Below, one piece after another: positions 1 to 64,000 of a stretch of 64,000 nucleotides of DNA. Made by a program: the position numbers and the translations under genes. The notes below the pieces were generated by a model. The model saw only the letters and a program-made list of their open reading frames with translations. It had not been told where the DNA came from and ran no database searches. How positions within the stretch are numbered: position 1 is the stretch's first letter; every line of letters starts with the position of its first letter. Source of the stretch: Streptomyces cucumeris (lineage in GTDB: Bacteria > Actinomycetota > Actinomycetes > Streptomycetales > Streptomycetaceae); NCBI RefSeq assembly GCF_024295805.1, contig NZ_JANCLX010000026.1:1-64000 (forward strand). The letters run 5' to 3'.

Positions 1-118
1 GCGTCCTCGCTGTGTGTGTTTCTTCAAAGGAACCTCGACCACATCGTGATGATGCGGACGGGGTATCAACATATCTGGCGTTGACTTTTGGCACGCTGTT
101 GAGTTCTCAAGGAACGGA
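1..118 (-). promoter_or_regulatory. 16S rRNA leader (5' processing and antitermination region) of an rRNA operon running off the left edge
   Basis: Read on the minus strand, positions 93-110 give TTGAGAACTCAACAGCGTG, followed by the CAACGCCAGATATGTTGAT hairpin segment. I recognise this as the conserved leader just upstream of actinomycete 16S rRNA, containing the boxA-like antitermination element. The mature 16S gene should begin just beyond position 1. The GC-poor, TTCC/TTTCC-rich stretch at about 120-260 is the usual spacer between rrn promoters and leader. No 16S sequence lies inside the window. Confidence 0.8.
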
Positions 119-283
119 CGCTTCCTTTGGAACCGTTTCACCGGCTCCTCCGGGCTTTTCCCTTCGGTCTTTCGTGTTTCCAACCTTACCAGATCCGTTT
201 TCCGTTCCGTTTCCGGTCCGAATTCCGTTTCCAGTGGCCGTTGGAGGGCCTTTGCCTTTCGGCTGCCTTTCGGCGTGTTTTGA

Positions 284-312
284 CTTTAGCAGACTCGCTC
301 GGGCCGACCTAA
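284..312 (-). promoter_or_regulatory. probable rrn promoter (second)
   Basis: On the minus strand TTAGGT (307-312) is followed after 17 bases by CTAAAG (284-289), a vegetative -35/-10 pair located between the upstream TTGACA promoter and the 16S leader. A further TAAGGT box lies at 183-188 and an isolated TTGACC at 335-340. Streptomyces rrn operons are known to carry several tandem promoters. The exact start sites are inference. Confidence 0.5.
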
Positions 313-436
313 TCGGCTCTTGCGTTACCCACGGGGTCAAAAGTGTCCGCCGGAATTCCATTCATGGATATCATGGACGGACGATTGAGATGCCAACGGC
401 TGCTGACGAGCATACCCTGCTCTTCGCAACCGTTAA

Positions 437-465
437 AATCTACCTCCCCATGCCACCTGTGTCAA
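437..465 (-). promoter_or_regulatory. strong vegetative promoter upstream of the rRNA operon
   Basis: The minus strand carries a perfect TTGACA (460-465), a 17-base spacer and TAGATT (437-442), an excellent housekeeping-sigma promoter. It points toward the 16S leader at 1-118 and lies about 330 bases upstream of it, as expected for the distal promoter of a multi-promoter rrn operon. Confidence 0.7.
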
Positions 466-577
466 CAGGTTTCGGGGAGATGCACACCGTAGCAGTTCAG
501 CGGGGGTGGATGCACATCCGCTGGCCCATGGGCCGGAGCCCCGTGCCACCCCGCTTCTCCCGGGTCAGGCAGCGTCG

Positions 578-1195
578 TCAGGCCGCGAAGCTGGACGGCG
601 GGCTCTCCAGCTCCTCCAGCTCGATACCGGGGGCGGACAGCACCACGTCTCCCGCGAGGTGGATCGTGTGCTGTTCCCCGGTGTCCACCTCGGCGACCTG
701 GTACTCGTCCACGGCCAGCAGGCCGGTGTCGGTGGTGTGCTCGGTCCGGCCGGTGAGCGCCCAGGACTGGTCGAGTGTGCGCGGGGCGAGCACCGGATCG
801 GTCAGGGCGACCAGCCGCACGCGGGTCGCCGGAGCCCCGGGTACGAGCCGCAGCAGCCGGGCGACCGCGACAAGGAAGGCCGGGGAGGCGCCGGTGAAAC
901 CGTGGGCGGCGACATTGCCCTCGGTGGCGTGCTCTCCGGTCGGGTCCATCCGGACCCAGGTCACCCCGTCCAGTGCGGCGCCCCGCACCTGCCAGCTCGA
1001 GGCGTGCAGCTCCAGCCGGAGCGGGCGGCCCAGCTCGTCGAGGGTGAGGTCCACGGATCCGGCGTGATCACCCGAGGGCGCGGTGCGCTGGGCGACGTAG
1101 CGCCAGCCGCTGGGGCCCGGTGCGCACTGGAAGTGCTCCTCACCGAGGGGCGTGCCGTCGTGCGGATCGTGGAGGGAGTAGCGGCCGCGGGGCAT
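578..1195 (-). CDS. conserved hypothetical protein, 205 aa
   Basis: Starts with ATG at 1195. The protein is soluble, with no signal peptide or membrane segment. It looks beta-rich: many short alternating hydrophobic strands, a WRYV-type segment near residue 31, and an LTLDELGRPLRLEL strand pair. This is loosely reminiscent of lipid- or acyl-binding barrel families such as DUF3108 or glycolipid-binding proteins, but no diagnostic motif is seen, so no function is assigned. It lies downstream of ahcY in the same direction but beyond a double hairpin, so it is probably transcribed separately or by read-through. It is the last gene before the rRNA promoter region. Confidence 0.6.
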   Translation of the reverse strand: MPRGRYSLHDPHDGTPLGEEHFQCAPGPSGWRYVAQRTAPSGDHAGSVDLTLDELGRPLRLELHASSWQVRGAALDGVTWVRMDPTGEHATEGNVAAHGFTGASPAFLVAVARLLRLVPGAPATRVRLVALTDPVLAPRTLDQSWALTGRTEHTTDTGLLAVDEYQVAEVDTGEQHTIHLAGDVVLSAPGIELEELESPPSSFAA

Positions 1196-1260
1196 GGTGT
1201 GGTCCTTGGCGGAACGCGGGCCGCCGCCCGGTCGCCACGGGGACGCCGGGCGGGCCCTGT

Positions 1261-1322
1261 GGCCCCCGCCGCGGAGGCGGGGGCCGGTGACCGGTCCGCA
1301 CCGCTGTGCGGATGCGGACCGG
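1261..1322 (-). terminator. double-hairpin terminator after ahcY
   Basis: Two perfect 10-bp stems lie side by side just past the ahcY stop codon: 1291-1300 with 1313-1322 (CCGGTCCGCA / TGCGGACCGG) and 1261-1270 with 1276-1285 (GGCCCCCGCC / GGCGGGGGCC). There is no T-run, which is usual for Streptomyces. Confidence 0.65.
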
Positions 1323-1332
1323 CGCGGGCGGA

Positions 1333-3192
<1,860 letters not shown>

Positions 3193-5922
3193 GTGACCAG
3201 TACAGCCGAACCCCCGAGCGGTGCCGGGGCCAGAGGCCCGGGGCTCAAGCTGCTCGCGGTGACCGCCTGTCCGACGGGCATCGCCCACACCTATATGGCC
3301 GCCGAGAAGCTGGCCCGGACCGCGGAGTCGCTCGGCCACAGCATGAAGGTGGAGACCCAGGGATCCATCGGGGCCGAGAACGTACTGTCTGACAACGATG
3401 TCAGAGGGGCGGACGGCATCATCATCGCCGCCGACAAGGACGTCGACCGCAGCCGGTTCGTGGGTAAGCGGGTGCTGGTCGTCGGGGTCGCCGAGGGCAT
3501 CCACCATCCGGAGCGGCTGATCGAGCGGGTGCGCAGCGCGCCGGTCCACCGGGGCGAGGGCGACGGCAACGGTGACGGTGACGGTGACGGTGACGGCAAC
3601 GGGACGTCCGGAGCGGCGGGCCGGGCGCCCGGTGACCCCGGCGGCAAGGGGCGCGGCGTCACCTATAAGGCGCTCATGAACGGCGTCTCGTACATGATCC
3701 CGTTCGTCGTGGTCGGCGGACTGCTGATCGCGGTCTCGCTCGCGCTGGGCGGTGACACGACGTCCAAGGGGATCGTCATCCCCGACGACTCCTTCTGGAA
3801 GTCGGTCAACGACATCGGCGTCATCGGCTTCCAGCTGATGATCCCGATCCTGTCCGGCTATATCGCCTACGCGATCGCCGACCGGCCCGCGCTGGTGCCG
3901 GGCATGGTGGGCGGCTGGATCGCCGCCCACGGCGAGCTGTACGACAGCGAGGCGGGCGCCGGGTTCATCGGGGCGATCGTCACCGGTTTCCTCGCCGGTT
4001 ATCTGGTGCGGTGGATCAAGAAGGTCAAGGTCCCCAAGTTCGTTCAGCCGATCATGCCGATCATCGTGATCCCGATCGTGGCGACCACGGCGCTCGGGCT
4101 CTTCTTCATCTATGTGCTCGGCGAACCGATCGCCTGGGTCTTCGAGCACCTCACCGACTGGCTGGGCGGGCTGACCGGCACCAGCGCGGCGCTGCTCGGG
4201 ATCATCCTCGGACTGATGATCGCGTTCGATATGGGCGGGCCGGTCAACAAGACGGCGTTCCTCTTCGGCGCCGGGCTGGTTTCCAAGAACCCCGAGGTCA
4301 TGGGCATGTGTGCGGCGGCTATTCCGGTGCCGCCGCTGGGTCAGGGCCTGGCCACGCTGATCCGTCGGCGGATGTTCGACGACCAGGAGCGGGAGACCGG
4401 GCTCGCGGCGCTGTTCATGGGCTTCTTCGGGATCACCGAGGGGGCGATCCCGTTCGCGGCGGCGCGTCCGGCCCGGGTCATCCCGGCGAACATGCTCGGC
4501 GGCGCGGTCGCCGGTGCCATAGCGGGACTGGCGTCCGTCGAGGACAACGTGCCGCACGGCGGGCCGATCGTGGCGGTGCTGGGTGCGGTCGACGGTGTGG
4601 CGATGTTCTTCGTCGCCGTGATCGTCGGGACGGCGGTCACCGGGCTGGGGACGATCGCGCTGATGTCCCTGGGCCGGGATGGCGGTGGCAGCGGCGCGGT
4701 GTCGCCGGCCCCGGCGGGCGCCCGCGTTCCCGCGCCGACGCCCGAGCCGGTCCTGGCCGGGGCCGCCGGAGGCGCCGGAGGCGGTACGGGTGGTACGGGT
4801 GGTACGGCCGCATCCGCCGCGGCCGGTAAGAAGGCTGCCGTCGTGCCCACCCCAACGGCTTCGCCCGAGGCTGAGCCGGGGGTTCGGCCCGAGGCCGAAC
4901 GCACAGCCGTGGCCGGGCTCGTAGGCCAGGCCGACGCAGGGGCCGACGACGAGGCGGAAGGCGGCCCACAGGCGCGCCCGGAGGCTGGCGTCCCGGCCCG
5001 GACCGGGGCCGGGACCGGGATCGAAGGCGGGCCCGGATCCAAGGCCGAGCCGGACGCCGACCGCGAGGGCCCGACAGCGGGCGGCGAGGCTGCCGAGACC
5101 GCGGCCGGGAGTGGTTCCGGCGCCGAGGGCGCTTCCGAGGCTGCAGTCGAGGCCGGTCAGGCGGGCCCCAGCAGCACCAGTGGCATCGGAGGGACACCGG
5201 ACAGCGGCGTTGCCAAGGCCGCGGGCGCGGGTGGTACCGGGGCGGGCTCCCAGGCGGACGGCCGCACCGACTCCGGCGGCACGGGCCGGACACCGGTCAG
5301 CGGCACTGCCGAGGCCGCGACCGTGAGAGGCAGCACCGCCGCTGGAAGCGCTGCGGCGGCTACGGCCGCCGGCCACGTCGGCTCCGGCGGCGCGGGCCGG
5401 ACAGCGGGCGGTGTCGATGCCGCGGGCGGTCCCGTGGCTGCGACCGAGGGGGGTTCCGGCGGCGGGTCGGTGTTGTCCGGCTACCTCACCGAGCGGACGG
5501 TCGCCGAGCGGCTGACCGCCGGCGGCAAGGACGCCGCCATCCGCGCGATGGCGGCCCTGCTCACCGGCACCGGCCAGGTCACCGACGCGGACGGGCTGGT
5601 CACGGCGGCGCTCGCCCGTGAGGAGCAGGGCACCACCGGACTCGGTGAGGAGATCGCGATCCCGCATGCCAAGACGGACGCGGTCACCGCTCCGCTCGTC
5701 GGGTTCGCCCGGTCCGAGGAGGGCGTGGAATGGGGTGCTCCGGACGGCACCAAGGCCCGGCTGATCTTCATGATCGCGGTGCCGGAGGCCGCCGCGGGCG
5801 ATGAGCACCTGCGGATCCTGGCCCTGCTGTCGCGGAAGCTGATGTCCCCGGAGTTCCGCGAGCGGCTGCTCACCGCCCCGGACAAGCCGTCGATCCTGGA
5901 GGTCCTGGGCGAGATCCAGTAG
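3193..5922 (+). CDS. fruA: PTS fructose-type permease, EIIB-EIIC-EIIA fusion with very long linker
   Basis: 909 aa from GTG 3193, chosen because AAGGAG lies just upstream; an in-frame ATG at 3103 has no ribosome site. EIIB spans about residues 18-115 with the phospho-cysteine motif TACPTGIAHTYMA (Cys26). A Gly/Asp-rich linker follows, then membrane EIIC at about 155-495 (FDMGGPVNKTAFLFGAG, GFFGITEGAIPFAA). EIIA lies at about 758-909 with the phospho-histidine in EEIAIPHAKTDAV (His825). The protein would import and phosphorylate fructose or a related sugar. Residues about 496-757 form an Ala/Gly/Thr/Glu low-complexity linker, far longer than in the Streptomyces FruA proteins I recall (about 700 aa). 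No fruK or DeoR-type fruR gene is adjacent, so the substrate is not fixed by context. Confidence 0.9.
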   Translation: MTSTAEPPSGAGARGPGLKLLAVTACPTGIAHTYMAAEKLARTAESLGHSMKVETQGSIGAENVLSDNDVRGADGIIIAADKDVDRSRFVGKRVLVVGVAEGIHHPERLIERVRSAPVHRGEGDGNGDGDGDGDGNGTSGAAGRAPGDPGGKGRGVTYKALMNGVSYMIPFVVVGGLLIAVSLALGGDTTSKGIVIPDDSFWKSVNDIGVIGFQLMIPILSGYIAYAIADRPALVPGMVGGWIAAHGELYDSEAGAGFIGAIVTGFLAGYLVRWIKKVKVPKFVQPIMPIIVIPIVATTALGLFFIYVLGEPIAWVFEHLTDWLGGLTGTSAALLGIILGLMIAFDMGGPVNKTAFLFGAGLVSKNPEVMGMCAAAIPVPPLGQGLATLIRRRMFDDQERETGLAALFMGFFGITEGAIPFAAARPARVIPANMLGGAVAGAIAGLASVEDNVPHGGPIVAVLGAVDGVAMFFVAVIVGTAVTGLGTIALMSLGRDGGGSGAVSPAPAGARVPAPTPEPVLAGAAGGAGGGTGGTGGTAASAAAGKKAAVVPTPTASPEAEPGVRPEAERTAVAGLVGQADAGADDEAEGGPQARPEAGVPARTGAGTGIEGGPGSKAEPDADREGPTAGGEAAETAAGSGSGAEGASEAAVEAGQAGPSSTSGIGGTPDSGVAKAAGAGGTGAGSQADGRTDSGGTGRTPVSGTAEAATVRGSTAAGSAAAATAAGHVGSGGAGRTAGGVDAAGGPVAATEGGSGGGSVLSGYLTERTVAERLTAGGKDAAIRAMAALLTGTGQVTDADGLVTAALAREEQGTTGLGEEIAIPHAKTDAVTAPLVGFARSEEGVEWGAPDGTKARLIFMIAVPEAAAGDEHLRILALLSRKLMSPEFRERLLTAPDKPSILEVLGEIQ

Positions 5923-5931
5923 AAGACGCGA

Positions 5932-5966
5932 ACGGCCTTCCGGACCGGTGTGGTCCGGAAGGCCGT
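5932..5966. terminator. bidirectional terminator between fruA and the cation efflux gene
   Basis: Perfect 15-bp inverted repeat, 5932-5946 (ACGGCCTTCCGGACC) and 5952-5966, with a 5-base loop. It is placed between two convergent stop codons (5922 and 5975) and can serve both genes. Confidence 0.85.
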
Positions 5967-5974
5967 CGGGACGG

Positions 5975-6892
5975 TCAGGCGGAGGTGCGGAGGATGTCCG
6001 GCTCCAGGTAGATCACCCGGGCGATGGGCACCGCCTCGCGGATCCGTGCCTCGGCCGCGTCGATGGCCCGGGCCACCTCCGCCGCCGTGTCGTCGTGCTG
6101 CACCGCGATCTTGGCGGCGACGAGCAGCTCCTCGGGGCCGAGGTGGAGCGTCCGCATGTGGATCAGGCTGGTGACGGTCTCCCCGTCGACCAGCGCCTCG
6201 CGGATCTTCGCGACCTGGTCGGCGTCGGCCGCCTCGCCGAGCAGCAGTGACTTGGTCTCGGCCGCGAGCACCAGGGCGATGACGACGAGCAGGACACCGA
6301 TGCACATGGTGCCGATGCCGTCCCAGACGCTGTCGCCGGTCGCCAGCGTGAGCCCGACGCCGCCGAGCGCGAGGAACAGACCGACCAGCGCACCGAGGTC
6401 CTCCAGGAGGACGACGGGCAGCTCGGGCGCCTTGGCCCGGCGGACGAACTGCGACCAGGTGAGCTTGCCGCGGACCTCGTTGGACTCCTTGATGGCCGTG
6501 CGGAACGAGAAGCTCTCCGCGATGATCGCGAACACCAGCACCCCGACCGGCCAGTACCAGTTCTCCAGGTCATGCGGGTGCTTGATCTTCTCGTAGCCCT
6601 CGTACAGCGCGAAGACACCACCGATGGTGAACAGCACGATGGAGACGAGGAAGCCGTAGATGTAGCGCTCTCGGCCGAAGCCGAAGGGGTGCTCGGGGGT
6701 GGCCTCGCGCTTGGCCTTCTTGCCGCCGAGCAGCAGCAGTCCCTGGTTGCCCGAGTCGGCCAGCGAGTGCACGCCTTCGGCGAGCATCGACGACGAGCCG
6801 CTGAAGGCGAACGCCACGAACTTTGCTGCGGCGATGGCCAGGTTTGCGCCCAGCGCGGCAACGATCGCCTTGGTTCCGCCAGATGCACTCAT
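5975..6892 (-). CDS. cation diffusion facilitator family transporter
   Basis: 305 aa integral membrane protein, probably a Zn2+/Fe2+/Co2+ proton antiporter exporting divalent metals. It has six predicted membrane segments. The first starts near residue 8, and the second carries the family metal-site pattern EGVHSLADSGNQGLLLLG, with His and Asp four residues apart. The segment HPFGFGRERYIYGFL leads into TM3. A soluble C-terminal domain (from about residue 215, LLGEAADADQVAKIREAL) has the ferredoxin-like fold typical of the family. ATG at 6892. It is co-directional with manA, 93 bases away. The metal cannot be deduced from sequence alone. Confidence 0.9.
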   Translation of the reverse strand: MSASGGTKAIVAALGANLAIAAAKFVAFAFSGSSSMLAEGVHSLADSGNQGLLLLGGKKAKREATPEHPFGFGRERYIYGFLVSIVLFTIGGVFALYEGYEKIKHPHDLENWYWPVGVLVFAIIAESFSFRTAIKESNEVRGKLTWSQFVRRAKAPELPVVLLEDLGALVGLFLALGGVGLTLATGDSVWDGIGTMCIGVLLVVIALVLAAETKSLLLGEAADADQVAKIREALVDGETVTSLIHMRTLHLGPEELLVAAKIAVQHDDTAAEVARAIDAAEARIREAVPIARVIYLEPDILRTSA

Positions 6893-6985
6893 ATGTGCTG
6901 GATGTCCCTTCCGCCTGAAGGCAGTTTTGCCCGTGCTTTACTGCGTCGGCGGGCCATTGTTCCAGCCGTTCACGCGAGCGGTACC

Positions 6986-8197
6986 TCAGGCGACCAGTGT
7001 GGCCCGGAACACAGTCCCCTCACCGGTCAGTGCGATCCGTTCGCCCGCGCGGACGAACGCCGACTCCCCGCGCGCCAGGCGCAGTTCGCCGTCCGTGTCG
7101 CCCTCCGCCCCGCCGCGCAGGGTGACCGCTCCCGAGACGCACAGCAGGACCTGCGGAGTGGCGGCGGACAGCGCGAGCGGCTCGGCGCCCTGTGCGAGCA
7201 CATAGCGCGACAGCCGGAACTCGTCGATCGGCGTCGCGTACAGCTCCTCACCGGACGCGTCGGCCTCCGGGCGCAGTACGGCGGGGGCCGCGCTCTCGAA
7301 GCGGACCACCCGCAGCAGCTCCGGGACGTCGACGTGCTTGGGGGTCAGACCGCAGCGCAGCACATTGTCGGAGTTGGCCATGATCTCGACGCCCATCCCG
7401 TCGAGATAGGCGTGCGGCACCCCCGCGCCGAGGTAGAGCGCCTCGCCCGGCTGGAGCCGGACGAAGTTGAGCAGCATCGACGCGATCACACCGGGGTCGC
7501 CCGGGAAGTGGCGGGCCAGCGAGGCGTACGCCGCGTACGCCGGGGCGTGCGGGCCGTCGAGCGCGCTGAGCCGTTCCGCCGCGAGGGCGGCCTGGTGCAC
7601 GGTCTCCGTCATCGCCTCCGGGTCGGCGGTCAGCACGGCGGTGAGCACCTCGCGCAGCGCGTGCGACTCCGGGTGGGCGTGCAGGATGTCGACATACGGC
7701 TTGAGGGAGTCGACCTCCAGCGCGGCCAGCAGTCCGGCGGTCTCGTCCGGGTCCCGGAAGCCGCACATCCCGTCGAACGGCGTCAGTGCGCATATCAATT
7801 CGGGCTTGTGGTTGGTGTCCTTGTAGTTGCGGTGCGGGGCGTCGACCGGAACGCCGCGTTCCTCCTCGGCCGCGAACCCCTCCCCCGCCTGTGTCGGATC
7901 CGGGTGCACCTGGAGGGAGAGCGGGGAGGCGGAGGCGAGCACCTTCAGCAGGAACGGCAGCCGCGGTCCGAAGCGGCCCACGGCGGCGGCGCCCAGCTCG
8001 CCCTCCGGATCGGCCGCGATCACCTCCGAGAGCGCGACCGCGCCCGTGCCCCGGTCGACCCGGGACGGCGCCCCCGGGTGCGCCCCCATCCACAGCTCGG
8101 CCTGCGGCTCACCGGTCGGCGCGACCCCCAGCAGCTCGGGGATGGCGGTGGTGGAGCCCCACGCGTAGGGGCGCACGGTGTTGACGAGGCGGTCCAT
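6986..8197 (-). CDS. manA: mannose-6-phosphate isomerase, class I
   Basis: 403 aa. This cytosolic zinc enzyme interconverts fructose-6-phosphate and mannose-6-phosphate, the first step toward GDP-mannose. Type I signatures: YAWGSTTAIPELLG at the N-terminus, AELWMGAHPGAPS, the zinc and active-site stretch LQVHPD, NYKDTNHKPEL, and LYLGAGVPHAYLDGMGVEIMANSDN in the second cupin. ATG at 8197. It starts a leftward run of sugar-phosphate genes that includes the SIS protein and phosphomannomutase upstream. The length matches other actinobacterial ManA proteins. Confidence 0.95.
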   Translation of the reverse strand: MDRLVNTVRPYAWGSTTAIPELLGVAPTGEPQAELWMGAHPGAPSRVDRGTGAVALSEVIAADPEGELGAAAVGRFGPRLPFLLKVLASASPLSLQVHPDPTQAGEGFAAEEERGVPVDAPHRNYKDTNHKPELICALTPFDGMCGFRDPDETAGLLAALEVDSLKPYVDILHAHPESHALREVLTAVLTADPEAMTETVHQAALAAERLSALDGPHAPAYAAYASLARHFPGDPGVIASMLLNFVRLQPGEALYLGAGVPHAYLDGMGVEIMANSDNVLRCGLTPKHVDVPELLRVVRFESAAPAVLRPEADASGEELYATPIDEFRLSRYVLAQGAEPLALSAATPQVLLCVSGAVTLRGGAEGDTDGELRLARGESAFVRAGERIALTGEGTVFRATLVA

Positions 8198-8287
8198 GTG
8201 GTGTCGTTCCTGACTGCTGCGAAGGGATCCGGTGGCGGACGGGACGGTGCCGGACGGCGGGCGACGACCCGTTCGCGCGTTACGGCC

Positions 8288-9619
8288 TCATGATCTGTCG
8301 GCGGAAGCGAGCGCGAGGTAAACGGCGGCGAAATCCGTGATGGCGAGAAGCTCAGCAGCGCTCTCCAGCAGGCTGCTGCCCTCGGCCGGTTCGAGCTCGC
8401 TGAACGCCGTGTCATGGGCGAGCGCCAGCTCCCGGGCGTTCGGCACGGCCGAGACCTGGTTCACCGGCTCCTCGTGGAGCAGCACGATCCGGGCCCGCAG
8501 CGCCTCGGGCTCCTCGACCCGGTCGCGGAAGAAGTCATCGGGGTCGGCGCCGCCCGCGAACGACCCGGCCAGCAGCGTGCCGTGGGCGGCCAGCGCCCCC
8601 GGCAGCTCGGAGACCAGCGCGGGCCGCCCGGCGAGCGCCGCGATCAGCCCGGCGAAGCGCCGTCCGGTCGCGGCCGCGAGCGGGCCCTCGGCCCACAGCA
8701 GCGGCAGCGCACCGGCCAGCTCGGCCGCGAGCGTCTTGGCCGGGTTGGTGTAGGTGGCGATCGCCGGGCCGCAGCGCTCGGCGACCTTGTCGAGCCGGTC
8801 GGCGACCTGCTGGAGCGCCGCGGGCGGCGCGGACACCAGGCCGATCCGGTCCACGAGCACCAGCAGCGGGGTGAGCAGCGCCCAGAGCGTGCCGGGCAGG
8901 GCCGGGCCGGTCACCTCGTCGGGTGCGGTGCCCGGCGGTTCGGTGTGCTGGTGCTGCGGGACGGCGGTGGTGTCGTGCGGCGGGGGCTCACCGATGGCGC
9001 CCTCGGGCGGCGCGCCCTCCGGCCGCGGGGGCTGCGGGGCGTCCCCGCCCTCGTCGCCGGCGTACGGACTTGTGGTGGACGGGCCGGTGGCGTACGGGTT
9101 GGTGGTGTACGGGGCCGAGGAGTTGGAACTTGCGGCCAGCGGCACCATAAGACCGCGCGCCTGCGCGACCGCGTCCGCCAGCGGTGAGTGGCCCGGTGCG
9201 ACGGAGACGAGCGCGCAGCCCCGCCGGTACGCCTGCTCCACCAGCCGCGGCAGCCCCGGTTCCGTACCGTCGGGGGTCGCGATCACCAGCAGGTCCAGCG
9301 GGCCCGCCCAGCCGGGCAGGGTCCAGCGCAGCGCACCCGGCGCGGGCGCGACCCCGGTGGGGGCGATCAGACTCACCGGGCAGTTGCCGCCGCTGAGCGC
9401 GCCGAGCAGGTCGGCGGTGCAACTCCCGGCCGCCCCGGGCCCCGCGACCAGGACCGTGCGCGGTCTGCCGTCCGGTTTGAGATCCCCCACCCCTGCCTCG
9501 GCGGCGTGCCGGGCGGCGGTACGGACCCGCGCCCCGGATTCGGCGGCTGCGCGGAGCAGTCCCCGGGTGTCGGCCCGTGCGAGGGCCTCCGGGGCGTCGA
9601 GGAGGGATTCGTCGAGCAT
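8288..9619 (-). CDS. SIS-domain phosphosugar-binding protein (TobH-like)
   Basis: 443 aa. ATG 9619 is chosen because it opens the conserved MLDESLLDAPEAL start; the in-frame extension to 9814 is Arg/Pro-rich and overlaps the neighbouring gene. The N-terminal half resembles a SIS sugar-isomerase fold (LVAGPGAAGSCTADLLGALS, then LLVIATPDGTEPG). The C-terminal half continues the pattern of the bifunctional phosphoglucose/phosphomannose isomerase family. An extra Pro/Thr/Tyr-rich insert lies at about residues 175-255. In mycobacteria the homologue (TobH) lies between manA and pmm exactly as here, which suggests a role in mannose phosphate metabolism. The reaction has not been defined, as far as I know. 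Confidence 0.8.
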   Translation of the reverse strand: MLDESLLDAPEALARADTRGLLRAAAESGARVRTAARHAAEAGVGDLKPDGRPRTVLVAGPGAAGSCTADLLGALSGGNCPVSLIAPTGVAPAPGALRWTLPGWAGPLDLLVIATPDGTEPGLPRLVEQAYRRGCALVSVAPGHSPLADAVAQARGLMVPLAASSNSSAPYTTNPYATGPSTTSPYAGDEGGDAPQPPRPEGAPPEGAIGEPPPHDTTAVPQHQHTEPPGTAPDEVTGPALPGTLWALLTPLLVLVDRIGLVSAPPAALQQVADRLDKVAERCGPAIATYTNPAKTLAAELAGALPLLWAEGPLAAATGRRFAGLIAALAGRPALVSELPGALAAHGTLLAGSFAGGADPDDFFRDRVEEPEALRARIVLLHEEPVNQVSAVPNARELALAHDTAFSELEPAEGSSLLESAAELLAITDFAAVYLALASADRS

Positions 9620-9726
9620 GGTGCTTCGGCCTCCGATCGCCGGTGGCGGGGCGGTACCGAGGGGACCGCGGGCGTGACGGGACTGGGCTGACTGCGGCGC
9701 GGTCGGGGCGCCGCCGGGGCCTGCCG

Positions 9727-9909
9727 TCAGGCGGGGCGGCGTGCCTCGTCGACGAGCAGCACGGGGATGCCGTCCCGGACCGGGTACGCGAGCGCGCAGC
9801 CCTCGCCCGTGCACACCAGCTCGGGGTTCTCCGGGATCTGTTCCTCACGCAGCGGGGCGTGGCACGCCGGGCAGGCGAGGATCTCCAGGAGACCGGCTTC
9901 GAGCGGCAT
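9727..9909 (-). CDS. Trm112 family zinc-finger protein
   Basis: 60 aa. Trm112-like proteins act as small zinc-binding partners that stabilise methyltransferases; the bacterial role is poorly known. Two cysteine pairs (ACPACHAPL and VCTGEGC) and the C-terminal YPVRDGIPVLLVDEARR strand match the family (former UPF0434). Start ATG 9909. It lies between the SIS protein and the phosphomannomutase, a conserved actinobacterial arrangement, so it may assist a methyltransferase elsewhere rather than sugar metabolism. Confidence 0.9.
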   Translation of the reverse strand: MPLEAGLLEILACPACHAPLREEQIPENPELVCTGEGCALAYPVRDGIPVLLVDEARRPA

Positions 9910-10161
9910 GGGATGTCCCTTCGGGTGTGGGTCCGGCCGGATACGACTCCGGCGTGGTCAGGGTACCGCCGGGCGGCCCCCCGGCGGGGACGGCCGCCCC
10001 GCCGGAACCGGACGGACACCACGGCCGACCGTCCGCGCGGTACGGGGCCGGCGCCCCGTCGGCCGGGCCGCACCGGGTGCGGACTCCGGCCGATGGCGGC
10101 GGGGCCGGCGGGACGCCGCCGAGCCCCCGGACCGGGCGCCAGGGGCGGGCCCCGGGGAGGG
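9910..10161. other. intergenic region Trm112 / phosphomannomutase with GC hairpins
   Basis: About 250 bases without a credible gene. A GC-rich stem-loop at about 9966-9989 (CCGCCGGG pairing with CCCGGCGG) could terminate or attenuate the leftward phosphomannomutase transcript. Confidence 0.35.
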
Positions 10162-11520
10162 TCAGGCGCGGACCAGGGCGAGGACCTCGTCGCGGACGCG
10201 GTCGGCGGTCTCGGTGTCGCGGGCCTCGACGTTGAGCCGCAGCAGGGGCTCGGTGTTGGAGGGGCGGAGGTTGAACCACCAGTCGGCGGCGGTGACCGTC
10301 AGCCCGTCCAGCTCGTCGAGGGTGACGCCCTCGCGGCCCTCGTACGCGGCCCTGACCGCCTCGGCGCGCGCGGTCTGGTCGGCGACGGTGCTGTTGATCT
10401 CGCCGGAGGCGGCGTAGCGGTCGTAACTCTCGACCAGTTCGGACAGCGGTCCGTCCTGGCCGCCGAGCGCGGCCAGCACATGCAGCGCGGCGAGCATGCC
10501 GGTATCGGCGTTCCAGAAGTCGCGGAAGTAGTAGTGCGCGGAGTGCTCACCGCCGAAGATCGCACCGCTGCGGGCCATTTCGGCCTTGATGAAGGAGTGG
10601 CCCACCCGGGTGCGGACGGGGGTGCCGCCGTTCTCCTTGACGACCTCGGGGACCGACCACGAGGTGATGCAGTTGTGGATGATCGTTCCGCCCGGGTGCT
10701 TGGCCAGCTCGCGGGCGGCGACCAGGGCGGTGATGGCCGAGGGCGACACCGGCTCGCCGCGCTCGTCGACCACGAAGCAGCGGTCGGCGTCGCCATCGAA
10801 GGCGAGGCCGATGTCGGCGCCGGTCTCCCGGACCCGGGCCTGGAGGTCGACGATGTTCTTGGGGTCGAGGGGGTTGGCCTCGTGGTGCGGGAAGGTGCCG
10901 TCCAGCTCGAAGTAGAGGGCGTCCAGGTCGAGCGGGAGACCGTCGAAGACGGTGGGGACGGTGTGGCCGCCCATGCCGTTGCCCGCGTCCACGACGACCT
11001 TCAGCGGCCGGATGGCGGTGAGGTCGACCAGCGAACGCAGATGGGCGGCGTAGTCGGCCAGCACGTCCTGCTGGGTGATGGTGCCGGGCCGGGCGGCGGG
11101 CTCGGGCGCGCCGTTCGCGGCCCATCCCTCGACCAGCGAGCGGATCTCGGCGAGGCCGGTGTCCTGGCCGACCGGAGCGGCGCCCGCGCGGCACATCTTG
11201 ATGCCGTTGTACTGCGCGGGATTGTGACTGGCGGTGAACATCGCGCCGGGCAGGCCGAGATGGCCGCTGGCGAAGTACAGCTCGTCGGTCGAGCAGAGCC
11301 CGATCTCGGTGACGTCCACGCCGAGGGAGGCGGCGCCGCGGGCGAAGGCCCGCGACAGACCGGGCGAGGAGGGGCGCATGTCATGGCCGGTGACGATCGC
11401 GTTCGCCTCGGTCACCCGGGCGAACGCCGCGCCGAAGAGTTCGGCGAGCGGTTCGTCCCACTGGTCCGGGACCACACCGCGCACGTCATACGCCTTCACG
11501 ATCTGCGACAAGTCGGGCAC
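10162..11520 (-). CDS. manB: phosphomannomutase / phosphoglucomutase
   Basis: 452 aa from GTG 11520, which has GAAGGGG upstream and gives the canonical start VPDLSQIVKAYDVRG. The enzyme interconverts mannose-6-P and mannose-1-P (and often glucose phosphates) in the cytosol. All four alpha-D-phosphohexomutase landmarks are present: the phosphoserine loop MFTASHNPAQYNG, the Mg2+ loop FDGDADRC, the sugar-binding GGEHSAHYYFRDF, and the phosphate-binding RPSNTEPLLRLNVEA near the end. It follows manA functionally and precedes the nucleotidyltransferase at 24085-25185 in the GDP-mannose route. Confidence 0.95.
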   Translation of the reverse strand: MPDLSQIVKAYDVRGVVPDQWDEPLAELFGAAFARVTEANAIVTGHDMRPSSPGLSRAFARGAASLGVDVTEIGLCSTDELYFASGHLGLPGAMFTASHNPAQYNGIKMCRAGAAPVGQDTGLAEIRSLVEGWAANGAPEPAARPGTITQQDVLADYAAHLRSLVDLTAIRPLKVVVDAGNGMGGHTVPTVFDGLPLDLDALYFELDGTFPHHEANPLDPKNIVDLQARVRETGADIGLAFDGDADRCFVVDERGEPVSPSAITALVAARELAKHPGGTIIHNCITSWSVPEVVKENGGTPVRTRVGHSFIKAEMARSGAIFGGEHSAHYYFRDFWNADTGMLAALHVLAALGGQDGPLSELVESYDRYAASGEINSTVADQTARAEAVRAAYEGREGVTLDELDGLTVTAADWWFNLRPSNTEPLLRLNVEARDTETADRVRDEVLALVRA

Positions 11521-11705
11521 AGCCAACCCCTTCTCGAGGTCTGTTTGGAGGTCTCCACGGACCTCAGAACCTACCCGGAGGACTCCCGCGGCCACCATGA
11601 GGCCGATCGTGCGGCGCGGCACACGGCGGAGGGCGGGAACGGACTGACGCCTCGTCGGGCTTCGCATCCGGGAACGCCGGGGCGGGCCGGCGCGGAGCGG
11701 ACGGG

Positions 11706-12161
11706 TCAGGAGTCGGGTGAGCGCAGCACCCGCAGATGGCCCCGGCGCGGCACCTCGCGCGGATCGCCGTCGCGGCCGCTCTGTCCGCCGCCGCCCCCGG
11801 ACGGTCCGGAGCCGCCGCCCGCGCCCGCGGCGCGCTCATGCGGCCGGGCGGCCTCACGCACCGCGTTGGCCAGGGCTTCGAGGTCATCGCTGCTGGGCCG
11901 GGCCGGGCCGGTGTCGACGGCGAGCCGGACGACCTCCCAGCCGCGGGGCGCGGTGAGCCGCTCCGAGTGCTCGGAACAGAGGTCGTAGCAGTGGGGTTCG
12001 GCGTAGGTGGCCAGCGGCCCCAGGACCGCGGTCGAGTCCGCGTAGACGTACGTCAGCGTCGCGACGGCGGGGCGGCCGCAGGCGGTGCGCGAACAGCGAC
12101 GTACAGGGCTCACGACGTTGGACGGTACCGCACTCTTGAGCGGGCCGCGACGACTCTCCAC
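11706..12161 (-). CDS. DUF3499 domain-containing protein
   Basis: 151 aa from GTG 12161 (VESRRGPLKS), with GGAGTGAG nearby; an in-frame ATG at 12206 or the VSPVRRC position are alternatives. The conserved N-terminal half carries two cysteine pairs, RRCSRTACGRPA and PHCYDLCSEHSERL, which look like a zinc site, and ends in APRGWEVVRL. The C-terminal third is Gly/Pro/Arg-rich and probably disordered. The function is unknown. Actinobacteria keep it between phosphomannomutase and the metallopeptidase-like gene. It is divergent from that gene, about 270 bases away. Confidence 0.85.
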   Translation of the reverse strand: MESRRGPLKSAVPSNVVSPVRRCSRTACGRPAVATLTYVYADSTAVLGPLATYAEPHCYDLCSEHSERLTAPRGWEVVRLAVDTGPARPSSDDLEALANAVREAARPHERAAGAGGGSGPSGGGGGQSGRDGDPREVPRRGHLRVLRSPDS

Positions 12162-12433
12162 CAGCTCACTCCGCCGTGTCGTCCTAGTTCGCCCCGTGCA
12201 CCCCATACGTGAACTTACTGGCTGACCAGCGGCTCCTTCCGGCGGAGCGGGAGCCGCCGCCGCTGATTCCGGTCAGCACACGCAGGGAGAGGGGTCAGTC
12301 TGAGCCAAGGAAGCGAATCAAGAGACGTCCGTTTCTGGACGCAACCATGGCCGGAATGCTCATTTGGCGACATGCGCCAAGGCTGTCCGGGAAGCGCATG
12401 CCGCCCGCCCCGCGGCGGCTACCCTCAGGAGTG

Positions 12434-12904
12434 ATGACCAGGTCCGTACCACCCCACCAGTCCGAGCCGCGCCCACGCCGCCGCGATCGGCACGGTCGGG
12501 GTATGCGCGGTCCGATCGCGCCGCCCCAGGTGCCGCTTTCGGTCAGCCGCGCCGAATCCTTCGTCGATCTGGTGCAGGACTCGGCCGAGCGGCTGGAGAG
12601 ACGCTGGCCGCAGCTTTCGGGCGTGGACTTCACCGTGCTGGACGTACCCACCTCGGGCAACGGCGGCGGAACCGGCTCCGGCGGCCCGGACGGATGGGAC
12701 GAGGAGTCCGTTCCGCTCGGACGCTTCATCGCCGCCCGCGGGGACGCGCCGGACCGGATCGTGATCTACCGCCGTCCGGTCGAGATCCGGGCCAAGAACC
12801 GGGACGAGCGGGCGCTGCTGGTCCACGAGGTCGTCGTGGAGCAGGTCGCGGAGCTGCTGGGGCTGGCCCCGGAGTCGGTGGATCCGCGGTACGGGCAGGA
12901 GTAG
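12434..12904 (+). CDS. metallopeptidase-family protein with degenerate zinc motif
   Basis: 156 aa from ATG 12434; GTG 12431 immediately before it is also possible, and the ribosome site is weak. It belongs to the short zincin-like family (DUF1025 type): conserved features are RAESFVDLVQDSAERL, LGRFIAARGDAPDRIVIYRRP and EIRAKNRDERALLVHEVVVEQVAELLG. In catalytic members the last stretch reads HExxH. Here it is HEVVVEQ, so the second zinc-binding histidine is absent and peptidase activity is doubtful. It is the only rightward gene in this block and converges on the DUF5719 gene with a 13-base gap. Confidence 0.75.
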   Translation: MTRSVPPHQSEPRPRRRDRHGRGMRGPIAPPQVPLSVSRAESFVDLVQDSAERLERRWPQLSGVDFTVLDVPTSGNGGGTGSGGPDGWDEESVPLGRFIAARGDAPDRIVIYRRPVEIRAKNRDERALLVHEVVVEQVAELLGLAPESVDPRYGQE

Positions 12905-12917
12905 CCCCGCCCGCCGG

Positions 12918-14507
12918 TCACTTCCTGCCGTCGTTCAGCACCGACAGGTCCTGCCGGGCGTCGGGGACCACCACGGTCCCGCCGTCGTCCGGCATCCCCT
13001 GGATCGTGAACATCGGCACGCCGTCCTGCGGCAGCGCCAGCATCCGGGAGGCGTGCACCGCACCGCCCGAGAGCCGCTCGACCGTCACCGCGTAGCCGCC
13101 CTTGCCCGAGGCCGGGCGGGGCGGGGTGACGGTGGTGCTGGTGCCGCCCTTGACCGTGTACGTCTTGCTCACCGGGGTGCCGCCGCCGCTCGCCGCCGAC
13201 GCGGTCACCCGCACCCGCGCGGTGGCGCCGGGCGCCACCAGGGAGAGCGTCGAACCCTTGGCGCGGTTGTCCGCCGCGGTGGCGGTCCGGTCGATCCGGG
13301 CCGTGGCCGGGATGAACGCCGACTCCTGGGCGCTCCCCTTGCCGCGGGTGACCCGCAGTCCGGCGACCACCGGGGTGGCCCGGCCCTCGCCGCCCTCGGG
13401 GGTGAGCAGCAGGGAGCCCGGTTCGCCCTTGGTCACGTCGCCGAGGTCGATCGCCGCCGTCATCCCGCTCTTGACGTGCAGGGACTCATGTCCGGCAGGG
13501 GTGATCGAACCGGTGCGCCCGGCCAGCCGCACCTTCAGATCCGCGTCATCGGAACCGGGCGCGAAGACGACCAGGCGGACCGAGGTCGCGTCGGCCGGGA
13601 CACCGGGGAGCGCCACGTCGGCGGCGGGCTCCGCGGAGGCCGGGATCCAGTCGCCGCCGGTCTTCTCGTCGGCCGACTGCACGGCGGCGCCGACCCGTCC
13701 GGTGCGGGAGGTCACGCGCAGCGAGACATCGGCGGCCCGCTGGTCGGTGAGGGTGGAGAGGAGCACCGGCACGGTGGCGCGGGGCGGCACGGTGATCGAC
13801 TCGTCGGTCGACGGCTTGAGCCGACCGCGTACGCCGTAGAGCTTGAGGTCCACCTCGGCCGCGGTCTCGTCCGGGTTGGTCAGGTGGACGAAGTCCTGGC
13901 GGCCGCGGGCGGTGCTGGCACCGGGGAACCAGAAGTCGGTGTCGGGCGCCGTACACGCGGTGCCCATGATCCCGCGTCCGCTGCCCGCCGCGATCGTGGT
14001 GGTCTGCTGGACGGTCCAGCCGGGGGCGAAGCGGCCGTCGGCGGTGCCGATGAGGGCTGGGGCATCGGAGCGGTCGGTGTCGGTGGTGACCGGTTTGCCG
14101 GGCTGCTTCAGCGGCAGCACCGGGGTGTCGTCACCCCGCGCCGCACTCCGCCGCTCGCCCTTGCCGTCCTTGCCGCCCTCGCGGTCCTTGCCGCCGTCGT
14201 CCCCGGCGCCCGGGCCGGTCACGTCGTCGGACGGGCCCTGGGCGGGCAGCAGTGCGGCCGCCCCTTCCCCGCCGCCCGCCGCGGCCGTACCGCTCCGCCG
14301 CGGGGTGAACGCGGTGTAGGTGGTGCCGGCCACCTCCGAGGAGGTGGGCGTCGGGCACAGCAGGGTGGAGCGCTCGACGGGCATCCGGCCGGCCGCCTTG
14401 GCCGAGCCGTCGGCGCCGTCCGGGGAGCCGCCGGTGAGCGTGGCGACGCCGGTGACGGCGGCCAGCGCGGTGGCGGCGCCGATCAGGGACAGGGTGGTGC
14501 GGTTCAT
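12918..14507 (-). CDS. DUF5719 family exported protein
   Basis: 529 aa. A signal or anchor segment (LSLIGAATALAAVTGVATL, about residues 7-25) is followed by an Ala/Gly/Lys/Asp-rich region and then a long repetitive beta-rich ectodomain with four or more Ig-like units (PPRATVPVLLSTL, ARVRVTASAAS). There are no catalytic motifs. Its ATG overlaps the stop of the giant glycosyltransferase by 4 bp (14504-14507), so the two are translationally coupled and probably work together at the membrane or envelope. A role as an extracellular partner or substrate-presenting subunit of the glycosyltransferase is inference. Confidence 0.8.
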   Translation of the reverse strand: MNRTTLSLIGAATALAAVTGVATLTGGSPDGADGSAKAAGRMPVERSTLLCPTPTSSEVAGTTYTAFTPRRSGTAAAGGGEGAAALLPAQGPSDDVTGPGAGDDGGKDREGGKDGKGERRSAARGDDTPVLPLKQPGKPVTTDTDRSDAPALIGTADGRFAPGWTVQQTTTIAAGSGRGIMGTACTAPDTDFWFPGASTARGRQDFVHLTNPDETAAEVDLKLYGVRGRLKPSTDESITVPPRATVPVLLSTLTDQRAADVSLRVTSRTGRVGAAVQSADEKTGGDWIPASAEPAADVALPGVPADATSVRLVVFAPGSDDADLKVRLAGRTGSITPAGHESLHVKSGMTAAIDLGDVTKGEPGSLLLTPEGGEGRATPVVAGLRVTRGKGSAQESAFIPATARIDRTATAADNRAKGSTLSLVAPGATARVRVTASAASGGGTPVSKTYTVKGGTSTTVTPPRPASGKGGYAVTVERLSGGAVHASRMLALPQDGVPMFTIQGMPDDGGTVVVPDARQDLSVLNDGRK

Positions 14508-17500
14508 CGCTGCTGATCGCTCCCGTCGCGGCGGTCCTCGGGCCCGGCGCCGTCGTACGTCGTGTCGCCCTGCTGGGGGTACGTCCCGTCGCCGTAGGGC
14601 TGCTGCTGGTCGTAGCCGTACGGATCGGCGTACGGGCCGCCCGCGTACGGATCGGCCGGGTACTGGCCCTCGGGGTAGGCGGCGCCCTCGGGGTACGGAG
14701 CGCCCTCCTGGTACCCGGCCGGATAGCCGGTCCCCTGGTAGCCGCCCTGGTACGGATCGCCCGGGTAGCCGCCGCCCTGCTGGTACTCACCGCCCTGCTG
14801 GTACGGGTCGCCCTGGTACGGCGTGCCCTCCGGGTACGTGCCGTACCCCGGCTCCGCGTACGGCCCGCCGTCCCACTGCTGTCCGTAGCCCTGCTGCTGC
14901 GGCACCGCGTAGGGGTCGGCCGCCGGGGGCTGCGCACCGTCGTACGGACCGGTGGCGGGCGGCGGGGCGGCCGGAGGCGCGGGCGGCTGCGCCGGGATGG
15001 TCACGCCCTCCCCCGGCACGGGCCCGTCCACGGCCCCGTCCTCGGGTCCGGACCGCCCGTCCGCGTCCGCCGGTGCCTGCTGCGCGGCCTGCGCCTCGGC
15101 GGCGGCCCGCAGCCGCCGCGCCCGGCGCCCGTCGCCCGCCAGGTCCTCGGCGGTGACGGCCGGGGCGGCCGCGGTGCCGTCCGCCTCCGGGAGGTCGTCG
15201 TCGACCCGGCGGCGGCGCCCCGGCAGTGCGAGCACCACCAGCACCACGGCCAGCAGGCCCTGTGCCCAGACCCATGCGCTGTGGGTCATCGGCGCGTCAT
15301 AGGTGAGGTCCAGCCGGCCGCCGTTCGCGGGGAGTTCGAAGCCCTGCGCCCAGCCGTCGACGGTCTTCGCCTTCAGCGGGCGGCCGTCCAGTGTGGCCCG
15401 CCAGTCCGGCGCGGCCTTGTCGGCGATCCGCAGCACCCGTCCGGCCGTGCCGTCGGGCACCGTGGTGTGCGCCTCGACGGGCCCCGACGCGACGTGCACC
15501 GGCGCGCCCGCCGAACCGGGCGCCGCCGACGCGCCCTTGGGCGACCCCGCCGGGACGATGGCGACCCGCGAGACCCGCTGGTCGACCCGCCACAGCACAC
15601 CGCCGTCCGCCTTGCTGAGCTGGGTGAGGCCCGGGGTCGCGTTCAGCACCCGCGTCATCCCGTCCGGGGCGCCCTTCTGGACGTAGACGTAACGCACCGC
15701 GTAGCCGCCGAGCTGACGGGTCTGGTCGGCGCCGGAGCCCGCGATCAGATGGGCCACCACACTGTCGAGCCGGGTGTCGCGGCCGCCCTCCGCGGCGAGT
15801 TCCGCGTCGCCGAGCCGGGCGCCGGAGCCGCGCACCAGGACGTAGTCGGCGCGGGCCGCACCGCCGCGGCCGCTGAGCACCAGCGTGCGGGCCTGGTCCT
15901 TGGTGGCACTCTCGGCCGCCACGAACGCCGGGACCTGTGAGGGGTTGTGCCGTCCGACCGGACCGTCCGCGCCGCCCGTCATCCAGACGACGGCGGCATA
16001 CAGCGGGGCGGCGGCCGAGGCGACGGCGATGAGCAGGGCCACCGGCTGGCGCCAGCCGAAGTTCTGCGCCGCGACGCGCTCCCGCGCGCCCTCGGCGCCG
16101 ACCACGGCCGCGGTCAGCAGCGCCAGACCGTAGACGAGGGTCGCGGGACCGGCCCAGGCCGAGCCGTTGGCCAGGGCCGCGAAGAGGAAGCCGGTGAGCG
16201 CCACGGCCCAGGCCGCCCCCACCACGAGCTGCCGCTCACCGCGCATCACGGCGGCCAGCGCGGCCAGCACGAAGCCGATCAGCAGCAGACTGCCGCCGCC
16301 CGGGCCGCCGGGGCTGAGCGAGAGCAGGTCCAGGGCGGAGGCGGAGCCGCCATCCGCGTCGAGCCCGGCCTCCTGGAAGAAGCGGCCGGGGTCGGTGAGG
16401 AGCCCGAGCGACCAGGGCGCGAGCACCAGCAGCGGGGTGCCCAGCACGGCCAGGAACCGCAGTCCGTACGCCGGCAGCAGCTCACGGCTGGTCAGGGCGC
16501 GCAGCACGAGTACACCGATGCCCAGGACCAGCGCGATCGGCCAGACGACCGGGGTGAACGCCATGGTGAAGGTGAGCAGCAGCGCGTAGGCCCACGCCGC
16601 ACGCCAGCCCGGCGGCCGCCCGCCGGTGCCGCCCGCCCGGAGTCCGGCGGCCGCCGCGGCGGCCCGCGCCATCAGCGGCAGCAGGACGGCCAGGACGGCG
16701 GTGCCCAGCCGGCCCCCGGCCAGCGCGCCCGTGGCGGCCGGGAGGAAGGCGTACGCGACGCTGCCCCAGGCGCGCAGCAGCCGGGACTCGACCAGCGGCC
16801 GGGAGGCGAAGTACGCGATGAACCCGGCCAGCGGCACCGAGCACACCAGCAGCAGGGTCAGGGTGAAACCGGTGGAGCCCAGGAAGAGCGTCGCCAGCGC
16901 GGCCAGCGCCGCGAGATAGGGCGGGGCGGTCTGGGTGCCGCCGGTGCCGACCGGATGCCAGCCGTCCGCGTAGGCGCCCCAGAGGTCGGAGACCCGGTCG
17001 GGCGCCGGGAGCAGTCCGCCGCCCGACAGGGCACCGCCGCCGAACAGGTCCCGGCAGGCGACCAGCGAGACCACCAGCAGCACCACGAAGAGCATCGGCC
17101 CCGGTTTGCGGGCGATCCGCTTGAGCCGGGCGAACTGCTCGACCTCCAGGAAGTCCGCGTCGTCGTCGCCCGGTCCGGACTCGACGGCGCCGTGCCGTCC
17201 GCCGGAGGACAGTTCGGGCTCCGCACGTCCGCCGACATTGCTGGCGACCTGTTCCACGGTGGCCCGTACGGTGGCGCCGGGCGGCGGGAACAGCGGCCGC
17301 AGTTCGCCCTTGTCCAGCGTGGCGCGGCCCCTGCGCTTGCGCGCGGCGAGGATCCGCTCCGGCCGCAGCAGGGTGCCGAAGAGACCGGCGACCTCGTCCA
17401 GCGCCTGCCCCGGCACCTTGCCCACCAGATAGGCCAGGGTGCGCAGCAGGGTGCCGAGCAGCAGCCGCAGCATCACATACGGCAGCAGCGCGCCGCGGGT

Positions 17501-18457
17501 GTTGACCAGCAGGGTGTAGACGGCCCCGGCCTTGTCGACGCGGTGCGGGTTGGCCACCGACCGGCCCACGCAGTCGATGGGCCGCCGCTCGCGCGAGGAC
17601 GCCTCGGCGTGGCGCAGCACCGCGTCCGGCGCCACCAGCACCTGGTGCCCGGCCTCGTGGGCGCGCCAGCACAGGTCGACGTCGTCCCGCATCAGGGGCA
17701 GCTTGGGGTCGAAGCCGCCGAGCCGCTCCCACACGTCGCGGCGCACCAGCATGCCCGCGCTCGACACCGACAGCACCGGGCGCACCTGGTCGTGCTGGCC
17801 CTGGTCCTGTTCGCGGCGCTCAAGACCGGTCCAGCGGCGGCCGCTGCGGGCGATGCTGACGCCGACTTCGAGCAACTGCCTGCGGTCGTACCAGCCGCGC
17901 AGCTTGGGGCCGATGATCGCGGGCTGCCGATTGGCGGTCAGCTCGGCGTCGGCGACCCTCAGCAGCTCGGCCAGCGCGTCGGGGGCCGGGGCGCAGTCGT
18001 CGTGCAGCAGCCAGAGCCACTGCACGGGCTCGCCGTGCGGCAGCTCCGGCATGTCGTAGGCGTCGTCCCGCCAGGCGCGGTTGACCGGATCCCAGCCGCT
18101 GGGGCGCTTGAGGTACGCCAATTCCCCGGGGCCGAGCGCCGGGGCGGTGCGGACCGCCTCGGCGACGGCCGTGCCAAAACCGCTGCGGCGTGCGAGGTGC
18201 AGCACCCGCTCCTCGCCGAGGGCCTCGGTGAGCAGCCGGGCGGAGTCGTCGGCGCTGCCGGTGTCGGCGGCGACGACGTTCTGCACCGGGCGCTCCTGCC
18301 CGAGCAGACCGGACAGCGCGTCGGGCAGCCAGCGGGCGCCGTCGTGGGCGACCAGTACGGCGGTGACGACATGACGCGGGTACGCCGGTGCCTCGGCGGA
18401 AGCGGGCGCGGCGGTGGCGGCCGGGTATTGGGCCGCCGGATGGCTGTGCACGGACAT
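14504..18457 (-). CDS. giant membrane glycosyltransferase: GT2 domain + polytopic membrane region + Tyr/Gly/Gln-rich tail
   Basis: 1317 aa from ATG 18457. Residues about 28-300 are a cytosolic family-2 glycosyltransferase: VVTAVLVAHDGARWLPD, AADTGSADDS, the metal-binding WLLHDDCAPAPDA, and MRDDVDLCWRAHEAGHQVL. After a linker, about residues 450-1080 contain a dozen or more hydrophobic helices plus an extracellular stretch, resembling a GT-C-like or multi-TM exporter module. The C-terminal roughly 230 residues are cytosolic. They begin with an Ala/Arg coiled stretch and end in about 140 residues with some 24 tyrosines in PY/GY/QY contexts. The likely role is synthesis or export of an envelope glycan. 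It is followed by DUF5719 (overlap) and lies just past whiB and its terminator. Confidence 0.85.
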   Translation of the reverse strand: MSVHSHPAAQYPAATAAPASAEAPAYPRHVVTAVLVAHDGARWLPDALSGLLGQERPVQNVVAADTGSADDSARLLTEALGEERVLHLARRSGFGTAVAEAVRTAPALGPGELAYLKRPSGWDPVNRAWRDDAYDMPELPHGEPVQWLWLLHDDCAPAPDALAELLRVADAELTANRQPAIIGPKLRGWYDRRQLLEVGVSIARSGRRWTGLERREQDQGQHDQVRPVLSVSSAGMLVRRDVWERLGGFDPKLPLMRDDVDLCWRAHEAGHQVLVAPDAVLRHAEASSRERRPIDCVGRSVANPHRVDKAGAVYTLLVNTRGALLPYVMLRLLLGTLLRTLAYLVGKVPGQALDEVAGLFGTLLRPERILAARKRRGRATLDKGELRPLFPPPGATVRATVEQVASNVGGRAEPELSSGGRHGAVESGPGDDDADFLEVEQFARLKRIARKPGPMLFVVLLVVSLVACRDLFGGGALSGGGLLPAPDRVSDLWGAYADGWHPVGTGGTQTAPPYLAALAALATLFLGSTGFTLTLLLVCSVPLAGFIAYFASRPLVESRLLRAWGSVAYAFLPAATGALAGGRLGTAVLAVLLPLMARAAAAAAGLRAGGTGGRPPGWRAAWAYALLLTFTMAFTPVVWPIALVLGIGVLVLRALTSRELLPAYGLRFLAVLGTPLLVLAPWSLGLLTDPGRFFQEAGLDADGGSASALDLLSLSPGGPGGGSLLLIGFVLAALAAVMRGERQLVVGAAWAVALTGFLFAALANGSAWAGPATLVYGLALLTAAVVGAEGARERVAAQNFGWRQPVALLIAVASAAAPLYAAVVWMTGGADGPVGRHNPSQVPAFVAAESATKDQARTLVLSGRGGAARADYVLVRGSGARLGDAELAAEGGRDTRLDSVVAHLIAGSGADQTRQLGGYAVRYVYVQKGAPDGMTRVLNATPGLTQLSKADGGVLWRVDQRVSRVAIVPAGSPKGASAAPGSAGAPVHVASGPVEAHTTVPDGTAGRVLRIADKAAPDWRATLDGRPLKAKTVDGWAQGFELPANGGRLDLTYDAPMTHSAWVWAQGLLAVVLVVLALPGRRRRVDDDLPEADGTAAAPAVTAEDLAGDGRRARRLRAAAEAQAAQQAPADADGRSGPEDGAVDGPVPGEGVTIPAQPPAPPAAPPPATGPYDGAQPPAADPYAVPQQQGYGQQWDGGPYAEPGYGTYPEGTPYQGDPYQQGGEYQQGGGYPGDPYQGGYQGTGYPAGYQEGAPYPEGAAYPEGQYPADPYAGGPYADPYGYDQQQPYGDGTYPQQGDTTYDGAGPEDRRDGSDQQR

Positions 18458-18561
18458 CGAGGTACGGGCCCCGGTTCGCTGGACTGCGGTGGACGCGCGC
18501 GTCCCGTGGGGAGGTTGGCGCGTCTCGGACGGGCCCCCACACTAACGGCTGCGTACGCAGG

Positions 18562-18599
18562 CGGTCCGCCGCCCGTCGCGGAGCGCGGGAGGCGGACCG
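18562..18599 (-). terminator. terminator downstream of whiB
   Basis: Inverted repeat CGGTCCGCC (18562-18570) and GGCGGACCG (18591-18599), with an inner CCCG/CGGG extension. It lies about 40 bases past the whiB stop, between whiB and the giant glycosyltransferase. Confidence 0.65.
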
Positions 18600-18638
18600 T
18601 TCGCCCGGTGGCCGCTTCGTCCAAGCGGTGCGGATATG

Positions 18639-18902
18639 TCAGACAGCGGCCTTCTTCAGTCGGCGGCGCTCCCGCTCGGACAGACCGCCCCAGATGCCGA
18701 AGCGCTCGTCATTGGCGAGGGCGTACTCGAGGCACTCGGACCGGACCTCGCAGGCGAGGCAGACCTTCTTCGCCTCACGCGTGGATCCGCCCTTTTCCGG
18801 GAAGAACGATTCGGGATCGGTCTGGGCGCACAGCGCGCGCTCCTGCCAACCGAGCTCCTCGTCCGCCTCTTCGACCAGCAGTTGCTGGAACAACTCGGTC
18901 AT
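18639..18902 (-). CDS. whiB: WhiB, iron-sulfur sporulation transcription factor
   Basis: 87 aa. WhiB is the founding Wbl protein. It binds a [4Fe-4S] cluster, partners with WhiA and the principal sigma factor, and is needed for septation of aerial hyphae. The four ligand cysteines are C25 (ERALCAQ) and C48, C51, C57 (VCLACEVRSEC). The turn motif GIWGG (69-73) and the basic C-terminal tail RERRRLKKAAV, which contacts DNA, are intact. The position beside fbiA/fbiB and the mannose genes is the whiB (not wblA or whiD) context. A vegetative promoter lies at 18974-19003. Confidence 0.95.
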   Translation of the reverse strand: MTELFQQLLVEEADEELGWQERALCAQTDPESFFPEKGGSTREAKKVCLACEVRSECLEYALANDERFGIWGGLSERERRRLKKAAV

Positions 18903-19455
18903 GTGCGCCCCTCGTCTGTTTTTGCGTCCCCATGTCCGTTGCCGTCGTGAAGCGGCAGAACGACACGAGTGAAATTACAAGTGTGCCGATCCAGGCCAGT
19001 CAAGCCGAGATCTGCTATTGGGCCTCTTATTCACTCTGCGGAACCAAGGCTGCGCGGAAAGTGTTCAAATCGGCCTAAACGAGACGCTTCCCCGTTTGCT
19101 GCCCCGGGTTCCTCTCCGTGACTCATCAGAGAGGACGCCCCCGGCGCCGATCCCGTTGCGTGTCGCGTGCGGATGCTGCGCCACCTCTCCGCCTAACGCA
19201 TGCACAAACCTTTCTGCCACGGCGGCTACCGGAAGAGGTGAAAGATTGCGCCAAACAGGAGATCAAGTTGACAGGACGGCGCGTGACCCGCTCTCCTTGT
19301 CCCCATGTCAGTGACCCACGCGCCCCTCGCGACCCGTGCCCACGGGTTCCGCTGCGCTGTGCAGGCTCGCTGTCGCTGTTCCAGCTGTTGATGCCCCCGA
19401 GCTCCAGCTATCTCTGCGCCCTTCCCGCACCTTTTCCTGCCGAGGAATCCCGCAT
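18903..19455. other. divergent intergenic region whiB / cysteine dioxygenase
   Basis: About 550 bases, AT-richer than the surroundings. It holds the whiB promoter at 18974-19003 and probably further developmental promoters. An open frame at 19118-19459 overlaps the dioxygenase start, but its Arg/Pro/Ser/Cys-rich composition looks non-coding. A TTGACA at 19267-19272 on the plus strand lacks a convincing -10. Nothing else was recognised. Confidence 0.4.
18974..19003 (-). promoter_or_regulatory. probable whiB promoter
   Basis: Minus strand TTGACT (18998-19003), an 18-base spacer and TGTAAT (18974-18979), ending about 70 bases before the whiB ATG. Streptomyces whiB is known to have a vegetative and a developmentally induced promoter; which one this is cannot be told from sequence. 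Confidence 0.55.
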
Positions 19456-19986
19456 ATGAACAGCGACGTCCAGATCGCCGGTGACCCGCTCGCCATCCCG
19501 CATCTGCTGCCGCCCGTACCCGCACACCCCTCCACCGTCTCCGCCTTCGCCGGGCTCGCCCGCGCCATCGCCGCCGACCGCGACGGCTGGGCGCCGCTCG
19601 TCCAGTACGACGCCACCAGTCGCTGGTACCACCGGCTGCGCACCGGCCCCGGCTACGAGGTCTGGCTGCTGAGCTGGGTGCCCGGCCAGGGCAGCGGTGC
19701 CCATGACCACGGCCGCTCCTCCGGTGTGCTCACCGTCCTCCAAGGCGAGCTGACCGAACGCGTCGGCCACCAGGGCGCGCGCCACACCCTCACCGCGGGC
19801 GCCCAGCGCGTCTTCGCCCCCGGCTATGTCCACGACGTCGTCAACGACTCCCTGGAACCCGCCGTCAGCCTCCACATCTACTTCCCCGGACTGACCGAGA
19901 TGCCGCTGCACCCCACCCAGAACGCCGGCGCCGGCGCGGCCCCCGCGCTCGACGGCGTCAACGCGCTGGACGCGCTCGGCGGCTGA
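19456..19986 (+). CDS. cysteine dioxygenase family protein (cupin)
   Basis: 176 aa from ATG 19456 with GAGGAA upstream. This non-heme iron cupin would oxidise L-cysteine to cysteine sulfinate. The first cupin motif is visible as WVPGQGSGAHDHGRSSGVLT (His-x-His metal ligands) with VLQGELTE after it. The second is VFAPGYVHDVVNDSLEPAVS, supplying the third histidine. RWYHRLRTGPGYEVWLLSW is the conserved strand before the metal site. It sits alone between whiB and the F420 genes. Substrate by family only; related thiol dioxygenases cannot be excluded. Confidence 0.85.
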   Translation: MNSDVQIAGDPLAIPHLLPPVPAHPSTVSAFAGLARAIAADRDGWAPLVQYDATSRWYHRLRTGPGYEVWLLSWVPGQGSGAHDHGRSSGVLTVLQGELTERVGHQGARHTLTAGAQRVFAPGYVHDVVNDSLEPAVSLHIYFPGLTEMPLHPTQNAGAGAAPALDGVNALDALGG

Positions 19987-20059
19987 CCCGCTCCGCTCCC
20001 ACCTCCGCCGACCGCCCCGAACCTCCTCGGCGCTCCGGGCGACTGCAAGACTGTCCCCC

Positions 20060-21022
20060 ATGCGCATTGTGGTTCTGGCAGGTGGCATCGGCGGTGCCCG
20101 TTTCCTCCGCGGACTGAAGTCGGCCGCCCCCGACGCGGACATCACCGTCATCGGCAACACCGGTGACGACATCCACCTCTTCGGGCTCAAGGTCTGCCCC
20201 GACCTCGACACCGTGATGTACACGCTCGGCGGCGGCATCCACGAGGAGCAGGGCTGGGGCCGGACCGACGAGTCCTTCGCGGTCAAGGAGGAACTGGCCG
20301 CCTACGGGGTGGGACCCGACTGGTTCGGCCTCGGCGACCGTGACTTCGCGACGCACATCGTCCGCACCCAGATGATGGGCGCGGGCTATCCGCTGAGCGC
20401 CGTCACCGAGGCGCTGTGCGCCCGCTGGCAGCCGGGGGTGCGTCTGCTGCCGATGACCGACGACCGGGTCGAGACCCACGTCCTCATCGACGACCCTGAG
20501 GGCGACGGGCGCAAGGCCGTGCACTTCCAGGAGTACTGGGTGCGGCTGCGCGCCTCCGTACCCGCCCACGCCGTGGTCCCCGTCGGCGCCGACCAGGCCA
20601 AACCCGCGCCCGGTGTCCTCGAGGCCATCGCCGGGGCCGATGTCGTCCTCTTCCCGCCGTCCAACCCCGTCGTCAGCATCGGCACCATCCTCGCCGTGCC
20701 GGGGGTGCGCGAGGCCATCGCCGACGCCGGGATACCGGTCGTCGGCCTCTCCCCCATCGTCGGCGACGCGCCCGTGCGCGGTATGGCCGACAAGGTGCTC
20801 GCCGCCGTCGGCGTCGAGTCCACCGCCGCCGCGGTCGCCCAGCACTACGGTTCCGGGCTGCTCGACGGCTGGCTCGTCGACACCGTCGACGCGGGCCGGG
20901 TCGACGCGGTCGAGGCCGCCGGGATCCGCTGCAAGGCCGTCCCGCTGATGATGACCGACACCGAGGCCACCGCCCGGATGGCGGCGGAGGCGCTGGCGCT
21001 GGCCGAGGAGGTGCGCGCATGA
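20060..21022 (+). CDS. fbiA: 2-phospho-L-lactate transferase (F420 biosynthesis)
   Basis: 320 aa. It transfers the activated phospholactate or phosphoenolpyruvate moiety onto Fo to form (dehydro-)F420-0. The N-terminus [19 protein letters not shown] is the family nucleotide-binding start. [27 protein letters not shown] and [15 protein letters not shown] are conserved CofD/FbiA blocks. It overlaps fbiB by 4 bp (ATGA at 21019-21022), forming a two-gene operon. The whiB-fbiA-fbiB order is shared with mycobacteria. Confidence 0.96.
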
Positions 21023-22404
21023 GCCCCTCCGCACGGCACGGCGGGGCCCCCTCGTACCGGGTGTGGGCCCTCCCCGGCCTCCCCGAGGTCCGGCAGGGCG
21101 ACGATCTCGCCAAGCTCATCGCCGACGCCGCGACCGCCGACGGGCTGCCCGGACTCGCCGACGGCGACGTCCTCGTCGTCACCTCGAAGATCGTCAGCAA
21201 GGCCGAGGGACGGGTGGTCGAAGCCGCCGACCGCGAGGCCGCGATAGACGCCGAGGCGGTGCGGGTGGTCGCCCGGCGCGGCGCCACCCGGATCGTGGAG
21301 ACCCGGCACGGGCTGGTCATGGCCGCCGCCGGGGTCGACGCCTCCAACACCCCCGCCGGGACCGTGCTGTTGCTCCCCGAGGACCCCGACGCCTCCGCCC
21401 GCGCCCTCCGCGACGGGCTGCGGGACGCGCTCGGCGTCGAGGTCGGCGTCCTCGTCACCGACACCTTCGGACGGCCCTGGCGCAACGGCGTCACCGATGT
21501 CGCCATCGGCGCCGCCGGGGTACGCGTCCTGGACGACCTCCGCGGTGGCTCCGACGCCCACGGCAACCCGCTGAGCGCCACGATCGTCGCCACCGCCGAT
21601 GAGCTGGCCGCCGCGGGCGAACTGGTCAAGGGCAAGGCGGACGGACTGCCGGTGGCGGTGGTGCGGGGGCTGCCGCAGGTGGTGGCCCCGGAACCGGACG
21701 ATGCCGGTGCGGGTGCCGACGCGGGTGCGGGTGCGGGTGCCGGTCCGCGGGGCGCGCGGGCGCTGGTGCGCGGTGCCGCCGACGACATGTTCCGGCTGGG
21801 CACCTCCGAGGCCGTACGGGAGGCCGTCACCCTGCGGCGTACGGTGCGCGAGTTCACCGACGAGCCGGTGGACGGCGCGGCGGTACGGCGTGCCGTGGCC
21901 GCCGCCGTGACCGCTCCCGCGCCCCACCACACGACGCCCTGGCGGTTCGTGCTGCTGGAGTCCGCCGAGTCCCGGACCGGACTGCTCGACGCCATGCGGG
22001 ACGCGTGGATCGCGGATCTGCGCGGCGACGGCTTCTCCGAGGAGTCCGTCGCCAAGCGGGTACGGCGCGGGGACGTGCTGCGCAAGGCGCCGTACCTGGT
22101 GGTGCCGTGCCTGGTCGCGGACGGCGCGCATACGTACCCGGACGCGCGGCGCAATGCGGCCGAGCGCGAGATGTTCGTGGTGGCAGCGGGGGCCGGGGTG
22201 CAGAATCTGCTGGTCGCGCTGGCGGGTGAGCGGCTGGGGTCGGCCTGGGTGTCGTCGACGATGTTCTGCCGCCCGGTGGTGCGGGAGGTGCTGGGCCTGC
22301 CGGAGGACTGGGACCCGATGGGCGCGGTCGCCGTCGGCCACGCGGCGGCTCCGCCGAGGGAACGGCCGGAGCGGGACGCGGGGGCGTTCGTGGTGGTGCG
22401 GTAG
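21019..22404 (+). CDS. fbiB: F420-0:gamma-glutamyl ligase / FMN reductase fusion
   Basis: 461 aa two-domain protein. Residues about 10-230 are the CofE-type ligase that adds gamma-linked glutamates to F420-0 ([49 protein letters not shown]). A short Gly/Ala/Asp linker at about 230-245 leads to a nitroreductase-fold domain (about 260-461: [34 protein letters not shown]), which in FbiB reduces dehydro-F420-0 using FMN. Coupled to fbiA by overlapping codons. The 3' side runs into the poly-G and inverted-repeat region. Confidence 0.95.
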
Positions 22405-22557
22405 GGGTTCGCTCTCGGTGGCGTGTGCGGGGTGCTGAGTGCGCCGCTGCGGCGCTCGGGGCGCGCGGGTGCGAGGTGCGCGCCGTGGGTGGGGGCGCGC
22501 GTTGTGCGGGGTGGGGTGTGGGGGTGCGGTGGGTGTGCGGCGCGGGGTGGCCGGGTG

Positions 22558-22634
<77 letters not shown>

Positions 22635-22651
22635 CGGCGGGGGGGGGCGGG

Positions 22652-22850
22652 GTGCGGGTGCGGGGCCTCCGGGGTGGGGTCCTGGACCGTATATTTACGG
22701 CGCCGGTACCCGGAGACGTGAGCCTGGGCCGGAGATTGGCGCCACAAATACGCCCCTGGCCTTCGGCATGGGGAACCCCGCAGCGTCCAGGACCCCACCC
22801 CTGCGACCCCGCACCCTCCCGCCTCGTCGTCGACCACCCGCCGGACCGGG
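22652..22850 (+). repeat. MITE-like element, arm A of an inverted pair
   Basis: The 131-bp core at 22671-22801 starts with GGGGTGGGGTCCTGGAC and ends with its exact reverse complement (22785-22801), i.e. perfect 17-bp terminal inverted repeats. The same core occurs inverted at 23901-24031 with about five differences by eye. Similarity continues about 19 bases outward on the left and about 50 on the right. Inside are the AT-rich near-palindrome CCGTATATTTACGG and GGCGCC boxes. No transposase is encoded, so it fits a non-autonomous element. Confidence 0.8.
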
Positions 22851-22890
22851 GACCGGGCGGGCTGTCCTAGGGGGGTCGTAGGGTGGCGGC

Positions 22891-23796
22891 GTGTCTGTCA
22901 GCCGTACCTGGACGCCCTCGGGGCCCTATGACCTCGCGCGCAATCTCTGCGTACTTCAGCGGGGGCCGGGGGATCCGGCGTTCCGGGTCGGTGGGGACGG
23001 CACGTTCTGGCGGGCGACCCGGACCCCGGAAGGGCCCGGCACCCTCCGCGTCGCACGCCGCGGCGGCGAGATCGAAGCGCACGCCTGGGGACCGGGTGCC
23101 GCATGGCTGCTCGACGGGCTTCCCTCGATGCTCGGGGCACACGACGACCCGTCCGGTTTCACCCCGCGCCACCGCCTCGTCCACGAGGCCCACCGCCGTA
23201 ACCCCGGGCTGCGCCTGATCCGCACCGGGCTGGTCCTCGAATCGCTGATCCCCTCGATCCTGGAGCAGAAGGTCACCAGCGACGAGGCGTACCGCGCCTG
23301 GCGGTTGCTGCTCCAGCGACACGGCGAGCCCGCGCCCGGACCGGCCGAGCGGATGCGGGTGATGCCCGATCCGCGCGCGTGGTCGCTGATCCCGTCCTGG
23401 GAGTGGCACAAGGCGGGCGTCGACTCCAAGCGCTCGGCGACGATCCTCCGGGCCGTCCGGGCCGCGCGGCGGCTGGAGGAGGCGGCGGCCATGGATCTCG
23501 CCGCCGCGTCCGCCCGTCTCCAGCTCATACCGGGCATCGGGCCCTGGACCGCGGCCGAGACCCTTCAGCGCAGCAACGGCACTCCGGACGCGATCACGGT
23601 CGGGGACCTCCATCTGCCGCGCATCGTGGGCTACGCGCTGACCGGTCAGCGGGGTACCGATGACGCGGCGATGCTCGAACTACTGGCTCCCTACGCGGGT
23701 CAGCGCCACCGGGCGGCCCGGCTGATCCTGTTGTCCGGCCGCACTCCACCCCGCCGCGCCCCGCGCTTCGCCGTACGGGACTTCCGCGCCATGTAG
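22891..23796 (+). CDS. DNA-3-methyladenine glycosylase 2 / HhH-GPD family DNA glycosylase
   Basis: 301 aa from GTG 22891. This base-excision repair enzyme would remove alkylated bases. The C-terminal domain has the helix-hairpin-helix loop LQLIPGIGPWTAAETLQ, then Gly-rich turn and catalytic aspartate in TVGDLHLPRIVGYAL. Upstream, LESLIPSILEQKVTSDEAYRAW is the conserved helix of the AlkA-type fold, and the N-terminal roughly 100 residues form the extra domain seen in long actinobacterial homologues. The gene is bracketed by two inverted copies of a MITE-like element, which may affect its expression or mobility. Substrate range is by family only. Confidence 0.85.
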   Translation: MSVSRTWTPSGPYDLARNLCVLQRGPGDPAFRVGGDGTFWRATRTPEGPGTLRVARRGGEIEAHAWGPGAAWLLDGLPSMLGAHDDPSGFTPRHRLVHEAHRRNPGLRLIRTGLVLESLIPSILEQKVTSDEAYRAWRLLLQRHGEPAPGPAERMRVMPDPRAWSLIPSWEWHKAGVDSKRSATILRAVRAARRLEEAAAMDLAAASARLQLIPGIGPWTAAETLQRSNGTPDAITVGDLHLPRIVGYALTGQRGTDDAAMLELLAPYAGQRHRAARLILLSGRTPPRRAPRFAVRDFRAM

Positions 23797-23797
23797 C

Positions 23798-23837
23798 CGG
23801 GTCCAGCGGGTGGTCGGCGACGAGACGGAGGGTGCGC
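23798..23837 (-). repeat. partial third copy of the element's end
   Basis: Just after the glycosylase stop, about 40 bases read on the minus strand (CACCCTCC-GTCTCGTCGCCGACCACCC type) repeat the outer flank of arm A (22811-22851). They also stand as a direct repeat of 23853-23893 in arm B. This looks like a tandem duplication or a truncated relic of the element's flank. Confidence 0.5.
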
Positions 23838-23850
23838 ACATCCCGTCGTG

Positions 23851-24050
23851 TCCCGGTCCGGCCGGTAGCCGGCGACGAGACGGGAGGGTGCGGGGTCGCA
23901 GGGGTGGGGTCCTGGACGCTGCGGGGTTCCCCATGCCGAAGCCCAGGGGCGTATTTGTGGCGCCAATCTCCGGCCCAGGCTCACGTCCCCGGGCAACGGC
24001 GCCGTAAATATACGGTCCAGGACCCCGCCCCGGAGGCCCCGCACCCGCAC
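23851..24050 (-). repeat. MITE-like element, arm B of an inverted pair
   Basis: Reverse-complement copy of the element at 22652-22850. Core 23901-24031 is also 131 bp; its terminal inverted repeats differ at one position (GGGGTGGGG versus GGGGCGGGG). Outside the core, 20 bases on one side and 19 on the other are identical to arm A, and the match then decays. It lies between the glycosylase stop and the nucleotidyltransferase stop. Confidence 0.8.
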
Positions 24051-24084
24051 CCGCACCACCGAACGCACCCGCCCCACGGACCCC

Positions 24085-25185
24085 CTACTGGTCGGAAGAG
24101 AACCGCACCGCACCCGCCGGGATGTCCGCCCCGCACCACACCCGTACGCCGTCGTGGAGTTCGTTGTCCGCGCCCACCCGGGCGCCGTCGCCGATGACGG
24201 CGCCCTGCAGGACCGTGCGCGCTCCGATGCGGGCGCCCGCGCCGACGAGGGAGTCGCGCACCTGCGCGCCCTCCTCGACGATCGCGCCCTCCAGCACCGC
24301 GCTGCCCTCGATCCGGGCGCCCGCGCCCACCCGGGCTCGGGGGCCGATCACCGTGCCGCCGGAGAGCTTGGCGTCGTCCGCCACGGATGCGCTCTCCAGG
24401 ACCAGCCGCTCACCGCAGCGCCCCGGCACCGCCGGGGAGGGGGCGCGGCCCAGGACCAGGTCGGCCGAGCCGCGGACGAACGCCTGCGGGGTGCCGAGGT
24501 CCAGCCAGTACGTGGAGTCGACCATGCCCTGGAGGTGGGCGCCCGCCTCGAGCAGTCCGGGGAAGGTCTCGCGCTCCACGGAGACGGGGCGGTCGGCGGG
24601 GATGGCGTCGATGACCGAGCGGTTGAAGACGTACGCGCCCGCGTTGATCTGGTCGGTGACGATCTCCTCGGGGGTCTGCGGCTTCTCGAGGAAGGCGGTG
24701 ACCCGGCCCTCGGCGTCGGTCGGCACCAGCCCGAACGCACGCGGGTCGCTGACCCGGGTGAGGTGGAGGGAGACATCGGCACCGGTGGTGCGGTGGGTGT
24801 CCACGAGGGCGCGGATGTCGAGGCCGGTGAGGATGTCGCCGTTGAAGATGAGCACCGGGTCGTCGGGGCCGGAGCGCAGCCGGGAGGCGACGTTGCGGAT
24901 GGCTCCGCCGGTGCCGAGCGGCTCCTCCTCGGTGACGTACTCCAGATGCAATCCGAGTGACGACCCGTCACCGAAGTAGGGCTCGAAGACCTCGGCGAGG
25001 TAGGACGTGGCGAGCACGATGTGCTCGACCCCGGCGGCACGGGCACGGGCGAGTTGATGGGTGAGGAACGGCACGCCCGCCGCCGGGACCATCGGCTTGG
25101 GGGTGTGCACCGTCATGGGTCGCAACCGGGTCCCCTTGCCGCCGACCAGGAGGATCGCTTCTGGCGTTGATGGCGCTGTGGTCAC
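24085..25185 (-). CDS. sugar-1-phosphate nucleotidyltransferase (probable mannose-1-phosphate guanylyltransferase)
   Basis: 366 aa from GTG 25185. N-terminal catalytic Rossmann-like domain: ILLVGGKGTRLRPMT (nucleotide and metal binding), TPKPMVPAAGVPF, the Mg-binding FNGDILTGLD, and FLEKP. The C-terminal third (from about residue 260) is a left-handed beta-helix of hexapeptide repeats (SVADDAKLSGGTVIGPRARVGAGARIEGSAVL). This architecture and the neighbouring manA/manB genes favour GDP-mannose synthesis, as for its mycobacterial counterpart in the same gene order. Glucose-1-phosphate thymidylyl- or uridylyltransferase activity cannot be ruled out. Confidence 0.88.
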   Translation of the reverse strand: MTTAPSTPEAILLVGGKGTRLRPMTVHTPKPMVPAAGVPFLTHQLARARAAGVEHIVLATSYLAEVFEPYFGDGSSLGLHLEYVTEEEPLGTGGAIRNVASRLRSGPDDPVLIFNGDILTGLDIRALVDTHRTTGADVSLHLTRVSDPRAFGLVPTDAEGRVTAFLEKPQTPEEIVTDQINAGAYVFNRSVIDAIPADRPVSVERETFPGLLEAGAHLQGMVDSTYWLDLGTPQAFVRGSADLVLGRAPSPAVPGRCGERLVLESASVADDAKLSGGTVIGPRARVGAGARIEGSAVLEGAIVEEGAQVRDSLVGAGARIGARTVLQGAVIGDGARVGADNELHDGVRVWCGADIPAGAVRFSSDQ

Positions 25186-25256
25186 GTATCGTCTCTGCTT
25201 CCTGCTGGGGCTCGCCGGGCCGGGCCAGTGTAGGCAGATCCGTGGACCGCGCCTGG

Positions 25257-26585
25257 TCAGCGCCCCTGGAGCCGGGCCGCCGCACGGCGCACCGGGCCGA
25301 GCTTGTCGTAGAGACGCCGCCCGGGGCAGTCGGTGGCGAAGCCGTCACGGTGTCCGGAGACCACGTTGAACCTCACACTGGTGCCCTTTGTGTACTTGTT
25401 CCCGCCACCGGACACCAGATGGACCACGGCCTTCGGGTTCCTGTCGAAGAGACCCAGTTTCCACGCGGTGAGTCCGGCGATCGCGTTCACCGCCTTCTTG
25501 GACGGCCGCTCGGTGTCGAAGGTTCCGAGGACAGCGACTCCCATGCTCTTCGCGTTGAACCCGCGGGTGTGCGCGCCGATGACGGCTTTGGCCACACCGC
25601 CGGCGCGGCCTTCGTAGATGTTTCCGCATCGGTCGACGGTGAAGTTGTAGCCGTAGTCCCGCCAGCCCATGCTCTTGACGTGGTAGCGGTAGATACCGCG
25701 CAAGAGGGAGGGGACTTCGGAGCAGCGGTAGGTGTTGCCCGTCACGGTGTGGTGGAGGAAGGCGACTTTGACCGTCCTGCTGTAGGCGTGCCCTTTCTCA
25801 CGGAGGGTCTCGTCGGCGCCCCATGCGGCGCGGGTGATGATGCGGGGCCTGGGGGCGGTGTGCGGCGCGGCGGTGGCCGCGGGGGACGCGGAGGGGCGGT
25901 GCGCCGGGGGCTTCAGCGGCTTTGCGGGCACGGCGGGCTTGAGGGGTTTGGCGGGTTTCACCGGCCGGATGGGCCGCACCGGTTTCGCGGGCCGCGCGGA
26001 CCGCACCGGTTTCGGGGTGGCCGCCGGGCCGCGCGTCACGGGCGCGGGGAGCGGGCGGTGCGCGGCCGGTGCCGCTTCCCCGGGGTTCACCAGGTCCAGC
26101 CGCATACCCGCGGGCAGTGCCGGTGCGGACCGGGTGGTGGCGGGCAGGACGCGCGCCTGCACCCCGTCGGCGGCGCCGACCCACAGCGGTGCCGTACCGC
26201 CGTGTGCGGGGGCGGTGCCGAGTTCGGGGAGGGCGGGGTCGGGGGCCTCGTCGCCGTACGGTGTGAGGTTCTGCCAGGCGGACCACAGACCGGTGCCAGT
26301 GGCGCGCGTCCGTACCTGCACCTGGGCGCCGAGTTCCTGGTCGGCACGGTCCCAGACGACGCCGACCAGCGAGAACGGCCGTACGCCACGTGCGGCGACC
26401 CCCTGGGCGCCGCCGGGCGCGACCGCGCTCCGCGCGAGGCCGCCGCCCAGGGCGCGCAGCGGCAGTGACTGGGTGCCGCCGGGCTGGACGGCGCGGGGGT
26501 CGGCGGCGGCGCTGTACAGAACGAGCGGGACGGCGAGGGCGGCGGTGCAGACGACGCCGGTCGACAGGGCGAGAAAAGCGCGCAT
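25257..26585 (-). CDS. exported PGRP-type N-acetylmuramoyl-L-alanine amidase
   Basis: 442 aa from ATG 26585 (an ATG at 26603 is the alternative; neither has a clear ribosome site). The signal peptide is RAFLALSTGVVCTAALAVPLVLYS. A beta-rich region follows, then a linker at about 195-265 full of KPVRP/KPLKP repeats. The C-terminal amidase domain (about 270-440) has WGADE, the zinc ligand in FLHHTVTGNTY, the YRYHVKSMGWRDYGYNF block and SGHRDGFATDCPG with the second His and the Cys. It would cleave the peptide-glycan amide bond in the wall. The basic KP-rich linker may bind anionic wall polymers. Confidence 0.88.
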   Translation of the reverse strand: MRAFLALSTGVVCTAALAVPLVLYSAAADPRAVQPGGTQSLPLRALGGGLARSAVAPGGAQGVAARGVRPFSLVGVVWDRADQELGAQVQVRTRATGTGLWSAWQNLTPYGDEAPDPALPELGTAPAHGGTAPLWVGAADGVQARVLPATTRSAPALPAGMRLDLVNPGEAAPAAHRPLPAPVTRGPAATPKPVRSARPAKPVRPIRPVKPAKPLKPAVPAKPLKPPAHRPSASPAATAAPHTAPRPRIITRAAWGADETLREKGHAYSRTVKVAFLHHTVTGNTYRCSEVPSLLRGIYRYHVKSMGWRDYGYNFTVDRCGNIYEGRAGGVAKAVIGAHTRGFNAKSMGVAVLGTFDTERPSKKAVNAIAGLTAWKLGLFDRNPKAVVHLVSGGGNKYTKGTSVRFNVVSGHRDGFATDCPGRRLYDKLGPVRRAAARLQGR

Positions 26586-26712
26586 GTGAAAAATCGTGGA
26601 CATACCGCAACAAGGCTGTCCATTCGGGAGCGGACGCCGCGCCGAGCCGGTCCGGGGGCCGGACGTGCGCATCCCCGTTCGGGGCGAACGGCGGCCGCGT
26701 ACGCTTGCGCGC

Positions 26713-27462
26713 GTGAACGCCACCGATCGCACCCCTGCCGACCTGCTGCGATCCGCGCTCGCCGCGGATCCGGCCCGCCCGCTCGTGACCTTCTACGACG
26801 ACGCGACGGGTGAACGCGTCGAACTCTCCGTGGCCACTTTCGCCAATTGGGTGGCGAAGACCGCCAACCTGCTCCAGGACGATCTGTCGGCCGCGCCGGG
26901 CGACCGGCTGGCGCTGCTGCTGCCTGCCCACTGGCAGACCGCGGTGTGGCTGCTGGCCTGCTCGTCGGTGGGTGTGGTGGCGGAGGTCGGGGGCGATCCG
27001 GCCGCCGCCGATGTGGTCGTGAGCGGCCCGGACTCCCTGGAGGAGGCACGGGCCTGCTCCGGGGAGCGGATCGCGCTGGCGCTGCGCCCGATGGGCGGGC
27101 GGTTCCCGCAGCCGCCGCCGGGGTTCGCGGACTACGCGGTGGAGGTGCCGAGCCAGGGCGACCGCTTCGCGCCGTACGCCCCGGTGGACCCGGACGCGCC
27201 CGCGCTGACCGTGGGCGGGCTGGAGCTGACCGGGGCCGGGCTGGTGGAGCGGGCGCGGGCGGACGCGGCGGCGCGGGGGCTCGGACCGGGCTCCCGGGTG
27301 CTGTCCGGGCTGGCGTACGACGGCTGGGAGGGGCTCTCGTACGGGCTGTTCGCCCCGCTGGCCTCGGGCGGCTCGGTGGTGCTGTGCCGCCATCTGGACC
27401 AGCTCGACGCGCGGGCGCTGGCCGGGCGCCGGGAGAGTGAGCGCGTCACCGAGAGCGTCTAG
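26713..27462 (+). CDS. TIGR03089 family protein (truncated AMP-binding-like)
   Basis: 249 aa from GTG 26713. The start resembles an AMP-dependent synthetase N-terminus: ADLLRSALAADPARPLVTFYDDATGERVELSVATFANWVAK, then GDRLALLLPAHWQTAVWLLAC. The adenylate-forming core motifs and the C-terminal domain are missing, which is characteristic of TIGR03089. The molecular role is unknown. It is divergent from the amidase and upstream of the LCP genes. The mycobacterial homologue, as I recall, also neighbours an LCP gene. Confidence 0.82.
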   Translation: MNATDRTPADLLRSALAADPARPLVTFYDDATGERVELSVATFANWVAKTANLLQDDLSAAPGDRLALLLPAHWQTAVWLLACSSVGVVAEVGGDPAAADVVVSGPDSLEEARACSGERIALALRPMGGRFPQPPPGFADYAVEVPSQGDRFAPYAPVDPDAPALTVGGLELTGAGLVERARADAAARGLGPGSRVLSGLAYDGWEGLSYGLFAPLASGGSVVLCRHLDQLDARALAGRRESERVTESV

Positions 27463-27683
27463 TTGCGGTCCGGGCGGTCCTCCGGGACCGCCCGGATCCC
27501 CCCTGACCCGTCCGGCGGACCCGCGGGCCGAGCCCACGCGCCCCGCCGCCCGCCCCGCGCGATGATCGACGGATACGTACAACCATGTGCGGGGTTCGCA
27601 TGTCTGTCCCAATAATTCGGGACCCCGGCATGCGATGCGAGTCCGCCCTGCCGGGGTGGACCACGGGTTGGGAGGACGCGGAC

Positions 27684-28802
27684 GTGACGAGTGACAGCCC
27701 GGACACGGCGCCCAGAGGTGGGCGTCGATGGCTGCGCGTGCTCGCGCTGGGCGTGGCCGTACTGGTGCTGTCGATCGCCGGGACGGGCTGGTGGTTCTAC
27801 GAACGCCTGAACGGCAACATCCGCACCGACACCCGCACCGCGGACGAGCTGCGGAAGTACGAGGCGGAGCGGCCGGTCTCGGTGGTGCGGGACGCCCAGA
27901 ACATCCTGCTGATCGGCTCGGACGACCGCGGCGGCAAGGGCAACGGGAAGTACGGCCGGGACACCGGCACCCAGCGTTCGGACACCACGATCCTGCTGCA
28001 CCTCCAGGCGAACGGCAGGGGCGCGACCGCCGTCTCGATCCCGCGTGACCTGATGGTGGACATCCCCGGCTGCGACCGCGCGAACGGGAAGCGGATGGCC
28101 CCCCGGTTCGCCCAGTTCAACTGGGCGTTCGAATACGGCGGGGCGGCCTGCACGATCCGCACGGTGGAGAAGCTGACCGGGATCCGCGTGGACCACCACA
28201 TGATCGTGGACTTCAACGGCTTCAAGAAGCTGGTGAACGCGGTCGGCGGCGTGGAGGTCTGTCTCAAGGAGTCCGTCGACGACAACGACGCGCATCTGCG
28301 GCTGCCCGCGGGGCGCCAGGTCCTCCACGGGGAGCAGGCACTCGGTTATGTACGGGCCCGGTACAGCATCGGTAACGGGAGCGACACCGAGCGTATCGGC
28401 AGGCAGCAGGAGTTCCTCGGCTCGCTTGTGAAGAAAGTGCAGAGCAATGGTGTGCTGCTGAACCCGCGAAAGCTGTATCCCGTGCTCAACGCCGCGACCT
28501 CGTCGCTGACCACCGATCCGGGACTGGATTCGCTCAAGGATCTGTACGACCTGGCACGGGGGGTCCGGAACATCCCCCGGGATAAAATCCGATTCCTTAC
28601 GATTCCGCGACAGCCCTATACGTACAACAAGAACCGTGATGAGCTCGTCCAGCCCGATGCCGATCGCTTGTTCCGGCAGTTGCGTCTCGACCAGCCGGTC
28701 TCGGTGACCCGCTCCGTCACGTCCACGACGGAGGAGGACCCGAAGGCGGTGGACCGCACTCCCTACCAGGGCACGACCGCGGCGCGTGACATCTGCGACT
28801 AA
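27684..28802 (+). CDS. LCP family protein (LytR-CpsA-Psr), 1 of 5
   Basis: 372 aa from GTG 27684 with GGAGG 8 bases upstream; the in-frame ATG at 27585 lacks one. A short cytosolic N-terminus and one TM helix (about 17-38) are followed by the extracellular LCP domain (about 70-260): NILLIGSDDRG, QRSDTTILLHL, VSIPRDLMVDIPG, the VGGVEVC strand, GEQALGYVRARYS and DTERIGRQQEF. LCP enzymes transfer undecaprenyl-linked glycopolymers to peptidoglycan. The Arg/Asp residues that bind the pyrophosphate are present. It lacks the C-terminal LytR_C domain. Confidence 0.93.
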   Translation: MTSDSPDTAPRGGRRWLRVLALGVAVLVLSIAGTGWWFYERLNGNIRTDTRTADELRKYEAERPVSVVRDAQNILLIGSDDRGGKGNGKYGRDTGTQRSDTTILLHLQANGRGATAVSIPRDLMVDIPGCDRANGKRMAPRFAQFNWAFEYGGAACTIRTVEKLTGIRVDHHMIVDFNGFKKLVNAVGGVEVCLKESVDDNDAHLRLPAGRQVLHGEQALGYVRARYSIGNGSDTERIGRQQEFLGSLVKKVQSNGVLLNPRKLYPVLNAATSSLTTDPGLDSLKDLYDLARGVRNIPRDKIRFLTIPRQPYTYNKNRDELVQPDADRLFRQLRLDQPVSVTRSVTSTTEEDPKAVDRTPYQGTTAARDICD

Positions 28803-29032
28803 CCGCGCGAAGCGTGGGGCGCGGACTCGTGAAGGATGGCGAAAGGATTGGGCAGAATGCCCAGTTGTAGGGGAGTGGAATTTGTCACCGGCGTCACTAG
28901 GCGCTGAACTGGGCGGATAGTGTGAGCGATCCGGTGCGCTCTACGAGGTGGCCGCGCACTTGCACAGAAGTACGGATGGGAGCGCCTTGAGGGGGAGGCG
29001 CCGCGTGGCACCAACGGAGGACACAGGCGACC

Positions 29033-30718
29033 GTGGACGCGCAAGGCCAGGGTGGGGCGGACGGTACCGACCCCGCCGACCAGTGGGTGTTCGATCCGAA
29101 CACCGGGAACTATGAGCTGCGGCTGAACAGCGCCGGGACACCGGCGGATGCCGCCGAGCCGCCACGCGCCCCGAGAGCGAGCCGCCGCCGCGCCCCCGAG
29201 CCCGAGCCGGGGGGTCGGCGCCGGGCGGGGGGCAAGCGGGGGCAGGAGGCGCCCTCGGGGCCGGCGAGCCGGCGCAAGCCGAAGCCGAAGAAGTCCAAGG
29301 GGAAGAAGGTCCTCTACTGGACCAGTGGCACGCTTGCCTTTCTGCTGGTCGGCGGGTCGGTGGCGGCGTATGTCCTCTACCAGCAGCTCAACGGCAACAT
29401 CAACAAGGTCGATATCGGCGAGAACAACCCCGCGGTCTCCGACGGCCCGATGAACATCCTGCTCATCGGCACCGACCGGCGTGACGGCAAGGGGAACAAG
29501 GGCTACGGCGACGCGGGCAGCGTCGGCCACGCCGACACCACGCTGCTGTTCCATGTCTCGGAGGACCGGTCGAACGCGACCGTGCTGAGCTTCCCCCGCG
29601 ACATGATCACCGATATCCCCGAGTGCAAGACCAAGCAGGACGACGGCTCGTTCAAGAAGATCCCGGGTGAGAAGGAAGTGCGCTTCAACACCAGCCTGGG
29701 ACAGGAGGAGCGGGACCCCGGCTGCACCTGGCAGACGGTGGAGAAGATCACCGGCCTGGAGATCGACCACTTCATGATGGCCGACTTCAACGCGGTCAAG
29801 GAGATGTCCACCGCGGTCGGCGGGGTCGACGTCTGCCTCGGCAAGGACATCAACGACCCCAAGTCGCATCTGAACCTGAAGAAGGGCCGGCACACCGTCA
29901 AGGGCGAGGAGGCCCTGGCGTTCGTCCGGACCCGGCACGCGGTGGGCTTCGGCGGCGATCTGGACCGGATCAAGCTGCAACAGCAGTTCCTCAGTTCGCT
30001 GATGCGCAAGATGAAGGCCAGCGGTTCGCTCACCAGCCCGACCAAGACCTGGAAGCTGGCGCAGGCCGCCACCAAGGCGCTCACGGTGGACCCCGGGATC
30101 GGAACGCTCAGCAAGCTGGCCGATCTGGGCAAGAACCTGAGCAAGGTGGATCTGAAGAACATCACCTTCGCCACCGTCCCGGTCGTGGACAACACCGACG
30201 GTGCCACCGTGCTGCTCGACCAGACCAAGGCCGAGCCGCTGTTCTCCATGGTCCGCCAGGACATCTCGCTGACCGAGGTCAAGAAGAAGGAGAAGGCGGC
30301 CAAGAGCAAGCAGGCGGCCCTGCTCAAGGGCCCCAAGGCCGCGCCCGCGGACGTCCGGGCCAAGGTGCTCAACGGCAGTGGGAAGTTCGGCGCCGCACAG
30401 GAGACCGTCGACTGGATGCAGAACGTCCAGGGGATGCTCCGCACCAGCAACGGCGGCAACGCCGAGGCGGAGCAGAAGAAGACCACCCTGGAGTACGCGC
30501 CCAACCAGGCCGACCAGGCCCGGCGGCTCGCGGACAGCATGGGGCTGCCCGCCTCGGCGATGAAGCGGGGCACGAAGGACGCCGAGCCGATGGCCGAGAT
30601 GACGCTGACGCTCGGGGCGGACTTCAAGGAAGCCGGTACGCCGATCGCCGCTCCGAAGAAGGCGCCGAAGGACATCCAGAGGGTCGAGGCCGACGACAAG
30701 AACCTCTGCGCCAAGTGA
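29033..30718 (+). CDS. LCP family protein with LytR_C domain, 2 of 5
   Basis: 561 aa from GTG 29033, preceded by GGAGG at 29016-29020. A disordered Arg/Pro/Lys-rich cytosolic region (1-95), TM helix (about 98-118), LCP domain (about 135-340) with MNILLIGTDRRDGKG, HADTTLLFHV, LSFPRDMITDIPE, VGGVDVCLGK, GEEALAFVRTRHAVG and DLDRIKLQQQF. The C-terminal LytR_C domain (about 440-540) begins VRAKVLNGSGKFGAAQ. The acidic/basic stretch KKKEKAAKSKQAALLK separates the two. It ends with the conserved DKNLCAK. It lies 230 bases after LCP1 and 72 bases before LCP3, probably one transcript with the latter. Confidence 0.94.
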   Translation: MDAQGQGGADGTDPADQWVFDPNTGNYELRLNSAGTPADAAEPPRAPRASRRRAPEPEPGGRRRAGGKRGQEAPSGPASRRKPKPKKSKGKKVLYWTSGTLAFLLVGGSVAAYVLYQQLNGNINKVDIGENNPAVSDGPMNILLIGTDRRDGKGNKGYGDAGSVGHADTTLLFHVSEDRSNATVLSFPRDMITDIPECKTKQDDGSFKKIPGEKEVRFNTSLGQEERDPGCTWQTVEKITGLEIDHFMMADFNAVKEMSTAVGGVDVCLGKDINDPKSHLNLKKGRHTVKGEEALAFVRTRHAVGFGGDLDRIKLQQQFLSSLMRKMKASGSLTSPTKTWKLAQAATKALTVDPGIGTLSKLADLGKNLSKVDLKNITFATVPVVDNTDGATVLLDQTKAEPLFSMVRQDISLTEVKKKEKAAKSKQAALLKGPKAAPADVRAKVLNGSGKFGAAQETVDWMQNVQGMLRTSNGGNAEAEQKKTTLEYAPNQADQARRLADSMGLPASAMKRGTKDAEPMAEMTLTLGADFKEAGTPIAAPKKAPKDIQRVEADDKNLCAK

Positions 30719-30790
30719 CCGTCGCCGGCCGGCGGAGCAGCCTCGCCCCTCCGACCGGCCCACAACTGAAGCAGGAGCCGGGGAGGCCCG

Positions 30791-32416
30791 ATGCGGCAGA
30801 GCAATGTGCGGGGGGAGAGAGAGCGGCACGCCGCCGTGCCCGAACCCCGCGATCCTGGTGGGGATGACAGCCCGCCGGAAGGGGAAGGCCCCGCGTCACA
30901 CGGCGCGGGGCACCGCAGGGGCGGCTCGCGCCGTCCCCGGCGCGGCCGGGGCGTGCGAATACTGCGCTGGACCGCGCTGACGCTCGCCGTGCTGGTGCTC
31001 GGCGCGGCGGGGGCCGGATACCTCTACTACCAGCACCTGAACGGCAATCTGCGGAAGGAGGAGCTGGACCTCGGCGACAGCAAGATCGGCAAGCCCGAGC
31101 CCAACGCCGCGGGCCAGACCCCGCTGAACATCCTCCTCGTCGGGTCCGACAGCCGTAACACCGCGGAGAACGTCAAGCTGGGCGGCGCCAAGCAGGACGC
31201 CGACCGCAAGCCGCTGGCCGATGTGCAGATGCTGGTGCATGTCTCGGCCGACCGCAGCAATATGTCGGTGGTCAGCATCCCGCGGGACACCCGGGTGACC
31301 ATCCCCAAGTGCACCGACCCCGAGACCGGGAAGGTCTACCCGAAGACCGAGGGGGCCATCAACCAGTCGCTCCAGCACGGCGGTCCGGGCTGTACGGTCG
31401 CCGCCTGGAAGGAGCTGACCGGGGTCTACATCGATCACTTCATGATGATCGACTTCTCCGGGGTGGTGTCCATGGCGGACGCCGTCGGCGGTGTCCCGGT
31501 CTGCGTCCGGGCCAATGTCTACTCCCATGACAGCAGGGGCCACGGCTCCGGGCTGAAGCTGACCAAGGGCACCCACAGCGTCAAGGGCGTCCAGGCCCTC
31601 CAGTGGCTGCGCACCCGCTACGGCTTCGAGGACAACACCGACATCGGCCGGGCCAAGGCCCAGCACATGTATATGACCTCGATGATCCGTCAGCTGAAGT
31701 CGGGCACCAAGCTCAGCGACCCGGGCAAGCTGATGGACCTGGCGGAGGCCGCGACCAAGGCGCTGACCGTCGACCACGGCCTGGGCACCGTCAAGAAGCT
31801 CTACGACCTGGGCAACGATCTCAAGCGGGTGCCGGCGAAGCGCACCACCATGGTCACCATGCCCTGGGAGTACGGCGGCGGCGGTGAGTATGTGAAGCCC
31901 AGGCCGGGCGAGGCCGAGCAGACCTTCTCGCTGCTCCGCAATGACATCGCGATGGACGGCAAGGACAAGAAGAAGCCCGATCACACCCCGGCCCCCACCG
32001 CCCCCAAGGGCGAGCTGCCGGTGGTGGTGCAGAACGGCACCTCCAGCACGGTCCTGGGGCCGGTCTCGGGCCGCGCGGGGGTCATCACCTCCGAACTGGT
32101 CCGGCTCGGCTACGCCAAGGCCACCGCCAACACCGTTCTGACCTCACAGGCCGACACCACCGTGATGTACCCCGACGAGGCCAAGCAGGGTGACGCGCTG
32201 GCCGTGGCCAAGGCGCTGAAGCTGCCGAAGTCCGCGGTGAAGTCGTCGAAGTCGGTCCAGGAGGTGACGCTCGTGGTCGGCAACGACTGGCGCGAGGGCG
32301 CCGTCTACCCCAAGCCCGCGAGCGAGGACGACAGCAAGACGCCGGAGAGCGCCGACGCCCTGAACGGCGAGGACAAGAAGGCGTGCATGAAGGTGAACCC
32401 GCAGTACACCTTCTGA
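30791..32416 (+). CDS. LCP family protein with LytR_C domain, 3 of 5
   Basis: 541 aa from ATG 30791, preceded by GGGGAGG. Basic cytosolic N-terminus, TM at about 56-77, and LCP domain about 110-320: LNILLVGSDSRN, VQMLVHVSADRSN, VSIPRDTRVTIPKC, VGGVPVCVRANV, GVQALQWLRTRYGF and DIGRAKAQHMY. The last motif is less typical of the family (AQHMY instead of QQxF). LytR_C spans about 410-510 from LPVVVQNGTSSTVLG. The ending KKACMKVNPQYTF places a cysteine as in LCP2. A terminator follows at 32433-32464. Confidence 0.93.
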   Translation: MRQSNVRGERERHAAVPEPRDPGGDDSPPEGEGPASHGAGHRRGGSRRPRRGRGVRILRWTALTLAVLVLGAAGAGYLYYQHLNGNLRKEELDLGDSKIGKPEPNAAGQTPLNILLVGSDSRNTAENVKLGGAKQDADRKPLADVQMLVHVSADRSNMSVVSIPRDTRVTIPKCTDPETGKVYPKTEGAINQSLQHGGPGCTVAAWKELTGVYIDHFMMIDFSGVVSMADAVGGVPVCVRANVYSHDSRGHGSGLKLTKGTHSVKGVQALQWLRTRYGFEDNTDIGRAKAQHMYMTSMIRQLKSGTKLSDPGKLMDLAEAATKALTVDHGLGTVKKLYDLGNDLKRVPAKRTTMVTMPWEYGGGGEYVKPRPGEAEQTFSLLRNDIAMDGKDKKKPDHTPAPTAPKGELPVVVQNGTSSTVLGPVSGRAGVITSELVRLGYAKATANTVLTSQADTTVMYPDEAKQGDALAVAKALKLPKSAVKSSKSVQEVTLVVGNDWREGAVYPKPASEDDSKTPESADALNGEDKKACMKVNPQYTF

Positions 32417-32432
32417 GGACGACGGTATGACG

Positions 32433-32464
32433 AGGGGCCGGACCCATGGCCGGGTCCGGCCCCT
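32433..32464. terminator. bidirectional terminator after LCP3
   Basis: Perfect 13-bp stem, 32433-32445 with 32452-32464 (AGGGGCCGGACCC and its complement), 6-base loop. It sits between the convergent LCP3 and glycosyltransferase genes. Confidence 0.85.
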
Positions 32465-32490
32465 TCGCAGCAGAGCGGGAGAGGGAGCGG

Positions 32491-33510
32491 TCAGCCCTCG
32501 GCCATGACCGCCGGGCGGCGGCTGGCGATGACCTTCCTGGCGAGCGCCCGCGGGCTGGTGAGGAAGCCCCAGCCCCACGACATGTGCATGGTGGCCAGCG
32601 CGACCGGGATCCGCAGCCGGGCCGCGAGCGGCAGCCCCTTGCCCGCCGGAACCGAGCCCGCGGTGATGGCCGCCAGATAGCCACCGGGGATCACCAGGGC
32701 CCATGGGGTGACGGCCGCGCCCACCACCAGGCCCGCCGCGATGGCGACCACGGCGGTCGGCGGGGCGAGATAGCGCAGATTGATCGAGCCCTGGTGGAAA
32801 CGGGCCACGACATGGCGCCAGCGGCCGTAGTCCTTGTACTGCTTGGCGAGCGCCCGCACGCTGGGCCGCGGCCGGTAGGAGACCTTCAGCTCGGGCGAGA
32901 ACCAGATCAGCCCGCCCGCCTCACGGATCCGGAAGTTCAGCTCCCAGTCCTGGGCGCGGATGAACTCCTCGTTGTAGCCGCCCTGTTGCTCCAGCGCCTC
33001 GCGGCGGAAGACACCCAGGTAGACGGTCTCGGCCGGGGCCGCCTCACCGCCGGTGTGGAACGCGGCGTTGCCGACCCCGATCTTGGAGGTCATGGCGGCC
33101 GCGACGGCGTGCTCCCAGTCGTTCTCGCCCTCGGCGTGCATGATGCCGCCGACGTTCTGCGCGCCGGTCTCCTCCAGCAGCCGCACCGCGGTCGCGATGT
33201 AGTCCGGGGAGAGCATGCCGTGGCCGTCGACCCGGACCACCACCGGATGGCGGGACGCCTTGATCGCGGCGTTCAGCGCGGCGGGGGTACGGCCCGTGGG
33301 ATTGGGCACCGTGTGCACCCGGGGGTCCTCGGCGACCAGCTCGGCGGCGATCTCGTCGGTCCGGTCGCTGGACGGGCCGAGGGCGATCACCACCTCCATC
33401 TCACCGGCGTACTCCTGCTCCAGGATGTGCCGCACGGAGTTGCGCAGATGGCGTTCCTCATTGAGCACCGGCATGATCACGGAGACGGCCGGGAGCTGAT
33501 GCGGGGGCAT
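32491..33510 (-). CDS. family 2 glycosyltransferase
   Basis: 339 aa from ATG 33510. The GT-A fold domain (about 8-235) shows VSVIMPVLNEERHLRNSVRHI, the metal/nucleotide site VRVDGHGMLSPDYI, and IRAQDWELNFRIREAGG with the acidic catalytic pair. Two or three hydrophobic helices follow (about 255-325), so it is membrane-associated. The pattern resembles exopolysaccharide-type transferases that elongate lipid-linked glycans. Sitting among five LCP genes, it probably helps build the glycopolymer those enzymes attach; the mycobacterial syntenic gene would be a rhamnosyltransferase, but donor specificity cannot be read here. Confidence 0.9.
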   Translation of the reverse strand: MPPHQLPAVSVIMPVLNEERHLRNSVRHILEQEYAGEMEVVIALGPSSDRTDEIAAELVAEDPRVHTVPNPTGRTPAALNAAIKASRHPVVVRVDGHGMLSPDYIATAVRLLEETGAQNVGGIMHAEGENDWEHAVAAAMTSKIGVGNAAFHTGGEAAPAETVYLGVFRREALEQQGGYNEEFIRAQDWELNFRIREAGGLIWFSPELKVSYRPRPSVRALAKQYKDYGRWRHVVARFHQGSINLRYLAPPTAVVAIAAGLVVGAAVTPWALVIPGGYLAAITAGSVPAGKGLPLAARLRIPVALATMHMSWGWGFLTSPRALARKVIASRRPAVMAEG

Positions 33511-33708
33511 GGCACCTCGGGGTAGACGGGGGTCGCCCCCCGGAAGACTGCGGGTATCGGGCCCACGTTACCGCGTATGGGGGACACCGGAGCGCGCCGC
33601 CCGGGTGGCAGCGGACGGCACCGGCGGCGTGGGGCCGCCAAGGTGCTCATCGTATGGGCCTACGGTGAGGCGATTCGGCCCCGCCCGCCCGTCACGGAGG
33701 TCCCCGGA

Positions 33709-35145
33709 GTGAGAGCACCGGCCCGTTCGCCGCGCCCGTCGCGCACCCGCTCCGGCCGCCGTCCCCGCTGGGGGCTGCGGATCGCCGCCGGGGCCTCCGG
33801 TCTGGTGCTGGCCGTCAGCGGTATCGGACATCTGCTGGTCCGGGAGCTGGAGTCCGGGATCCACCGGGTCGATGTCTTCGACGATCTGGACAACCGGCCC
33901 CGGGGCGGCGGCGGGGGCGTCAACTTCCTGGTGGTCGGCACCGACGGCCGGGACCGGATCAGCCCGCGGGAGAAGGCGCTCTACCGGCTGGGCGGCGCAC
34001 CCTGCCACTGCACCGACACGATCATGCTGGTGCATCTGTCCGGCGACCGCCGCCGGGCCAGCGTGATCAGCCTGCCGCGGGACTCCTACGCCGATATCCC
34101 CGCGTACACCGACCCCACCGGCAGACGGCACCCCGGGCATCCGCAGAAGCTCAACGCCGCGTACGCCGAGGGCGGGCCCGGTCTGACGGTGCGCACCGTG
34201 GAGCATCTGACCGGTGTCCATATCGACCACTACCTCGAGGTGGACTTCACCAGCTTCATGAAGACGGTGGACGTGGTGGGCGGGGTGAAGGTGTGTACCG
34301 CCCGACCGCTGAAGGACGACCACACCGGGCTCGACCTGCCGGTCGGCAGCCATGTGCTCAACGGCGGACAGGCACTGCAGTACGTGCGCTCCCGGCATAT
34401 CGACGGCACCTCGGACCTGGGCCGGATCCAGCGCCAGCAGCGGTTCATGGCGTCGGTGATCGAACAGACCACGGCCGGGGGCATCCTCTTCAACCCGGTG
34501 AAGTTCAACAGGGTGGCTTCCACCCTGCTGGGCTCGGTCCGCGCCGACCACGGTTTCGGGGCGGAGGACCTGGTGGAGCTGGGCCGGGCGATGCACGGGT
34601 TCACCCCGGCGTCGTCGGAGTTCGCCTCGGTCCCGGTGGATCTGCCGGGCACCCCGGTCAAGGGGGTCGGCTCCACGCTGCGCTGGAACGAGGAGAAGGC
34701 CGGGCGGCTGTTCACGGCCATCCGCGAGGACCGGCCGCTGACCGTACGGCACGCCAAGAAGCCGCGTGGGGTCCCGGTGGACGTGGATCCCGCCCGGGTC
34801 AAGGTCCATGTGCTCAACGGCACCACCGAGTCGGGGCTGGCCCGGCGCGCGGACCGGGATCTGCACGGCGCGGGCTTCGCCACCACCGGGTCCCCGGCCG
34901 ACGCGGTGAAGTCGGACGTGGCGCGCACGGTGATCGCCTACGACCCGGTCTGGAACCGCTCGGTCCGCTCGCTGGCGGCCGCGCTGCCCGGTGCGAAGCT
35001 GCGGCCGGTCACCGGACAGGGTGCCGTGATGCAGATCACGGTGGGCAAGGACTACGACGGCATCCGGAAGGTGCGGACCGAGGAGCCGCACACGGACAAG
35101 GACGGTATCGAGGCCGTCACCGGCGATCAGGTCGCCTGCTCGTAG
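33709..35145 (+). CDS. LCP family protein with LytR_C domain, 4 of 5
   Basis: 478 aa from GTG 33709, with CGGAGG 8 bases upstream; the longer in-frame ATG 33577 would overlap the promoter region. A very basic N-terminus, then TM (about 22-43) and LCP domain (about 70-275): VNFLVVGTDGRDRI, TDTIMLVHLSGDRRR, ISLPRDSYADIPA, VGGVKVCTARPLKDD, GGQALQYVRSRHID and DLGRIQRQQRFM. An unusual CHC motif lies just before the TDTIML strand. LytR_C covers about 355-455 (VKVHVLNGTTESGLARRAD). It diverges from the glycosyltransferase across about 200 bases. Confidence 0.93.
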   Translation: MRAPARSPRPSRTRSGRRPRWGLRIAAGASGLVLAVSGIGHLLVRELESGIHRVDVFDDLDNRPRGGGGGVNFLVVGTDGRDRISPREKALYRLGGAPCHCTDTIMLVHLSGDRRRASVISLPRDSYADIPAYTDPTGRRHPGHPQKLNAAYAEGGPGLTVRTVEHLTGVHIDHYLEVDFTSFMKTVDVVGGVKVCTARPLKDDHTGLDLPVGSHVLNGGQALQYVRSRHIDGTSDLGRIQRQQRFMASVIEQTTAGGILFNPVKFNRVASTLLGSVRADHGFGAEDLVELGRAMHGFTPASSEFASVPVDLPGTPVKGVGSTLRWNEEKAGRLFTAIREDRPLTVRHAKKPRGVPVDVDPARVKVHVLNGTTESGLARRADRDLHGAGFATTGSPADAVKSDVARTVIAYDPVWNRSVRSLAAALPGAKLRPVTGQGAVMQITVGKDYDGIRKVRTEEPHTDKDGIEAVTGDQVACS

Positions 35146-35165
35146 CCCGGTGGCGGGCGCGTCCC

Positions 35166-35714
35166 CTACAGCTCGACGCCCTCGGCGGTACGGCGGGCCC
35201 GCAGCTCGCGGATGGCGCGGCGGCGTGCGAGGCGGTGGGTGCGCCGGATCTCGGCTTCCTGGTAGCGGCGCTCGTCACGTTCGGACTCGGGTATCACCGG
35301 CGGCACGGCGCGGGGCTTGCCGTCCTCGTCGACCGCGGCGAAGACCAGATAGGCGCTGCCGACCTGGGTGGCGGGGGTCGACTCGTTCCAGCGCTCGGCC
35401 AGCACCCGTACCCCGACCTCCATGGAGGACCGTCCGGTCCAGTTGACCTGGGCCTTCACATGGACGAGATCGCCGACGCGGACCGGCTCCAGAAACGCCA
35501 TCTCGTCCATCGAGGCGGTGACGGCGGGGCCCTCGGAGTGGCGTCCGGCGACCGCCCCGGCCGCGTCGTCCACCAACTTCATGATCACGCCACCGTGCAC
35601 GGTGCCGAGGAGATTGGTGTCACTGTTGGTCATGATGTGGGACAACGTGGTACGGGAGGCGGAGGTGGGCTTGCCCGCAAGCTCCGGTTCCGCTCCCTTG
35701 GCCTGAAGGGTCAT
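35166..35714 (-). CDS. acyl-CoA thioesterase (hotdog fold)
   Basis: 182 aa from ATG 35714, with AAGGTGG just upstream; GTG 35723 is the alternative. It hydrolyses acyl-CoA to free acid and CoA. The single hotdog domain has LSHIMTNSDTNLLGTVHGGVIMKLVDDAAGAVA, where the N and D residues match the catalytic pattern of the YciA/ACOT-type family, and VRVGDLVHVKAQVNW. A basic helix-rich tail (RRYQEAEIRRTHRLARRRA) is typical of actinobacterial members. It converges with LCP4 (20-base gap) and diverges from LCP5. Confidence 0.9.
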   Translation of the reverse strand: MTLQAKGAEPELAGKPTSASRTTLSHIMTNSDTNLLGTVHGGVIMKLVDDAAGAVAGRHSEGPAVTASMDEMAFLEPVRVGDLVHVKAQVNWTGRSSMEVGVRVLAERWNESTPATQVGSAYLVFAAVDEDGKPRAVPPVIPESERDERRYQEAEIRRTHRLARRRAIRELRARRTAEGVEL

Positions 35715-35820
35715 GCCATCCACCTTATGCGGACCGGATTCTTATCAGCTCTGCAACAGCCGGGCCCCGATCCCGCACCCGCCCTGTATGGGGACCCCCC
35801 GACCAGGCACACTCTCTTGC

Positions 35821-37116
35821 ATGAGCGATTGGCCCCAGGGATGGACCGGCGACCGCAACGACCGGTACGGACGCGGCAGCGGCAGCTCCGAACCGGAGGG
35901 GGCCCGTGCGATGCCGCAGGTCCGGCGTACGGCGCCGGGCGCGGGCGGCCCGCACGGCGAGCCGCCGCTGCCGCCGAGCATGTCGCCGCGCGGCACGGTG
36001 CCGCGACAGCAGCCGTCCCAGGGCTATGACGACCACGATCCGTACGACGACGGTTACAACACCGGTCAGGTCTACGGCCAGGGCGGCGGACCGGGCGCCG
36101 GCGGCACCCCCGGCCCGGCGCGCCCCAAGAACTGGAAGCGCCGGATAGCCATCGGCCTGGTGACCTTCCTCGTCCTGCTGCTGGCCGTGGGCATAGGCAC
36201 CTACTTCTGGGCCGACTCCAAGCTGCGCCGCGAGGTCGACCTGAGCAAGGTCGAGGACCGGCCCGACGGCGGCAAGGGCACCAACTATCTGATCGTCGGC
36301 TCCGACAGCCGTGAGGGGCTGTCGGACGAGCAGAAGAAGAAGCTGCACACCGGCTCCGCCGAGGGCCGCCGCACCGACTCCATGATCCTTCTCCATGTCG
36401 GTGACAACGGGAACACCATGATCAGCCTCCCGCGTGACTCCTATGTCACGATCCCGTCCTTCACCGGCTCGGAGACCGGCAACCGGATCCCCGCGAGCAA
36501 GAACAAGCTGAACGCGTCGTACTCCTCGGAGGGCCCCTCGCTGCTCGTCCGCACGGTCGAGTACAACACCGGGCTGAAGATCGACCACTACGCGGAGATC
36601 GGCCTCGACGGCTTCGCCAACCTGGTGGACGGAGTCGGCGGTGTCGAGATCGACATCCCGCAGGACATGAAGGAGAAGAAGTCCGGGACCGACCTGAAGA
36701 AGGGCAAGCAGACGCTGGACGGCCAGCAGGCGCTCGCCTTCGTCCGGCAGCGCTACGGCCTGGCGGGCGGCGACCTGGACCGCACCAAGAACCAGCAGAA
36801 GTTCCTGTCGGCGCTCGCCAACGAGGCGGCCTCGCCGAGCACGCTGCTGAACCCCTTCAAGCTCTACCCGACGATGGGCGCCGGTCTGGACAACCTGGTC
36901 GTCGACAAGGACATGAGCCTGTGGGACGTGAAGGACATGTTCTTCGCGATGAAGAGCGTCTCCGGCGGTGACGGCAAGCAGATGAACATGCCCGTCTCCA
37001 ACCCCGGCCTCTCCACGCCCAAGGGCAGCGCGGTGCAGTGGGACATGGTCAAGGTCAAGGAACTGATGGGCCAGCTCAAGAACGACGAGAAGGTCACCGT
37101 CTCCTCCGGCAACTAG
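35821..37116 (+). CDS. LCP family protein, 5 of 5
   Basis: 431 aa from ATG 35821. The cytosolic N-terminus of about 105 residues is rich in Gly/Pro/Asp/Tyr (PPLPPSMSPRG, DDHDPYDDGYN). TM about 110-131 (IAIGLVTFLVLLLAVGIGTYF) is followed by the LCP domain (about 155-370): TNYLIVGSDSREGL, RRTDSMILLHVG, ISLPRDSYVTIPSF, VGGVEIDIPQDM, GQQALAFVRQRYGL and DLDRTKNQQKFL. There is no LytR_C domain. The extended tail past the LCP core (VKVKELMGQLKNDEKVTV) is conserved in this subgroup. A strong terminator follows. Confidence 0.93.
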   Translation: MSDWPQGWTGDRNDRYGRGSGSSEPEGARAMPQVRRTAPGAGGPHGEPPLPPSMSPRGTVPRQQPSQGYDDHDPYDDGYNTGQVYGQGGGPGAGGTPGPARPKNWKRRIAIGLVTFLVLLLAVGIGTYFWADSKLRREVDLSKVEDRPDGGKGTNYLIVGSDSREGLSDEQKKKLHTGSAEGRRTDSMILLHVGDNGNTMISLPRDSYVTIPSFTGSETGNRIPASKNKLNASYSSEGPSLLVRTVEYNTGLKIDHYAEIGLDGFANLVDGVGGVEIDIPQDMKEKKSGTDLKKGKQTLDGQQALAFVRQRYGLAGGDLDRTKNQQKFLSALANEAASPSTLLNPFKLYPTMGAGLDNLVVDKDMSLWDVKDMFFAMKSVSGGDGKQMNMPVSNPGLSTPKGSAVQWDMVKVKELMGQLKNDEKVTVSSGN

Positions 37117-37125
37117 CGGATACGG

Positions 37126-37165
37126 CGAAAGGCGGGGCATCGCATGTGCGATGCCCCGCCTTTCG
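37126..37165. terminator. strong bidirectional terminator between LCP5 and acyl-CoA dehydrogenase
   Basis: Perfect 19-bp inverted repeat, 37126-37144 (CGAAAGGCGGGGCATCGCA) with 37147-37165, nearly loopless. It contains an A-run/T-run pair, so it can work as an intrinsic terminator in both directions. Confidence 0.9.
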
Positions 37166-37181
37166 TCTGTGCCCGCGGGCC

Positions 37182-38354
37182 CTACGGCAGGTTGCGCGCC
37201 ATCACGATGCGCTGCACCTGGTTGGTGCCCTCGTAGATCTGCGTGATCTTGGCGTCCCGCATCATCCGCTCGACCGGGTAGTCCCGGGTGTAGCCGTAGC
37301 CGCCGAGGAGCTGTACGGCGTCGGTGGTGACCTCCATCGCCACGTCCGAGGCGAAGCACTTGGCGGCGGCACCGAAGAAGGTGAGGTCGCCGTCGACGCG
37401 CTCGGACTTGGCGGCCGCCGCGTAGGTGAGCTGACGGGCGGCCTCCAGCTTCATCGCCATGTCGGCCAGCATGAACTGGATGCCCTGGAAGTCGGCGATG
37501 GCCTTGCCGAACTGCTTGCGCTCCTGGACGTAGCCCTTGGCGTAGTCCAGCGCGCCCTGGGCGATGCCGATGGCCTGGGCGGCGATGGTGACGCGGGTGT
37601 GGTCCAGGGTCTTCATCGCGGTGGCGAAGCCGGTGCCCTCGGCGCCGATCATGCGGTCGGCGGGGATCCGGACGTTGTCGAGGTAGACCTCGCGCGTCGG
37701 GGAGCCCTTGATGCCGAGCTTCTTCTCCGGGGCACCGAAGGAGACGCCCTCGTCGGACTTCTCCACGACGAAGGCGGAGATGCCCTTGGAGCGCTTCTCG
37801 GGGTCGGTGACGGCCATCACCGTGTAGTACTCGGAGACCCCGGCGTTGGTGATCCAGCGCTTCACACCATTGAGCACGTAGTGGTCGCCGTCACGCACGG
37901 CCTTGGTCTTCATACCCGCCGCGTCCGAGCCCGCGTCCGGCTCGGAGAGGCAGTACGAGAACATCGCGTCGCCCTTGGCGAGCGAGCCCAGGTACTTCTT
38001 CTTCAGCTCCTCGGAGCCGGAGAGGACGACCGGCAGCGAGCCCAGCTTGTTGACCGCGGGGATCAGCGAGGAGGAGGCGCAGACCCGGGCGACCTCCTCG
38101 ATGACGATCACGGTGGCCAGGGCGTCCGCGCCCGCGCCGCCGTAGGACTCGGGGACGTGCACCGCGTGCAGGTCATTGGCGACGAGCGCCTCCAGCGCCT
38201 CCTGCGGGAAGCGGCCCTCTTCGTCGACCTCGGTGGCGAAGGGGGCTATTTTCGCCTCGGCGAGAGAGCGGACCGAGTCGCGGAGCATGTCGTGCTCCTC
38301 CGACGGCCGGTACAGGTCGAAGTCATTAACCGAGGACGCCAAGGTCTTCTCCAC
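37182..38354 (-). CDS. acyl-CoA dehydrogenase
   Basis: 390 aa from GTG 38354. This FAD flavoprotein would catalyse alpha,beta-dehydrogenation of an acyl-CoA. Features are YCLSEPDAGSDAAGMKTKA (FAD/substrate motif), RWITNAG, the second family signature QFGKAIADFQGIQFMLADMA, and the C-terminal QLLGGYGYTRDYPVERMMRDAKITQIYEGTNQ, where the Glu of YEGT is the catalytic base, as in short-chain and branched-chain types. Chain-length specificity is not determinable. Palindromic sequence CTAACTACCGTTAAG lies just upstream. Confidence 0.95.
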   Translation of the reverse strand: MEKTLASSVNDFDLYRPSEEHDMLRDSVRSLAEAKIAPFATEVDEEGRFPQEALEALVANDLHAVHVPESYGGAGADALATVIVIEEVARVCASSSLIPAVNKLGSLPVVLSGSEELKKKYLGSLAKGDAMFSYCLSEPDAGSDAAGMKTKAVRDGDHYVLNGVKRWITNAGVSEYYTVMAVTDPEKRSKGISAFVVEKSDEGVSFGAPEKKLGIKGSPTREVYLDNVRIPADRMIGAEGTGFATAMKTLDHTRVTIAAQAIGIAQGALDYAKGYVQERKQFGKAIADFQGIQFMLADMAMKLEAARQLTYAAAAKSERVDGDLTFFGAAAKCFASDVAMEVTTDAVQLLGGYGYTRDYPVERMMRDAKITQIYEGTNQVQRIVMARNLP

Positions 38355-38367
38355 TCCCCTGAGTGTG

Positions 38368-38382
38368 CTAACTACCGTTAAG
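38368..38382. promoter_or_regulatory. candidate operator upstream of acyl-CoA dehydrogenase
   Basis: CTAACTACCGTTAAG is an imperfect inverted repeat (CTAAC / GTTAAG) lying 14-28 bases upstream of the dehydrogenase GTG, within an AT-rich island. Position and symmetry fit a TetR-type repressor site. No such regulator gene is nearby, so this is inference. Confidence 0.3.
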
Positions 38383-38510
38383 TAACTGAATTCTAGGGGT
38401 GCTGCCCCGACAGGTATACGTGAGTTAGCCGACAGCCGGGGCGCCGGCCGGGTCCGCGTCCCGACTATGCTCAGTCAGCGCATCTGCGACCGACCGCCCT
38501 GGAGCACTCC

Positions 38511-39851
38511 ATGCCCCTCAAGATCACAGTGATCGGCACCGGCTACCTCGGCGCCACGCACGCCGCGGCCATGGCCGAGCTGGGGTTCGAGGTGCTGGGT
38601 CTGGACATCGTCCCCGAGAAGATCGCGATGCTCTCGGCGGGCAGAGTGCCGATGTACGAGCCGGGCCTGGAGGATCTGCTGCGGCGCCATGTCGTGGGGC
38701 ACGAGGGCGCGACCGGGCGGCTGCGCTTCACCAGCTCCTACGAGGAGGCCGGTGAGTTCGGCGACATCCACTTCATCTGTGTGAACACTCCGCAGAAGCA
38801 CGGCGAGTACGCATGTGACATGAGTTACGTCGACTCCGCCGTGGAGTCCCTGGCCCCGCATCTGCGCCGTCCCACGCTGGTCGTGGGCAAGTCCACGGTG
38901 CCGGTGGGCAGCGCGGACCGGCTGGCGGCCCGGCTGGCGGAGCTGGCCCCGGTGGGCGGGGACGCGGAGCTGGCCTGGAACCCGGAGTTCCTGCGCGAGG
39001 GCTTCGCCGTCCAGGACACCCTGCACCCGGACCGGATCGTGGTCGGCGTCACCAGCGAGCGGGCCGAGAAGCAGCTCCGCGAGGTGTACGCCACACCCAT
39101 CGCCGAGGGCTCACCCTTCGTGGTCACCGACTACCCGACCGCCGAGCTGGTGAAGACCTCGGCCAACTCCTTCCTGGCCACCAAGATCTCCTTCATCAAC
39201 GCCATGGCCGAGGTCTGCGAGGCCGCGGGCGGCGATGTGGTGAAGCTGGCCGAGGCCATCGGCCATGACGACCGGATCGGCAAGAAGTTCCTGCGCGCCG
39301 GGATCGGCTTCGGCGGCGGCTGTCTGCCCAAGGACATCCGGGCGTTCATGGCCCGCGCCGGTGAGCTGGGCGCGGACCAGGCGCTCACCTTCCTGCGCGA
39401 GGTGGACTCGATCAACATGCGCCGCCGCGGCCATATGGTCGAGCTGGCCCGCGAGGCCGTGGGCGGCGCGTTCCTGGGCAAGCGGGTGGCCGTGCTGGGC
39501 GCCACCTTCAAGCCGGACTCGGACGACGTCCGGGACTCCCCCGCGCTCAATGTCGCCGGGCAGATACAGCTCCAGGGCGCCCAGGTCACCGTCTTCGACC
39601 CCAAGGGCATGGACAACGCCCGCGCCCTCTTCCCGACCCTGGCCTACGCGCCGAGCGCGCTGGAGGCCGCCCGGGGCGCCCATGCGGTGCTGCACCTCAC
39701 CGAGTGGCGCGAGTTCCGCGAGCTGGACCCGGCCGGGCTCGGCGAGGTGGTCGCCGAGCGCCGTCTGCTGGACGGGCGGAACGCCCTGGACCCGGACCAC
39801 TGGCGTGAGGCGGGCTGGCAGTACCGGGCCCTGGGCCGCCCGCTGGCCTAG
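38511..39851 (+). CDS. UDP-glucose/GDP-mannose dehydrogenase family protein
   Basis: 446 aa. It oxidises a nucleotide-sugar C6 alcohol to the acid (UDP-glucuronate is most likely), using two NAD+. The N-terminal Rossmann fold is [32 protein letters not shown] and [23 protein letters not shown] lie before the central helix, and [18 protein letters not shown] in it. The catalytic cysteine is in [14 protein letters not shown] (Cys271). The C-terminal domain is [20 protein letters not shown]. It could feed uronic acid into the wall glycan handled by the neighbouring LCP and glycosyltransferase genes. It converges with the dipeptidase so tightly that the stop codons overlap (39848-39851). Confidence 0.92.
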
Positions 39852-41041
39852 GCCGGGCCGTCCAGCTGCTCGATCGTGGCCACCGAGGCGGCCCGGGATT
39901 CCCGCAGCCCGCGTGCCACATCCTCCGCGGAGCGCAGCGTACGGACCGCGTTCTCCCAGGTCAGCTTGGCGAGATCGGCCGGTGACCAGTGGCGGTCCAG
40001 CAGTTCGGCGATGAGGTTCGGATAGCCGGTGACATCGGCGAGGTCATCGGGGGTGAAGGCGGTGCCGTCGAAGTCGCCGCCGATACCGATGTGGTCGATG
40101 CCCGCCACCTCGCGCATATGGTCCAGATGGTCGGCGACGGTGGCGGCGGTGGCGCGCGGACGCGGATTGGACTCCTCGAAGGCGCGGTGGACCGCTATTC
40201 CCGCCTCCGACATCTCCAGCGGATGCAGTCCGTGGGCGCGCATGTTCTCGTCGGCCGCCCGGGTCCAGGCGACCGCCTCCGGCAGGACGAACTTGGGCAC
40301 GAAGGTGACCATCGCCACCCCGCCGTTGGCGGGCAGCGAGGCCAGTACGTCGTCCGGGATGTTGCGCGGGTGATCGCAGACGGCACGGGCGGAGGAGTGC
40401 GAGAAGACCACGGGCGCCTCGGTGACCCGGAGCGCGTCGCGCATGGTGTCGGCCGAGACATGGGAGAGGTCGACGAGCATGCCGAGCCGGTTCATCTCCC
40501 GGACGACCTCCTCGCCGAAGCGGGTGAGGCCGTGGGCGCGCGGCTCGTCGGTCGCCGAGTCCGCCCAGGGGACGTTGTCGTTGTGGGTGAGCGTCATATA
40601 GCGCACCCCGAGGTCGTACAGGGCGCGCAGGGTGGCCAGCGAGCAGTTGATGCTGTGGCCGCCCTCGGCGCCCATCAGGGAGGCGATCCGGCCCTCGGCG
40701 CGCGCGGCCTCCATGTCATCCGCGGTCAGCGCGGGGCGGAGCTGATCGGGGTGGGCCGCGGTGAACCGCCGGACCACATCGATCTGTTCGAGGGTGGCGC
40801 TGACCGCGGTGTCCCCGCTGAAGTCGGAGCGGACGTAGACCGACCAGAACTGGGCGCCGACGCCTCCCGCGCGCAGCCGCGGGAGGTCGGTGTGGGTGTG
40901 GGCGCTCAGATCGGCGGCGATATCGCGCCGGTCGAGGTCATAGCGGACCTGCTCACGCAGGGCCCACGGGAGGTCGTTGTGGCCGTCGACCACGGGGTGG
41001 GTGGTCAGCAGTGCACGGGCTTGCGCGAGACGATCGGTCAT
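39848..41041 (-). CDS. membrane dipeptidase family (peptidase M19)
   Basis: 397 aa from ATG 41041; a 14-residue longer start at 41083 is possible, and neither has a strong ribosome site. This zinc-dependent renal-dipeptidase-type enzyme would cleave dipeptides, often L-D or dehydro types. Motifs: [15 protein letters not shown] (metal His-x-Asp), the glutamate in [44 protein letters not shown], and [10 protein letters not shown] near the end. No signal peptide, so cytosolic. It shares the CCTAGG site at its stop codon with the convergent dehydrogenase. Confidence 0.93.
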
Positions 41042-41193
41042 CGTCACATCTTGCAATGTTGAATGACCGAAGTCACGCCCCATCAGTTCGGTTGCTTTCG
41101 CCCGCTACGACACCGCTGACCAGCGCTTGATCAGTGCTTGACCCGTCGTTGACGCAACGAGTGCGGGGGACGGTCAGACCCGGTCCGCCGCGC

Positions 41194-41718
41194 TCATTTG
41201 CCGAAGCCGAAGGAGCCGGAGCCGCCCACCTTGGCGCGCAACCGCTTGCCCTTCTCCGTGGCCTGCTGGTTGAGGTCCTCCTGGAACTCCCGCATCCGGG
41301 CCTGGAGCTCGGCGTCATGGGCGGCCAGGATCCGCGTGGCCAGCAGTCCGGCGTTCCGGGCGCCGCCGACGGAGACCGTGGCCACCGGCACCCCGGCCGG
41401 CATCTGCACGATCGACAGCAGCGAGTCCATCCCGTCCAGGTACTTCAGCGGGACCGGGACACCGATCACCGGAAGCGGGGTGACGGAGGCGAGCATGCCC
41501 GGCAGATGGGCGGCGCCGCCCGCCCCGGCGATGATCGCCTTCAGCCCGCGGGGGGCCGCGTTCTCCCCGTAGGAGACCATCTCGCGCGGCATCCGGTGCG
41601 CGGAGACCACGTCCACCTCGTACGGGATCTCGAACTCGTCGAGGGCCTTGGCCGCCTCTTCCATCACGGGCCAGTCGGAGTCCGAACCCATGACGATGCC
41701 GATCGCAGGAGCGCTCAT
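41194..41718 (-). CDS. purE: 5-(carboxyamino)imidazole ribonucleotide mutase
   Basis: 174 aa. It converts N5-CAIR to CAIR in purine synthesis. The class I signature is [39 protein letters not shown] and [24 protein letters not shown] line the active site. It overlaps purK by 4 bp (41715-41718), so purK and purE form a translationally coupled pair. The C-terminal tail is basic and probably flexible. Confidence 0.97.
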
Positions 41719-42854
41719 TCGGTGATGGTCCCTCTGAGGTAGTCGGCGGCGTGGCGGCCGCGCTCACGCACATCGGCCAGATCGTCGCCATAGGTGTTGA
41801 CGTGGCCGACCTTGCGCCCGGGCTTCACGTCCTTGCCGTACATGTGGATCTTCAGCCCTGGATCGCGCGCCATGCAATGCAGATACGCCGCGTACATGTC
41901 GGGGAAGTCACCGCCGAGGACGTTGGTCATCACCGTCCACGGGGCCCGGGGGCGCGGATCGCCGAGCGGGAGGTCGAGCACGGCCCGCAGATGGTTGGCG
42001 AACTGCGAGGTCACGGCGCCGTCCTGGGTCCAGTGACCGGAGTTGTGCGGACGCATCGCCAGCTCGTTGACCAGCAGCCGCCCGTCCCGGGTCTCGAAGA
42101 GCTCCACCGCCAGGTGTCCGATGACACCCAGCTCGGCGGCGATCCGCAGGGCCAGCTCCTGGGCCTGGGCGGACAGCTCGCCGGAGAGATCGGGCGCGGG
42201 GGCGATCACCGTGTCGCACACCCCGTCGACCTGGATGGACTCCACGACGGGGTAGGCCACGGCCTGGCCGTGCGGGGAGCGCACCACATTGGCCGCCAGC
42301 TCACGGCTGAAGTCGACCATCTCCTCGGCGAGGACCGGCACCCCGGCGCGGAACGGATCGGCCGCCTGCTCCGCGTTACGGACCACCCAGACGCCCTTGC
42401 CGTCGTAGCCGCCGCGCACCGTCTTCAGGACGACGGGGAAGCCGTCGCCCTCCTCGGCGAACCGCACCACGTCCGTGGGATCCGTCACGATGCGGTGGCG
42501 CGGGCAGGGCACGCCCGCGGCGCGCAGCCGCTCCCGCATCACCCCCTTGTCCTGGGCGTGGAGCAGGGCTTCCACCCCGGGGCGGATGACCACGCCGTCC
42601 GCTTCCAGGGCACGCAGATGCTCCGCGGGGACATGCTCGTGATCGAAAGTGACCACGGCACAGCCTTGTGCGAACGCACGAAGCGTGTCGAGGTCACGGT
42701 AGTCACCGATGACCACATCGCTGACCGCCTGGGCCGCAGAGTCCTGCGGGGTGTCACTGAGCAGCTTGAACCTGATACCGAGGGGGATGCCCGCCTCGTG
42801 GGTCATACGGGCGAGCTGGCCGCCGCCGACCATGCCGACTACCGGGAATGTCAC
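41715..42854 (-). CDS. purK: 5-(carboxyamino)imidazole ribonucleotide synthase
   Basis: 379 aa from GTG 42854 ([17 protein letters not shown], the conserved start); a GTG at 42884 would add ten residues. This ATP-grasp enzyme makes N5-CAIR from AIR, bicarbonate and [11 protein letters not shown] is the N-terminal nucleotide fold; [30 protein letters not shown] (ATP-grasp) and [14 protein letters not shown] complete the family pattern. It is translated just before purE. The region upstream is shared with the divergent GtrA gene. Confidence 0.97.
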
Positions 42855-43015
42855 CCTCCCAGAGTAACTTCCTCCCGCGACCACCCCTCACCGGCCTTGG
42901 AGGATCATCCAGAAACCGGGACCGGACCATGACGATGCCTTGCAGGCGAGAGCGCGGGGCGCTGGTTAGCATGGGGCCGTTGTTGAACGCTGACGGACGG
43001 GGCGGAACGATCACC

Positions 43016-43543
43016 ATGAGTGAACGGCGCACACTCGAAGGGCTGCGGGCCCGGCTGGGCCAACTCGCCCGCGAGATCGCGAAGTTCGGGGTGGTCGGCG
43101 GTGCCGGCGTCTTCGTCAACCTCGCGGTCTTCAACCTGGTCCGGGAGTTCAGCACGCTGCCGGTGGTGCGGGCGTCCATCGTGGCCACGGTGGTCGCGAC
43201 GGGCTTCAACTACCTGGGCTACCGCTACTTCACCTACCGGGACCGGGACAAGCAGGGGCGCACCAAGGAGCTCAGCCTCTTCCTGCTGTTCAGCGCGATC
43301 GGCCTGATCATCGAGAACGGTGTGCTCTACACGGCCACCTACGGCTTCGGCCTCGACAGCCAGCTCCAGAGCAATGTGTGCAAGTTCGTCGGCATCGGGG
43401 TGGCCACCCTCTTCCGCTTCTGGTCCTACCGCACCTGGGTGTTCCGGACGCTGCCCGCCCGGGAGGCCGTGGAGCGTGCGGAGTCCTTTCTCAGCGACGC
43501 GCCGCCCGCGCAGGCCACCCGCAAGCAGCCGGTCCGGAAGTGA
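43016..43543 (+). CDS. GtrA family membrane protein
   Basis: 175 aa from ATG 43016 (42971 is an in-frame alternative; the ribosome site is weak). Four hydrophobic helices: AKFGVVGGAGVFVNLAVFNLV, VRASIVATVVATGFNYLGYRYF, LFLLFSAIGLIIENGVLY, and VCKFVGIGVATLFRFWSYRTWVF. Family motif residues FGVVGG, NYLGYRYFTYR and FRFWSYRTWVF are intact. GtrA-like proteins are thought to flip or chaperone polyprenyl-linked sugars. In this region that suits cell-wall polysaccharide decoration, though the exact partner is unknown. Confidence 0.9.
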   Translation: MSERRTLEGLRARLGQLAREIAKFGVVGGAGVFVNLAVFNLVREFSTLPVVRASIVATVVATGFNYLGYRYFTYRDRDKQGRTKELSLFLLFSAIGLIIENGVLYTATYGFGLDSQLQSNVCKFVGIGVATLFRFWSYRTWVFRTLPAREAVERAESFLSDAPPAQATRKQPVRK

Positions 43544-43573
43544 CCCAGCCGGGCGCAAGCGCTGACCGGCGGA

Positions 43574-44824
43574 TCAGGAACCGCCCTGGCACTCCGCCTC
43601 GCGGCTGAGGAAGAGCGCGAAGACCGGGGGGTGCTGCTGGAGCAGCTCCAGCCGCCCGCCGTCCGCCTCTGCCAGATCGCGGGCGACCGCGAGCCCCAGA
43701 CCGGTGGAGTTCCGTCCGCTGACGGTGCGCTCGAAGACCCGCGCGCCGAGGTCGGGCGAGACACCCGGACCCTCGTCGGACACCTCGACGACCGCCTGGT
43801 TGCCGGTGACCCGGGTGCGCAGCGCGACCGTGCCGTCCCCGTGCATCAGTGAGTTCTCGATCAGGGTGGCCAGCACCTGCGCGACCGCGCCCGGGGTGCC
43901 GACCGCCCGCAGCCCCTTCTTGCCCGAGCGGACGATGGCGCGGCCCTCGCTGCGGGAGGCCGGGCGCCACTCCTCGATCTGCTGCTTGACCACCTCGTCG
44001 AGGTCGAAGGCGACCGCGGAGCCGCTGCGCGGATCGCGGGAGTTGGTCAGCAGCCGCTGCACCACGTCGGTGAGCCGCTCGACCTGCCCCAGCGCGATGG
44101 TCGCCTCCTCCTTGACCGTCTCCGGGTCGTCGGTGAGCGTGATCTCCTCCAGCCGCATGGACAGCGCGGTCAGCGGGGTCCGCAACTGGTGCGAGGCATC
44201 GGCGGCCAGCCGCCGCTCGGCGGTGAGCATCCGGGCGATGCGTTCGGCGCTGGAGTCCAGGACGTCGGCGACCCGGTCCAGCTCCGGCACCCCGTAGCGG
44301 CGGTGGCGCGGCCGGGGATCGCCCGAGCCCAGCCGCTCGGCGGTCTCGGCGAGATCGGTGAGCGGGGCGGAGAGCCTGCGCGCCTGCCGTACGGCCAGCA
44401 GGACGGCGGCCACGACGGCGAGCAGCGCCACCGCCAGGATGATCAGCATGGTGCGGCCGATCTCCCGGCTCACGGTGGAGCGGGACTCCTCGACCCGCAC
44501 CACCTCGCCCTGCTCACCGCGCTCCTCGGCGGAGATGACACTGCCTTCGGGCCGCTCGCCGATCTCCACCGTGGGGTGGTCCGGGATCCGGATCAGGGCG
44601 TAGCGGCCGGGTTCGATCTGTTCGCGCAGCACCTTGGCGGTGACGCCCTCACCGCCGAGCAGCCTGCTGTCCACGATGCTGACCAGCCGCACCGCGTCGG
44701 AGCTGACGCTCTCCTGGGCGCTGTTCTCGATGGTCCGCGTCTCCACGAGGACCAGGGAAAGACCGAAGACCGCGATGACGACGAGCACCACGGCGAGGGT
44801 GGAGTTGATCAGACGACGGCGCAT
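43574..44824 (-). CDS. sensor histidine kinase
   Basis: 416 aa. TM1 about 8-28, extracytoplasmic sensor about 29-125, TM2 about 126-148, HAMP about 149-205, then the H-box ADASHQLRTPLTALSMRL (the phosphorylated His) and a HATPase domain with N-box TLIENSLMHGDG, G1 DEGPGV and G2 GLGLAVARDLAE. Pairs with the response regulator immediately upstream (44847-45527, 22-base gap), with which it is co-transcribed. The signal is unknown. The gene next door across the divergent promoter is a peptide transporter, which could be a target. Confidence 0.95.
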   Translation of the reverse strand: MRRRLINSTLAVVLVVIAVFGLSLVLVETRTIENSAQESVSSDAVRLVSIVDSRLLGGEGVTAKVLREQIEPGRYALIRIPDHPTVEIGERPEGSVISAEERGEQGEVVRVEESRSTVSREIGRTMLIILAVALLAVVAAVLLAVRQARRLSAPLTDLAETAERLGSGDPRPRHRRYGVPELDRVADVLDSSAERIARMLTAERRLAADASHQLRTPLTALSMRLEEITLTDDPETVKEEATIALGQVERLTDVVQRLLTNSRDPRSGSAVAFDLDEVVKQQIEEWRPASRSEGRAIVRSGKKGLRAVGTPGAVAQVLATLIENSLMHGDGTVALRTRVTGNQAVVEVSDEGPGVSPDLGARVFERTVSGRNSTGLGLAVARDLAEADGGRLELLQQHPPVFALFLSREAECQGGS

Positions 44825-44846
44825 GGTCCTACCGTCTCAGCCACCG

Positions 44847-45527
44847 TCAGCTCTTCTCGAAACGGAAACCGACACCCCGGACGGTGGCGATGTAACGGGG
44901 GTTGGCGGCGTCGTCCCCGAGCTTCTTGCGCAGCCAGGAGATGTGCATGTCGAGGGTTTTGGTGGAGGACCACCAGGTGGTGTCCCACACCTCGCGCATC
45001 AGCTGGTCCCGGGTGACCACCCGGCCCGCGTCCCGGACCAGGACGCGCAGCAGGTCGAACTCCTTCGCCGTGAGCTGGAGCTCCTCCTCGCCCATCCAGG
45101 CGCGGTGCGACTCCACATCGATCCGCACCCCATGGGTGGACGGCGCCTGCGCATGGGTCTCGACGGCGCCGCGCCGCAGCAGCGCCCGGACCCGGGCGAG
45201 CAGCTCGGCGAGGCGGAAGGGCTTGGTCACATAGTCGTCCGCGCCCGCGTCCAGCCCGACCACGGTGTCCACCTCGTCCGCGCGGGCGGTGAGCACCAGC
45301 ACCGGGAAGCCGTGGCCCTCGTTGCGCAGCCGGCGGCAGACCTCGAGACCGTCCATACCCGGCAGGCCGAGATCGAGGACGATCAGATCGATACCCCCTT
45401 GCAGCCCGGCGTCGAGCGCGGTGGGTCCGTCCTCCCGCACCTCGACCTCGTACCCCTCACGGCGCAGGGCGCGAGCGAGCGGCTCCGAGATGGACGCGTC
45501 ATCCTCGGCGAGCAGTACTCGGGTCAT
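44847..45527 (-). CDS. OmpR/PhoB-family response regulator
   Basis: 226 aa from ATG 45527; the in-frame extension to 45578 has no ribosome site. Receiver domain: acidic pair LAEDD (9-10), phospho-acceptor Asp52 in VLDLGLPGMDG, Thr in LTARADEVD and Lys in YVTKPF. The C-terminal winged helix (about 130-226) has QLTAKEFDLLRVLVRDAGRVVTRDQL and the recognition segment KTLDMHISWLRKKLGDD, plus PRYIATVRGVGFRFE. It forms a two-component system with the kinase that follows. From memory this pair corresponds to SCO3062-3063 of S. coelicolor. Confidence 0.95.
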   Translation of the reverse strand: MTRVLLAEDDASISEPLARALRREGYEVEVREDGPTALDAGLQGGIDLIVLDLGLPGMDGLEVCRRLRNEGHGFPVLVLTARADEVDTVVGLDAGADDYVTKPFRLAELLARVRALLRRGAVETHAQAPSTHGVRIDVESHRAWMGEEELQLTAKEFDLLRVLVRDAGRVVTRDQLMREVWDTTWWSSTKTLDMHISWLRKKLGDDAANPRYIATVRGVGFRFEKS

Positions 45528-45800
45528 GGAGTGATGGTAGTCCGCCGAGGTCGGAGCACGGGCCGCGCACGGGACCACGGCCGGGGCTCACATGGTTGCG
45601 TGCCCCATCCGTGAGGTATGTCTCACCGTTCCAGGGGTGCGCGTAAGCCGTGTGTAAGGTGAATGTACGTCTGTAGCTCTTTTTCGGGGACCTTTGGCCG
45701 CTACACGCCGCCGAAGGTCTCTGTCGTGTCCGGAGCCGGACAGGGCGACCGAACCGACCACCCGAGCGCCACCTGACCCCCCACACAAGGAAACCCCCCC

Positions 45801-47330
<1,530 letters not shown>

Positions 47331-47352
47331 CGCCGTTCGCGGCCCAGGTGTT

Positions 47353-47389
47353 GAGGGGCCCGGCGCGGGATGACCGCGCCGGGCCCCTC
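47353..47389. terminator. bidirectional terminator between peptide transporter and surface operon
   Basis: Perfect 16-bp stem, 47353-47368 (GAGGGGCCCGGCGCGG) with 47374-47389, 5-base loop GATGA. It separates convergent transcripts. Confidence 0.9.
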
Positions 47390-47408
47390 GTCCGTTCCCC
47401 GGCCCGTG

Positions 47409-48848
47409 TCAGCGGCTGCCGCGCAGCCTGCGCCACGGAGTGAGGGTGAAGACCGCGCCGCCGAGCAGCACGGAGGTGCCGGCGATCAGGGCGAGCGCCT
47501 TCAGCCCGCCGTGGTCGTTCGCGCCGGTCTCGGCGAGTCCGCCGCTGGTGCCACCGGACGAACCACCGCCGGACGTACCGCCGGTGCCACCGGAGGTGCC
47601 GCCGGAGCTGCCGCCCGAACCGCCGGAGGTGCCGCCGGACGTACCGCCGGGCTGGGCCGTGGTGTCCAGCTCCAGCGAGGCGCCGGGGTCCTTGGCCGGG
47701 GTGCAGGTGGTGGTCGTACCGAGCGCCTTGACGGTCAGCACCCCGGGGGTGAGTGTCGCCTTGCCGCTCGCGCCCGGTTTGTAGGTGCCGGTGAGGTCCG
47801 GGATCTCGATCGGGTCACCGGACTTGATGGGCCCCTTGTTGGTCGGGCCCTCCACGGCGACCTCGCCCTTGTCGGCACCGCCGACCTTCACCGCCATCGC
47901 GGGCTTGACGGAGTCGGCAGGGATGTCGGCCGGGCTGTCCATCACGGACTTGCCGAACTTGACGGTGAGGTCGAAGCTGCCGCCCTTCTTGGTGGCGTTG
48001 ATCTGGACCGGGGAGGTGGCCTCCTTGTCGCCGATGGGGGTCTTGCAGCGGTAGTCGACGCTGACCTGCTTACCCGTCTGGGTGTCGCCGTCGCCGCCAC
48101 CGCCACCGCTGGTCGAACCACCGGTCGTGGTGCCACCGGTGGTGGAACCGCCCGTGGTCGTCCCACCGGTCGTCGTACCGCCCGTGGTCGTCCCACCGGT
48201 CGTCGTACCGCCCGTGGTCGTCCCACCGGTCGTCGTACCGCCCGTGGTCGTGCCACCGGTCGTCGTACCGCCCGTGGTGGTCCCACCGGTGGTCGAACCG
48301 CCGCCGTCGGTCACCTTGATGGTGGCGGCGGCCTTGACCGTCTCCTTGGCCGAGCACTTGGTGTCCGTGGAGATCGGCTTGCTGACGTTGATGGTGTACG
48401 CACCGGGGGTCAGCGTGACCTCCCCGGCCTTCGTCAGCTTCAGCTTGGCCTTCATATCGGACAGCTTCATCGGGCTGTCCTTGGGGATCGGCGGGTTCTC
48501 CCGCGCCCCCTCCACGGCCAGATCACCGGTCTGCGCCCCGCCCACCGTGAGGGTGCCGGTGGGCTTCACGGTGTCCTTCTCCAGATCGAGGATGGGCGGG
48601 TTCTTGGAAGCGGCCTGCACCGTCTTCCACACCACCTCGACCTCGTCGCCGACCTTGGCGGTGGCCGGGGCCTGGACGTCCACCGTCGTGGTGCCCTGCA
48701 CCGGCGGCATACCGGAGATCGGCGGTGGCAGGCACTCGGTCTTGTACGAGACCTCGGCGCCTTGTGCGGTACTCGCGCCGAACAGCACGCCCGCACCGCC
48801 GAGTACCAGCGCGGCAACGGCCGCGCCCACTCTTCGTTGCGTACTCAC
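47409..48848 (-). CDS. LAETG sortase-anchored surface protein with two beta domains and TTTGG repeat linker
   Basis: 479 aa from GTG 48848, overlapping the upstream stop by 4 bp. Signal peptide (about 1-31, AVAALVLGGAGVLFGASTAQG), beta domain 1 (about 34-178), a Thr/Gly repeat (about 181-250), beta domain 2 (about 258-400, with CKTPIGDKEATSP and TTTCTP cysteines), a Gly/Ser linker, then LAETG (438-442), a hydrophobic helix and basic tail RRLRGSR. LAXTG is the motif of class E sortases in Streptomyces. Domain 2 closely matches the LPQTG protein at 50920-51672. No sortase gene lies in the window. The function is unknown, perhaps a structural or adhesive wall protein. Confidence 0.85.
   Translation of the reverse strand: MSTQRRVGAAVAALVLGGAGVLFGASTAQGAEVSYKTECLPPPISGMPPVQGTTTVDVQAPATAKVGDEVEVVWKTVQAASKNPPILDLEKDTVKPTGTLTVGGAQTGDLAVEGARENPPIPKDSPMKLSDMKAKLKLTKAGEVTLTPGAYTINVSKPISTDTKCSAKETVKAAATIKVTDGGGSTTGGTTTGGTTTGGTTTGGTTTGGTTTGGTTTGGTTTGGTTTGGTTTGGSTTGGTTTGGSTSGGGGGDGDTQTGKQVSVDYRCKTPIGDKEATSPVQINATKKGGSFDLTVKFGKSVMDSPADIPADSVKPAMAVKVGGADKGEVAVEGPTNKGPIKSGDPIEIPDLTGTYKPGASGKATLTPGVLTVKALGTTTTCTPAKDPGASLELDTTAQPGGTSGGTSGGSGGSSGGTSGGTGGTSGGGSSGGTSGGLAETGANDHGGLKALALIAGTSVLLGGAVFTLTPWRRLRGSR
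48115..48300 (-). repeat. 30-bp tandem repeat inside the LAETG gene
   Basis: About six copies with a 30-base period; units at 48151-48180, 48181-48210 and 48211-48240 are identical. They encode 10-residue TTTGGTTTGG blocks, i.e. a flexible linker. The near-perfect DNA identity implies recent expansion, so copy number may vary between strains. Confidence 0.9.
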
Positions 48849-49930
48849 GTCGATCCTTTCGGGGTCGGTCGGTCGTTCTCGGACGGTGCGGAAGGGTGTT
48901 GCGTCTGCGACCCCGGGAGGGTGTCCGGGGTGAACCAGGGCAGGGCCGGGGCCCGTGCGTCAGGGGCGGGGGCGGCGGGGCCGGTCCGGGCGCGGCCGCG
49001 GCGGGGGCGGCGGATACGGGAACGGCGGGCGCGGGCATGCGCGGCGGATGCCGCAGGACGCGGCGGCCGCACCCGGTCCACGACGGCCATGCCGATCCGG
49101 AAGACCGCCGCCGGGATCACCACGCACAGCAGGACCCAGAAGAGCGTGACGCCCCACGGCCGTCCGACCGTCCACGGCTGTTCGACCAGCAGCTTGCGGC
49201 CGTACTCCAGCGAGACGACGTAGTCGCCGTGGGCCCCGGCCGACAGTTCGACCTCCAGCTCGACCCGGGCCTTCCTGCCCGGCTGGATGGTCCCCCGCCA
49301 CTGCCGCTCCTCCCACGAGGGCGCGAGGACACCGTGCGAGGCGCCCACCCGGAAGACCGGATCGCGGGCCGGGGTGGAGCCGAGGTTGGCGACGGTGACC
49401 ACCAGCGTGCGGCGCGGGGGCGCGCCGAACCACGTCAGCAGCCCGCTCGAGCCGTCGAGCCGTGCCGAGAGCGCGCTGAGCCGCTCACCGCCGGTGCGCT
49501 TCCGGGGCAGGGGTTTCACCGGGTGTCCGGCGACGCGGAACGCCACATCGGCGGAGGCGGCGTCACCGGTCACGGTCGCGGCGTGCACGACGCAGGGGCA
49601 GGGCTCGGGCGGATCGGCGACCGGCAGCTTCCGGCGGAAGGTGCCGTCCGCTCCGGTGGTGACCGCCCTGCCGTCGGAGTTGGCGCAGGAGTTGGTGCCG
49701 CCGATCATGTTCTGACCGCAGATGAGCAGGGTCAGCAGCGCTTTCGGCCGCCAGCCGCGGCCGGTCACGGTGATCGAACCGCCGGTGCCCGCCTCGCGCG
49801 GCGAGACCGCGACGGTGGGCCCGTCGGAGGCCGCGGCGGCGGGGCCGGTGAACGGTACGGCGAGGGCGCCCAGGAGCAGGGCGAGGACCACCAGGGCGAC
49901 GGCGGCCGGAGGCGTGGGGTGACGTGTCAT
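48845..49930 (-). CDS. exported Ig-like protein with C-terminal TM and basic tail
   Basis: 361 aa from ATG 49930; the in-frame upstream extension is a low-complexity shadow. Signal peptide AAVALVVLALLLGALAVPF, then an immunoglobulin-like ectodomain of the neocarzinostatin/IPT kind (PTVAVSPREAGTGGSITVTGRGWRPKALLTLLICGQN, with a cysteine pair), a second beta region, a TM helix (about 257-280, LFWVLLCVVIPAAVF) and a roughly 75-residue Arg-rich cytosolic tail. Overlaps both neighbours by 4 bp, so it belongs to the four-gene surface operon. It may anchor the complex to the membrane (inference). Confidence 0.7.
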   Translation of the reverse strand: MTRHPTPPAAVALVVLALLLGALAVPFTGPAAAASDGPTVAVSPREAGTGGSITVTGRGWRPKALLTLLICGQNMIGGTNSCANSDGRAVTTGADGTFRRKLPVADPPEPCPCVVHAATVTGDAASADVAFRVAGHPVKPLPRKRTGGERLSALSARLDGSSGLLTWFGAPPRRTLVVTVANLGSTPARDPVFRVGASHGVLAPSWEERQWRGTIQPGRKARVELEVELSAGAHGDYVVSLEYGRKLLVEQPWTVGRPWGVTLFWVLLCVVIPAAVFRIGMAVVDRVRPPRPAASAAHARARRSRIRRPRRGRARTGPAAPAPDARAPALPWFTPDTLPGSQTQHPSAPSENDRPTPKGST

Positions 49931-50871
49931 CCGTCGGCCCCCGCCCCGGCTCCCGCTCCTACGACGGCCGCCTCCGCCTCCGGTGCGGCCGCTTGGGCAC
50001 GGCGGCGGTGCCGCCGTACCAGCCGGCCACCCGCGGTGCCCGCGCCCAGGGCCCCGAGCGCCGCCGTGACCAGCAGCCACGGCGGTACGGCGGTGTAGGT
50101 GGTGGACGCCGTGTCCTGCGCTCCCCCGGCCGCGGTGACCGTCAGCCGCACCGCCACCCGGTCGGCGGCGGGCGCGTCGGGCCACCGCTCGGTGAGCCGC
50201 ACCCGGCGGCCGGGGGCCAGTTCGAGCGGCAGGGTGCGGGCGTCGCGGCGCAGCACGGCGCCGAAGAGGCCGTCGGCCCGGACGGCGAGCCGTGGGGTGA
50301 GCGCGGTGGTGCCGCGGTTGACGAGGGCGTAGCGGATGGCCGCCCCGTCGCCGTGCCGCTCCACGCGCACGTCCTCGACGGAGAGCGAGGTCATGGTGGG
50401 GCCGTTGACCCGCAGATGGGTGCGGACGGCGATCTCGCGCCCGTCCCCCGAGACCCGGACCGCTCCGGTGCGCTCACCGGGTGCCGCGTCGGCGGGGACG
50501 GTGACGGTGAGCGGGACGTCGGCGCGGGTGCGGGGCGGCACCGTCACCCGGTGCTCGGCGAGCGCGACGTGGACGCCGCCGGTGCCGCGCAGCCGTACGG
50601 TACGGGGCCGGGTGCCCTCGTTGGTGACGGCGAGCGTGTCGCGGAGGACGGCGCCGGGGCCGCCCTCCAGATAGAAGTACGCCCGGTCGCCCGCGCCCGG
50701 GGCGCGTCCGCCGCCGGGCGCGGGCGCCGCCGCCCAGCCGTGTCCCCCGGGCGCGGCGGGGGCCGCGGTGGCCACCGCCGTGGGGAAGACCGCGAGGGCC
50801 AGCAGGGGGGCGGTCAGCAGCGCGGCGGTGCGGACGCGGAGGTGGACGACGGTGTGGGTACGCGACGGCAT
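49927..50871 (-). CDS. WxL-interacting-protein-like (DUF916 type) exported protein
   Basis: 314 aa. Signal peptide (about 10-36), then two Ig-like beta domains. The first reads GDRAYFYLEGGPGAVLRDTL with AVTNEGTRPRTVRL, the pattern of the peptidoglycan-binding domain of WxL-interacting proteins. The second begins VNGPTMTSLSVEDVRVE with YALVNRGTTALTPRL. A single TM helix (about 262-285, PPWLLVTAALGALGAGTAGG) and a short basic tail end it. In Firmicutes such proteins stand beside WxL and LPXTG surface proteins. Here it is coupled to the Ig-TM protein (ATGA, 49927-49930) and follows the LPQTG protein by 48 bases. Confidence 0.75.
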   Translation of the reverse strand: MPSRTHTVVHLRVRTAALLTAPLLALAVFPTAVATAAPAAPGGHGWAAAPAPGGGRAPGAGDRAYFYLEGGPGAVLRDTLAVTNEGTRPRTVRLRGTGGVHVALAEHRVTVPPRTRADVPLTVTVPADAAPGERTGAVRVSGDGREIAVRTHLRVNGPTMTSLSVEDVRVERHGDGAAIRYALVNRGTTALTPRLAVRADGLFGAVLRRDARTLPLELAPGRRVRLTERWPDAPAADRVAVRLTVTAAGGAQDTASTTYTAVPPWLLVTAALGALGAGTAGGRLVRRHRRRAQAAAPEAEAAVVGAGAGAGADG

Positions 50872-50919
50872 CGGCGGCTCCTCGGTTGCTCGTCCTCGTG
50901 CGGCCCGGCCGGGGCCGCG

Positions 50920-51672
50920 CTAGGCGGCCCGGCCGCGGCGCCGGGAGAGCCAGAGGGCTCCGGCCACTCCGGTGAGCAGCACGGTTCCGCCGAGGGTGCC
51001 GAGGGCGAGGGCGGAGTCGGCGGGTCCGGTCTGCGGCAGCTGGGAGCCGCCCGTACCGGCCGTGTCCCCGCCGCCCGTACCGCCGCCGCTGCCGCCCGTC
51101 GTTCCGCCGGAGGAGCCGCTGCCGCCGCCTGATCCGGAGCCGCCTGCGCCCTTGACGTCCAGCGTCAGGGAGGGCCCCGGACCGTTGCCGGGGGTACAGG
51201 TGGTGGTCGTGCCCAGGGCCTTGATGGTGAGGGTGGAGGCGGTGAAGGTGACCTTGCCGCTCTTCTTCGGCGTGTAGGTGCCCGTCAGGTCACGGATCTT
51301 GATGGGGGTGTTGGCGGGGATCGCCTTGTCGTTGGCGGGCCCCGAGACCGCGACCGTGCCGGTCTCCGCGCCGCCCAGCTTGATCAGGGCGCTGGGGTGC
51401 ATCGCGCCCTTGCCGAGTTCGACCGGACTGGAGGAGACGCCCTTCTCGAAGGACATGGTGAGCTTGTAGCCGCCGCCGCTCTTCACGCTCTTGATGTCGA
51501 TGGGCGACACCGCGCTCTTGTCACCGATCGGCGTCTTGCACTTGTAGTCGACGTCGACGGTGGTGGCGTGGGCGGCCGGGGCGCCGAGGAAGACCGCGGA
51601 ACCGGCCACGGCCGCGGCGAGCGTGAGGGCGCCGCCACGGCCGACCGTACGGCGTTGGGGGTGGGACACCAC
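50920..51672 (-). CDS. LPQTG-anchored surface protein with one beta domain
   Basis: 250 aa from GTG 51672 (GAGAGGGG five bases upstream; the next GTG, 51669, is equally possible). Signal peptide about 1-36 (ALTLAAAVAGSAVFLGAPAAHA), one beta domain about 37-165 with two cysteines (CKTPIGDK and TTTCTP), a Gly/Ser-rich linker, then LPQTG (212-216), a hydrophobic helix and RRRGR tail. Clearly paralogous to domain 2 of the LAETG protein: both share CKTPIGDK, LTGTY and TLTIKALGTTTTCTP-type segments. First gene of the operon. It would be sortase-anchored to peptidoglycan; ligand unknown. Confidence 0.85.
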   Translation of the reverse strand: MVSHPQRRTVGRGGALTLAAAVAGSAVFLGAPAAHATTVDVDYKCKTPIGDKSAVSPIDIKSVKSGGGYKLTMSFEKGVSSSPVELGKGAMHPSALIKLGGAETGTVAVSGPANDKAIPANTPIKIRDLTGTYTPKKSGKVTFTASTLTIKALGTTTTCTPGNGPGPSLTLDVKGAGGSGSGGGSGSSGGTTGGSGGGTGGGDTAGTGGSQLPQTGPADSALALGTLGGTVLLTGVAGALWLSRRRGRAA

Positions 51673-52007
51673 GAGATCCCCTCTCGTCGGGCGCCGCAAC
51701 AGCAGAACTGACGGCACATCAGATCGGGCGCCGACAGTACGCCGGGGACCTTGGAGAGGGAAGACAAAGAACGCGCCGGATCGGCGCGAAGAGGGTGAAG
51801 ACCGGGTGAAGCGGATGACGCGGACGCGCCGCCGGACACGACGGACGGTGGAGTCGCGGCGCGGGCGGGCGCAGGGGGTGACCGCGGGAGGCGGCGGGCC
51901 GCGGCGGCGGGGGTGACCGCGGTGGCGGCGGCGGGGGTGACCGCGGCGGATCAGCCGGACCCGAGGGCGCAGAGCGCGCGGGGGGATTCGGGCCGGGGCC
52001 GTGCTCT
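51673..52007. other. intergenic region, surface operon promoter side
   Basis: About 335 bases upstream of the surface operon and downstream of the anti-sigma gene. GGGTGACCGCGG-type short repeats occur at 51870-51950. I found no convincing gene, hairpin terminator or promoter; open frames here are Arg/Pro-rich shadows. Confidence 0.4.
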
Positions 52008-52517
52008 TCAGGCCGGAGCGGCGAGCTCCGCCCAGACCGTCTTACCGGAGCCTTCCACGTTCCGCACCACGCCCCAGTCGAGGCACAGCCGCTGCACGAT
52101 GAACATGCCGTGGCCGCCGGGACGCCCCGCGCGGTGCGGGGTACGCGGCGCGGGCGTACCGGTGCCGAGGTCGACCACTTCGAGGCGGAGCACCTTGGCG
52201 TTGGAGCTGACGCGCAGCTCCTCCGGGCCGTCGGCGTGCAGACAGGCGTTGGTGACCAGTTCGGAGACGACGAGCAGTACGTCCTCCGCGGCCGCCCGCT
52301 GGTCCGCGGTCGCGGCCGGCAGCCAGCCCCAGTCACGCAGCGCCTCGCGCGTGAAGTCACGGGCACGCGGAACCGCTCCGCTGGCTCCGATCAGATGGAG
52401 CCTGCGGATCTGGCGGATCCGCCCGGCGGCCGGAGTACCCGGTGGGATGGCCGAAGCGGCGGGACCATCCGGGTCCGGGCCGCGGTCGCCCGGCGGGTAC
52501 GGCCGGGTGGTGCTCAT
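52008..52517 (-). CDS. prsI: anti-sigma factor kinase-like ATPase (RsbW/PrsI type)
   Basis: 169 aa. A single HATPase domain with N-box AAEDVLLVVSELVTNACLHADGP and G1-like DLGTGTP, plus GRPGGHGMFIVQRLC (G2). Proteins of this kind bind a sigma factor and phosphorylate an antagonist on Ser/Thr. The pair of genes divergent from the sigma factor, with a STAS protein between, matches the S. coelicolor sigI-arsI-prsI locus as I remember it; the symbol rests on that synteny. The disordered N-terminus (about 1-35) is Pro-rich. Confidence 0.8.
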   Translation of the reverse strand: MSTTRPYPPGDRGPDPDGPAASAIPPGTPAAGRIRQIRRLHLIGASGAVPRARDFTREALRDWGWLPAATADQRAAAEDVLLVVSELVTNACLHADGPEELRVSSNAKVLRLEVVDLGTGTPAPRTPHRAGRPGGHGMFIVQRLCLDWGVVRNVEGSGKTVWAELAAPA

Positions 52518-52699
52518 CAGCGCTTCACCTCACCGATTCACCGATTCAGGGACAAGGGTTACCTGATCTGTTCAACAGTTTCAGCCTGTCTCCTGCCCGG
52601 CCAAAGCGTGAGAACACCCACTTCTTCAACACCGCTGATGTGACGCGGGCAACGCATGACGTCGTACTCAGGACACACCGGAAACAGGAGTGACGTAGA

Positions 52700-53068
52700 T
52701 CACTCGACTAGTGCGGCGTCCAGCGAGTCATGCAGCGTGAAGACGGCTTCCGCTCCGGTGATCTCGAACACGCGCGCAACGATGGGCTGCATCCCGGCCA
52801 GGTGGACTCCGCCACCCTCGGCCTCGGCCTTGAGGCGAGCCCCCAGGAGGACGTTCAGCCCGGTCGAATCGCAGAACTCCAGCTTGGAGCAGTCCACGAC
52901 CAGCCGCGCGCGTCCGCCTTCCACGCATTTCTCCAGCGGCTCGCGCAGCACGTCGGCGGTGTGGTGATCCAACTCACCTGCCGGTGTGACGACCGCACTC
53001 GCTCCGTGGTGCCGAACCTCGACCTGAAGCCGGCCCTTGCTGGCGCTGCCGACCATCCCGCGGTCCAT
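52700..53068 (-). CDS. arsI: STAS anti-anti-sigma factor (ArsI type)
   Basis: 122 aa from ATG 53068 with AGAGG upstream. The STAS fold carries VVTPAGELDHHTADVLREPLEKCV and VVDCSKLEFCDSTGLNVLLGARL; the serine in the DSTGLN loop is the expected phosphorylation target of the anti-sigma kinase. In its unphosphorylated form it would capture the kinase and free the sigma factor. It lies between the kinase and the sigma gene and is divergent from the latter, 260 bases away. The symbol is by analogy to S. coelicolor. Confidence 0.85.
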   Translation of the reverse strand: MDRGMVGSASKGRLQVEVRHHGASAVVTPAGELDHHTADVLREPLEKCVEGGRARLVVDCSKLEFCDSTGLNVLLGARLKAEAEGGGVHLAGMQPIVARVFEITGAEAVFTLHDSLDAALVE

Positions 53069-53328
53069 GTGCGCACCTCTTCTGGCGTCTCGTTGCTTTC
53101 GATTGCGCGCATCGAACCCTACGCCTTCTACCCGGTCCTCCGGTACCCGAACATTTCGCATACTTCGGCAAATTCAACAAATATGGACAACGTGGACTTG
53201 CCACGCGATGGCCAATACGGGTAGGCGTAGTAGTGACCCGCTCGAACACGACCGGCTTTGGAGGCGCCGCTCCCCGAGCAGCACGTCATGGCACCGGCAG
53301 CCATATGCCGAGAACGACGGAGGAGACT
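53069..53328. other. divergent region between arsI and sigI
   Basis: 260 bases that must contain promoters for both genes. A GGGTAG at 53219-53224 resembles a SigB-family -10 element but has no clear GTTT -35, so it is not called as a promoter. Confidence 0.35.
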
Positions 53329-54270
53329 ATGTCACCCCAGCTCGACGAATCGCGTACCGATCCTTCCTGGAGTACCGGCGTCTCGTCGACCACCGTACCC
53401 GCGCAGTTCACCCCCGACGCGGACACCCAGGCACTCGCCGGAACCGCGTTGGATGAACTGCCGGACCTGTCCGATCTGCCGGAGATACCCCCGTATGAAA
53501 CGGTTGGTCCGGTAGATGCGAGGGCTCTCTCCAAGACCCTCTTCGAACGCCTCGAGATGCTGGACGAAGGCACCCACGAGTACGCGTACGTACGCAACAC
53601 GCTCGTCGAGCTGAACCTGGCACTGGTCAAGTTCGCCGCCTCGCGCTTCCGCTCCCGCAGCGAGCCGATGGAGGACATCGTCCAGGTCGGCACCATCGGA
53701 CTGATCAAGGCGATCGACCGCTTCGAGCCCGGACGCGGTGTCGAGTTCCCCACCTTCGCGATGCCGACCATCGTCGGCGAGATCAAGCGCTTCTTCCGGG
53801 ACACGAGCTGGTCCGTGCGCGTCCCCAGGCGGCTCCAGGAGCTGCGGCTGGACCTGGCCAAGGCCGGTGACGAGCTGGCGCAGTCGCTCGACCGCGCCCC
53901 CACCGTGGACGAGTTGGCCAAGCGCCTGGACATCAGCACCGCCGAGGTCGTCGAGGGCATGGCCGCGAGCAACGCGTACACCGCCAGCTCGCTGGACGCC
54001 CAGCCCGAGGAGGACGACACCGAGGGCACCCTGGCGGACCGGATCGGCTACGAGGACCACGGTCTCGAGGGCATCGAGTACGTGGAGTCCCTGAAGCCGC
54101 TGATCGCCGAACTGCCCCCGCGCGACCGGAAGATCCTGTCGCTGCGCTTCGTGGCCAACATGACGCAGTCGGAGATCGGTGAAGAGCTGGGCATCTCCCA
54201 GATGCATGTCTCCCGGCTGCTGTCGCGCACCCTCCGTCGGCTCCGCAAGGGACTGATGATCGAGGAGTAG
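53329..54270 (+). CDS. sigI: SigB/SigF-type alternative RNA polymerase sigma factor
   Basis: 313 aa from ATG 53329 (GGAGGA six bases upstream); an ATG at 53305 lacks a ribosome site. Region 2 includes LVKFAASRF, EDIVQVGTIGLIKAIDRFEPGRGVEFPTFAMPTIVGEIKRFFRD (-10 recognition); region 3 lies at about 165-215; region 4 has LPPRDRKILSLRFVANMTQSEIGEELGISQMHVSRLLSRTLRRL. This is the SigB/F/G stress group. The adjacent STAS and ATPase genes indicate control by partner switching. Synteny with the hut genes beside SCO3068 suggests SigI. A hairpin follows at 54286-54326. Confidence 0.9.
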   Translation: MSPQLDESRTDPSWSTGVSSTTVPAQFTPDADTQALAGTALDELPDLSDLPEIPPYETVGPVDARALSKTLFERLEMLDEGTHEYAYVRNTLVELNLALVKFAASRFRSRSEPMEDIVQVGTIGLIKAIDRFEPGRGVEFPTFAMPTIVGEIKRFFRDTSWSVRVPRRLQELRLDLAKAGDELAQSLDRAPTVDELAKRLDISTAEVVEGMAASNAYTASSLDAQPEEDDTEGTLADRIGYEDHGLEGIEYVESLKPLIAELPPRDRKILSLRFVANMTQSEIGEELGISQMHVSRLLSRTLRRLRKGLMIEE

Positions 54271-54285
54271 ACGCCGCCGCAGACG

Positions 54286-54326
54286 GATAAGGGCCCGCCC
54301 CCGCTCAGCCGGGACGGGTCCTTATT
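54286..54326. terminator. terminator between the sigma gene and hutI
   Basis: 16-base imperfect inverted repeat, GATAAGGGCCCGCCCC (54286-54301) with GGGACGGGTCCTTATT (54311-54326), two G-U pairs, 9-base loop, and an A/T-rich stem base that can act in both directions. Confidence 0.7.
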
Positions 54327-54365
54327 CGCGTCGGCGTCCGGGCCGGCGCCGGCCCGGAGGGTCCG

Positions 54366-55562
54366 TCAGACGAGGGTTCCGCCGCGCCAGACGGCCGACA
54401 CCAGCGGGACCCCGGGCCGGTAGGCGAGGTGGACATGGGACGGGGCGTCCAGCAGCGCCAGATCGGCGCGGGCGCCCGGGGTGATACGGCCGACGTCGGT
54501 ACGGCGCAGGGCGCGCGCCCCGCCCTCGGTGGCCGCCCAGACCGCCTCGTCCGGGGTCATCCCCATGTCGCGCACGGCGAGCGCGATACAGAACGGCATG
54601 GAACTGGTGAAGGACGAGCCCGGGTTGCAGTCCGGGGAGAGCGCCACGGTGACGCCCGCGTCCAGCAGCCGCCGCGCGTCCGGGTACGGCGAGCGGGTGG
54701 AGAACTCGCAGCCCGGCAGCAGGGTGGCCACCGTCTCGCTGCGCGCCAGCGCGTCGACGTCCTCGTCCGTCAGATAGGTGCAGTGGTCCGCGGAGGCGGC
54801 GCCCAGCTCCACGGCGAGCTGCACCCCGGGGCCGTACGAGAGCTGGTTGGCGTGCACCCGCGGGATCAGCCCGTGCCGCTGTCCGGCGGTGAGCACCGCC
54901 CGCGCCTGGTCGCCGTCGAACGCGCCCTTCTCGCAGAACACGTCCACCCAGCGGGCGTAGGGGGCGCACATCTCGAGCATCGGGCCGGTCACCAGGTCCA
55001 CATACGCGGCCGGGTCGTCGGCGAACTCGGGGGCGACGACATGCGCCCCCAGGAACGTCACCTCATCGGTGTGGGCGGCGGCGATGGACAGGGCACGCGC
55101 CTCGTCCTCCGACGTCAGCCCGTAGCCGGACTTGATCTCCAGGGTGGTGGTGCCCTGGCGCAGGGCCTCCATCACATAGCGGGCGACATTGGCGTTGAGC
55201 TCATTGTTGGAGGCCGCCCGGGTGGCGGCCACCGTGGTGCGGATCCCGCCCGCGCTGTACCGCCGCCCGGACATCCGGGCGTTGAACTCCTCGGTCCGGT
55301 CGCCCGCGAAGACCACATGGGAGTGGGAGTCCACGAAACCGGGGATGGCGGCGCGTCCGGCCGCGTCCACCCGGTTGTCGGTGGCGGGTACGTCGCGGGT
55401 GGCGCCGACCCAGGCGATCCGGTCGCCGTCGATGACGACGGCCGCGTCCCGGATCAGACCGAGCGGGCCCTCGCCGAGGGCGGGGTCGTTGGTGACGAGG
55501 CCGGCGATATGGGTGATGGCGGTCGTCGCGGGTGTGGCGGCCGCGTCCGTCGCGGTGGTCAT
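54366..55562 (-). CDS. hutI: imidazolonepropionase
   Basis: 398 aa from ATG 55562, with AAGGAG about 12 bases upstream; ATG 55583 is alternative. This metal-dependent amidohydrolase converts imidazolone-5-propionate to N-formimino-L-glutamate in histidine breakdown. [19 protein letters not shown] holds the metal Hx[27 protein letters not shown]-like context ([16 protein letters not shown]) and [18 protein letters not shown] match HutI. Last gene of the hut operon (hutU - amidohydrolase - hutF - hutI), followed by a terminator. Confidence 0.95.
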
Positions 55563-55609
55563 CGTGAGGGTGTTCTCCTTCATGGGCCGCCCGGGCGGCC
55601 CGTCGTCGC

Positions 55610-56998
55610 TCAGCCGTGCAGGGCCGCGATGGACGCGGCCAGCGCCTCGGGCACCCGCGGGACGAGCTGATGGGCGCCGTCCCGTACGACATGGCGGCCG
55701 CCGACCACGGTGTGCCGGACATCGGCACTGGTCGCCGCGAACACGGCCGTCTCGGCGCCCAGCCGGGACGGCGGTCCCGCGGTGCGCACCGAGTCCAGCG
55801 CGATCGTGGTGAGGTCGGCCAGCGCCCCCACCTCGATCCGGCCCGCGTCATCGCCCCAGCCCAGCGCCGCATGGCCGTCGGCCGTCGCGGCGCGCAACAG
55901 TTGGGGCGCGGTCCAGTGGCCCCGGGCGCGGGTGTGCAGCCGCTCGTCCAGCTCCATGGCGCGGGCCTCTTCGAGGATGTCGATCACGGCGTGGCTGTCG
56001 CTGCCGAGCGACAGCGGTGAACCCGCGCGCTGGAGTTCGGCGGCCGGGCCGATGCCGTCGGCGAGGTCCCGTTCGGTGGTCGGGCACATGCACACCCCGG
56101 TGGCCGAATGGCCCAGCAGCCGGATGTCGCCCGGGGTGAGGTGGGTGGCGTGCACCGCGGTGGTGCGCGGCCCCAGCACCCCGTGGTCGGCGAGCAGCCG
56201 GGCCGGGGTGAAGCCGTGCGCCTCCACACAGGCGTCGTTCTCGGCGGTCTGCTCGGAGAGATGGACATGGAGCGGGGCGAACCGCTCCTCCGCCCAGCCC
56301 GAGACGGTGGCCAGCTGGTCGACGGGGACGGCCCGCACCGAGTGGATGGCCGCGCCGATCCTGGCGGTGCCGTTGCCCTTGAGCGCGGAGACCCGCTCGG
56401 CCCAGGCGTCGGCGCTGCCGTCGGAGAAGCGAAGCTGGTGCTGGTCAGGTTCGGCGCCGAACCCGGAGGAGAGGTAGCAGGTGTCGAGGAGGGTGATACG
56501 GATCCCGGCCTCGCCCGCCGCCGCGATCAGGGCCTGCCCCATCGCGTTGGGGTCGCCGTAGCGGGTGCCGCCGGGGGCGTGGTGCAGATAGTGGAACTCG
56601 CCCACGCAGGTGATGCCCGCCATGGCCATCTCGGCGTAGACGGCGCGGGCGAGTTCGAAGTAGCTCTCCGGGGTGAGCCGGTCGGCGACCTCGTACATCA
56701 CCTTGCGCCAGGTCCAGAAGGAGTCCGGCGCGCCCTGTCCGTGCCGGTCCGCGGCCGCCGCCCCGGACCCGGCCTGGACGTAGCCGCGCAGCGCCCGGTG
56801 GAAGGCATGGCTGTGCGCGTTGGCAAGGCCGGGGACGGTGAGGCCGCGCAGGGTGACCGAGCCCGCGGGCGGGACCGGACAGCCGGGCCGCACCGCGGTG
56901 ATCCTCCCGTCCGTCGCGGCCACGATCACCACGTCCGGCCGGACGCTTCCGCCCAGCCAGGCGTACTCCGCCCAGTAGGTCTGCGCCGTCAGTGACAC
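55610..56998 (-). CDS. hutF: formimidoylglutamate deiminase
   Basis: 462 aa from GTG 56998. It hydrolyses N-formimino-L-glutamate to N-formyl-L-glutamate plus ammonia. Amidohydrolase hallmarks are [19 protein letters not shown] (HxH), [30 protein letters not shown] and [20 protein letters not shown] (metal Asp). The start overlaps the upstream amidohydrolase by 10 bases, so the genes are coupled. With HutF present the pathway needs an N-formylglutamate hydrolase next; no HutG is nearby, but the M20 enzyme at 56989-58215 is. Confidence 0.95.
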
Positions 56999-58215
56999 GC
57001 CAACCCCTCCAGTACCTGCGCGAGCGCGGCCACACCGGCGAGGCAGTCATCCTCGCCCGCCGTCTCCGCGGGTGAGTGCGAGACGCCGGTGGGGTTCCTT
57101 ACAAACAGCATGGCGGTCGGAACCGACGCGGACAAAATGCCCGCGTCGTGTCCGGCGCCCGTGGGCAGTACCGGAACCCCTCCGAGCAGGCCGGACAGCC
57201 GGTCCCGCAGATCGTGGGCGAATTCCACGACCGGGGTGAAGGACTCCCGGGTGACCCGTACCTCCACCCCGTCGCGCTCTCCGCGCTCCACGGCGGCCCG
57301 CTCGACCTCCTCGACGACGGCGGCGAGGGTCTTCTCGTCCGCCGCCCGGGAGTCCAGCCAGCCGCGTACCAGCGAGGCGATCGCGTTGACCCCGTTGGGC
57401 TCCACGCTGACCTTGCCGAACGTGGCCAGGGCACCGGCCAGCCGGGCCTTCTTGCGGGCCGCGAGCACGGTGTTGGCGTAGGTGAGCATCGGGTCGCGGC
57501 GGTCCTCCAGCCGGGTGGTCCCGGCGTGGTTGGCCTCGCCGTGGAAGTCGAACCGCCAGCGGCCGTGCGGCCAGATCGCGGAGGCGACGCCCACCGCGTC
57601 TCCTGTGTCCGCCAGGGCCCGGCCCTGCTCGACATGGAGCTCGACGAAGGCGCCGATCCGGGCCAGCCGCTCGGTGTCAGGGCCGATGGCGTCCGGGTCG
57701 TACCCGGCGCGCTCCATGGCCTGCGGCAGCGAGATCCCATCGGCGTCACGCAGGGTGTGCGCCTGGTCGACGGTGAGCTGTCCGGCGGTGAGCCGGGAGC
57801 CGACGCAGGCAAGCCCGAAGCGGGCGCCCTCCTCGTCGCCGAAGTTCACGATGGCGAGCGGTTTGGCGGGCTTCGCACCGCGGGCGCGGAGTTCGTCGAG
57901 CGCGGCGAAGGAGGACACCACGCCGAGCGGGCCGTCGAAGGCGCCGCCGTCGGGCACGGAGTCCAGGTGGGAGCCGGTGACGACGGCGTCCCCGGCGGCG
58001 GGGTCACCGAACCAGGCCCACTGGTTGCCGTTGCGGTCCACCTCGTAGGTCAGACCGCGGGTCTCCGTCTGGGCCCGGAACCAGGCGCGGCAGTCGGTGT
58101 CCGCGCCGGTCCAGGCGTAGCGGCGGTAGCCCGTGGTGGTGGCGTCGCGGCCGATGGGCGCGAGGTCGCGCCACATCTCCAGGAAGGACGGGGGCCGGTG
58201 GGCGGGTGCGGTCAC
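56989..58215 (-). CDS. M20-family amidohydrolase annotated as allantoate amidohydrolase type
   Basis: 408 aa from GTG 58215; overlaps hutU by 4 bp and hutF by 10 bp. This is a metallo-amidase of the allantoate/N-carbamoyl-L-amino-acid hydrolase family: [19 protein letters not shown] (metal His/Asp), [21 protein letters not shown] (metal Glu), [12 protein letters not shown], the dimer-interface [17 protein letters not shown], and [11 protein letters not shown] with the C-terminal metal His. Position inside the hut operon, between urocanate hydratase and formimidoylglutamate deiminase, argues that it acts on N-formylglutamate rather than on allantoate. That role is inference. Confidence 0.85.
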
Positions 58216-59876
58216 GCCGTCCCTTCCTCACGCATCGGGACGCGCACCTCGCGCTCCGCCGCCACCTCGTCGGCGCGGTCGTAGCCCGCGTCGACATGGC
58301 GGATCACGCCCATGCCCGGGTCGTTGGTGAGCACCCGGCGGATCTTCTCGCCCGCCAGCGCGGTGCCGTCGGCCACGGTGACCTGTCCGGCGTGGATGGA
58401 GCGGCCCATGCCGACGCCGCCGCCGTGGTGGAGGGAGACCCAGGAGGCGCCCGAGGCGACGTTGACCATGGCGTTGAGCAGCGGCCAGTCGGCGATGGCG
58501 TCCGAGCCGTCGAGCATGGCCTCGGTCTCGCGGTACGGGGAGGCCACCGAACCGCAGTCCAGGTGGTCACGGCCGATGGCCAGCGGGGCGGCGAGGGTGC
58601 CGTCGGCCACCATCTCGTTGAACCGCTCGCCCGCCTTGTCGCGCTCGCCGTAGCCGAGCCAGCAGATACGGGCGGGCAGCCCCTGGAAGTGCACCCGCTC
58701 CCCCGCCATCTTGATCCAGCGGGCCAGCGACTCGTTCTCCGGGAACAGCTCCAGGATCGCCTTGTCGGTGGCGGCGATGTCCTTGGGGTCGCCGGAGAGC
58801 GCGGCCCAGCGGAACGGGCCCTTGCCCTCGCAGAACAGCGGACGGATGTAGGCCGGGACGAAGCCGGGGAAGGCGAAGGCCCGCTCGTAGCCCGCCAGTT
58901 GAGCCTCGCCGCGGATGGAGTTGCCGTAGTCGAAGACCTCGGCACCGGCGTCCATGAAGCCGACCATGGCCTCGACATGCCGGGCCATGGACTCCCGCGC
59001 CCGCTGGGTGAAGTCCGCGGGCTTCTCGGCGGCGTACGAGGCCATCTCGTCGAAGTCCACACCGACCGGCAGATAGGCCAGCGGGTCGTGGGCGCTGGTC
59101 TGGTCGGTGACGATGTCGATCGGGGCGTTCATCGCGAGGAGCTGGGGGAGCAGTTCGGCCGCGTTGCCCAGGACGCCGATCGACAGCGGGCGGCGGGCGT
59201 CGCGCGCCTCGGTCGCCAGCTGGAGGGCGTGGTCCAGGCTGTCCGCCCGGACGTCCAGGTAGCGGTGCTCGATCCGGCGCTCGATGGCGCGCGGGTCGCA
59301 GTCGATGCAGATCGCCACCCCGTCGTTCATGGTGACGGCGAGCGGCTGGGCGCCGCCCATCCCGCCGAGACCGGCGGTGAGGGTGATGGTTCCGGCCAGG
59401 GTGCCGCCGAACTTCTTCTCGGCCACCGCGGCGAAGGTCTCATAGGTGCCCTGGAGGATGCCCTGGGTGCCGATGTAGATCCACGAGCCCGCGGTCATCT
59501 GGCCGTACATGGTCAGGCCCAGCGCCTCCAGGCGGCGGAACTCCTCCCAGTTGGCCCAGTCACCGACCAGATTGGAGTTGGCGATCAGCACCCGCGGCGC
59601 CCACTCGTGCGTCTGCATCACACCGACCGGACGGCCCGACTGGACGAGCATCGTCTCGTCCTGCTTGAGCGTGCGGAGGGTGTGCACCATGGCGTCGAAC
59701 GAGCGCCAGTCGCGGGCCGCCTTGCCGGTGCCGCCGTAGACGACCAGCTTGTCGGGGTGCTCGGCCACCTCCGGGTCGAGGTTGTTCTGGAGCATCCGGA
59801 GGGCGGCTTCCTGCTGCCACCCCCGGGCACTGAGCTCCGTACCGCGCGGTGCCCGTACGGGTCGCGGACCTGACAT
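58212..59876 (-). CDS. hutU: urocanate hydratase
   Basis: 554 aa. It adds water to urocanate to give imidazolonepropionate, with bound NAD+ as electrophile. Conserved blocks: [38 protein letters not shown] (NAD-binding glycines), [20 protein letters not shown], and [36 protein letters not shown] with the catalytic Cys/Asp region. ATG 59876 with GGGAGG eight bases upstream. First gene of the hut operon; its promoter overlaps an inverted repeat TATTCAC/GTGAATA. Histidine ammonia-lyase (hutH) is not in the window. Confidence 0.97.
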
Positions 59877-59910
59877 GGGCCGTGCCTCCCTGACGTCGAC
59901 TGGATCGAGA

Positions 59911-59947
59911 TATTCACATCTTGGCTTCAGTGAATAGAGCTAGTCAA
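59911..59947 (-). promoter_or_regulatory. hutU promoter overlapped by a TATTCAC inverted-repeat operator
   Basis: On the minus strand TTGACT (59942-59947), an 18-base spacer and CAAGAT (59918-59923). The inverted repeat TATTCAC (59911-59917) and GTGAATA (59930-59936) sits inside this promoter, with half-sites 12 bases apart. The same TATTCAC occurs at 63969-63975 in front of the RpiR-type regulator, so that regulator may bind both. Confidence 0.55.
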
Positions 59948-60119
59948 TAGCGCCGCGTCCGGGCCGCCGCGCGCACCCGGGTGGTTCACCGTGCCGTCCG
60001 TCCCGGACGCGCGGTGGCCTCATGGCCCCGGGCGGTGCCAGGACATAGCGTCACGGCGTCGCCGCCCGGTTCCGGACCCCGAAACCGCCGAGGCCACGGA
60101 CCACCGCCGAGGAGCCCCC

Positions 60120-61172
60120 GTGCCGCAGCCCGCCGCCGCCCCGGTCCCGCCGCCCGCCACCCACCGCGAGGTGCGGCTCACCGCCCGGCCGTCCGACGGA
60201 ACGCTCACCACCGGCCACTTCGACGTGGTCACCGTTCCGCTGCCCGTCCCCGGCCCCGGCCGGCTGCTGGTGCGCAACCGCCTGATGAGCGTCACCGCCG
60301 CGATGCGTCCACTGCCCCGGGGCGGTCCGGGCGCCCTCGGACTGCCGGGGCCGCTGCCGTCGGCCGAGCCCGGCGCGGTGCCGCACGGCCCCGCGGTCGG
60401 CGAGGTGATCAGCGCACCGGACGGCACCGGCCCCGCCCCCGGCACCCTGGTACGGCACTCCCTCGGCTGGCGCGAGTACGCGGTCGTGGACGCGGCCGGG
60501 GCCCTGCCGATCGACGGCGACGGGCTGCCCGACCCCGCCGCCCAGCTCTCCCAGGGCTTCCCCGCCTGGCTGGGGGTGGTGCGCGGGGCGGGCGTACGGC
60601 GCGGCGACACCGTCTTCGTCACCGGGGCCGCGGGCGGGGTGGGCTCCCTGGCCGGGCAGTTCGCCCGGCTGCACGGCGCGGCCCGGGTCATCGGCTCCAC
60701 CGGCTCCCCGGCCAAGGCCGGGCGGCTGGTCCGGGAGCTGGGGTACGACGCGGTGGTGCTGCGCGGCGGCGGGCCGGTCGAGGAGCAGCTCCGGGCGGCG
60801 GCACCCGACGGGATCGATGTGCTCGTCGACACCGTCGGCGGGGAGCAGCTCCAGGCGGCGCTCACGCTGGCCCGCCGAGGGGCCCGGTTCGCGATCCTGG
60901 GCGCGCTGTCCGCCCAGCTCTCCGGTGACCCGGCCGCCCGCACCGGGATCAGCACACTGTCGCTGGTCACCCGGGGGGTCACCCTGCGGGGCATCAGCGG
61001 CCACGACCACCAGGACGCACGGCCCGACTACACCCGCGCCTTCGGCCGGGCGCTGCGCGAGGGCACGGTGGTCTATCCGCACACCCGGCTGACGGGGATC
61101 GCCCAGGCACCGCGCGCGCTGGTCGAACTGCTCGGGGGACGGCACCTGGGGGCGGTCCTGGTGGAGCTGTGA
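60120..61172 (+). CDS. MDR-superfamily NADP-dependent oxidoreductase
   Basis: 350 aa from GTG 60120 with GAGGAG upstream; the frame extends to 59991 but without a ribosome site. Zinc-independent medium-chain reductase of the enoyl/quinone-reductase or leukotriene B4 dehydrogenase kind: TARPSDGTLTTGHFDVVTVPLP at the N-terminus, GVVRGAGVRRGDTVFVTGAAGGVGSLAGQFARLHGA with the NADPH-binding AAxGxxG, GSTGSPAKAGRLVRELGYDAVV, and DVLVDTVGGEQLQAAL. It is divergent from the hut operon and 52 bases before the decarboxylase. Substrate unknown. Confidence 0.88.
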   Translation: MPQPAAAPVPPPATHREVRLTARPSDGTLTTGHFDVVTVPLPVPGPGRLLVRNRLMSVTAAMRPLPRGGPGALGLPGPLPSAEPGAVPHGPAVGEVISAPDGTGPAPGTLVRHSLGWREYAVVDAAGALPIDGDGLPDPAAQLSQGFPAWLGVVRGAGVRRGDTVFVTGAAGGVGSLAGQFARLHGAARVIGSTGSPAKAGRLVRELGYDAVVLRGGGPVEEQLRAAAPDGIDVLVDTVGGEQLQAALTLARRGARFAILGALSAQLSGDPAARTGISTLSLVTRGVTLRGISGHDHQDARPDYTRAFGRALREGTVVYPHTRLTGIAQAPRALVELLGGRHLGAVLVEL

Positions 61173-61224
61173 CCGCGCGGGCGCACCACTGGCCAGGCCA
61201 CCGGGCGGGTGATTGGCTGAAGTC

Positions 61225-62610
61225 ATGACGTCGAACACGCTCGCGGGGGACGGGCCCGAGCGGCGGGCCGCCCGGCGCGAGACCGCCGTACGGGCCGCCG
61301 TGGAGCAGGGGCTGCTGAGCCCCGGGGAGCCGGTCGTCGGACTGCTGGACGTGACCGCGATCCGCGCCGCCGCGGCGGCGCTGCGGACCGCCTTCGACGA
61401 GGTCACCGCCCCCGGCACCGCCGTCCTGCACGCCTTCGCGGTGAAGGCCGCCGCCCTCGTGCCGGTGCTGCGGCTGCTGGCCGACGAAGGGCTGGGCTGT
61501 GAGGTGGCCAGCCCCGGTGAGCTGGCGCTGGCCCGCGCCGCGGGCGTGCCCCCGGAACGGATCGTGCTGGACTCCCCCGCCAAGACCACCGGCGAGCTGC
61601 GCGAGGCGCTGGCCGCGCGGATCGCCGTCAACGCCGACAACCCCGAGGAGCTGGACCGGCTCGACGCGCTGATCGCGCCGCGCGGCGACACCACGCCCGC
61701 GACCCCGCACGGCCCGGTCGGGCTGCGGGTCAATCCGCAGGTGGGCGGGGGCAGCATCGACGCGCTCAGCACGGCCACCGCGACCTCCAAGTTCGGGATC
61801 GCGCTCCAGGACCCGGGGGTGCGCGAGCGCGTCGTCCGCGCGGTCGCGGAGCGGCCGTGGCTGACCCGGCTGCACGCGCACACCGGCTCCCAGGGCATCC
61901 CGCTGGAGCTGATGACCGCGGGCGTCCGGGCCGTGTACGAACTGGCCGAGGAGATCAACGAGACGGTCGGCCACCGGCAGATCGACACCCTCGACATCGG
62001 TGGCGGACTGCCGGTGAACTTCGGCTCCGACGAGTTCACCCCCGGCTACCGGGACTACGCCCAACTGCTGCTGACCACCGTTCCCGGGCTCTTCGACGGC
62101 CGGTACGGGCTGGTCACCGAGTTCGGGCGGTCGCTGCTCGCCAAGTCCGGCACGGTGCTGGCCCGGGTCGAGTACGCGAAGTCCGCGGGCGGGCGGTCGA
62201 TCGCGGTCACCCACGCGGGCGCCCAGCTCGCCACCCGCACGGTCTTCGCCCCCGAGTCCTGGCCCCTGCGGATCACCGCCTACGACGCGGCGGGCCGCCC
62301 CAAGCCGACGGCACCCGGCGGTCTGGTCGCCCAGGACATCGCGGGGCCGTGCTGCTTCGCGGGCGACCTGGTGGCCCGTGACCGCCCGCTGCCTCACCTC
62401 GCCGCGGGCGATCTGGTGGGCCTGCTGGACACCGGCGCGTACTACTTCTCCAACCACTTCGCCTACAACAGCCTGCCGCGCCCCGGCGTCTACGGCTTCA
62501 CCGTGGACGGCGACGAGGTGCGGTTCGCAACGGTGCGCCCGCCCCAGACGGTCGAGGAGATCGTCACGGAGAGCGGCGGCGACCACGCCGGAAGCCTGCT
62601 GGAGGTCTGA
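61225..62610 (+). CDS. PLP-dependent decarboxylase, diaminopimelate/ornithine decarboxylase family
   Basis: 461 aa from ATG 61225 (61213 alternative). Fold III PLP enzyme. The PLP-lysine is in LHAFAVKAAALVPVLRLL (commonly AVKANP). GLGCEVASPGEL, RVNPQVGGGSI, KFGIAL, the histidine in RLHAHTGSQGIPLELM, DIGGGLPVNFGSDEF (phosphate-binding Gly loop), and C-terminal GPCCFAGDLVARDRPLP and GAYYFSNHFAYNSLPRPGVY are all diagnostic. It may decarboxylate an amino acid such as a diamino acid; it is not clearly the biosynthetic LysA, because it is not near lysine or thr genes. Possibly part of the catabolic unit controlled by the RpiR regulator. Confidence 0.88.
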   Translation: MTSNTLAGDGPERRAARRETAVRAAVEQGLLSPGEPVVGLLDVTAIRAAAAALRTAFDEVTAPGTAVLHAFAVKAAALVPVLRLLADEGLGCEVASPGELALARAAGVPPERIVLDSPAKTTGELREALAARIAVNADNPEELDRLDALIAPRGDTTPATPHGPVGLRVNPQVGGGSIDALSTATATSKFGIALQDPGVRERVVRAVAERPWLTRLHAHTGSQGIPLELMTAGVRAVYELAEEINETVGHRQIDTLDIGGGLPVNFGSDEFTPGYRDYAQLLLTTVPGLFDGRYGLVTEFGRSLLAKSGTVLARVEYAKSAGGRSIAVTHAGAQLATRTVFAPESWPLRITAYDAAGRPKPTAPGGLVAQDIAGPCCFAGDLVARDRPLPHLAAGDLVGLLDTGAYYFSNHFAYNSLPRPGVYGFTVDGDEVRFATVRPPQTVEEIVTESGGDHAGSLLEV

Positions 62611-62913
62611 CGCCCCGCACCGCGGCCACCGCCCCGGCTCGGGCCGCGGACCGGTGTACGCCGCCACCGCGCACGACGGGCCGCGCAGACGGGCCATCTC
62701 CGGCCGGGTGTCCCCGCGCCGGTCCCGCACGGCGCCCGAACGGCGGGACCGCGTACGCCACCCCGCCCCGGGCGGGCGCGAACGTGTCGTCTTCGGCCGG
62801 TGTACCGCGGCGCGTGGCGGCGGTGGGGTGGTGCGGGGGGCTGTCCGGCGTTCGGCATCCGGCGGCGCGGTCGCCGGGCCGTCCGCGCGGCGGGGCGCGG
62901 TCACCAGGGGCGG
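62611..62913. other. convergent intergenic region decarboxylase / regulator
   Basis: About 300 bases, very GC-rich, no credible gene in either strand and no clean terminator hairpin noticed. Confidence 0.4.
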
Positions 62914-63816
62914 TCAGTCCACGAACAGGCCGCGGGCCGCCGCCTTGGTGTCGAACTCCTCCAGCCGGGCCTGGGCGTCCGGGAGGCCGTCGCACATCGC
63001 TTCCAGCAGCATCCGGCCCAGCAGCATCGGGGCGCAGGCGGTGTCGAAGGCCAGCCCGGTGCCGACCGCGGCGGGCAGCAGCAGATCGCTGTGGCGGGCG
63101 ACCGGGGCGAAGGCGCTGTCCGCCACGGTGACCACGGTGAGCCCGGCCCCGCGGGCATACTCCAGGGCCTCCACGACCTCGCGCGGATGGCGCGGCAGCG
63201 CGAAGCAGAGCAGGGCGGTCGCGCCCGCGCGCTGGGCCGCGTCGATGCGGTCGGGAAGCATCGTGCCGCCCTCGTCGAGCAGCCGGACGTCCGGGTGGAC
63301 CTTGCGCGCGAAGTAGGCGAAGCCGCCCGCCTGGGCGGAGGCGGCGCGCAGCCCGAGGACCGGGAGCGGCCGGGACCCGGCCAGCAGCCGGCCGGCGCGT
63401 TCGACCGGGGCGGGGTCGGCCAGCAGGGCGGCGAGGTGGCGCAGATTGTCGATCTCGGACTGCACCGCCTGCTGGTACTCGTTGTACGCGCCCTCCTCCG
63501 CCGGCGGTTCGGCGGGCGCGACCTCGCGCAGATGCTTGCGCAGCGCGGGGTAGCCGTCGAAGCCGAGCGCGACCGCGAAGCGGGTCACCGACGGCTGGCT
63601 GACGCCCGCCAGTTCGGCGAGTTCGACGCTGGAGAGGAACGGGGCGTCCGCGGCCCGCCGCACCATGCAGTGGGCGATCCGGCGCTGGGTCGGGGTGAGC
63701 CGGTGACCCTCGAAGAGCGCCTGGAGCCGGGCGGCGCCGCCCCCGGTCTCGGTCCCGGCATCGGTCCCGGCGTCGGTCCCCGCGGCGTCCGGCGCCGCCC
63801 CGTTGTCGGTCCTCAT
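62914..63816 (-). CDS. MurR/RpiR family transcriptional regulator
   Basis: 300 aa from ATG 63816 with AGGAGG nine bases upstream; the in-frame extension to 63993 would overlap the promoter. The N-terminus is Ala/Gly/Thr-rich (about 1-25). Then a helix-turn-helix (about 30-105: LTPTQRRIAHCMVRRA, FLSSVELAELAGVSQPSVTRFAVALGFDGYPALRKHL). A SIS ligand domain follows (about 130-280: LPVLGLRAASAQAGGFAYFARKVHPDVRLLDEG, ATALLCFALPRHPREVVEALEYARGAGLTVVTVAD). SIS proteins sense sugar phosphates or other metabolites. The shared TATTCAC motif suggests control of the hut genes and of itself. Confidence 0.9.
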   Translation of the reverse strand: MRTDNGAAPDAAGTDAGTDAGTETGGGAARLQALFEGHRLTPTQRRIAHCMVRRAADAPFLSSVELAELAGVSQPSVTRFAVALGFDGYPALRKHLREVAPAEPPAEEGAYNEYQQAVQSEIDNLRHLAALLADPAPVERAGRLLAGSRPLPVLGLRAASAQAGGFAYFARKVHPDVRLLDEGGTMLPDRIDAAQRAGATALLCFALPRHPREVVEALEYARGAGLTVVTVADSAFAPVARHSDLLLPAAVGTGLAFDTACAPMLLGRMLLEAMCDGLPDAQARLEEFDTKAAARGLFVD

Positions 63817-63968
63817 CGCGTCCGTCCTCCTGGCCTCGCACTGTCCGGCATATGAGACATCCTCCCGGTCACTCCGGCCCGAACGTGCCCTACTCCCACG
63901 GCGGCCCGGCGTTCCGTCCCATATTGCGAACAGAAGATACCGCCGATCAACGCAGACCTCTTGACTTC

Positions 63969-63975
63969 TATTCAC
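63969..63975. promoter_or_regulatory. half-site TATTCAC upstream of the RpiR-type gene
   Basis: TATTCAC, preceded by C, lies about 155 bases upstream of the regulator's ATG. It matches the half-sites in the hutU promoter at 59911-59917 and 59930-59936. Near it are the direct repeats GCATGACT (63979-63999 region). Confidence 0.4.
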
Positions 63976-64000
63976 TCGCGCATGACTGTGCATGACTATA

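Follow-up and report, generated by a model that had tools for sequence, protein, structure and literature searches.

A long, predicted disordered linker between EIIC and EIIA in a Streptomyces fructose-family PTS enzyme II is the extreme case of a variable family trait

The DNA analyzed here (referred to as the window) comprises the first 64,000 nucleotides of a contig (NZ_JANCLX010000026.1) of Streptomyces cucumeris and contains a gene (3193-5922, forward strand) for a PTS protein of 909 aa with the domain order EIIB-EIIC-EIIA. In this protein 267 stop-free residues (4675-5475) separate the EIIC domain, which ends at residue 494, from the EIIA domain, which starts at residue 762. The question raised by this locus is what such a stretch represents, how it came to be so long and whether its length matters to the enzyme. 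A linker of about 260 residues had been claimed from the sequence alone (the original prediction), and its existence was confirmed. The protein is a fructose-family PTS enzyme II, as the EIIC, EIIB and EIIA profiles all scored above their cut-offs (Table 1). The EIIB-EIIC linker of the same protein (34 aa) is also long, ranking 8 of 76 with a median of 21 aa in the other 75. On the opposite strand, a 1001-aa open frame (2803-5808) runs over nearly the whole gene and was taken as a by-product of the high G+C content.

Table 1. Features of the PTS gene and of its EIIC-EIIA linker (positions in the window)
Feature	Coordinates	Strand	Details
Fructose-family PTS enzyme II, EIIB-EIIC-EIIA	3193..5922	+	909 aa, GTG start, stop included
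EIIB domain	3256..3525	+	PF02302, residues 22-111; TIGR00829 105.7 bits vs cut-off 76.85
EIIB-EIIC linker, 34 aa, with Gly-Asp array 3569-3596	3541..3642	+	
EIIC domain	3643..4674	+	Residues 151-494; TIGR01427 302.7 bits vs cut-off 157.55
EIIC-EIIA linker, 267 aa, predicted disordered	4675..5475	+	
Motif PEPVLAG in EIIC-EIIA linker	4741..4761	+	22 residues past EIIC
Two 9-nt arrays, Ala-Gly-Gly and Gly-Thr-Gly codons	4756..4807	+	4756-4783 and 4783-4807
Degenerate repeat copy 1	5053..5114	+	Self-alignment vs codon shuffles
Degenerate repeat copy 2	5164..5223	+	Self-alignment vs codon shuffles
Degenerate repeat copy 3	5253..5325	+	Self-alignment vs codon shuffles
Degenerate repeat copy 4	5364..5436	+	Self-alignment vs codon shuffles
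EIIA domain	5476..5919	+	Residues 762-909; PF00359 over cut-off; TIGR00848 114.5 bits vs cut-off 103.5

The stretch delimited originally (4675-5463, 263 codons) was described as made almost only of A, G, T, S, E, P and R, a wording that was a little strong: these residues amount to 224 of the 263 (85%), with G and A alone contributing 132, and the other 39 are V (16), D (10), K (4), Q (4), L (2), I (2) and H (1). Two stops occur in each of the other two forward frames of the tract, and the opposite strand has one open frame as well. Since the DNA is G+C-rich and this opposite frame is open too, openness alone is weak evidence for a maintained reading frame; the frame is considered open beyond chance because it is kept across very different linker lengths, in 75 of 77 orthologues and in 38 of 38 members of a second set of genomes (see below). 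Disorder, proposed as a check together with the original claim, was judged by model confidence, and the outcome agreed with it. In an AlphaFold2 model of the window protein, built with 58 of the 76 in-frame sequences (alignment A1; alignment A2 held 38 of the 76), residues 497-759 were assigned neither helix nor strand, and 229 of these 263 residues lie in segments listed with pLDDT below 50; the EIIA domain reached pLDDT values of 85-98 per block of ten. The linker of a short-linker orthologue (L046) was likewise structureless, and both models had a pTM of 0.47, with much of EIIC poorly modelled. From its low-complexity composition, fast evolution and low model confidence, the stretch is predicted to be a disordered interdomain linker.

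The gene had originally been named FruA, an assignment that its domain order and its neighbours do not support. A second fructose-family EIIC, encoded on another contig (C89) of the same genome, scored 381.9 bits compared to 305.7 for that of the window, and belongs to a 675-aa protein of the order A-B-C whose gene lies beside those of a 1-phosphofructokinase (TIGR03828 over cut-off) and a DeoR-type regulator. Both proteins combine the same EIIB, EIIC and EIIA families, with identity at 152 of 326 aligned EIIC residues, whereas the linkers of the A-B-C protein are short by eye. The FruA of Bacillus subtilis is also described with the order A-B-C (PMC6148471). The order B-C-A and the lack of an adjoining 1-phosphofructokinase gene set the window protein apart from operon-type FruA, and its scores stayed below the NCBIfam equivalog cut-offs for MngA (369.1 vs 763 bits) and enterobacterial FruA (359.5 vs 793 bits). 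The window gene is thus probably not the FruA of this genome, being an EIIB-EIIC-EIIA paralogue.

The paralogue is flanked by ahcY on one side and by a CDF gene and manA on the other. The full six-gene order is found in 67 of 81 sequences, including the window, and a shorter run of it, compatible with contig ends, in 13; one locus (L044) yielded no CDF gene. Upstream of the gene, many of the orthologue contigs (L001-L080) stop at a distance of about 3 or 5 kb, and in the window, too, the first position is a contig end. A structured RNA was considered as a cause of these ends, and no Rfam match was obtained in searches covering from six kb to whole loci; some stretches of these upstream regions read N.

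The order B-C-A is shared with ManP, the mannose permease of B. subtilis (fructose/mannitol family), described as EIIBCA in the available part of the source (PMC6148471), and manA lies near the window gene. When EIIB was compared alone, the best solved match of the window domain was 2r48, a mannose-specific IIBCA (115.6 bits, next 97.5); the EIIB of the A-B-C paralogue also matched 2r48 best, by 1.7 bits only compared to 18 for the window EIIB. An operon of manP with manA is reported for B. subtilis, and the ManP of Vibrio cholerae is likewise described in an operon with manA (PMC9392796). In the window, by contrast to the B. subtilis operon, manA is on the opposite strand and the CDF gene stands in between. 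The adjacency of manA as a proof of mannose uptake was weakened, as the ahcY-manA block stands without a PTS gene in 15 of 15 examined genomes lacking an EIIC-Fru match, with a gap of 1374-2083 bp compared to 3710-4928 bp in 20 carriers. These non-carriers are the 15 genomes with both genes on one contig among 20 listed, out of 32, without an EIIC match; the carriers were hand-picked and include the window and one genome (G012) counted as such by its EIIA row only. A ManP-type mannose permease is a lead only for the identity of the window protein. In the literature searched, which left out most subscription papers, no publication title on the linker or on the Streptomyces gene was found.

Whether the linker is peculiar to this strain was addressed by its length among relatives. 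In the best 80 of 543 relatives, a choice that favours kin of the window, the linker was measurable in 77 loci and ranged from 27 to 188 aa (mean 81, median 75); the contigs of the other three (L003, L006 and L062) stop within about 100 bp after EIIC. The window linker is the longest of the 78 measured (77 orthologues plus the window) and, on a log scale, exceeds the 77 orthologues by 2.9 SD; compared to a hand-picked group of nine near relatives from its clade (75-134 aa, without the off-frame L029 and without L015, which has 95 aa), the excess is 5.1 SD. EIIC and EIIA are in frame in 75 of the 77 orthologues; in L029 and L068 they are mutually out of frame, by a frameshift or a sequencing error. 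As the first 80 had been chosen by likeness to the window, a second set was drawn evenly from the genus. Among the matches listed from 150 genomes there were 40 B-C-A EIIC rows, one of them (G017) without EIIA on its contig, which left 38 further genomes and the window. The linkers of these 38 are about 42-211 aa long (median 82.5) and all are in frame, and that of the window is again the longest of the 39 among the matches listed. A clade of 15 orthologues keeps short linkers (27-57 aa). Comparison of these sequences indicates that a long linker of very variable length is a family trait, which makes the window linker an extreme case within an otherwise ordinary class. The length comparison proposed originally thus had a mixed outcome: the linker is general in orthologues, although none is as long as that of the window.

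Outside the genus, no B-C-A protein was seen in a small sample of 61 genomes; strong EIIA matches in two of them (G166 and G167; E up to 1e-32) were considered as B-C-A candidates and discarded, since their reading frames show A-B-C proteins. One orthologue (L020), titled Streptosporangium nondiastaticum, sits well inside a Streptomyces clade of the gene tree and is perhaps mislabelled.

Between 5053 and 5436 of the window, a unit of 32-40 aa recurs in the linker as four degenerate copies, all in frame, with offsets of 96-120 nt and identities of 74-79%. Four pairs scored 25.5, 22.5, 22.0 and 19.0, whereas none of 60 codon shuffles exceeded 18.5; a fifth pair equals this maximum, and one weaker pair (17.0, below the maximum) is out of frame. 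The original statement that the tract has no obvious period therefore has to be amended, as these copies and the two 9-nt arrays are present. Likewise, the proposed codon-repeat expansion was supported in that the expansion is in frame, whereas the simple arrays span only about 50 nt and the bulk consists of diverged 32-40-aa copies. The nearest neighbour of the window in the gene tree, L001, has a linker of 123 residues; in DNA alignment the first ~105 residues of the window linker appear to match most of it, and the last ~160 residues, which include the four copies, seem to have no counterpart there (protein alignment places the tail otherwise). An expansion that has kept the frame open and is tolerated, as originally put forward, agrees with these ~160 residues and with the rank of the linker in both sets.

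When the 54 linkers that are in frame and reach 60 aa were scanned, with overlapping windows allowed, 25 of them, the window included, had a repeat pair above all of 100 codon shuffles. Over these 25 linkers the mismatches between internal copies are even across codon positions (71/63/72). The window's own copies show 26, 27 and 10 changes at positions 1, 2 and 3 (80 codons, four overlapping pairs), an excess at positions 1 and 2 that is unlike the prediction of neutral drift and is absent over the 25 linkers. A different, Ser-rich array is found in the linker of about 211 aa (G146). Taken together, we infer that in-frame duplication expanded the linkers repeatedly and that the copies may then have changed with little regard to the residue.

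Repetitive stretches of other kinds were noticed as well. The linker of L004 (Streptomyces niphimycinicus) carries a run of 40 alanines, either real or an assembly artefact. Elsewhere in the window there are a 30-nt tandem array (48103-48302; 6.7 copies, 91% matches), a degenerate 33-nt array (47566-47650) and a G/T-rich repeat-like stretch (22425-22665), in which a poly-G tract occupies 22559-22634 (39 G and 34 G separated by AAA) and may be real or a sequencing or assembly artefact.

A tract of this kind could owe its length to misassembly, or be partly a sequencing artefact. The genome is a draft in 98 contigs, an artefact-like poly-G stretch lies in the same window, and the tract seems hard to assemble, since three orthologue contigs break off no more than about 100 bp past EIIC. 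Yet the frame runs open as far as an intact EIIA, the copies, all in frame, have diverged (74-79% alike), linkers in other genomes reach 188 and about 211 aa, and the composition and third-position GC of the window linker match those of its orthologues (0.801 vs a mean of 0.805, SD 0.08; 0.94 in EIIC), so that an artefactual length is regarded as quite improbable.

Regarding constraint, dN/dS among five close species was 0.02 for EIIC, 0.17 for EIIA and 0.46 for the linker, the last value being rough because it comes from a gapped low-complexity alignment. The linker is not featureless, as 30 of 76 linkers share a short motif, EP(V/A)L(A/V)G, near their EIIC end (shuffle mean 0.02, maximum 1). 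It is preceded by 15-19 linker residues in 20 of the 30 carriers and by 23 in the window, and is present in both large halves of the gene tree; 45 of 76 linkers have a looser form of it (shuffle mean 2.2) and 14 of 76 a second pattern, V(V/A)(A/T)(Q/K/E)(R/K/G/S) (shuffle mean 2.1, maximum 7). These motifs would fit a linker that is a working element, in which EP(V/A)L(A/V)G docks EIIC, EIIB, EIIA or a regulator and length tunes the contact. Against this, the strict motif is missing from 46 of 76 linkers, including those of near relatives (L001, L004, L007 and L010) and of all 15 members of the short-linker clade, the excess was calculated from shuffles that ignore shared descent, and the motif region has no structure in the AlphaFold2 model (pLDDT around 30-46). 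Docking by the linker is hence deemed unlikely, and a similarly low probability was given to the broader proposal that in the Streptomyces B-C-A proteins a conserved docking motif together with a ten-fold length series (27 to 267 aa) would set phosphotransfer or regulation, as a quantitative trait evolving via in-frame repeat expansion. The original suggestion of a spacer that changes how EIIA docks found no evidence in its favour, AlphaFold2 assigning no structure to the linker. Weak, mainly compositional constraint is the best reading of these sequence comparisons.

The end of the linker was also considered as a place where translation might restart. If free EIIA were also made from a start codon there, the linker DNA would serve as a leader separating two products. 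In the window the linker closes with GTG-TTG, and Val-Leu ends 62 linkers; however, GTG encodes this Val in 30 of the 62, a share similar to that for Val at other linker positions (235 of 540), and a Shine-Dalgarno-like purine run lies upstream in 19 of 62 and is absent in the window, all of which makes this arrangement very improbable.

The interpretation that we consider probable is that the tract is a disordered tether of EIIA to EIIB-EIIC, of near-neutral length, lengthened in this lineage by in-frame duplication. Such a tether would hold the phosphocarrier EIIA near the EIIB of the membrane-bound EIIB-EIIC, phosphate passing from HPr to EIIA, then to EIIB and to the sugar. Its length would be weakly constrained because the probability of contact is expected to drop slowly with linker length. 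In the window lineage, duplication in frame of a 32-40-residue stretch, along with short codon arrays, would have brought the linker to 267 residues, and divergence would have followed; the tether function, the near-neutrality and this order of events are deduced from the comparisons above. In an estimate for a self-avoiding chain (R = 0.55 nm x N^0.588, with assumed parameters and domain volumes ignored), a linker of 75 aa has an end-to-end distance of about 7 nm and gives an effective EIIA concentration of about 1.6 mM, compared to 15 nm and 0.17 mM for one of 267 aa. Transfer between EIIA and EIIB may need only micromolar EIIA; if so, lengthening would cost little and length would therefore be free. 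Variation of linker length while EIIC and EIIA stay conserved supports the tether, as do the retained frame, the lack of modelled structure, the higher dN/dS of the linker and the internal repeats, whereas the shared motif, the short-linker clade of 15 and the position 1 and 2 excess in the window copies count against a merely passive one.

Other PTS proteins contain short, flexible, low-complexity linkers rich in Ala and Pro between their domains, which the window linker resembles in being low-complexity, flexible and placed between PTS domains. In the part available of a study on B. subtilis, strains with the EIIA of PtsG split from EIICB grew like the strain lacking glcK and ptsG, and stand-alone EIIA proteins also occur in this organism (PMC6148471). 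A covalent EIIA link can matter, but it is not a general need, since stand-alone EIIA proteins exist in B. subtilis. Domain-linker-domain enzymes, as far as covered by the available text (PMC6540235), are alike in that a flexible chain sets the effective concentration of the tethered domain; they differ in that their linker length is reportedly tuned, with very long linkers lacking, compared to the ~ten-fold length range of the window family.

Altogether, the tether looks tolerated and not specially useful. The likely mis-naming of the window protein is corrected, as it is not the one encoded beside 1-phosphofructokinase. Disordered interdomain tethers are common; what this family offers is a single orthologous phosphotransfer protein in which tether length varies naturally by a factor of ~ten, the end domains and the gene neighbourhood being conserved. 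Such a series would let the effect of tether length be tested directly in the living cell.
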